Origin: a virus
Virus record (IMG/VR): IMGVR_UViG_3300034061_000930
Coordinates: 1-26,754 of that record
Direction: 5' to 3' (one strand)
Length of the DNA stretch: 26,754 nucleotides
Part shown: positions 1 through 26,754 of the stretch, one piece after another
Layout of the letters: each line of letters starts with the position of its first letter
Numbering within the stretch: the first letter of the stretch is position 1
The notes under the pieces: model-generated
Databases searched by the model: none
The model's input: the letters and a program-made list of their open reading frames with translations, nothing else
What the model was told of the DNA's origin: nothing
Made by a program: the position numbers and the translations under genes

Positions 1-1
1 C

Positions 2-256
2 AGGGCTGTGGATTTGATGGCCTACATCGACGATAGGGCGTCTTGGGAACTGAACCTATACGACGACATTGCCGATGCCATGAAAGCCGCTGCAATCGAG
101 TTTGATGTGCCTTTGCGGTGGGGTGCCGCCTGGACGGTCAAAGACATCCGCAAGTGGCAGGGCACGATGGCGTCCGCAATGAACGCCTACATTGACGAGC
201 GCAGAAAACAAGGCCAGCGTCCGTTCATTGACGGCCCGCACTTTGAACTAGTCTGA
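2..256 (+). CDS. Endolysin, M15-family peptidase (3' part, truncated by window start)
   Basis: This is the C-terminal part of a peptidoglycan-cleaving M15 peptidase (L-alanyl-D-glutamate or D-Ala-D-Ala peptidase type), which would open the host wall at lysis. The frame is open to the left edge, so the true start lies outside the window; the internal GTG at base 8 is not a real start. Visible family signatures are R-A-V-D-L at the left edge (the Asp is a metal ligand in the family), a W-G-x-x-W block, and the terminal D-G-P-H-F-E-L, which fits the (D/E)-x-x-H metal and catalytic motif that closes these enzymes. The first zinc-binding His is expected just upstream and cannot be seen. The gene converges with, and overlaps by 32 bases, the last gene of the leftward operon. 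No holin or spanin is identifiable in the visible part. Confidence 0.85.
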   Translation, partial: RAVDLMAYIDDRASWELNLYDDIADAMKAAAIEFDVPLRWGAAWTVKDIRKWQGTMASAMNAYIDERRKQGQRPFIDGPHFELV

Positions 257-749
257 TCGCGTTCAGGTTGAAGTTTTCGGCTATGACTTCAGCATAGTCA
301 AAATGACGGCCAAAACAATCCCTAAACGAAACGCATTCGTCTGACCAGCCTTCAACCTGGTTGTTGTAAATGTACGCCTTTCTGGGGACGGTGAGGGTTC
401 CGCAGATGAAGTGCAAACCCTTGGGCGTGACACGCCAGAACCCGTCGGAGCGTTTGCTGTCGTTGCCGCCGTGTTCAATCAGCCCCCACTTGGCCATCAT
501 TGTGTAGTTTTTCCCGCGTAGCATCCAGGCCGGTGCTATCGGTGGGACGTTGACCCAGCCGTCGTCATCACAAGGGGCGCGGGACAACCATAAAAGCGCA
601 AGGGCGTGTGTCTCTGTGAGCGAGAAGGGCGAAATCTTGCCCCACTTGTCACAACAGGGGCAGTGGCCCCCATCGCCTTCAATGGTTGCCCGCCATTCAG
701 ACTTTAGGTCATCCAGATAGGCTTGACGGAAGATGTCTGTTTGCATCAT
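225..749 (-). CDS. Conserved phage protein with a CxCC cluster, function unknown
   Basis: A 174-residue protein that I do not recognise by name. It begins M-M-Q-T-D-I-F and has a Cys-rich H-C-P-C-C segment near residues 29-33, which suggests a partial zinc-binding site. The middle is compatible with a winged-helix-like region (helix around A-L-A-L-L-W-L-S, then G-W-V-N-V-P and W-x-V-T-P-K-G), so a DNA-binding role is possible but unproven. The start at base 749 is chosen because its ATG shares an ATGA overlap with the stop of the preceding small gene; longer upstream starts would run through that gene. It is the last gene of the leftward operon and its 3' end overlaps the endolysin gene tail to tail. 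Confidence 0.7.
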   Translation of the reverse strand: MMQTDIFRQAYLDDLKSEWRATIEGDGGHCPCCDKWGKISPFSLTETHALALLWLSRAPCDDDGWVNVPPIAPAWMLRGKNYTMMAKWGLIEHGGNDSKRSDGFWRVTPKGLHFICGTLTVPRKAYIYNNQVEGWSDECVSFRDCFGRHFDYAEVIAENFNLNAIRLVQSAGRQ

Positions 750-895
750 GCGAACCAAAGGTAAAACCCGTGAAGGATGCCGATTGGAAAGAAGATTGCG
801 CCAGCCAGAAGGAAGCCCCACATCCCATCTACAAAGCAGGTGAAGACGTGGGTTAACCAGGCGAGGAAGCACAAAACGCCAATGATGTAACCCAT
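746..895 (-). CDS. Very small membrane protein (49 aa)
   Basis: A 49-residue, strongly hydrophobic protein with two likely membrane segments (about residues 3-21 and 26-48) separated by a short polar turn containing Asp-Gly-Met. The ATG is preceded by AAGGGG at a suitable distance, and the TGA stop overlaps the next start in an ATGA junction, so it fits the translational coupling seen through this operon. Two-helix small proteins in phages can be holins, antiholins or superinfection factors. Its operon carries recombination genes, not lysis genes, but the operon end lies against the endolysin. The function cannot be assigned from sequence alone. Confidence 0.7.
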   Translation of the reverse strand: MGYIIGVLCFLAWLTHVFTCFVDGMWGFLLAGAIFFPIGILHGFYLWFA

Positions 896-904
896 GATGG
901 CCCC

Positions 905-1165
905 TTAGAACGGAACGTCTTCCATGTCGTCAAACCCGCTACCATTCTGCTGGCTTGGTTGACGCTGTTGTTCGTCGCGTGGCTGGTTCATGTACGCCCA
1001 GCCATCCCAGCCGCCTTTTTTCAATGGGATCATGTCGATTTTTATCATTTCGCCATTTTTGGTGTCAATGACCGAACCGATTCGCTGGTAGCGGTTCTTT
1101 TCTTCGCCTTGTTTGTTGGTGTAGGTGCCGGTGATGACGGTGATTTCTTTAGTGACTTTTGCCAT
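905..1165 (-). CDS. SSB-like single-stranded DNA-binding protein (small)
   Basis: An 86-residue protein with a basic, beta-rich N-terminal half (M-A-K-V-T-K-E-I-T-V-I-T-G-T-Y) compatible with a small OB fold. A Gln/Pro/Gly-rich linker leads to an acidic tip, F-D-D-M-E-D-V-P-F. That tip closely resembles the conserved C-terminal D-D-D-I-P-F motif by which bacterial SSBs dock partner proteins. It follows the YqaJ exonuclease gene by one base and belongs to the same operon as the ERF annealing gene, so a role in protecting recombination intermediates is likely. The ATG at 1165 is preferred over the in-frame TTG 12 bases upstream because GGGGA lies just before it. The fold assignment is inference; the tail motif is directly visible. 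Confidence 0.65.
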   Translation of the reverse strand: MAKVTKEITVITGTYTNKQGEEKNRYQRIGSVIDTKNGEMIKIDMIPLKKGGWDGWAYMNQPRDEQQRQPSQQNGSGFDDMEDVPF

Positions 1166-1166
1166 T

Positions 1167-1793
1167 TCATTCCCCAATAATTTTCTTCAGTGCTGCAACC
1201 TTGGCGTCCACTTCAGCCAAGAACTTAACGACCTCTCCCTCCGTGACCGTTAGCCATTCGTCGTCCCGATGAACACGGGTGACAAACAGTTGGGCCTTGG
1301 CGGGCATTCGCGGATCAAACACAACGTAATCGCACCACGACCTGTCGGCGCAGCGCATCTGCCATTGCATCTGGGCGAAATATTTGCCTTCTACCGGCGT
1401 GTCCGATAGCCAGCATTCCAGGGCGGTCTTGCTGTCAGGGCATTTGATTTCTACCATGCCATCGTCCCCGACAAGGCCATCAGGAGAGGCACCAGCCGCT
1501 TCAATTGATGGATGAGGGATAAACCCCACTTCGTCCACCATCACGCCTCTGGAGGCCTCATAAGCGGCTCTGGCGAATGGTTCCTGATCTATGCCCCATT
1601 GCATGGATGCGTTTGTGTAGGACTCAGCCTTGGAACCGGTCACCCGCTCAAGGACAAGCTGGGTCATGTAGTTGCCGCGGTCAGCCCCGTAGCCAGTCTT
1701 GGTCTTGGCCAGGACTTTGTACAGGCTGCTGGCCGTGACTTTGCCCAGGCGGGCTGAGAACCAATCGTCGGTGCGTTGTTCCATTTCAATCAT
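1167..1793 (-). CDS. YqaJ-type viral recombinase / lambda-exonuclease-family nuclease
   Basis: A 208-residue DNA exonuclease of the YqaJ (PD-(D/E)XK) family, expected to resect double-stranded ends to give single-stranded DNA for the partner annealing protein. Family residues are visible: R-x-x-D-W at the N-terminus, G-I-D-Q-E-P-F near residues 67-73 (Glu71), S-P-D-G-L near 103-107 (Asp105), V-E-I-K-C-P near 114-119 (Glu115 and Lys117), and Q-M-Q-W-Q-M near 141-146. All expected catalytic positions appear intact and the length is normal. The ATG at 1793 shares an ATGA overlap with the preceding stop and has a GGGGGTG ribosome-binding site. It lies in one operon with an ERF-type annealing protein and an SSB-like protein, which form a complete phage recombination set. 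Confidence 0.93.
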   Translation of the reverse strand: MIEMEQRTDDWFSARLGKVTASSLYKVLAKTKTGYGADRGNYMTQLVLERVTGSKAESYTNASMQWGIDQEPFARAAYEASRGVMVDEVGFIPHPSIEAAGASPDGLVGDDGMVEIKCPDSKTALECWLSDTPVEGKYFAQMQWQMRCADRSWCDYVVFDPRMPAKAQLFVTRVHRDDEWLTVTEGEVVKFLAEVDAKVAALKKIIGE

Positions 1794-1969
1794 TTCACCC
1801 CCAAAAGAATCAAGATTGCGTCAACCGTCTTTTTGTCATAGGTGCCGTGGCACTCCAGTTTTCTTGACGGTGTTTTTGAAATGTCGGTCACCTTGAAAGA
1901 CAACAAAAATTTGCCGTTGGCTTTGGTTGGGTCTGGGTTGTCCATTCGGATATTTGTTGGTTTGTTCAT
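1790..1969 (-). CDS. Small hypothetical phage protein (59 aa)
   Basis: A 59-residue protein starting M-N-K-P-T-N and rich in charged residues, ending I-L-I-L-L-G-V-K. No domain is recognised. The start at 1969 is supported by an ATGA overlap with the stop of the preceding gene, which rules out the longer in-frame start 39 bases upstream. It directly precedes the YqaJ exonuclease, again with a 4-base overlap, so it is probably co-translated with the recombination genes; an accessory role there is only a guess. Confidence 0.7.
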   Translation of the reverse strand: MNKPTNIRMDNPDPTKANGKFLLSFKVTDISKTPSRKLECHGTYDKKTVDAILILLGVK

Positions 1970-2232
1970 TTGTTGCCTTTTAGTTTGAATGCGCCGGTTT
2001 CTTTCCATTCGCAGACTTTCTGGGGCTTGAGCATCATCACGAAGTTATCCAGATCTGGATCACCGCCAACGCTGAAGACTTCATAGCCGTAGTCGCCAAA
2101 CTGGACAATTACTGGCGCGTCTGGATTGATGAAATCGTCCTTGTCGTGTTCTTCTGCTGCATCAAACCGTTCAATGGTCTGATACATGGCCCGAGCGATG
2201 TCACGCAAGGTTTGTCCTTTGAATTCAATCAT
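1966..2232 (-). CDS. Small acidic hypothetical phage protein (88 aa)
   Basis: An 88-residue acidic protein (M-I-E-F-K-G-Q-T-L-R-D-I-A-R-A-M) with an N-terminal amphipathic helix and a D/E-rich middle containing H-D-K-D-D-F and G-G-D-P-D-L-D. I do not recognise a family. The start at 2232 overlaps the previous stop by eight bases and has AAGGA about ten bases upstream. A longer in-frame start exists but would extend further into the previous gene. It is part of the leftward recombination operon. Confidence 0.7.
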   Translation of the reverse strand: MIEFKGQTLRDIARAMYQTIERFDAAEEHDKDDFINPDAPVIVQFGDYGYEVFSVGGDPDLDNFVMMLKPQKVCEWKETGAFKLKGNK

Positions 2233-2437
2233 CTTTGTAGTTCCTTGCTGCAAGCATTGCGTCGGCTATTGCGTAACATTCCCGTGCCAAACATTCTGCG
2301 GAAACGCCTGGGTCATGCGGTGACCCAATTTTGATTCGTTCTCCTTCCATCCTTTGTTCGTTTACATAGTCCAAGTACAAAGAGGGCAGCACCTTGGCCG
2401 CAAAGTAGTCGCGCAAATTTGCGTCGGTCTGAATCAT
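2225..2437 (-). CDS. Conserved small phage protein of the LRDYFAAK/IADAMLAAR type
   Basis: A 70-residue protein. The opening L-R-D-Y-F-A-A-K and closing C-Y-A-I-A-D-A-M-L-A-A-R are the hallmarks of a small protein that recurs in proteobacterial phages and prophages, usually between recombination or replication genes. Its biochemical role is unknown to me. It starts with an ATGA overlap on the stop of the ERF gene, so the two are probably translationally coupled. Confidence 0.8.
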   Translation of the reverse strand: MIQTDANLRDYFAAKVLPSLYLDYVNEQRMEGERIKIGSPHDPGVSAECLARECYAIADAMLAARNYKDD

Positions 2438-3000
2438 TTTGCGTTCTCCTTTTTTGCTCTATCAATACGGGCTTTCTTGGCTGCGATGACCTTCAGTTGT
2501 AGCGACTGATTGCCCTGGCAAGCATCGTAGGCATCTTTGTACGCCTTGGTCATTTCGTCGCTGCTGGCGCTGGCCTCAATAGCCGCTAGGTGGTCTGTGA
2601 TATCTGGGGCTGGAGCAGTGCGGCGCGTTGCTGCATTGCCGTCGTCGTCCTCTGGAGCGATGCCGCAAGCAGCCATCAAAGAGTAACGGCGGGCATACGT
2701 CAAAGCCGATCCGTAGCCCTGTGGATCGTGTTTGGCAGCAGGAACGTGCAATTTGCCGCTGTTGATGACTTCGCCTGATTCGTGGATTAGCACGGTTTCA
2801 ACAGTCACGCCATCTGTGCTGTCGCAGGTCTGCTGCATCAAGGCGATGCCGTTCTGGTTTAAGGCGTCAATGACTGCCTCAACACAGGCCGACAGGTCAG
2901 CGTAACGGCTGCGAAAGTGCGGGTTGGTGGAAGACTTGAGCGCAGGGCCAAAAGCCTTCTGTGCCTTCACAAAGGCGGTTGCTATCTTGGTGCCGATCAT
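2434..3000 (-). CDS. erf: ERF-family single-strand annealing recombinase
   Basis: A 188-residue ERF-superfamily protein, which anneals complementary single strands and partners with phage exonucleases in recombination or genome circularisation. The family core is clear: T-N-P-H-F-R-S-R-Y-A-D-L near residues 25-36, a helix ending in L-N-Q-N-G-I-A-L-M-Q, then D-P-Q-G-Y-G-S-A-L-T-Y-A-R-R-Y near 91-105 and C-G-I-A-P-E-D-D-D-G-N. The C-terminal third is basic and helical, the usual variable region. It is in the same operon as a YqaJ exonuclease and an SSB-like protein. The start is fixed by an ATGA overlap with the upstream gene. Confidence 0.93.
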   Translation of the reverse strand: MIGTKIATAFVKAQKAFGPALKSSTNPHFRSRYADLSACVEAVIDALNQNGIALMQQTCDSTDGVTVETVLIHESGEVINSGKLHVPAAKHDPQGYGSALTYARRYSLMAACGIAPEDDDGNAATRRTAPAPDITDHLAAIEASASSDEMTKAYKDAYDACQGNQSLQLKVIAAKKARIDRAKKENAK

Positions 3001-3185
3001 TTTTTCTTGCTCCTGAGTTCTTCAAGTTGGTCAACGGTGTACTGAAGCAGGGCCGACAGTTCACGAATCTTTGCAGTCAGTGCGCCTACCTGCCATGCAA
3101 GGCGGTCAGCAGCGTCTGCGTCAGCGTAATGGATGCCAGCGGTCTTCTCGATGCTGTTGATGATGTGTTCTGGGTTGATTTGCAT
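2997..3185 (-). CDS. Small coiled-coil phage protein (62 aa)
   Basis: A 62-residue, largely helical protein. The segment D-A-A-D-R-L-A-W-Q-V-G-A-L-T-A-K-I-R-E-L has a heptad-like pattern and the end is basic (R-S-K-K-K). Two starts are possible. The ATG at 3185 is preferred because AGGAG lies seven bases before it and it begins one base after the previous stop. An ATG at 3236 also has an AAGGA site and would add 17 residues, overlapping the upstream gene. The stop overlaps the ERF start (ATGA), so it probably couples translation to ERF. Function unknown. Confidence 0.65.
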   Translation of the reverse strand: MQINPEHIINSIEKTAGIHYADADAADRLAWQVGALTAKIRELSALLQYTVDQLEELRSKKK

Positions 3186-3186
3186 T

Positions 3187-3345
3187 TCATACTCCTGTTG
3201 TCTTTGGACGGTTTCGTAGAATTGTTGGTGGCTCATCTTTTTTCCTTTCTGCGATTGGTTTCCAGCCGTACTTGCGCCATGTCTGCGTGATGTCTGTAGC
3301 GGCTGCTGGCGTGTACTTGAACTTGGGGTCTAGAAGCCGGTTCAT
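3187..3345 (-). CDS. Small basic hypothetical protein (52 aa)
   Basis: A 52-residue basic protein (M-N-R-L-L-D-P-K-F-K-Y-T-P) with T-W-R-K-Y-G-W-K-P in the middle and an Arg/Lys/Pro-rich tail. Its frame is open far upstream, but only this short C-terminal part looks protein-like, and the ATG at 3345 overlaps the stop of the preceding membrane-protein gene in an ATGA junction. Nothing more can be said of its role. It may bind nucleic acid given its charge, but no motif proves it. Confidence 0.6.
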   Translation of the reverse strand: MNRLLDPKFKYTPAAATDITQTWRKYGWKPIAERKKDEPPTILRNRPKTTGV

Positions 3346-3473
3346 GACGACCACCAAGCCACGAGAAGCCATGCAAGGCCCACACCTATGGCCAAGGCCA
3401 GAATGAAGCCCCAGGCGGCTTCTGCGCGTCTTGACAGGCGTTCTGTCTTGTAGTGCTGTCTGTACTCTTTCAT
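3342..3473 (-). CDS. Very small single-pass membrane protein (43 aa)
   Basis: A 43-residue protein with a positively charged N-terminus (K-E-Y-R-Q-H-Y-K-T-E-R-L-S-R-R) followed by one hydrophobic helix (about residues 21-41) that ends in W-W-S-S. The charge pattern predicts N-terminus inside. AAGGA lies six bases before the ATG and the stop overlaps the next start (ATGA), both matching the neighbouring genes. It is below the usual length cut-off and easily missed. Role unknown; small membrane proteins in early operons can act in superinfection exclusion or host takeover. Confidence 0.65.
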   Translation of the reverse strand: MKEYRQHYKTERLSRRAEAAWGFILALAIGVGLAWLLVAWWSS

Positions 3474-3482
3474 GATGTTTCC

Positions 3483-3599
3483 TTAGAACGGTGCTGGGTT
3501 GGTTTTCTCTTGCTCTTGCTGTTGTTTGCGTTTGTATTCGCGTACCTGGGCGGGTGTCCAAGGGACAGGCCCGCCAGGTGGCGGGAAGGGCCAGGTCAT
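3483..3599 (-). CDS. Tiny proline/glutamine-rich protein (38 aa)
   Basis: A 38-residue protein with a Pro-rich start (M-T-W-P-F-P-P-P-G-G-P-V-P-W) and a Lys/Gln/Glu-rich helix at the end. It is supported mainly by context: its ATG lies in an ATGA overlap with the stop of the preceding gene, and its stop lies just before the ribosome-binding site of the next. No homologue is recognised. It could be a short leader-like or linker protein; confidence that it is expressed is moderate. Confidence 0.5.
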   Translation of the reverse strand: MTWPFPPPGGPVPWTPAQVREYKRKQQQEQEKTNPAPF

Positions 3600-3769
3600 A
3601 CAAACGCTTTGCGAATTGCGGAACCGTGTTTGTCGTAGAAGAACAATTCTTCTGCCCTTGCTTTCCAATAAGCAGGGCTATGGCCTTCACGTTTCAGAAT
3701 GTCAGCTCTAGTCGCGCATAGAGCGCGATACCGAACTGAAACCATTTGAATGTGGGTTTTGCTATACAT
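3596..3769 (-). CDS. Small basic hypothetical protein (57 aa), first gene of second leftward transcript
   Basis: A 57-residue basic protein (M-Y-S-K-T-H-I-Q-M-V-S-V-R-Y-R-A), helical in its second half (P-A-Y-W-K-A-R-A-E-E-L-F-F-Y). It has the strongest Shine-Dalgarno in the operon, AAGGAGA six bases upstream of the ATG, and follows a predicted promoter with an embedded operator. It thus appears to head a second transcript within the leftward region. Its leader is almost identical to that of the gene at 4402. The stop overlaps the next ATG. Family unknown. Confidence 0.7.
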   Translation of the reverse strand: MYSKTHIQMVSVRYRALCATRADILKREGHSPAYWKARAEELFFYDKHGSAIRKAFV

Positions 3770-3810
3770 CTTGATTCTCCTTAAAAGACCGCTTGCTGCG
3801 GCATGGTTGC

Positions 3811-3840
3811 ATTGTAAGCCCGCTTTACACGGGCAGTCAA
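3811..3840 (-). promoter_or_regulatory. Predicted leftward promoter P2 with embedded operator
   Basis: On the minus strand TTGACT (3840-3835) and TACAAT (3816-3811) are separated by 18 bases, a good sigma70-type match. The spacer ends in the GTAAAG...CTTAC pseudo-palindrome, whose last half overlaps the -10. It lies about 40 bases upstream of the gene beginning at 3769 and downstream of the gene ending at 3860. Between the promoter and the start codon are a small CCGC-AGCAA-GCGG hairpin and a TCTTTTAAGGAGAATCAAG leader. Confidence 0.65.
3814..3828. promoter_or_regulatory. Operator copy O1 (15-bp pseudo-palindrome)
   Basis: Minus-strand reading GTAAAGCGGGCTTAC. The half sites GTAAAG and GTAAGC are inverted about a GC-rich centre. 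It overlaps the -10 of the predicted promoter for the gene at 3769, so binding there would block RNA polymerase. It is the only copy outside the main control region. Confidence 0.65.
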
Positions 3841-3859
3841 GAGTTTTGACGATAAATTT

Positions 3860-4402
3860 TTATGCTGCCAACCGACCAACAGCGCCGTAGCCGTAACCGT
3901 CGTCACCCAGGAAGGCGACACGGGCCAGCGTGGGGCTTTCTGCTGCATCGTCGGCGCTGTACTCGCTGACCTTGGCCATGATGCGCCGTTCGGTGTCGTA
4001 GTCCAGCCGGTCTGCAATGTATGCGCCGCTGTAACCTTCAACAACTGCGGGCGTTGCGTAGCCGTAATACTTGCAAGCGTTGGCCACTAAGTTGGTCAGC
4101 AATGCAACGCTAAACCTACGATTGACGAAAATGAAGTCAGCGCCGAACCGAACTTCTTCACCGTCCAGGCTGCTGTAGTTGCTGCCCTTGTAGTCGGTCA
4201 TGCCGTCGAAGTAAGAACCCTCAAACATTCCGACAACACCTTTGACTTGTTCGTAGGTAGGGCCGTCTGTGTAAGCCACAGTAATGCTTGCGCCGCCAGC
4301 GTAAACGCTCGACTTGACGCTGAACTTGACTCCGGGAAATGCTTCTTTGAGGGCGGCGCGAACCAACTTTGCGGTTTCGGCACAGGTGAGATATTTAGCC
4401 AT
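3860..4402 (-). CDS. LPD29-domain-like protein, first gene of leftward operon
   Basis: A 180-residue protein. The first ~75 residues match the pattern of the 'large polyvalent protein associated domain 29' (LPD29): C-A-E-T-A-K-L-V-R-A-A-L-K-E-A-F-P-G, then K-S-S-V-Y-A-G-G-A-S-I-T-V-A-Y-T-D-G-P-T and F-D-G-M-T-D. This domain is common in phages and mobile elements, either alone or fused in giant proteins; its biochemistry is not established. The C-terminal half, rich in Tyr and Ala, is not recognised. It is the first gene after the leftward promoter at 4450-4478, so it should be among the earliest and most abundant products, which fits a host-takeover or anti-defence role by inference only. 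Confidence 0.7.
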   Translation of the reverse strand: MAKYLTCAETAKLVRAALKEAFPGVKFSVKSSVYAGGASITVAYTDGPTYEQVKGVVGMFEGSYFDGMTDYKGSNYSSLDGEEVRFGADFIFVNRRFSVALLTNLVANACKYYGYATPAVVEGYSGAYIADRLDYDTERRIMAKVSEYSADDAAESPTLARVAFLGDDGYGYGAVGRLAA

Positions 4403-4449
4403 CTTGATTCTCCTAAAAGACCCCGTGCAATGTGCTAGGGCATGGGTGA

Positions 4450-4478
4450 ACTGTAAGCCACCTTTACATGCATGTCAA
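4450..4478 (-). promoter_or_regulatory. Predicted main leftward promoter P1 (PL-like)
   Basis: On the minus strand a perfect TTGACA (4478-4473) and TACAGT (4455-4450) are 17 bases apart. Operator O2 fills the spacer and overlaps the -10. It reads into the LPD29-like gene through a leader with a CCC...GGGG inverted repeat and TCTTTTAGGAGAATCAAG before the ATG. The position and control mirror lambda PL. Confidence 0.75.
4453..4467. promoter_or_regulatory. Operator copy O2
   Basis: Minus-strand reading GTAAAGGTGGCTTAC, the same half sites as the other copies. It is inside the spacer and -10 of the main leftward promoter. The distance to O3 is 36 bp. Confidence 0.7.
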
Positions 4479-4488
4479 CACCTACCAT

Positions 4489-4503
4489 GTAAAGCCCCCT
4501 TAC
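4489..4503. promoter_or_regulatory. Operator copy O3
   Basis: Plus-strand reading GTAAAGCCCCCTTAC. It lies between the divergent promoters, about 36-37 bp from both O2 and O4, and unlike the others is not on an obvious promoter -10. A central site of this kind could allow cooperative binding, as in lambdoid operators. Confidence 0.65.
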
Positions 4504-4514
4504 ATTTGTCGGGT

Positions 4515-4543
4515 ATCGGTAACCAGTAAAGACCGCTTACAAT
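4515..4543 (+). promoter_or_regulatory. Predicted rightward cro promoter (weak -35)
   Basis: A good -10, TACAAT at 4538-4543, overlaps operator O4. The sequence 17 bases upstream (ATCGGT) is a poor -35, so the promoter may need an activator or may be weak. The expected start point, about seven bases after the -10, falls on the A of the cro ATG, which would make a leaderless mRNA. Confidence 0.5.
4526..4540. promoter_or_regulatory. Operator copy O4
   Basis: Plus-strand reading GTAAAGACCGCTTAC. It overlaps the -10 of the cro promoter in the same relative phase that O1 and O2 have to their promoters, which predicts autorepression. Confidence 0.7.
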
Positions 4544-4549
4544 CAGGGG

Positions 4550-4711
4550 ATGGACACGACAAAGGCTATTGAACTCGCAGGAACGGCTATGGCCTTGGCC
4601 AAGCTGCTGGGCATCACACGCCAGGCGATTTCGCAGTGGGGTGACCAGGTGCCCCAGGCCCGCGTGTGGCAGTTGAGGGCTTTAAAGCCGGAGTGGTTCA
4701 AGAACGGTTGA
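4550..4711 (+). CDS. cro: Cro-like small helix-turn-helix repressor
   Basis: A 53-residue protein with one helix-turn-helix: A-M-A-L-A-K-L-L-G-I-T-R-Q-A-I-S-Q-W-G spans about residues 13-31, with the recognition helix around R-Q-A-I-S-Q-W. The ending W-Q-L-R-A-L-K-P-E-W-F is typical of lambdoid Cro and YdaS-like proteins. It should bind as a dimer to the 15-bp pseudo-palindromes next to it and shut off both divergent promoters. It is shorter than most annotation cut-offs. The ATG directly follows AGGGG with no useful spacing, consistent with leaderless translation. Its TGA stop is part of the TTGACA of the next promoter. No CI-type repressor is visible, so whether this phage makes lysogens cannot be told from this window. 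Confidence 0.85.
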   Translation: MDTTKAIELAGTAMALAKLLGITRQAISQWGDQVPQARVWQLRALKPEWFKNG

Positions 4712-4737
4712 CAAGGAATTTTTTGGTGATATACAAT
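4708..4737 (+). promoter_or_regulatory. Strong predicted promoter downstream of cro
   Basis: A perfect TTGACA (4708-4713) overlapping the cro stop codon and TACAAT (4732-4737) are separated by 18 bases containing an A/T-rich stretch. No operator copy overlaps it, so unlike the other promoters here it should escape Cro repression. The predicted start near 4744 coincides with the first base of a hairpin, which supports a discrete RNA product. Confidence 0.65.
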
Positions 4738-4743
4738 CCGAAT

Positions 4744-4900
4744 CGTCTAGAGTGGCATCTAGGCGAAGAACTGGTAGAAACCCCGCAGAGTCCTGTGTGG
4801 TCTTGTCGTACGGCAAGCGAGTCTTTTGACCAGTTCAATCGCCTTGCTGTTGCTCTCGCCAAGAGCCAAGACCACAGAGTGCTTTGCGGGGTTTTTGCTT
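4744..4900 (+). ncRNA. Candidate structured small RNA with terminal T-run
   Basis: The predicted transcript starts with an 8-bp hairpin (4744-4751 with 4758-4765, loop GTGGCA). A long imperfect hairpin follows: AAACCCCGCA (4778-4787) pairs with TGCGGGGTTT (4885-4894), and TGTGGTCTTG (4796-4805) pairs with CAAGACCACA (4867-4876). The eight bases between these two helices are largely pairable too, with wobbles and two mismatches. An apical helix GGC...GAG with CTC...GCC can form. The right side runs into TTTTTGCTTTT, an intrinsic-terminator-like end. The length would be about 150 nt. No convincing reading frame is present. It could be a free regulatory RNA (long-hairpin RNAs such as 6S are a formal analogy), or an antitermination/attenuation leader in the position of lambda nutR/tR1. 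Structure is seen; function is inference. Confidence 0.55.
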
Positions 4901-5241
4901 TTGCAGACCGTACTCCGCACGAAGTAGGGGCCGCAAGTGGGGCTGCTCGGAAGGAAACCGCGACACGGTATGCCGTAAGGCTAGGGGGCAGTTCCCGAAC
5001 AATCCGTGCGGCTGGTCGAATCATCAAGCCGAGGGGCATACGGTGAGAATCCGTAGCATGATGATCCCGCAAGGGGGTGGAACCTGTTCCTTCTTACTTC
5101 ACTGTTGTGGGGTAGGGGGGTCTTTGGGTGGAATTTATTGAATTTGATTTTTGAGACACGGCTAGGTCTGGATTGATCCCCAGACCGAAAAGCGCACCTC
5201 CCGCCTGCCGCTGTTTCTTTTCAGGAGGAGCAGGAGTTGTT
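4901..5241 (+). other. GC-rich structured untranslated region upstream of the replication genes
   Basis: About 340 bases with no plausible gene. Visible structure includes a 7-bp long-range pairing CCGCACG (4915-4921) with CGTGCGG (5005-5011) and GTATGCC (4968-4974) with GGCATAC (5035-5041); together these would form a pseudoknot. There are also hairpins CGGCT/AGCCG (5009-5031), ACGG...CCGT (5040-5053) and CCC-GCAA-GGG with a GNRA loop (5066-5075). GGAAC-CT-GTTCC at 5079-5090 is operator-like. G-runs occur at 5109-5131. GGTCTGG/CCAGACC (5165-5186) is a 7-bp hairpin close to the next gene. It may be an RNA element, a leader, or part of a replication origin; nothing here decides between them. 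Confidence 0.4.
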
Positions 5242-5478
5242 ATGAGAAAGTTTGAAGTACGCACAACCAAGCTGGTTGTCGCACCTAAAAGCGAGCAAGT
5301 CTTTTCCGAGATGGCCACCTGGGTGGAAATCAAAGACGATGCTGCTGGTGAATTCGTCATGGTGACGCAATCAGGCCGCACTGATGTTGGCCAGATAGCC
5401 ATAGACACCGACGAATGGCCAGCACTGAGGGACGCCATTGACCGCATGATTGCTCAATGCAGGGGGAATCATGTTTGA
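5242..5478 (+). CDS. Conserved small phage protein (78 aa)
   Basis: A 78-residue protein (M-R-K-F-E-V-R-T-T-K-L-V-V-A-P) with alternating strands and a helix at the end (W-P-A-L-R-D-A-I-D-R-M-I). It resembles a small protein found beside replication genes in betaproteobacterial phages, of unknown function. The start is set by AGGAG five bases before the ATG. A second GGAGG lies further upstream and could be sequestered by CCTCCCGCCTGC around 5196-5207, so translation might be modulated. The stop overlaps the next gene by eight bases. Confidence 0.75.
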   Translation: MRKFEVRTTKLVVAPKSEQVFSEMATWVEIKDDAAGEFVMVTQSGRTDVGQIAIDTDEWPALRDAIDRMIAQCRGNHV

Positions 5479-5824
5479 ATCAGGCTTTGACCGATTCTGG
5501 GCAGCATGGCCCAAAAGCCCCAGGAAAGGCGCAAAAGCGGCCTGTCTTGCACGATGGAAGAAGGGTCTGTACGAACATTGTGCCGACCAGATTCTCAAGC
5601 ACGTTGAGTGGCAAAAAACCACCGATCAGTGGCTGAAGGACAACGGCGCGTTCGTGCCAGCACCCCTTGTTTACTTGAACCAAATGCGGTGGGACGGGGC
5701 CGAGATTCCAGAGCCTAAGCGGGTGGTGTCTATTGCCCAGCAGTTTGAGGAGCGCAACCGTAACGCGGTTCCGATGCCTGACTACATCCGTGAGCGCCTG
5801 GCGCAACTGAGGAAGGGGCAATAA
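5471..5824 (+). CDS. Replication-protein-like (gpO/DnaT-type C-terminal region)
   Basis: A 117-residue protein with the layout F-x-x-F-W-A-A-W-P-K-S-P-R-K-G-A-K-A-A near the N-terminus, then a helical middle (I-L-K-H-V-E-W-Q-K-T) and G-A-F-V-P-A-P-L-V-Y-L-N-Q-M-R-W-D. This is the pattern of the C-terminal domain found in phage replication initiators and DnaT-like helicase loaders. Here it stands alone without the usual N-terminal winged-helix origin-binding domain, so it may be a loader or accessory factor rather than a complete initiator. GGGGGA precedes the ATG. It overlaps the previous gene by eight bases and is followed immediately by the next gene. No helicase or DnaC-like loader is visible in this window. 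Confidence 0.7.
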   Translation: MFESGFDRFWAAWPKSPRKGAKAACLARWKKGLYEHCADQILKHVEWQKTTDQWLKDNGAFVPAPLVYLNQMRWDGAEIPEPKRVVSIAQQFEERNRNAVPMPDYIRERLAQLRKGQ

Positions 5825-6205
5825 ATGAGTATCGAAGCAATGAAGCTGGCGCTGGAGGCGTTGGGAAAGTGCCGTTATCGATCACTTGCCGACGAAATTG
5901 TTGATCCAGCCATCACCGCCCTCCGCACCGCCATCGCAGAGTCTGAGAAGCAGGAGCCTCGGTGCGCGGTAATCGTGGAGGTGTTCGGAAAAGACTGGCG
6001 GCTTGACTACATGTCGCTCCCCGTTGGAAAGCACAGGCTCTACACGCAGGAATATGTTTACACCACCCCATTCGCAGCACAGCGCCAGCCGCTGACGGAT
6101 GAGCAGATCGACGCAGTATGCGCCCCACTTGGGTTTGCCCAAATGTCGCCACGAGAAGTCGCCCGTGCCATCGAAGCCGCGCACGGCATAGGAGAGAAGA
6201 AATGA
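5825..6205 (+). CDS. Conserved phage hypothetical protein (126 aa)
   Basis: A mosaic-type phage protein. The N-terminus M-S-I-E-A-M-K-L-A-L-E-A-L and the end P-L-T-D-E-Q-I-D-A-V...A-R-A-I-E-A-A-H-G-I-G are modules that recur, shuffled with different middles, in many proteobacterial phages. The Y-T-T-P-F-A-A-Q-R-Q-P joint between them is also typical. Function unknown. It begins directly after the previous stop and ends in an ATGA overlap with the next gene. Confidence 0.8.
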   Translation: MSIEAMKLALEALGKCRYRSLADEIVDPAITALRTAIAESEKQEPRCAVIVEVFGKDWRLDYMSLPVGKHRLYTQEYVYTTPFAAQRQPLTDEQIDAVCAPLGFAQMSPREVARAIEAAHGIGEKK

Positions 6206-6456
6206 CTTTTGACGAATGGTTTGTCAAATACCCGCTGCCCGCTGAAATTGACACGATGGACGACACTGACCGTGAGCAATGGACATGGGCGCTGCGGTCG
6301 GCTTACAAGACTGGCGCAGCATCAACGCGTGAATGGGTTGGGCTGACGGATGAGGACTTTGAAAACGCTTTTCAAGAGACATACATCATGGGGGATAGCG
6401 ATCTTCAAGACTTTGCCAAAGTCATCGAAGCCAAACTCAAGGAGAAAAACACATGA
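6202..6456 (+). CDS. Hypothetical acidic phage protein (84 aa)
   Basis: An 84-residue acidic protein (M-T-F-D-E-W-F-V-K-Y-P-L-P) with helices around W-T-W-A-L-R-S-A-Y-K-T-G-A and F-A-K-V-I-E-A-K-L-K. No family is recognised. ATGA overlaps at both ends place it firmly in the rightward operon. A longer upstream reading in this frame would run inside the previous gene and is not supported. Confidence 0.7.
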   Translation: MTFDEWFVKYPLPAEIDTMDDTDREQWTWALRSAYKTGAASTREWVGLTDEDFENAFQETYIMGDSDLQDFAKVIEAKLKEKNT

Positions 6457-6695
6457 GAACCCACAAGGACAAGCTACAGGCGCTGCTCAGTTACCTGAGC
6501 ATCAACGTTTCCATTACGTCTCACCGGCTGATGGCTGAAAAGGCTTACGACATGGATGATGAGATATGGAGTTGGCACTGCCTATTCCTGTGGGCCGAAG
6601 ACAAGGATGATCGCGCCAAATTGTGGAAGTGGTTTTACAAGGAGTACCACGATGCCGTAATGCTCAAGGAGGGCTACTATGACTCGTACAAATGA
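6453..6695 (+). CDS. Hypothetical phage protein, Trp/Tyr-rich (80 aa)
   Basis: An 80-residue protein with many aromatic residues (I-W-S-W-H-C-L-F-L-W-A, W-K-W-F-Y-K-E-Y-H-D). It appears soluble and helical. It starts in an ATGA overlap with the previous stop and its 3' end overlaps the next gene by 17 bases. Function unknown. Confidence 0.65.
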   Translation: MRTHKDKLQALLSYLSINVSITSHRLMAEKAYDMDDEIWSWHCLFLWAEDKDDRAKLWKWFYKEYHDAVMLKEGYYDSYK

Positions 6696-6999
6696 CATCA
6701 TCCGCATGGCGCGGGAGGCAGGTGCATGGTCGCAGCAGTTTAAAAACCGTGACGTTGAATATGTGATGTCTGCCGAGTCTCTTGAACGATTTGCCGCCCT
6801 TGTCGCCGCTGCCGAGCGCAAAACGCTCATGCAGTTGTTTACCGATCCTGAAAACCAACCCACCCAGCACGGCACGGTGACGCTGGAGTACATGCAACAA
6901 GAAATTGCAGCCGAGCGCGAGGCGTGTGCTCAGATTGCCTTTAATGCCAAGACATACATTGAAGCTGCCGCCGCCATCCGAGCAAGGGGGCAAGCATGA
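6679..6999 (+). CDS. Conserved phage hypothetical protein (106 aa)
   Basis: A 106-residue helical protein with the common phage pattern I-I-R-M-A-R-E-A-G at the start, L-E-R-F-A-A-L-V-A-A-A-E-R in the middle and A-A-A-I-R-A-R-G at the end. Such proteins are modular and of unknown role. The start is well supported by AAGGAGG six to seven bases upstream, inside the end of the previous gene. The stop overlaps the next ATG. Confidence 0.78.
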   Translation: MTRTNDIIRMAREAGAWSQQFKNRDVEYVMSAESLERFAALVAAAERKTLMQLFTDPENQPTQHGTVTLEYMQQEIAAEREACAQIAFNAKTYIEAAAAIRARGQA

Positions 7000-7283
7000 C
7001 AAATGACGAGGGTCACCGGCTGCTGAACAGACTAAAAGAAGGGACAGCGTTTGAGTACCAACAAATCACAGCAGCCCTCATTGCTACCGGCGACCTGGAT
7101 GGAGGAATGGCGCAGGGAATGCGAAGCAAGGGAATGGATCAGCCGCTGGAAAGACCAGCAGAGCGCCAAGGGGACGCAGTGGGCGAATCTTTGGTGGTCA
7201 AGGGTGATCTTAAAAATCAGCGAGATTCGCGGCCCTGGTGCAGCGCATACCTTGCGTCAAGACATGAAACGACTAGCATATGA
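6996..7283 (+). CDS. Hypothetical protein (95 aa), largely overlapping the next reading frame
   Basis: The first ~35 residues (D-E-G-H-R-L-L-N-R-L-K-E-G-T-A-F) look like a genuine small phage protein, a helix followed by T-A-A-L-I-A-T-G-D-L. The rest is less protein-like and overlaps, in another frame, a DUF7696-like gene. Both ends carry ATGA junctions, one with the preceding stop and one with the following nuclease start, which argues that the whole frame is translated. Alternatively the original gene was shorter and a frame change fused it into the neighbour's DNA. Function unknown. Confidence 0.5.
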   Translation: MTNDEGHRLLNRLKEGTAFEYQQITAALIATGDLDGGMAQGMRSKGMDQPLERPAERQGDAVGESLVVKGDLKNQRDSRPWCSAYLASRHETTSI

Positions 7284-7302
7284 GACGAGCCGCCAAGATT
7301 GA
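7051..7302 (+). CDS. DUF7696-like small phage protein (67-83 aa, start uncertain)
   Basis: The block E-E-W-R-R-E-C-E-A-R-E followed by a spaced I-R-G-P-G-A-A-H-T-L-R-Q-D-M-K-R resembles the small DUF7696-type proteins of proteobacterial phages, of unknown function. The start is unclear. A TTG at 7051 has AAGGG upstream; the first ATG is at 7099 and begins just before the conserved block. If 7099 is right the protein has 67 residues. It lies almost wholly inside the alternative-frame gene from 6996 and overlaps the start of the nuclease gene by 23 bases. Confidence 0.6.
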   Translation: MSTNKSQQPSLLPATWMEEWRRECEAREWISRWKDQQSAKGTQWANLWWSRVILKISEIRGPGAAHTLRQDMKRLAYETSRQD

Positions 7303-7573
7303 CGCCAATCAGCAGCAAGTAGTCTCTGCGTTACGAGCCGCTGGCGCTACGGTGCAGTCTCTGGCGGCAGTTGGCAAAGGCGTTCCTGACCTGTTGGTGG
7401 GATACCAAAACAAGACACTTCTCATGGAAGTGAAGGACGGCAGCAAACCGCCGTCGGCCAGGGAGTTGACTGAAGATCAATTGACCTGGCATGGGGCATG
7501 GCGTGGCGGGCCGCTATCGGTAGTTGATGGGCCAGAAGCGGCACTAAGAGCATTGGGGGTACTGCGTGATTAA
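7280..7573 (+). CDS. PD-(D/E)XK nuclease, VRR-NUC-like
   Basis: A 97-residue small nuclease. Motifs in order: Q-Q-Q-V-V-S-A-L-R helix, then G-V-P-D-L-L-V-G (Asp37), T-L-L-M-E-V-K-D (Glu50, Lys52) and E-D-Q-L-T-W-H (Gln67). This is the standard VRR-NUC/Holliday-resolvase-like core of phage endonucleases. It probably cleaves branched or nicked DNA during replication or recombination. All catalytic positions are present. The start lies in an ATGA overlap with the frame from 6996. Confidence 0.85.
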   Translation: MRRAAKIDANQQQVVSALRAAGATVQSLAAVGKGVPDLLVGYQNKTLLMEVKDGSKPPSARELTEDQLTWHGAWRGGPLSVVDGPEAALRALGVLRD

Positions 7574-7898
7574 TCCAGAACAGTCAGCCGAGCGAATCCG
7601 CAACATCGCGGCAGACTACGGCAAGGCCAAAGGCGATAGGATTTACTTGGAAGAATTCAGGCGAAGCAAAAAAGCTATGCTCATGAAAGACTGTTTTTCC
7701 TTGGGCATCGAAGCAGCAAACGCCCAGGAGCGTGAAGCATTGGCCGATCCTGAGTACCACAGCTTACTGAAAGGCTTGGCCGCGGCAGTGGAGAAGGAAG
7801 AAACCTTGAAGTGGGAACTGGAAGCCGCGAAGATGGAAGTGGAAATCTGGCGCACCCAGCAAGCAAACGAGCGAATGGTGTTAAGGTCACATGAATGA
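7566..7898 (+). CDS. Conserved helical phage protein (110 aa)
   Basis: A 110-residue, almost fully helical protein (S-A-E-R-I-R-N-I-A-A-D-Y-G-K-A-K) with a likely coiled coil in the second half (L-K-W-E-L-E-A-A-K-M-E-V-E-I-W-R-T-Q-Q-A). It resembles a conserved phage protein found near zinc-ribbon and HNH genes. It starts at a GTG overlapping the nuclease stop by eight bases, with GGGGG upstream. Function not known. Confidence 0.75.
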   Translation: MINPEQSAERIRNIAADYGKAKGDRIYLEEFRRSKKAMLMKDCFSLGIEAANAQEREALADPEYHSLLKGLAAAVEKEETLKWELEAAKMEVEIWRTQQANERMVLRSHE

Positions 7899-8077
7899 AA
7901 TGCCCTGTATGCGGAACCTGGACGCTAATCAAAGACACCAGAAAGACGGCAGACAACCAAAAAAAACGTCGGTACGAGTGTGGCAATGAACACCGATTCA
8001 ACACTTTGGAGACAATCCTTCCCCAAAAGGAAGTACGTCCGAAGCGCAAAACTGCTGCGCCTAGTGGCAGGGCTTGA
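7895..8077 (+). CDS. Zinc-ribbon protein, NrdR-N-terminal-like (60 aa)
   Basis: A 60-residue protein with C-P-V-C (Cys3, Cys6), then D-T-R-K, R-R-Y-E-C (Cys29) and H-R-F-N-T-L-E (His33). This is the zinc ribbon that forms the N-terminus of the NrdR repressor. The ATP-cone part of NrdR is absent, so it is a stand-alone ribbon, likely nucleic-acid-binding. The tail is basic (R-P-K-R-K-T). The start overlaps the previous stop (ATGA). Its 3' half overlaps the next gene by about 90 bases. Confidence 0.78.
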   Translation: MKCPVCGTWTLIKDTRKTADNQKKRRYECGNEHRFNTLETILPQKEVRPKRKTAAPSGRA

Positions 8078-8360
8078 TTGCCAGTTCTGCGGGTCAGGAT
8101 CGTTCGTTCAGGCCGCGCACAGCAATTGGGGTGGGGGTAAGGGTCGAGGGATCAAGGCTGACGACAACCTAGTAGCGGCGCTGTGTATGCATTGCCATCA
8201 CGACATAGACCAGGGCGCGAAGTGGTCAAAGCGAGAGCGCCAGCAAGCCTGGTGGCTGGCCCACATTAACACTGTAGACCTTTTGCTGGCCACGAATCAA
8301 TGGCCTGTTGACGTACCCCTGCCTGATAGGCGAGAATGGGAACGGCTTTTCTCGCAGTAG
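7986..8360 (+). CDS. HNH-type putative nuclease, DUF1364-like
   Basis: A 124-residue protein with C-Q-F-C (Cys32, Cys35), A-A-H-S-N (His45, Asn47), a Gly-rich G-K-G-R-G-I-K-A-D-D-N-L and C-M-H-C-H (Cys67, Cys70, His71). This is the two-knuckle zinc and HNH arrangement of DUF1364-like phage proteins, often placed among nin-region genes. It may nick or bind DNA. The ATG at 7986 is the first ATG; a GTG six bases earlier is possible, and translation could also begin later, since the recognisable domain starts near K-Y-V-R-S. It is the last gene before a strong terminator. Confidence 0.72.
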   Translation: MNTDSTLWRQSFPKRKYVRSAKLLRLVAGLDCQFCGSGSFVQAAHSNWGGGKGRGIKADDNLVAALCMHCHHDIDQGAKWSKRERQQAWWLAHINTVDLLLATNQWPVDVPLPDRREWERLFSQ

Positions 8361-8383
8361 CCTATCTCCTTGGTTGAGATTTG

Positions 8384-8408
8384 GGGGGCTTTCCGGCCCT
8401 CTTTTTTT
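8384..8408 (+). terminator. Rho-independent terminator after the early rightward operon
   Basis: GGGGGC (8384-8389) pairs with GCCCTC (8396-8401, one G-T wobble) around the loop TTTCCG, followed by seven T residues. It separates the replication and nuclease genes from the late/accessory block. Confidence 0.85.
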
Positions 8409-8425
8409 GGTCTATCATTACCACT

Positions 8426-8785
8426 ATGGATGATGACGCCGCCGAATTCATAGCCGCCTTGCTGCACAGCAGCACGGTTGCCCACTTCATGCACCTGTCT
8501 ACCGATTCGTTTTCGGCACACAAGGCGTTGAGGCACTACTACGAAGACATTATCGAACTGGCTGACGATTTCGCAGAAGCGTATCAAGGCCGATACAACA
8601 AGATTAAGACCTATCCTGAAGAATTCCATTCAGGCAAAGAGCCGGTCAAATACCTGAAGTCTGTGCTTGCCTTTGTGGACGAAGCCCGCAAAGATTTGCC
8701 CCAGGATTCAGAAATCCAGAATATCATTGACGAAATTTGTCAATTGATAGATCGAACCCTGTACAAACTGAAATTCTTGGACTGA
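8426..8785 (+). CDS. DUF5856-like helical protein (119 aa)
   Basis: A 119-residue all-helical protein with L-L-H-S-S-T-V-A-H-F-M-H-L, S-F-S-A-H-K-A-L-R-H-Y-Y-E-D-I-I-E-L-A-D and F-A-E-A-Y-Q-G-R-Y. This spacing of His, Glu and Asp in a four-helix frame is the DUF5856 pattern of phages and recalls Dps/ferritin-like folds, though metal binding is unproven. No Shine-Dalgarno is seen. TATCAT at 8413-8418 would start a transcript almost at the ATG, so the message could be leaderless. It is the first gene after the terminator. Confidence 0.72.
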   Translation: MDDDAAEFIAALLHSSTVAHFMHLSTDSFSAHKALRHYYEDIIELADDFAEAYQGRYNKIKTYPEEFHSGKEPVKYLKSVLAFVDEARKDLPQDSEIQNIIDEICQLIDRTLYKLKFLD

Positions 8786-8796
8786 AAGGAAAGACC

Positions 8797-9015
8797 ATGA
8801 AAGACAACGCTGAGATGACCCCCAAGGGCTATGGTTCTGGCACCAAGCCGCCCGCTGGCGCAAATGCGTCTGATATGTCCGGTGAGCGCCATGGCAAAGT
8901 GGTGAACGGCGTTGGCATGGGCAAGGCCGATGGCACTGGCACCAACAGCCAGTTCAACGGTGGCCGTTCTAAGGGTGTGTGCTACACCCACGGACGTTCT
9001 TCCTACCAGAAGTAA
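8797..9015 (+). CDS. Small Gly/Asn-rich hypothetical protein (72 aa)
   Basis: A 72-residue, low-complexity soluble protein (K-G-Y-G-S-G-T-K-P-P-A-G-A-N-A) ending R-S-K-G-V-C-Y-T-H-G-R-S-S-Y-Q-K. It is probably flexible. AAGGA precedes the ATG. The next gene begins at the base after its stop. It may be a virion-associated or DNA-binding peptide; no family is known to me. Confidence 0.65.
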   Translation: MKDNAEMTPKGYGSGTKPPAGANASDMSGERHGKVVNGVGMGKADGTGTNSQFNGGRSKGVCYTHGRSSYQK

Positions 9016-9918
9016 ATGGCTATCCCGCTGTCAGAACTGGCAGCGGCGGGGCAGCAGCAGCCACAAGCTGCGACCACCCAAGGAAACTTGGCATCGCTGG
9101 TTCCGCAGCCGCCCCAGTTATCGGGCAATCCGATTGAATCGGCGTATTTCGACCGTCTGACCAATGATTACAAGGGTCTGACGCAAGAGTACGCTGCTTT
9201 GCCGTCTACGGACGGAGGGCGCATTCTAAACACGGATGACGCCCGCGAGATGTCGCCAGAGTACCGCGCAGACCGCACCAGGTCTGCTGACGTACATGAG
9301 CCGTCATCGGCATTCGTCAAACAGATGTATGCCCAAAGACTATCTGAAGACACCCCTACGGGCCGTGACAACACGGTTTTGTTCACCGCGGGTGGAACAG
9401 GGGCTGGTAAGACGACCGGCCTTCAGATGGTTCAAAACGTCCATCCTGATATCAAGAACGCGGAAATGGTGTACGACACCAACATGAACACGTTCGAATC
9501 CGCGGACAAAAAGATCAAACAAGCCTTGGATGCTGGCCGCAAGGTCAGTATTGTGTACACCTACCGTGACCCCGTAGAAGCCCTGGAAAACGGTGCATTG
9601 AAGCGGGCCAGCCGTATGGAGGCTGAGATTGGTACAGGCCGCACGGTGCCCATAGATGAGCATTTCAAGACTCATGCGGGATCGCGTGAAGTGATGGATC
9701 GGCTACAAGCCAAGTATGGTGATGACCACAGGTTTTCGTTGATGGTGGTTGACAACAGCCGCGGCCCTAAAAAAGCAGTTGTAAGCAGCCTTGACAAATT
9801 GCCTAAACTAGACCATACTCAGGTACGGAAAGGACTTAATGATGCACTCGAAAATGCCTACCGCACCGGGCAGATTAGCCCCGCCATCTACCAAGGAACG
9901 CGTGGCAACTCCCGCTGA
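9016..9918 (+). CDS. Zeta-toxin-like P-loop kinase
   Basis: A 300-residue protein. After a ~90-residue variable, Gln/Pro-rich region comes the zeta-type kinase core: E-P-S-S-A-F-V-K-Q-M-Y, Walker A G-G-T-G-A-G-K-T-T (residues 126-134), V-Y-D-T-N-M-N (about 152-158), T-Y-R-D-P-V-E-A-L-E-N-G-A (about 182-194), then E-E/D-H-like P-I-D-E-H-F-K-T-H and V-V-D-N-S-R-G. Known zeta toxins phosphorylate UDP-N-acetylglucosamine and block wall synthesis. Phage homologues are often of unproven activity. No epsilon antitoxin is recognisable next to it, so it may not be a toxin-antitoxin module. The start codon has only weak Shine-Dalgarno support and follows the previous stop directly. Confidence 0.82.
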   Translation: MAIPLSELAAAGQQQPQAATTQGNLASLVPQPPQLSGNPIESAYFDRLTNDYKGLTQEYAALPSTDGGRILNTDDAREMSPEYRADRTRSADVHEPSSAFVKQMYAQRLSEDTPTGRDNTVLFTAGGTGAGKTTGLQMVQNVHPDIKNAEMVYDTNMNTFESADKKIKQALDAGRKVSIVYTYRDPVEALENGALKRASRMEAEIGTGRTVPIDEHFKTHAGSREVMDRLQAKYGDDHRFSLMVVDNSRGPKKAVVSSLDKLPKLDHTQVRKGLNDALENAYRTGQISPAIYQGTRGNSR

Positions 9919-10021
9919 ACACAAGATGAAGCGAATGCACGAGGCTAAGACCCGTCGTATTGCTGAAGCCCTGGCAGCAGGTCTAAACGCCGCTGTAGAG
10001 GCTGGAAAGCCTATCCGATGA
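9902..10021 (+). CDS. Small helical basic protein (39 aa)
   Basis: A 39-residue protein starting at GTG (V-A-T-P-A-E-H-K) with AAGGA four bases before it, then a basic helix (M-K-R-M-H-E-A-K-T-R-R-I-A-E-A-L-A-A-G). An upstream in-frame ATG at 9839 lacks such a site and lies deep inside the kinase gene. It overlaps the kinase stop and ends in an ATGA overlap with the next gene. An antitoxin-like partner role for the kinase is conceivable from position only. Confidence 0.55.
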   Translation: MATPAEHKMKRMHEAKTRRIAEALAAGLNAAVEAGKPIR

Positions 10022-10239
10022 GCGATGCCCGCTGCAAGACTTGTCGGTTTTTCACCCAAGCGCAAGTGATGGGTGTCTGCCGCAGGTTTCCAGAACACCA
10101 GAACAAACATGAGTTGGACTGGTGTGGTGAGCATCAACTGGCCACGATCATTGCCCTGCCTGTGCTGACACCAGAACAGGTGGCACAGCGCAAAAAGCCT
10201 GGAAGGAAGCCCAATGTGCCCGATTCAACCGCTGCGTGA
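10018..10239 (+). CDS. Four-cysteine small zinc-binding-type protein (73 aa)
   Basis: A 73-residue protein with C-K-T-C-R-F-F (Cys6, Cys9), G-V-C-R-R-F-P (Cys21) and D-W-C-G-E-H (Cys36). This is a recurring phage pattern that suggests a single zinc or metal site, of unknown function. The tail is basic (R-K-K-P-G-R-K-P). It starts in an ATGA overlap and its end overlaps the co-chaperonin gene by 26 bases. Confidence 0.75.
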   Translation: MSDARCKTCRFFTQAQVMGVCRRFPEHQNKHELDWCGEHQLATIIALPVLTPEQVAQRKKPGRKPNVPDSTAA

Positions 10240-10486
10240 TCGCGTAGTGATCCAGCCCCGTGTCCGCAAGTTGTCGGACATTATTTTCACTATCAACAGT
10301 GAAAAGATGAACGAGGGCACGATTGTGGCCATCGGGCCGGACGTTCACGAAGTCAGGCCAGGCGATTTCGTCAAATACGGCAACGGCACCTATCTGGATT
10401 GGCCTGTTCAGCATTTTGACGGCCAGGACTACCAGATCATTCAGGAAGCCGACATCGCGTGTGTCGTGGAGGAAGATCATGCCTAA
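10214..10486 (+). CDS. GroES-like co-chaperonin (Cpn10 family)
   Basis: A 90-residue Cpn10-family protein. It has I-Q-P-L-R-D-R-V-V-I-Q at the start, a mobile-loop-like segment with the hydrophobic I-I-F-T (position of GroES I-V-L-T, which contacts GroEL), then E-G-T-I-V-A-I-G-P, V-R-P-G-D-F-V-K-Y-G and I-I-Q-E-A-D-I-A-C-V-V-E at the end. Phage co-chaperonins such as T4 gp31 replace or complement host GroES so that GroEL can fold the capsid protein. Its place upstream of the terminase and coat genes fits that. A good AAGGAAG site precedes the ATG. Confidence 0.88.
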   Translation: MCPIQPLRDRVVIQPRVRKLSDIIFTINSEKMNEGTIVAIGPDVHEVRPGDFVKYGNGTYLDWPVQHFDGQDYQIIQEADIACVVEEDHA

Positions 10487-10754
10487 AGGTCACGATAAAC
10501 CCATTCCGAAGACGACGACCGGTAAGGACAAAAACTACCGTCCTACCGAGCAAGGCGCAGGAATGACGGCCAAAGGCCGAGCCGCGTACAACGCAAAGAA
10601 TGACGCAAACCTAAAACCGCCAGCACCAAACCCGAAGACAAAAGCAGATGCTGGACGAAAAGCATCCTTTTGCGCGAGAATGGAAGGGGTGGTAAAGAAC
10701 GCCAAAGGCCCAGCAGAGAGGGCCAAGGCATCCCTAAAAAACTGGAATTGTTGA
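10479..10754 (+). CDS. DUF6321-like protein (91 aa)
   Basis: A 91-residue basic protein with G-M-T-A-K-G-R-A-A-Y-N, then N-L-K-P-P-A-P-N-P-K-T and G-R-K-A-S-F-C-A-R-M-E-G-V and finally L-K-N-W-N-C. This is the DUF6321 pattern, found in phages and of unknown role, probably nucleic-acid-binding. A longer frame upstream exists but the ATG at 10479 overlaps the co-chaperonin end and is the natural start. Confidence 0.8.
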   Translation: MPKGHDKPIPKTTTGKDKNYRPTEQGAGMTAKGRAAYNAKNDANLKPPAPNPKTKADAGRKASFCARMEGVVKNAKGPAERAKASLKNWNC

Positions 10755-10766
10755 AAGGAACAAATC

Positions 10767-11360
10767 ATGTCCAATACTCAAGCCATTGGGGTTGCCTACG
10801 CAGACCCCGCCCTGAACAGTTTTGAAGTTGGCACCGCGACCGTGCCGATTGACGTTATTCAATCTGGCAATCTGAGCCAGATTTACGCAGAAACATCCCA
10901 CAAGTCTGGTGATATGCGTGGCCTGTACGCCCGTGTGGATTACGCTGGCGCTGGCGCTGGTGAAACCCTGCGTGTCCTGAGCCGCGTTATCGCTGCCCAA
11001 GGCGCTGGTCAAACGACCAACGGCGCACATGTTAGCCTGTCAGTCAACACTGGCGGCACCGTCAGCGGCGCAGCTAATGCCCTTCGTGCAACCATCGGTG
11101 GTTCGTCTACCAACCCTGGCGGCACCCTTGCGGCGCTGCAACTGGATTCGGATTTTGCATCTGGCGGCACTTGGAGCAACGCATCTTTCCTGCGTGTGAC
11201 CAACAGCGGCACTGGTGAAGTGGGTAACTTTGCTGCTATGCCCGCGGTCAGCGCAACTGGCGTGTTCCGTGCCAAGGTGGGTTCGCCTGTCGTCACCCAC
11301 ACCATCCCGGTGACCAGTGGCGGCACGACCTACTACATCATGGTCAGCACTGTTGCCTAA
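10767..11360 (+). CDS. Putative virion protein, Gly/Ala/Thr-rich (197 aa)
   Basis: A 197-residue protein with beta-strand-rich, Gly/Ala/Thr/Ser-rich composition and no charged clusters, ending I-P-V-T-S-G-G-T-T-Y-Y-I-M-V-S-T-V-A. Codon use is strongly biased like that of the coat gene, which suggests high expression and a structural role (decoration, head fibre or similar). AAAGGAA lies before the ATG. The family is not recognised, so 'virion protein' is inference from composition and position. Confidence 0.6.
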   Translation: MSNTQAIGVAYADPALNSFEVGTATVPIDVIQSGNLSQIYAETSHKSGDMRGLYARVDYAGAGAGETLRVLSRVIAAQGAGQTTNGAHVSLSVNTGGTVSGAANALRATIGGSSTNPGGTLAALQLDSDFASGGTWSNASFLRVTNSGTGEVGNFAAMPAVSATGVFRAKVGSPVVTHTIPVTSGGTTYYIMVSTVA

Positions 11361-11566
11361 TGGAAATCAGCCGAGAATACATCCAGGCTGAGATAGACGA
11401 GGTTCAGCGTGAACTTGCAAAGGCCAAAACCTTTGTGATTCAGGCTGAAACTTCGTTGGCCATCTACGCGATGTTGCTGGCTAGGCTGGATCAAGGAGAG
11501 TTAGAGGATTTACAAAAATCCGATAACTTGGCTAATTTCGGTATAAACGCAGGAGGAACTGACTAA
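11360..11566 (+). CDS. Small helical hypothetical protein (68 aa)
   Basis: A 68-residue protein, helical and possibly coiled-coil in its first 45 residues (E-Y-I-Q-A-E-I-D-E-V-Q-R-E-L-A-K-A-K). Start and stop each overlap the neighbours by one base (TAATG), so translation is probably coupled. Small proteins of this type are common just upstream of phage terminase genes. Function unknown. Confidence 0.7.
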   Translation: MEISREYIQAEIDEVQRELAKAKTFVIQAETSLAIYAMLLARLDQGELEDLQKSDNLANFGINAGGTD

Positions 11567-11724
11567 TGGCCAAAGGACTGTACGCAAACATTCACGCCAA
11601 GCGTGAGAGGATTGAACAGCAGAAAGCCGCGGGCAAAACCCCAGAGCGTATGCGAAAGCCTGGGTCAGAAGGCGCACCCACGGCTAAAGCCTTTAAACAA
11701 AGCGCCAAGACAGCAAAGAAATGA
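11566..11724 (+). CDS. Small basic phage protein of the MAKGLYANIHAKRERI type (52 aa)
   Basis: A 52-residue, very basic protein. M-A-K-G-L-Y-A-N-I-H-A-K-R-E-R-I and G-A-P-T-A-K-A-F-K-Q-S-A-K-T-A are highly conserved among proteobacterial phages, always near packaging genes; the function is not known. GGAGGAACTGACTA precedes the ATG. The stop overlaps the next start (ATGA). Confidence 0.85.
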   Translation: MAKGLYANIHAKRERIEQQKAAGKTPERMRKPGSEGAPTAKAFKQSAKTAKK

Positions 11725-11900
11725 CAATCGAGCAAATGCAAAAGCGCCTGGCTGAACTGCAAGAACTGGCGAAACAGCATGAAAGCATACTGTTGCAGAT
11801 CAGCGGGGCCATCCAGGAATACAACCGTGTCATCGCCGAGGAGCAATCCAAAGCAATGACGGAAGGAGCCAAAAATGCCGCTGACCAAATCGCCCAGTAA
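11721..11900 (+). CDS. Small coiled-coil protein (59 aa)
   Basis: A 59-residue protein almost entirely helical with heptad-like hydrophobics ([15 protein letters not shown]). It is likely a coiled coil and of unknown function. It begins in an ATGA overlap and its end overlaps the next gene by 26 bases in another frame. Confidence 0.65.
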
Positions 11901-12015
11901 GCAAGCGTTCGAAAAGAACATCAAAGCCGAAATCAAAGCAGGTAAGCCACCCAAGCAAGCGGTGGCCATTGCTTACGCTGTGAAGCGCGAAGCCAAGCCT
12001 AAAGGCAAGAAGTGA
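11875..12015 (+). CDS. Small conserved phage protein ([12 protein letters not shown] type, 46 aa)
   Basis: A 46-residue basic protein with the conserved pattern [18 protein letters not shown] followed by [12 protein letters not shown]. It is found in many phages next to the terminase, of unknown role. AAGGAG precedes the ATG. The stop TGA shares its last base with the terminase small subunit ATG. Confidence 0.85.
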
Positions 12016-12569
12016 TGGAAGCGCCCGTCAAACGGCGGGGGCGCAACGATGAGCCAGTGGACAAACCTAGTCCTGATGACTCAGAAGACCGCCCAAGCGC
12101 CATTAAACGCATGGGAAGACCATCCAAGTACAGGGATGAGTTTGTCATCATGCTGCTGGAATACTTTGGCCAGCCGCCACTAAAGACCATCACAACAGTA
12201 GACAAGGAAGGCAACACGGTGGAAAAGACCGTGCCAGCCCTATTCCCAACCCTGTCCCGCTTTGCTGCGAATATAGGGGTTACTACTGAGACACTGCACG
12301 ATTGGGCAACTGCCAAAACACCCGAGGGTGAGTTACGCAACCCAACTTTTTCTTACGCCTATAAAAAGGCGAAGGATTTGCAACAAGCCAATCTGGTGGA
12401 AGGGACGCTGGCAGGGGCTTACAACAGCACGTTCGCCATCTTCACAGCCAAGAATGTGCTGGGTTGGAGAGACAAGGTAGAGCAGGAAATCACCGGCAAG
12501 GACGGTAGCCCGCTTGCTGGCATCCAGGTCATGTTTGTGAACCCCGATGGATCAGAACGCAGCGATTAA
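12015..12569 (+). CDS. terS: Terminase small subunit
   Basis: A 184-residue DNA-packaging initiator, which recognises the packaging site and hands DNA to the large subunit. It has G-R-P-S-K-Y-R-D-E-F near the N-terminus, a helix-turn-helix around F-P-T-L-S-R-F-A-A-N-I-G-V-T-T-E-T-L-H-D-W, then F-S-Y-A-Y-K-K-A-K-D and the hallmark I-F-T-A-K-N-V-L-G-W-R-D-K. The length is normal. The ATG at 12015 is used; a GTG one codon earlier is also in frame. It overlaps the large subunit by 23 bases, the usual arrangement. Confidence 0.92.
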   Translation: MEAPVKRRGRNDEPVDKPSPDDSEDRPSAIKRMGRPSKYRDEFVIMLLEYFGQPPLKTITTVDKEGNTVEKTVPALFPTLSRFAANIGVTTETLHDWATAKTPEGELRNPTFSYAYKKAKDLQQANLVEGTLAGAYNSTFAIFTAKNVLGWRDKVEQEITGKDGSPLAGIQVMFVNPDGSERSD

Positions 12570-13830
12570 CACAGCCATTGCAAAGGCCGAGTTTCCGGTC
12601 AAGCTGCAAGGGTTGTTTAAAAAAAGCCGCTACAAGGTGCTGTATGGCGGGCGGGGTGGCGCTAAGTCTTGGGGTATCGCCAGGACTTTGTTGATTCTGG
12701 GGGCCAAAAAGCCCATGCGTATTCTGTGCGCCCGTGAGTACCAGACCAGCATCAAGGATTCCGTTCACAAGCTGCTGTGTGACCAGATCGAAGCCTTGGG
12801 TCTGCTGGGGTTCTACGAAATCACCCAGGCCAGCATCCGCGGGGCCAACGGGACAGAGTTTGCCTTCATCGGCCTGAAGAACAACCCGACCAACATCAAG
12901 TCTTTTGAAGGTGTGGACATCTGCTGGGTGGAGGAAGCCCAGACCGTCAGCCGCCTATCCTGGAACATCTTGATTCCGACGATCCGTAAGGAAGGCAGCG
13001 AAATCTGGGTCAGTTTCAACCCTGAACTGGAGACAGACGAAACTTACCAGCGGTTTGTCCTGAAGCCGCCGCGGGACTGCATCAGCATCAAGATCAACTT
13101 CTACGACAACCCTTGGTTCCCCGAAACGCTGCGCCTCGAGATGGAAGCCCTGAAGGCCAGGGACTTACAAGCCTACAACCAGGTCTGGGAAGGGATGTGC
13201 CGTCAGACTGTAGACGGAGCAATCTTCGCCAACGAGATGATGCGGGCAGAAGTTGATGATCGGATCACCAAGGTGCCGTATGACGCTACAAAGCCCGTCC
13301 ACGCCGTCTGTGACCTAGGTTGGGCTGACGCCACCGCCTGGTGGTTCGTGCAGTTTGTGGGCATGGAAACAAGGCTGATCCGGTATTTTGAGGACAGCCA
13401 GCGAACCATGACCAGCTACCTGGCGCAGCTACAGACCTACGGTTACGTCTACGACACGATCTGGCTACCGCATGACGCCCAAAGCACAACCCTTGCCGCC
13501 GCAGGACGGAGCATTGAGGACATCGTAAGGGGAGCAGGATTCAAAACCCGCATTCTGGACAGGGTGCCGGTGGTTGATTCGATCAACGCGGCCCGCACGG
13601 TCTTCCCCAACTGCTATTTCGATAGAGAAAACACAGCAGATGGATTAAACTGCTTACGACATTATCGGTATGACGTTGACCCAGAAACCGGACAATTCAG
13701 CAGACAACCGCTGCACGACCAGTATTCGCACGGGGCCGACGCATTCCGGTACATCGGATTGATGATTAAAGAGCCGTCCAAGCCTAAAAAACGTGCCAAT
13801 GTGGCCATGGCGGGCAACTGGATGAGTTGA
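12547..13830 (+). CDS. terL: Terminase large subunit (ATPase and nuclease)
   Basis: A 427-residue packaging motor of the Terminase_3 (PBSX-like) type. Walker A is G-G-R-G-G-A-K-S (residues 34-41), Walker B is V-D-I-C-W-V-E-E (about 123-130) and the coupling motif is W-V-S-F-N-P-E (about 153-159). The C-terminal nuclease has C-D-L-G-W-A-D-A (Asp256, Asp261) and H-G-A-D-A-F-R-Y (Asp398). All core residues are present and the length is normal. It works with the small subunit and docks on the portal encoded next. The stop is 11 bases before the portal start. Confidence 0.96.
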   Translation: MDQNAAINTAIAKAEFPVKLQGLFKKSRYKVLYGGRGGAKSWGIARTLLILGAKKPMRILCAREYQTSIKDSVHKLLCDQIEALGLLGFYEITQASIRGANGTEFAFIGLKNNPTNIKSFEGVDICWVEEAQTVSRLSWNILIPTIRKEGSEIWVSFNPELETDETYQRFVLKPPRDCISIKINFYDNPWFPETLRLEMEALKARDLQAYNQVWEGMCRQTVDGAIFANEMMRAEVDDRITKVPYDATKPVHAVCDLGWADATAWWFVQFVGMETRLIRYFEDSQRTMTSYLAQLQTYGYVYDTIWLPHDAQSTTLAAAGRSIEDIVRGAGFKTRILDRVPVVDSINAARTVFPNCYFDRENTADGLNCLRHYRYDVDPETGQFSRQPLHDQYSHGADAFRYIGLMIKEPSKPKKRANVAMAGNWMS

Positions 13831-13841
13831 AAGGAAAAAGT

Positions 13842-16070
13842 ATGGCGTTGCAAGACATGGACAACGACACCCGCATAGGCGAAGCAATCAAGTTTCTGCG
13901 CCTGGTGGGTGAAGCGGATAGCCAGAACCGAGCCGAGGCGCTGGGCGACCTGAAGTTTGCCGCGGGCGACCAGTGGCCGGTGGAGATTCAGAACAGCCGT
14001 AACCTTGAATCGCGGCCTTGCCTGACCATCAACAAGATTGATGCCTACGTCCGTCAGGTGACCAACCAGCAGCGCCAGCAACGACCGCGCATTAAGGTGC
14101 ATCCGGTCAACAATGAAGGCGATCTGAAGATTGCCGAGGTGATTGAGGGCATCACCAGGCACATTGAAGTCAATTCCAACGCTGATACAGCCTACGACAC
14201 CGCGTTTGAGTACGCCGTAAAGATGGGCTGGGGTTACTGGAGGGTCACGACGAACTACATCAGCGAGGATTCGTTTGACCAGGAAATCTACATCGAGCCT
14301 GTAGACGACCCGTTTTCGGTCTACTTTGACCCCAACAGCGTAAGCCCCGACGGTGCGGACGCTGAACGCTGTCTGATTACCAGCGTGATGTCCAAAGCGG
14401 CATTTCGACAGGCTTATCCTGGCGCAGACGACGGGGCTAACTTTAGCGCCCGCGCAACTGGCGACAGTGACGCCGAGTGGGTGACCAAGGAAGACATCAG
14501 GCTTGCTGAATACTGGCACATTGAGCGCGTCAAAGCCACCTTGGTTCTGCTGTCTGACGGCACGAAGGTCTATGAGGATGAACTGCCGTCCGCGGAAATG
14601 TTGGATGCGTCAGGCATCACCATCATGGACAAGCGCCCGTCCTATCGGAAAAAGGTCAAGTGGTGCAAGCTGACGGCCATGGAAGTCCTAGAGGAACGCG
14701 AGTGGCCAGGCAAGTACATCCCGATCATCCCGTGCTACGGGGCGCAGGTTGTCGTTGAGGGCAAGCGCAAGAAGTATGGCCTTGTCCGGTTTGCCAAAGA
14801 CCCGCAGCGGATGTTTAACTTCTGGCGCACGGCCCTGACCGAATCTATTGCCCTTGCGCCTAAGCCCAAGTGGCTGATTGCCGAGGGTCAAGACGAAGGT
14901 CATGAGAACGAATGGGCACTGGCCAACCTGAAGTCCACCCCTGTCCTGCGCTACAAGCAAAAGGATATTGAGGGTGTTCCAGCGCCTGTGCCGACCCGCA
15001 TTCAGCCAGAGCCGCCGCCTGACGGAATTATGGTGGCATCGAGCGCGATTGCTGACGACCTAAAAACGGTGCTGGGCATCTTTGACCCATCCCAAGCACT
15101 GCCTGGAAATCTGTCGGGCAAAGCCTTACAGGGCCAGCAACAGCAGGTTGACCTGTCGAACTTCCACTTTTACGACAACATGACCCGCAGCATTAAGCAG
15201 ACGGGCAAGATCATTCTGGACTTGGTTCCAAAAATTTACGACACCAAGCGGGTGCTGAGGATCATTGGGGTGGATGGCAAGCCGGACATGGTGACCATCA
15301 ACGAAGTGGAAGCAACCGGCGAAGTCCTAAACGATGTGACCGTCGGTCTATATGACGTTGTGATGGACACTGGCCCAGGCTACAACAGCAAGCGCCAGCA
15401 AGCCGTGGACACCATGATGCCGCTGATGGCAGAACCTACGGTGTTCCAAGCCGCGGGCGATTTGCTGTTCCGCAACATGGACTTCCCAGGGGCAGACATC
15501 ATTGCCGACCGCCTAGCCGCAATGAACCCGTTGTCGCAGATTGACGAGAAGTCCGATGTGCCGCCGCAGATTCAGATGAAGATGCTGCAAATGCAGAAGG
15601 CGATGGCCGATCAAGAACAGAAGATGATCGCCATGCAGTTAGAAATCAACAATCGTGGCCAAGTTGCCCAGATCAAGGAAGATGGCGACAACCGCCGCAA
15701 GCTGATGGATGTCATTTCCCGTGCTTACAACACCGACACCATCAACGAAGCCAAGGTCAATCAATCCAACATAAAAGCGGTCACAGACCAGAACAAGATG
15801 GAATTGGACGCCATGGTGCGTCTGGTGCTTGCTGGTCTACCCGCCCAAGCCTTGGCCGCGGAAATAGATCGGCGCGACCAAGAACAGAGGAGCGCATCAG
15901 CCTTTGCGGAAATGGAAGTCAACCAGACCCAGAATCCGTTTATTCAGGCTGGCCAAGAACTGATGGCACCGCCGCCGCAGCCGATGCAGCCGCCCATGCA
16001 GCCCCCGATGCAGCCAATGCCACCTGAAATGCAGGGAATGGCGCAGCCGCCCATGGGATTACCGCAGTAA
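13842..16070 (+). CDS. Portal protein, P22-like
   Basis: A 742-residue portal of the P22 type, the dodecameric ring for DNA entry and exit. It has the P22-portal sequence style throughout: N-terminal A-A-G-D-Q-W-P and L-T-I-N-K-I-D-A-Y-V-R-Q-V-T, then F-E-Y-A-V-K-M-G-W-G-Y-W-R-V and P-F-S-V-Y-F-D-P-N-S in the core. After the core comes a helical Gln/Met-rich region (barrel) and a Pro/Met/Gln tail made of short P-M-Q-P repeats. The ATG at 13842 is used; AAAGGA lies before it and an in-frame TTG 15 bases upstream is less likely. It identifies the phage as P22-like. Confidence 0.93.
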   Translation: MALQDMDNDTRIGEAIKFLRLVGEADSQNRAEALGDLKFAAGDQWPVEIQNSRNLESRPCLTINKIDAYVRQVTNQQRQQRPRIKVHPVNNEGDLKIAEVIEGITRHIEVNSNADTAYDTAFEYAVKMGWGYWRVTTNYISEDSFDQEIYIEPVDDPFSVYFDPNSVSPDGADAERCLITSVMSKAAFRQAYPGADDGANFSARATGDSDAEWVTKEDIRLAEYWHIERVKATLVLLSDGTKVYEDELPSAEMLDASGITIMDKRPSYRKKVKWCKLTAMEVLEEREWPGKYIPIIPCYGAQVVVEGKRKKYGLVRFAKDPQRMFNFWRTALTESIALAPKPKWLIAEGQDEGHENEWALANLKSTPVLRYKQKDIEGVPAPVPTRIQPEPPPDGIMVASSAIADDLKTVLGIFDPSQALPGNLSGKALQGQQQQVDLSNFHFYDNMTRSIKQTGKIILDLVPKIYDTKRVLRIIGVDGKPDMVTINEVEATGEVLNDVTVGLYDVVMDTGPGYNSKRQQAVDTMMPLMAEPTVFQAAGDLLFRNMDFPGADIIADRLAAMNPLSQIDEKSDVPPQIQMKMLQMQKAMADQEQKMIAMQLEINNRGQVAQIKEDGDNRRKLMDVISRAYNTDTINEAKVNQSNIKAVTDQNKMELDAMVRLVLAGLPAQALAAEIDRRDQEQRSASAFAEMEVNQTQNPFIQAGQELMAPPPQPMQPPMQPPMQPMPPEMQGMAQPPMGLPQ

Positions 16071-16150
16071 TTGACAACACAAAAAATTCGGTTGAAAATC
16101 AACCAAAGCCTACCGATTGGTTTAAATCGGGTTAATTCGTAGGGATACCT
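16071..16150 (+). promoter_or_regulatory. Intergenic segment with competing hairpins and a possible promoter
   Basis: It opens with TTGACA directly after the portal stop; 17 bases later is GAAAAT, a mediocre -10. Inverted repeats follow. GGTTGA/TCAACC forms one hairpin and CCGATT/AATCGG another, while AACCAA/TTGGTT offers an alternative that excludes both. This could set scaffold expression relative to portal, or mark an mRNA-processing site. No T-run follows, so it is not an obvious terminator. Confidence 0.4.
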
Positions 16151-17062
16151 ATGTCGGAAGTACAGGAACGTGTAGCCAGTAACGTGGTCACAAGTGAGAA
16201 TCTAGCGGAATTCACCGCCCAGAAACTTGGTCTAGTTGATACGCCAGTAAACGAGGCGGCAGAAGCCGAGCCGGATGCCGAGGCCGATCAGAGTGGACAG
16301 GACGGGGAAGGGAAGGACGCGACAACGACAGATGAACAGAAGAAGCCGAATCCGAAGTTGGAAAGGCGGTTTTCTGAGATAACCAAGCAACGCGAAGCAG
16401 CCCGCGAAGAAGCGAGGCGAGAGCGCGAACAAAGGGAATCTCTGGAAGCCAGGCTGAAGGAACTTGAATCCAGGGTCAACCCACCGGCGCAAGCCGAGGC
16501 TGACGAACTGGGCCAGGAACCCAAGCCAGAGCAGTTCAGCGATATGTACGAGTACGCGAAAGCGTTGGCTGAGTACACCGCTGACAAGAAACTGATGGAG
16601 AGGGACAATCAGGAAAAGGCCCGCAAGGCCGCGGCTGAACAGGAAGCGAGATTCAAAACCTGGGCAGACCGTGTGAACGCAGCCAAGACCAATTTGCCCG
16701 ACTTTGACGACATGGTGCAAAGCAGTGACGTAAGGGTTTCTGATCCTGTCCGCGATGCAATCATTGAATCAGAAAATGGCCCGCAGATTCTTTACTACCT
16801 TGCTGAAAACAGCGAGTTTGCAAAGAAGCTGGCCGATATGTCAGTTGTCTCTGCCGTCCGCGAAATCGGGAAGATTGAAGCCCGGTTTATTAAGGAAGCA
16901 ACCGAAGTGAAGCCTGTTGCTGTGAAGTCAAAAGCGCCAGCACCAATTAACCCGCTCAGGGGTGCGCTGAACACGGTAGATGCGAACGTGGATGCCGACG
17001 GCAATTTCCACGGATCGTTCCAGCAGTGGAAAGCAGCCCGACAAGCACGGAAAATTCGCTGA
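16151..17062 (+). CDS. Scaffolding protein
   Basis: A 303-residue, highly charged helical protein between portal and coat genes, the fixed place of the scaffold in P22-like phages. The region after residue 40 is acidic. A long Arg/Glu coiled coil (E-A-A-R-E-E-A-R-R-E-R-E-Q-R) covers about 75-110. The C-terminus is basic (W-K-A-A-R-Q-A-R-K-I-R), as in scaffolds whose C-terminal helix binds the coat protein. It directs procapsid assembly and then exits. Assigned from layout and composition. Confidence 0.85.
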   Translation: MSEVQERVASNVVTSENLAEFTAQKLGLVDTPVNEAAEAEPDAEADQSGQDGEGKDATTTDEQKKPNPKLERRFSEITKQREAAREEARREREQRESLEARLKELESRVNPPAQAEADELGQEPKPEQFSDMYEYAKALAEYTADKKLMERDNQEKARKAAAEQEARFKTWADRVNAAKTNLPDFDDMVQSSDVRVSDPVRDAIIESENGPQILYYLAENSEFAKKLADMSVVSAVREIGKIEARFIKEATEVKPVAVKSKAPAPINPLRGALNTVDANVDADGNFHGSFQQWKAARQARKIR

Positions 17063-17090
17063 CAATTAACCCTTTTTTTAGGAAACTGAA

Positions 17091-18347
17091 ATGTCCAACA
17101 ATCTGCTTACCATTAGCAAGATCACCAACGAAGCGTTGATGGTCTTGGAAAACGAACTGACCTTTTCAAGCGAAGTAAACCGCGAATATGACGATCAATT
17201 CGCAGTTGTCGGCGCAAAGATTGGCAACACCCTGAACGTCCGTCGTCCTGGCCGATTCATCGGTACGACCGGCCCCGCCCTCAATGTTGAAGACTTCAAC
17301 GAAACCAGCATCCCCGTGACCCTCTCGACGCAATTCCACGTCGATACCCAGTTCACGACCCAGGATTTGGCCCTTTCGTTGGATATGTTCAGCGACCGAG
17401 TGCTCAAGCCCGCCGTTGCCGCCATCGCCAACAAGATTGACTTTGACGGTCTGACCATGGCCAAGAACAGCACCGCCAACATCGTTGGTACTGCTGGTGT
17501 GCCCCCGACCGGTCTTATCACCTACCTGACCGCCCAGGCTTACCTGGACAGCGAGGGTGCCCCGCGTGATGGCCGTCGTTCGTGCATCATCGAGCCGTTC
17601 ACCAGCGCCACCATCGTTGACAGCCTCAAAGGTCTGTTCAACCCGCAGTCCGCTGTCAGCACCCAGTACCAAAAGGGTCTGATGGGCCGTGATTCCGGTG
17701 GCATGAACTGGAAGATGGATCAGAACGTTATCTCGCAAACGTTCGGTTCTTGGACGACCACCGCTGGCACCCTGACCGCCAACACCCAAAGCATCGGTAT
17801 CGCTACCGGCTGGGCACAGTCTTCGACCATCACGCTGACCCACAGCGCCGGTCTGACGCTGCGCCAAGGCGATGTGATCCAGATTGCCAACGTGTTCGCA
17901 GTCAACCCGCAGAACCGCCAGGCTTATGGTTCGAACAAAAACCGCAACTTTGTGGTTCAGTCCACCGTGACCGGTTCGGGTTCTTCGACCATGCAAGTGA
18001 CTGTGGTTCCGGCCATCATCACTGGCGGTCAGTTCCAGAACGTGACCATCCCCACGACTTCCGCAACCGCAACGGTTACCCCGTTCAGCATCGGCACCTC
18101 GGCCACCGGCACTGTGAGCGCACAGAACATTGTGATGCACCGCAACGCCTTCACCCTGGCCACCGCTGACCTCGAACTGCCTGATGGCGTCCACTTTGCT
18201 GGCCGTGCATCGGACAAGGAACTGGGTCTTTCGATGCGTATTGTTCGCCAGTACACGATCAACAACGACAGCATCCCGACCCGTTTGGATGTGCTGTACG
18301 GTTGGGCACCGCTGTACCAGGAACTGGCTTGCCGAGTTGCGGCTTAA
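17091..18347 (+). CDS. Major capsid (coat) protein, P22-like HK97 fold
   Basis: A 418-residue coat protein of the P22 gp5 family. It has L-T-I-S-K-I-T-N-E-A-L near the start, G-N-T-L-N-V-R-R-P, F-T-T-Q-D-L-A-L-S-L, a middle insertion-like domain (about 215-320, rich in Thr/Ser/Gly) and the typical ending D-V-L-Y-G-W-A-P-L-Y-Q-E-L-A-C-R-V. The codon use is highly biased (frequent ACC, GGT, CTG), expected for the most abundant virion protein. AGGAAACTGAA precedes the ATG. It is likely the client of the GroES-like protein. Confidence 0.93.
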   Translation: MSNNLLTISKITNEALMVLENELTFSSEVNREYDDQFAVVGAKIGNTLNVRRPGRFIGTTGPALNVEDFNETSIPVTLSTQFHVDTQFTTQDLALSLDMFSDRVLKPAVAAIANKIDFDGLTMAKNSTANIVGTAGVPPTGLITYLTAQAYLDSEGAPRDGRRSCIIEPFTSATIVDSLKGLFNPQSAVSTQYQKGLMGRDSGGMNWKMDQNVISQTFGSWTTTAGTLTANTQSIGIATGWAQSSTITLTHSAGLTLRQGDVIQIANVFAVNPQNRQAYGSNKNRNFVVQSTVTGSGSSTMQVTVVPAIITGGQFQNVTIPTTSATATVTPFSIGTSATGTVSAQNIVMHRNAFTLATADLELPDGVHFAGRASDKELGLSMRIVRQYTINNDSIPTRLDVLYGWAPLYQELACRVAA

Positions 18348-18371
18348 CTTTTAATTGAAAGGAAACCTATC

Positions 18372-18794
18372 ATGGCAAATCCCGGCCCAGCAAGTACCCA
18401 AACCAATCACCCTTCAAATCTGGCCACCAACCAGGCTTATCGCCTGTTGGCCAGCGCCCAGGGTGTGAACCTGAACTCTGTCGCTGACACCATCGCTTCT
18501 ATCGTGAATGCTGCTTCCTACAGCGTTCAAGAAGTGATTGTGGCCAACGCCAGCGTCAACCTGACCACCGCCCAACTCGCTGTTTACAGCGGCCCTGGTG
18601 CGACTGGTGTGGCAGTGAAAACCGCTTATGCACTGACCGGCAATTCGGCCAGCGACAAAGTGGTTGTGACTGCTGCTAGCGATACTGACTCGCTTACCGG
18701 CGATGTTCTGTATATCCGCTGCACGACCGCACAAGGCGCTGCTGCTACCGCTGATGTCTACATCTACGGTTTTGACCTGTCGTTCCTTCCCTAA
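18372..18794 (+). CDS. Putative virion protein (140 aa)
   Basis: A 140-residue, small-residue-rich protein, predicted beta-rich in its second half (V-Y-S-G-P-G-A-T-G-V-A-V-K-T-A-Y), with codon bias like the coat gene. It lies just after coat, with AAAGGAAACCTATC before the ATG and a terminator after it. A decoration or head-completion role is plausible but not shown. No family is recognised. Confidence 0.6.
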   Translation: MANPGPASTQTNHPSNLATNQAYRLLASAQGVNLNSVADTIASIVNAASYSVQEVIVANASVNLTTAQLAVYSGPGATGVAVKTAYALTGNSASDKVVVTAASDTDSLTGDVLYIRCTTAQGAAATADVYIYGFDLSFLP

Positions 18795-18815
18795 CCGGAT
18801 GGAGTGAAACCCGAG

Positions 18816-18844
18816 AAAGCCGCCCTCACAAAGGGTGGCTTTTT
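18816..18844 (+). terminator. Rho-independent terminator after the capsid block
   Basis: An 11-bp stem (AAAGCCGCCCT, 18816-18826, with AGGGTGGCTTT, 18832-18842; one G-T wobble) and loop CACAA, running into a T-run. It would end the packaging-capsid transcript before the receptor-binding genes. Confidence 0.88.
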
Positions 18845-18857
18845 CGCATTCAAGACC

Positions 18858-18863
18858 TATAAT
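18858..18863 (+). promoter_or_regulatory. Perfect -10 element (TATAAT) upstream of the next gene
   Basis: TATAAT lies just after the terminator and about 22 bases before the next ATG. No good -35 is present at 16-18 bases, since the terminator arm occupies that place. It may be a weak or activator-dependent promoter that restarts transcription for the tail-fibre block. Confidence 0.45.
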
Positions 18864-18884
18864 TTCGCAAGAAAGGGGAATCCC

Positions 18885-19226
18885 ATGCTGCCTACATTCA
18901 GACCCAACGGGCCGACCTATCGGATCACGGTTCCGGCGTCCGCTTCAACCCCCCTTGAAATCGTCCCCAACACCAACGTTGAAAACAACTTTGTGGCGTT
19001 GATTAACACCGGCAGCGCGTCGGTTGTGGTCAGCCTGGGCACGACTTCAGGAACGACCAGAACACCCGCAGTTCCTAGCACTGGCGCATCAACGCCTGGC
19101 GTGATTCTGCCGCCGAGCATGAACTACCCGATTGTGGTTCCTGCTCCGCGCAATTCGTTCTTCATTGCCATCATCGGCACTGCCGCAAACGGCGAATGCT
19201 TCGTGACGCCTTTGGCTGCGGGGTAA
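18885..19226 (+). CDS. Putative virion protein (113 aa)
   Basis: A 113-residue beta-rich protein (Y-R-I-T-V-P-A-S-A-S-T-P-L-E-I-V-P) with a Pro/Thr/Gly-rich centre. AAAGGGGAATCCC precedes the ATG; longer upstream reading would cross the terminator and is rejected. It resembles small phage capsid-surface or fibre-base proteins in composition only. It is the first gene of the block after the terminator. Confidence 0.6.
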   Translation: MLPTFRPNGPTYRITVPASASTPLEIVPNTNVENNFVALINTGSASVVVSLGTTSGTTRTPAVPSTGASTPGVILPPSMNYPIVVPAPRNSFFIAIIGTAANGECFVTPLAAG

Positions 19227-19229
19227 GCC

Positions 19230-21437
19230 ATGGCGGTTGCCAACCAGCAGACGACAAACATCGTCCCGGTTCAGGGTGTTTTTGACCCTGAGCCGACGTT
19301 TGCTATCCAGTATTTCGTTGGCCCTGCTGGGACGCCATTTTTTGCGCCGATTAGCCCGATTCAGTCAGGGCTGACGATCACGAACTCCACGATTGATTCG
19401 TCAATCATCGGTGGAAATGTTGCGGCAGCGGCGTATTTCACGACAGCCCAGGTGGCTGCGACACCCGTAGCAGACGCAGACGTTGCCAACAAGGCTTATG
19501 TTGATTCTGTGGCGCAGGGGTTGGACATCAAAGCGTCCTGCCTCTACACGACCACAAACATCATCACGCTGTCGGGCCTAGCCGTTCAGGCCGGTGGAGA
19601 TTGGACATCAAGCCTGACCGCTGGTGACCGCATCCTGGTCAAGAACCAAGCCAACGCAGCGCAAAACGGCATTTATGCAGCCAGCGCCAGCGGATGGACA
19701 CGCACCGCGGACATGAACAACTGGTTGGAAGTGCCTGGCGCGTTCACGTTCATTGAATCGGGAACCACCCTGCTGAACACGGGATGGGTGACCACCGCGG
19801 CTTCAACCGGCACGATTGGCGTGACCAATATGCCCTGGACGCAGTTTTCAGGGGCTGGGACGTACAGCGCGGGCACTGGCCTGTCTCTGATCGGTACGAC
19901 CTTCAGCATCGCCAACACGGGCGTGTCAGCGGCGTCCTACGGCAGCGCCAGCCAAACATTGACGGCAACCGTCAACGCCCAAGGGCAATTGACCGCCATG
20001 GCTGCGGCAAATATTGCGATTGCGGCCAGCCAACTGACCAGCGGAACCATCGACACCGCCAGGATCAGCGGCGATTACGCCGGAATCACCGGCCTTGGCA
20101 CATTGCTGAATCTGACGGTGACCAACACCATCACCGGATCAATCAGTGGCAACGCGGCCACGGCAACCACCGCGGGAAGCGCCACAACGGCCACCACGGC
20201 GACAAACCTGGCTGGTGGTGGGGCTGGGTCGGTTCCGTATCAATCGGGCGCTGGAGCCACGGCTATGCTGGCCGCTGGGGCAAATGGCCAAGTGCTGACC
20301 CTGGCCAGCGGTGTCCCATCCTGGGCAACGCCCACGGTCGGCACGGTCACATCGGTCGGCGGCACAGGTACGGTGTCCGGCATCACGTTGTCCGGCACGG
20401 TCACCAGCAGCGGCAATTTGACCTTGGGCGGCACGTTGGATTTATCAGCGCCCCCCGCAATTGGCGGCACAACTGCAAACACAGTCAGGGGTACAACCGT
20501 AACGGCCACAACCAAGTTTGTCGGCCCGTTTTTTGACGCGGCCACCAGTGCGGGCGGCGCTTTGCGAAACTCGGGCGGCACGGCCCAACTGCAATGGGGC
20601 GGCGGGGGCGGCGACAATTTGACGCTAAACGTGTCAACCAACATAAACGGCGCAAATGCTCAAATTGACATAAGCCCGACCGGAACTGGCCACGTTCACA
20701 TCAAGCCAGCGGGCGCTGGATCGGTTGAAATCGCCCCGACCATTGCTGGCACGATCAACAATATGTCGATTGGCGCCACGACGGCGGCATCGGGCAAATT
20801 CACCACCATTGATTTCAGCAGCACGTTGGCGGTGTCCGGTTCAACCGGATCGGCTGGCCAGGTGTTGCAGTCAAATGGCGCCAGCGCCCCGACCTGGGTG
20901 ACGCCCGTGGCTTACGCGACGGTGACCGACGACACGACCACAAACGGAACCAGGTATCCGCTATTTGCAAACCAGACCGCGGGCAACCTGTCTACCGTCT
21001 TTGCATCGTCTACCAAATACCAGTACAACCCTTCAACAGGCATTTTGACGGCCACAGGGTTCAGCGGATCGGGTGCGAACCTGACCAGCCTTCCCGCGGG
21101 GCAACTGTCGGGCACCATCCCATCGGCGGTTCTTGGTAACTCCAGCCTGTTCATCGGCACTACGTCAATTGCGTTGAATCGTGGCAGCACCAGCCAGAGC
21201 CTGACCGGCGTCAGCATTGACGGCAGCGCAGGGTCTGCAACAACCGCGGGCACGGCCACCAACGCGAATAACATCGCAATCACTGACGACACCAGCACCA
21301 ACGCTGACTATTACCCTGTGTGGGTCACCAACAGCACGGGGAACTTGCCCGCCAAGGTGACTAGCACTAAACTAAAATTTAACCCGTCCAGCGGCGTTTT
21401 GACGACAACTGGCGGCATTGGTGGAGGCGCGTTTTGA
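19230..21437 (+). CDS. Large tail-fibre-type protein with repeats (735 aa)
   Basis: A 735-residue fibre protein. The N-terminal ~200 residues hold A-D-V-A-N-K-A-Y-V-D-S-V-A-Q-G-L-D and G-D-R-I-L-V-K-N-Q, common in phage tail proteins. The rest is Gly/Thr/Ser/Ala-rich with fibre repeats such as L-T-S-G-T-I-D-T-A-R-I and G-N-A-A-T-A-T-T-A-G-S-A. Two ~50-residue direct repeats, each starting T-D-D-T-(T/S)-T-N and containing Y-N-P-S/F-N-P-S, lie near residues 563-610 and 683-735. It ends at G-I-G-G-G-A-F without a C-terminal chaperone domain. It is likely trimeric and part of the adhesion apparatus. Confidence 0.8.
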   Translation: MAVANQQTTNIVPVQGVFDPEPTFAIQYFVGPAGTPFFAPISPIQSGLTITNSTIDSSIIGGNVAAAAYFTTAQVAATPVADADVANKAYVDSVAQGLDIKASCLYTTTNIITLSGLAVQAGGDWTSSLTAGDRILVKNQANAAQNGIYAASASGWTRTADMNNWLEVPGAFTFIESGTTLLNTGWVTTAASTGTIGVTNMPWTQFSGAGTYSAGTGLSLIGTTFSIANTGVSAASYGSASQTLTATVNAQGQLTAMAAANIAIAASQLTSGTIDTARISGDYAGITGLGTLLNLTVTNTITGSISGNAATATTAGSATTATTATNLAGGGAGSVPYQSGAGATAMLAAGANGQVLTLASGVPSWATPTVGTVTSVGGTGTVSGITLSGTVTSSGNLTLGGTLDLSAPPAIGGTTANTVRGTTVTATTKFVGPFFDAATSAGGALRNSGGTAQLQWGGGGGDNLTLNVSTNINGANAQIDISPTGTGHVHIKPAGAGSVEIAPTIAGTINNMSIGATTAASGKFTTIDFSSTLAVSGSTGSAGQVLQSNGASAPTWVTPVAYATVTDDTTTNGTRYPLFANQTAGNLSTVFASSTKYQYNPSTGILTATGFSGSGANLTSLPAGQLSGTIPSAVLGNSSLFIGTTSIALNRGSTSQSLTGVSIDGSAGSATTAGTATNANNIAITDDTSTNADYYPVWVTNSTGNLPAKVTSTKLKFNPSSGVLTTTGGIGGGAF

Positions 21438-21742
21438 ACTACACATGGAAAATCCTTAGCATCAAGGCCAAGGATGGGCTGATTACCCAGGCGCAGTACC
21501 ATGCCCGCGTGGCGCAAGATGATATGGCCGTCGAAACCGAAGGCACTTGGTTCTTCAGGGGTCAGCGTCTGGTCACGCCATTTGAGAAGGTCACGGAAGA
21601 ACAGATCGTCGGCTGGATCAAGACCGAATCAGACGGCTTAGTTGAAGCACGGATGGCGCAGCAGTTGAAAAACCTGGCCGCACGGGATGAAACACCGCTG
21701 CCTTGGATGCCCCAAGTGTTCACCCCCAAATTTGAGGAATAA
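21434..21742 (+). CDS. DUF7936-like small tail-associated protein (102 aa)
   Basis: A 102-residue protein starting at TTG (N-Y-T-W-K-I-L-S-I-K-A-K-D), with V-E-T-E-G-T-W-F-F-R-G and T-E-E-Q-I-V-G-W-I-K. This matches the small DUF7936-like proteins beside phage tail-fibre genes. No ATG exists in the conserved part; the TTG sits in a TTGA overlap with the fibre stop, with GGAGG about eight bases before. The role may be in fibre assembly. Confidence 0.7.
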   Translation: MNYTWKILSIKAKDGLITQAQYHARVAQDDMAVETEGTWFFRGQRLVTPFEKVTEEQIVGWIKTESDGLVEARMAQQLKNLAARDETPLPWMPQVFTPKFEE

Positions 21743-21744
21743 CT

Positions 21745-23751
21745 ATGGCAGTCAATCTTTCACCTGTTTTCGGCGTTGCCGGACAGCTATTCGACAACAA
21801 CGGCAACCCGCTGGCTGGCGGCAAAATTTTCACTTATTTGGCCGGGACGACCACGCCCGCGACAACCTACACCAGCGCCAGCGGTCTGATTGCCCATAGC
21901 AACCCCATCATTCTTGATGGCGCGGGCCGCGTCCCGTCGGGTGAAATTTGGTTAACGGACGGCATTACCTACAAATTTGTCGTGCAGGATTCGGCCAACA
22001 ATTTGATTGGCACTTACGACAATCTGACGGGCATCAATTCTAACTTTGTCGCGTTCACCAATCAACAGGAAATTCAGACGGCAACGGCGGGACAAACGGT
22101 ATTTAACCTGGCCACCATGCAATATCAGCCAGGCACGAACAGCCTGTCGGTGTTTGTGGATGGGGTCAATCAGTACGGCCCTGGCGCACAGTACGCCTTT
22201 GTCGAAACTGACCAAGACACTGTGACGTTTGTGTCGGGTCTTCACGTTGGCGCGTCGGTGAAATTTACCACGTCGCAACTTAACTCTAGCGGCGCTGTTG
22301 ACGCATCACAAGTGTCATACAACCCGCCGTTCGTGGGGTCAGTTGCCACCAACGTTGAAGACAAATTGGCGCAAAGTGTCAGCGTGTTTGATTTTGGGGT
22401 TGATAGTGGATCAACGCCGACGCAAAAAACTGCCGCACTTTTGTTGGCGGTTGCAGCAAGCAATCAAGTGTTTGTCAATTCTGGCGTTTACGATCCGGTG
22501 GAAATTACGGCATCAAACAAAGTGCTGGTGATGGACGCAAATGTAGAGTTTAAGATTCCGGACGGCGAAGTGGTTTCTGTTGATGTAACCGGCCCCGCTG
22601 CCTTCCACATTAGTGGTGACAACGTAATTGTTCAAGGGAGTTTTACAGCCAACGGAAACAAGGCCAACAACGATAGTTATTCGTTTCCGACATCAAACCG
22701 CAAAGGGCTGGTGTATGTGACCGGAGACAACGCCAAATTCTTTGGCGAAGTGTTTATCAAGGACGCGTATTGGCTTGGTTTTACCGCAGAAGGCGGTAGC
22801 ACTGCGGGAACAGAAATCGAGGGTTTGTATGTTCAGCGATTGCGGATTGACCAGGCTGACTATCATTCGGTGATGATTTGGTCTGTAACAGAATGGCGTA
22901 TAGATCAAATTTTGGCGACAGGGGGCACAACTGGATCGTGGCTGTACGGCACAAAAGATCAGCGCATTCGGCTTGGTACGCAATTGAGTAACACGTCGAA
23001 ATGCCGCAACGGATCGGTTGGCTTTATCAATAGCGATAAGTACATCACACTGACTGTTGAAAATGGCGCAGACAACATTTCTGTTGAATCGGCTTTGACC
23101 GGTGCGGGCGGCAAAATTCAAAACGTCAACCAAGTGGCAATTCAGACATGGATTGCATGGGACGCAAGCCTAAAAAATCAGGCGTATGGATTGGCCGTCA
23201 TTGACGCAAGCAAGGTTTACATCGGCACGGCCATGGTCGCTGATTACGATTGCGACAACTCTTTTACGGGCTATGCGTTTGCAATTGATGGCGCGGTTGA
23301 CACCACAATTGGTGCGATTGCTGTCAATGGTTCTTTGGCAACCGCAGCACAGAGCCGCGACATGATTATTACGGGAGCGCAAAACGTCTACATTGGACAG
23401 ATCACACTGACCAATCCTGTGGGAACGATTGAAGGCTTTCAGTTCGACTACGATCCGTCGTATGCACCCCAAGAAAACATCGTAATTGGAAGCCTTATTT
23501 CTACGGGGCACACGACTTGGGATGTGTCAGTGGATAACTCTGATCCAATTCGGATTCAGTATGTAAATCCAAACGCAGTGTTTGAAAGTTTGTCCAAAAC
23601 AAACGTTTACCCGCGGATCAACGTTTTGGTTGACGGCATCACTGCGCCGTCGGTTGCAACCAGTTTGGCGCAAATTTATGTTGATGGGCTTGATGGTGAC
23701 CTGAAAATCATTTTCAGTGATGGCACAGTCAAAACGATTGTGACGGATTGA
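21745..23751 (+). CDS. Tailspike with P22-like head-binding domain and beta-helix
   Basis: A 668-residue tailspike. The N-terminal ~110 residues resemble the P22 tailspike head-binding domain: G-Q-L-F-D-N-N-G-N-P-L-A-G-G-K-I-F-T-Y-L-A-G, then I-L-D-G-A-G-R-V and I-W-L-T-D-G-I-T-Y-K-F-V. A linker module with V-F-V-D-G-V-N-Q-Y follows. The body (from ~215) has the short-strand, Asn/Gly-turn pattern of a right-handed beta-helix, beginning V-F-D-F-G-V-D-S-G-S. The end, L-A-Q-I-Y-V-D-G-L-D-G-D-L-K-I-I-F-S-D-G, is a widespread phage-spike terminal motif. It probably binds and depolymerises a surface polysaccharide; catalytic residues cannot be placed. Confidence 0.85.
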   Translation: MAVNLSPVFGVAGQLFDNNGNPLAGGKIFTYLAGTTTPATTYTSASGLIAHSNPIILDGAGRVPSGEIWLTDGITYKFVVQDSANNLIGTYDNLTGINSNFVAFTNQQEIQTATAGQTVFNLATMQYQPGTNSLSVFVDGVNQYGPGAQYAFVETDQDTVTFVSGLHVGASVKFTTSQLNSSGAVDASQVSYNPPFVGSVATNVEDKLAQSVSVFDFGVDSGSTPTQKTAALLLAVAASNQVFVNSGVYDPVEITASNKVLVMDANVEFKIPDGEVVSVDVTGPAAFHISGDNVIVQGSFTANGNKANNDSYSFPTSNRKGLVYVTGDNAKFFGEVFIKDAYWLGFTAEGGSTAGTEIEGLYVQRLRIDQADYHSVMIWSVTEWRIDQILATGGTTGSWLYGTKDQRIRLGTQLSNTSKCRNGSVGFINSDKYITLTVENGADNISVESALTGAGGKIQNVNQVAIQTWIAWDASLKNQAYGLAVIDASKVYIGTAMVADYDCDNSFTGYAFAIDGAVDTTIGAIAVNGSLATAAQSRDMIITGAQNVYIGQITLTNPVGTIEGFQFDYDPSYAPQENIVIGSLISTGHTTWDVSVDNSDPIRIQYVNPNAVFESLSKTNVYPRINVLVDGITAPSVATSLAQIYVDGLDGDLKIIFSDGTVKTIVTD

Positions 23752-23760
23752 GGATAGATC

Positions 23761-25101
23761 ATGGCACAAACAGGCTACACCCCAATCCTAATTTACAGCA
23801 GCGGCACGGCTGCACAAGCCCCCGCTGCTGGCAATCTGACCAACAGCACGTTGGGGTCGGAACTCGCCATCAACATCACCGACGGCAAACTGTTTTACAA
23901 AGACAACGCCAACAACGTCCAGGTCATCGCTTGGAAGACTACGCCCACCACGGCTGGCGGCACGGGACTGACCAGTTACACCGCGGGCGATTTGCTGTAC
24001 TACGCCACAGGCACAACGCTGTCAAAGTTGGCAATTGGGGCAAATACGACCGTCTTGACCAGCAGCGGCAGCGCACCGCAGTGGACGGCGCAAAGCGCAT
24101 TGTCTGTTGGTGAGGCTGCTAATTTGAAATCAAACGCCACAACGGGCGTGATGCAGATTGTTGGGCCTGGCGCTGGAACTACCCGCGTGATGACCATTCC
24201 TAACGCCAACTTCACGGCGGCCAGAACGGACGCGGCACAAAACTTCACCGGCAACAACACGTTTGACACAACAACGCTGACGATTGATGCCAGCGGCAAA
24301 AAGGTGGGCATTGGCACGGCCACCCCGCTGACCATGTTTTCAACGTATGACACCAGCAACGCGATTGGTGCATCACAAAGCACGACGGGATATGCCGGTT
24401 GGAGGGCAAACAACACCAGCGGCAACCTGTATTTGACCATCGACAACAGCACTGGCGCGGGTTTTGGCCAGGGCAATTACACCCGTGTTATTTGGTCGGA
24501 CGGTGCGTATCCGTTGGTCTTGGCGACCAACGGAACCAATCGAATTCAAATTGAATCTGGCGGCGATGTAAACGTAAAAACCGGCAACCTAATCCAAGGC
24601 ACCGCAGCCAAAGGCATCAACTTCACCGCCAACACCCCCGCAGCGGGGATGACGAGCCAGTTGCTGAACTGGTATGAGGAGGGAACGTTTACTCCGACGT
24701 TTGTTCCATCTGGAACTGGATTCACTTCCATCACATACGACGCTGTTACCGGCGCTCAATACATTCGTGTTGGGAGAATCGTTCATGTGCAAATCTGGGT
24801 GCAGACCACCGCAACAACGATAGGCTCTGCGTCAGGCGTTCTTAGGGTTGGAGGGTTGCCGTTTACCACCGCAGCCAGCACTGGTTCCACCAGCAACGGT
24901 TTTGGCTCTTTATCGGTCAGTTATGCAGATGGCTTTCCTACTGTTGCCCCACAAGCGGCGATGCCAAGAGCAAATTCAACGCAAATTGACCTTTATTACG
25001 CGACTGGCACATCAACTGGCCCCGCATCTCAAGTCACGGCAGCAGAGATGGGGACTGGGGCTGTCGCTTTGGTTTTGGCTGGCACTTACATTTGCGCCTA
25101 A
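23761..25101 (+). CDS. Tail-fibre-type protein (446 aa)
   Basis: A 446-residue fibre protein. The N-terminus T-P-I-L-I-Y-S-S-G-T-A and L-A-I-N-I-T-D-G-K-L-F-Y-K-D are typical phage fibre openings. A middle part has V-G-I-G-T-A-T-P and R-I-Q-I-E-S-G-G-D-V-N-V. The C-terminal domain starts L-N-W-Y-E-E-G-T-F-T-P-T-F and continues with V-G-R-I-V-H-V-Q-I-W-V, a receptor-binding-type ending found in many phages. It lies between two beta-helix spikes. The role is host recognition, by inference. Confidence 0.8.
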   Translation: MAQTGYTPILIYSSGTAAQAPAAGNLTNSTLGSELAINITDGKLFYKDNANNVQVIAWKTTPTTAGGTGLTSYTAGDLLYYATGTTLSKLAIGANTTVLTSSGSAPQWTAQSALSVGEAANLKSNATTGVMQIVGPGAGTTRVMTIPNANFTAARTDAAQNFTGNNTFDTTTLTIDASGKKVGIGTATPLTMFSTYDTSNAIGASQSTTGYAGWRANNTSGNLYLTIDNSTGAGFGQGNYTRVIWSDGAYPLVLATNGTNRIQIESGGDVNVKTGNLIQGTAAKGINFTANTPAAGMTSQLLNWYEEGTFTPTFVPSGTGFTSITYDAVTGAQYIRVGRIVHVQIWVQTTATTIGSASGVLRVGGLPFTTAASTGSTSNGFGSLSVSYADGFPTVAPQAAMPRANSTQIDLYYATGTSTGPASQVTAAEMGTGAVALVLAGTYICA

Positions 25102-25112
25102 AAGGAAACAAA

Positions 25113-26621
25113 ATGTCTTTGACTAAAGTAACTTTCTCAATGATTGAAGGCGCAATGGTCAACGTGCTTGACTACGGCGCTGACAACACTGGGATCAGCA
25201 ATTGTGCGTCTGCGGTTCAAACAGCCATTGCGGCCAGTGCTGGCAAAACGCTGTATTTTCCAGATGGGACTTACCTTATCAATTCGCCCGTCACTGGCAC
25301 GGTTGACAACATCACAATTGATTTCGGCACCGCAATTATCACCAACACGGTTTCTTTGCCAATCATTGTGGTTGACGGACTAAGCATCAATCCGATCATC
25401 TATCTACAAGGCGACAACACGACCGTCAAAAACGGCTTGTTCAGCAGCCTAGCCTCTCAAGGCATCAGGATTGAGGGCGCTGCGGCTGGCGGCGGTAACC
25501 CGTACAGGGATGCAAACTACATCAAGTCACCAATTGCAAGCGGCCTTAAATTCTACAATTGCATCGCGGGCTATCTGCACTTTCGGTATTTTTCGCAAGG
25601 GCTGATTGATAACATCATTGCAACGACCAATGACGCGCCAACGCCAGCAGACACCAACATCAGCATGGGTGTGTCTTATGGTTCTGGCTGCATCGTGAAA
25701 GACTGTCTGCTCGACGATCACTTGTCTGGCAAAACAGTCTACGGTCTTTATGTGGCTGACTTGTCGTACGTCAATTGCGACATCAATCCTCTGAGGAAAC
25801 AAACCGGCAGCAAGCCAAGCTACTTTATGGCGTACTGCATCAGCAGTTCAATGATTAACTGTAAAAATTACATTTACGGCAACAGTTTGTTGGATTCCCC
25901 TGGCTGCGCCAAAATTGATCGCGGCAGCGACATCACCATTGCCAACTGTGATTTTTTCTCTGACTCCAATGGCACGTTGGGCCATGTATTTGTTGCTTTG
26001 CAGTTGCAAGGAACAGACGGTTTTACGGTGGAAGGCAACAGGCTCAAAGCAAGAAACCCAGGACGATCCGCACTGGCTATCTATCCGCACACAGATAGGA
26101 ATTCGACTGGTGGGGTGGTTGCAGACAACTATCTGGAAAACACAGAATCTTCTTTGGCCGCAGGTGTTCAAGGATCGTCGCTGTATGTTGACTACAGTTT
26201 GAGCTACGCCAGAAAACCAATTGCAATCACGAACAATCAGATTGTCAATGGCGATGCGTTTGTGCAGCAAGCGCAGGATTTGTTGCTGTCCAACAACCAG
26301 ATCATCACTGTCAAAGACCCGTTTGCTACCTACGCCTCAATCTACTGCAAAACAATTGCGAGCGGTGTCATTTCAAACAACTACGTTTACAACAAAGACA
26401 CCACGGTAGCTGCAAAAATTGGAGTGTACGCTTCTGGCTCTTTTGTGACCGTGAACAACAACACCGTGCAGTTTTCCTACGTTTCACCGCCCATTGTTGG
26501 AACATTGGCTTATAGAGGCGACACAAGCACTCTTTGCTCTTTCGGCGTGAACTCATACCTTGACGCAGCAACCAAGTATTCTGCGGGCACTGGATGGACG
26601 GTGCTTGATTACATACCTTGA
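25113..26621 (+). CDS. Second tailspike, pectate-lyase-3-type beta-helix
   Basis: A 502-residue protein. It opens with a short anchor-like peptide (S-L-T-K-V-T-F-S-M-I-E-G-A) and then V-L-D-Y-G-A-D-N-T-G, A-S-A-V-Q-T-A-I-A and L-Y-F-P-D-G-T-Y, the start of the Pectate_lyase_3 right-handed beta-helix. The body has many N-N-Q-I and N-N-Y-V turns. The N-terminus is too short to carry a P22-type head-binding domain, so it probably docks on another fibre or spike. The ATG at 25113 has AAAGGAAACAAA upstream; the in-frame TTG 21 bases earlier lies in the previous gene. Likely a polysaccharide-degrading receptor-binding protein. Confidence 0.85.
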   Translation: MSLTKVTFSMIEGAMVNVLDYGADNTGISNCASAVQTAIAASAGKTLYFPDGTYLINSPVTGTVDNITIDFGTAIITNTVSLPIIVVDGLSINPIIYLQGDNTTVKNGLFSSLASQGIRIEGAAAGGGNPYRDANYIKSPIASGLKFYNCIAGYLHFRYFSQGLIDNIIATTNDAPTPADTNISMGVSYGSGCIVKDCLLDDHLSGKTVYGLYVADLSYVNCDINPLRKQTGSKPSYFMAYCISSSMINCKNYIYGNSLLDSPGCAKIDRGSDITIANCDFFSDSNGTLGHVFVALQLQGTDGFTVEGNRLKARNPGRSALAIYPHTDRNSTGGVVADNYLENTESSLAAGVQGSSLYVDYSLSYARKPIAITNNQIVNGDAFVQQAQDLLLSNNQIITVKDPFATYASIYCKTIASGVISNNYVYNKDTTVAAKIGVYASGSFVTVNNNTVQFSYVSPPIVGTLAYRGDTSTLCSFGVNSYLDAATKYSAGTGWTVLDYIP

Positions 26622-26643
26622 TAAGCGTATTTAAGGACACAAC

Positions 26644-26754
26644 ATGACAACGCCATACGACATCATCACTAGGTCAATGAAGGACATTGGCGCGTTGGCC
26701 GCGGGCGAAATCCCGACGGCTGACGAAGCCCAGGACGGTCTGGACTTGCTCAAC
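26644..26754 (+). CDS. P22 gp4-like tail accessory factor (N-terminus only)
   Basis: The first 37 residues of a gene cut by the window end. T-T-P-Y-D-I-I-T-R-S-M-K-D-I-G followed by E-I-P-T-A-D-E-A-Q-D-G-L-D-L-L-N is the characteristic N-terminus of gp4-like packaged-DNA stabilisation/tail accessory proteins, which bind below the portal and join it to the tail. AAGGACACAAC precedes the ATG. In P22 this gene directly follows the coat gene; here a receptor-binding block lies between. Confidence 0.85.
   Translation, partial: MTTPYDIITRSMKDIGALAAGEIPTADEAQDGLDLLN

Follow-up and report, generated by a model that had tools for sequence, protein, structure and literature searches.

How transcription is organised around a small Cro-like gene, and whether that gene does the work usually shared with a prophage repressor, is the question raised by a region of IMG/VR record IMGVR_UViG_3300034061_000930 (positions 1-26,754; the whole of these 26,754 nt is called the window). 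Four exact copies of the pattern GTAAAG-N3-S-CTTAC are present at 3814-3828 (-), 4453-4467 (-), 4489-4503 (+) and 4526-4540 (+). A reading made from the letters alone (the sequence-only reading) had pointed out these four 15-mers and the 36 and 37 bp spacing of the three main copies, and both observations hold. With up to two mismatches the window contains seven matches where 1.75 would be expected; a count of seven was not attained in any of 100 shuffles, and the reversed pattern, used as a control, had no match in the window, which rules out a chance origin. The natural frame of the sites is better written GTNAAG-N4-CTTAC, so that the palindromic core is AAG-N4-CTT, the core found in P22 operators, and the family is larger than the four copies first described, a fifth site at 9781-9795 having been missed. 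Three sites are clustered at 4453-4540 between a leftward promoter and the promoter of cro, immediately beside this gene, as in the immunity regions of lambdoid phages, and the operators adjoining the gene have the core expected for the P22 Cro family.

The cro gene (4550-4711, +) encodes a protein of 53 residues with the recognition helix ITRQAISQW. It matches the Pfam family P22_Cro (PF14549) with 47.6 bits against a cut-off of 30.2 and, more weakly, YdaS, and its best match in the PDB is 1rzs, "Regulatory protein cro", the structure of P22 Cro (E 2e-4). Among annotated phage proteins, even the nearest do not exceed 50% identity to it. The system shares with P22 the protein family, the top solved-structure match and the operator core, but differs in that no c2 repressor or integrase was found here, in the outer half-site bases (GTNAAG/GTAAG), and in carrying further operators, both in separate leftward cassettes and at a predicted late promoter. 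The Cro protein of Yersinia phage PY54 is 45% identical to that of the window. In the telomere phages PY54 and phiKO2, which have the most closely related Cro proteins of this fold to have been studied, Cro binds one operator (OR3) and represses only the prophage repressor, not itself (PMC4488713, PMC4997575); because each of these proteins binds a single operator, a broad Cro regulon cannot be assumed from family membership. In contrast to both phages, four to six operators are distributed over several promoters here, and no prophage repressor is seen.

Three of the four copies had been placed in the -10 elements of promoters, and the ends of these operators do coincide with TACAAT (3816-3811), TACAGT (4455-4450) and TACAAT (4538-4543). 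The two leftward promoters also have good -35 elements. The first leftward early promoter (4450-4478, -) is predicted to consist of TTGACA (4478-4473), the operator (4467-4453) and TACAGT, and is followed by a hairpin leader and ribosome site (CATGCCC...GGGGTCTTTTAGGAG; 4403-4449, -) in front of a gene for a 180-residue LPD29-domain protein. The second (3811-3840, -) combines TTGACT, the operator (3828-3814) and TACAAT, followed by another copy of the hairpin leader (CATGCCGCAGCAAGCGGTCTTTTAAGGAG; 3770-3810, -) in front of a gene for a 57-residue protein (3769-3596). The arrangement is the same in both: TTGAC, 7 bp, operator, AAT, a short hairpin (CATGCC...GGTCTTTT), AAGGAG and the start codon. 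Nearly every relative has this cassette at the start of between one and three leftward genes. Genes of 15 families follow it, and the stem of its leader shows covariation among copies (CCG/CGG versus CCC/GGG); the conservation is thus no by-product of a single conserved gene neighbourhood. The site at 3814, which had been described as a remote operator, is, to judge from these comparisons, one copy of a portable cassette carrying a predicted -35, operator, -10, hairpin leader and ribosome site.

Short regulatory sequences that recur many times in one genome, before genes of different families, have been described as stoperators in mycobacteriophage L5 and as SAS/ESAS in Cluster K phages (PMC3203893). 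The present repeats are similar in occurring in many copies across one phage genome and in standing before various gene families, but each copy lies in a promoter (-10 or -35), is associated with a Cro-type repressor and comes with a hairpin leader. SAS/ESAS elements are tied to translation starts, whereas here the operator lies in the promoter hexamers and it is the leader alone that extends to the start codon.

The operator at 4526-4540 (+) covers the -10 of the cro promoter, which ends 6 nt before the ATG. For this promoter no -35 is recognisable in the window, a point that counts against the explanation that we prefer; in most relatives a -35 is present 17 bp from the -10, as TTGCAA or TTGACG. 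All 38 distinct upstream regions from the close groups, including one (L043) with GGAG upstream of the ATG, have the end of the -10 at 6 or 7 nt from the cro ATG, and the exceptions, two of 40 upstream regions, belong to the outgroups L057 and L058. With this distance the mRNA should start at or beside the start codon, and a leaderless cro mRNA is predicted for every close group. The cro mRNA of PY54 has been shown to be leaderless by RACE (PMC4488713).

The divergent promoters, three operators and cro resemble a lambdoid OR region, and the related phages PY54 and phiKO2 are temperate (PMC4488713, PMC4997575). The region could accordingly be the ordinary immunity region of a temperate phage, in which a second, unrecognised prophage repressor binds the same operators and Cro is one half of a switch. 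Searches of the window and 24 close relatives (up to 38 kb) gave no integrase of the family PF00589, no S24 peptidase (PF00717) and no HTH_3 match above the cut-off, whereas the record of outgroup L058 has all three. The gene facing cro differs among relatives, being the LPD29 gene or others, and in the families scanned it never resembles a repressor gene. Neither a CI/c2-type repressor gene facing cro nor an integrase or other lysogeny module, as a lambdoid switch would have, is thus apparent among the families searched for in these possibly incomplete records. Since many of the records may be fragments, a repressor may lie in their missing part, or it may be of an unrecognised family. Alcaligenes phage Piluca likewise has a P22-Cro-like "lytic repressor" between leftward recombination and rightward replication genes, but in that phage an annotated immunity repressor faces cro, and its Cro is 35% identical to that of the window. 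On balance, we regard an ordinary immunity region as unlikely. The explanation that we hold with good confidence is a P22-like phage region with a Cro-only, cI-less negative-feedback regulon, the operators of which lie inside promoters.

The fifth operator, GTCAAGGCTGCTTAC (9781-9795, -; GTAAGCAGCCTTGAC on the + strand), would extend this Cro-only regulon to a different part of the genome. The last five + strand bases of the site form part of a rightward promoter's -35; this strand reads GTAAGCAGCC-TTGACA and then, after 17 bp, CATACT. This predicted late promoter (9791-9819, +; TTGACA at 9791-9796, CATACT at 9814-9819) is located inside a zeta-toxin-like gene (9016-9918), and downstream of it are genes for GroES-like, terminase, portal, scaffold and major head proteins. 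Of the genomes of this operator class, 21 extend into the region, and the site was found in every one of them. Its use as a stand-alone roadblock operator or as part of an antisense promoter was considered but set aside, because conservation is seen for the rightward -35, 17 bp spacer and -10 and not for a leftward -10. Given the conserved unit of operator, -35 and -10 with late genes downstream, positions 9791-9819 are read as a probable Cro-controlled late promoter.

As the residues V-S-x-L-D are conserved in the zeta-toxin-like protein, the fifth site might be a mere by-product of the coding sequence, neither operator nor promoter. Codon choice, however, is fixed exactly at the bases of the operator, the -35 and the -10: among the 300 codons of the gene, constraint is strongest at three, namely V256 (GTA) and L259 (CTT), at the operator and -35, and codon 268, the third base of which (T) completes the -10. 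Between the half-sites lies a codon that is free to vary, neighbouring codons vary too, and the sole AGC-to-AGT change falls beyond the half-site. For silent-site identity the VSSLD window takes first place among 118, and its value was reached by random four-codon sets in 48 of 200,000 draws, figures that ignore shared ancestry and serve as ranks. In addition, relative G002, in which the zeta-like gene was not detected, has GTAAGCCCCC-TTGACG, 17 bp and CAAAAT at the same place. A by-product of coding is quite improbable in view of these data, and the probable late promoter, if real, would be a documented instance of an operator and promoter inside a coding gene that are maintained by selection on silent sites. 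The host gene of this site encodes a zeta-toxin-like P-loop protein (PF06414) at the early/late boundary, which is replaced or lost in G002 and for which no PHROG match was obtained. The late region starts with a phage-encoded GroES-like co-chaperonin (10214-10486; phrog_3188).

Conservation of the 15-mer in relatives with a similar recognition helix, on which the sequence-only reading depended, was analysed starting from 59 IMG/VR loci retrieved with the Cro protein, and the reading withstood this test. The site and the protein go together across about 50 related IMG/VR contigs. Where the helix is ITRQAISQW or near it, operators are kept beside cro in one of two layouts, with a spacing of 36-37 bp, as in the window, or of 21-22 bp. 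In the latter, found in most relatives, the middle operator (4489-4503, + in the window, where it is an exact site) contains the TTGAC of the leftward -35; in the other relatives it stands apart. The pattern had 80 matches in 32 viral records against one for the reversed control, and in 15 genomes nearly all sites with at most one mismatch were in the cro region, in leftward leader cassettes or at one late-gene position. In an independent test, 2.9 million viral contigs were searched with nothing but the promoter-operator pattern TTGAC-N7-GTNAAG-N4-CTTACAAT, which gave 38 stretches. Fourteen were from contigs not already known through the protein; nine of these encode Cro, five end before its expected place, and none of the 14 has the cassette without Cro where Cro would be expected. 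The bacterial genome collection yielded a single diverged match only.

In distant Cro relatives with the helices ISQPAISMW or ISRSAIYMW the motif is absent, and a de novo search for AAG-N4-CTT palindromes in these groups gave one site only, in G018. In these diverged groups the operator seems to have changed along with the helix. The match between helix and operator is imperfect, since L033 and L134 have the helix ITRAAVSQW yet keep the cassette. The diverged groups (L038-L051, L059) have a perfect TATAAT in the cro promoter, ending 6-7 nt before the ATG, and other palindromes upstream of cro, such as CTTATAAT or GTATAAGCCAGCTTGAC. That the 15-mers are instead an extended promoter motif for a host regulator or an alternative polymerase would fit the fixed phase in which all copies except the middle one of the window overlap a -10 or -35, but is highly improbable, as the motif is symmetric with a P22-type core beside a P22-Cro homologue, the middle site is on the -35 in some relatives and apart in others, and relatives with diverged helices retain strong TATAAT promoters while having lost the motif.

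Thus, the one-repressor circuit with a remote operator that had been outlined from the window is supported by the assignment to the P22 Cro family, the co-occurrence of operator and Cro, and the lack of integrase and of S24 or HTH_3 repressors in the families searched. As outlined it was incomplete, lacking the portable nature of the remote operator and the fifth operator on the -35 of the probable late promoter. In this uncultured freshwater phage family, a single Cro-type repressor of 53 residues appears to run the leftward early genes and its own gene, and probably governs the late genes as well, lacking the partner repressor and the integrase that temperate relatives have. A P22-Cro family repressor and P22-type operators are apparently used alone here and spread by a cassette. 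To our knowledge, Cro-type operators on a late promoter have no earlier case in the open papers covered by our literature search, which also gave nothing relevant on cro-only lytic phages.

In the mechanism that we propose, host RNA polymerase would initiate at sigma-70-type promoters, namely two leftward early promoters (up to three elsewhere), the cro promoter and the rightward promoter into the late operon, each with an operator GTNAAG-N4-CTTAC fused to the -10 (as the start of TAC-AAT) or to the -35 (as CTTGAC). Cro dimers bound to these operators would exclude polymerase and thereby lower the expression of cro and of the leftward early genes as well as the activity of the late promoter. 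On replication, the many genome copies would titrate Cro and release the late promoter. The operators would move as promoter-operator-hairpin-ribosome-site cassettes set before differing leftward genes. The full form of this proposal, in which Cro alone regulates transcription in the whole lytic programme (the leftward early genes, the late operon and its own level), gene-copy titration sets the timing and the portable cassette subordinates newly acquired genes, is tentative, and we consider it plausible but somewhat on the doubtful side. If true, one small repressor would stand in for the CI/Cro/Q network of lambdoid phages, in a minimal natural circuit with timing from negative feedback and copy-number titration, and the phage would keep acquired genes under control by attaching a ready-made operator cassette.

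Two RNA elements were observed 3' of cro. An RNA island of about 440 bp (4708-5148), present in only 9-10 relatives, lies between cro and an int-alpA element. It has its own promoter (TTGACA-18-TACAAT) without an operator, followed by a 5' hairpin, a rod-like RNA of about 117 nt (4775-4893) ending in GGGGTTTTT with compensatory stem changes between relatives, and a second strongly conserved structured stretch at 4905-5110. The island had no match in Rfam, and a coding reading of 4738-5148 was tried and remained unsupported. The int-alpA RNA (RF02996; 5155-5228) scores 35.5 bits, just below the gathering score of 35.8, and reaches or nears the cut-off in relatives, where it follows directly after cro. 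This is the position of nutR in phage lambda, and by analogy the int-alpA RNA could have a role in antitermination.
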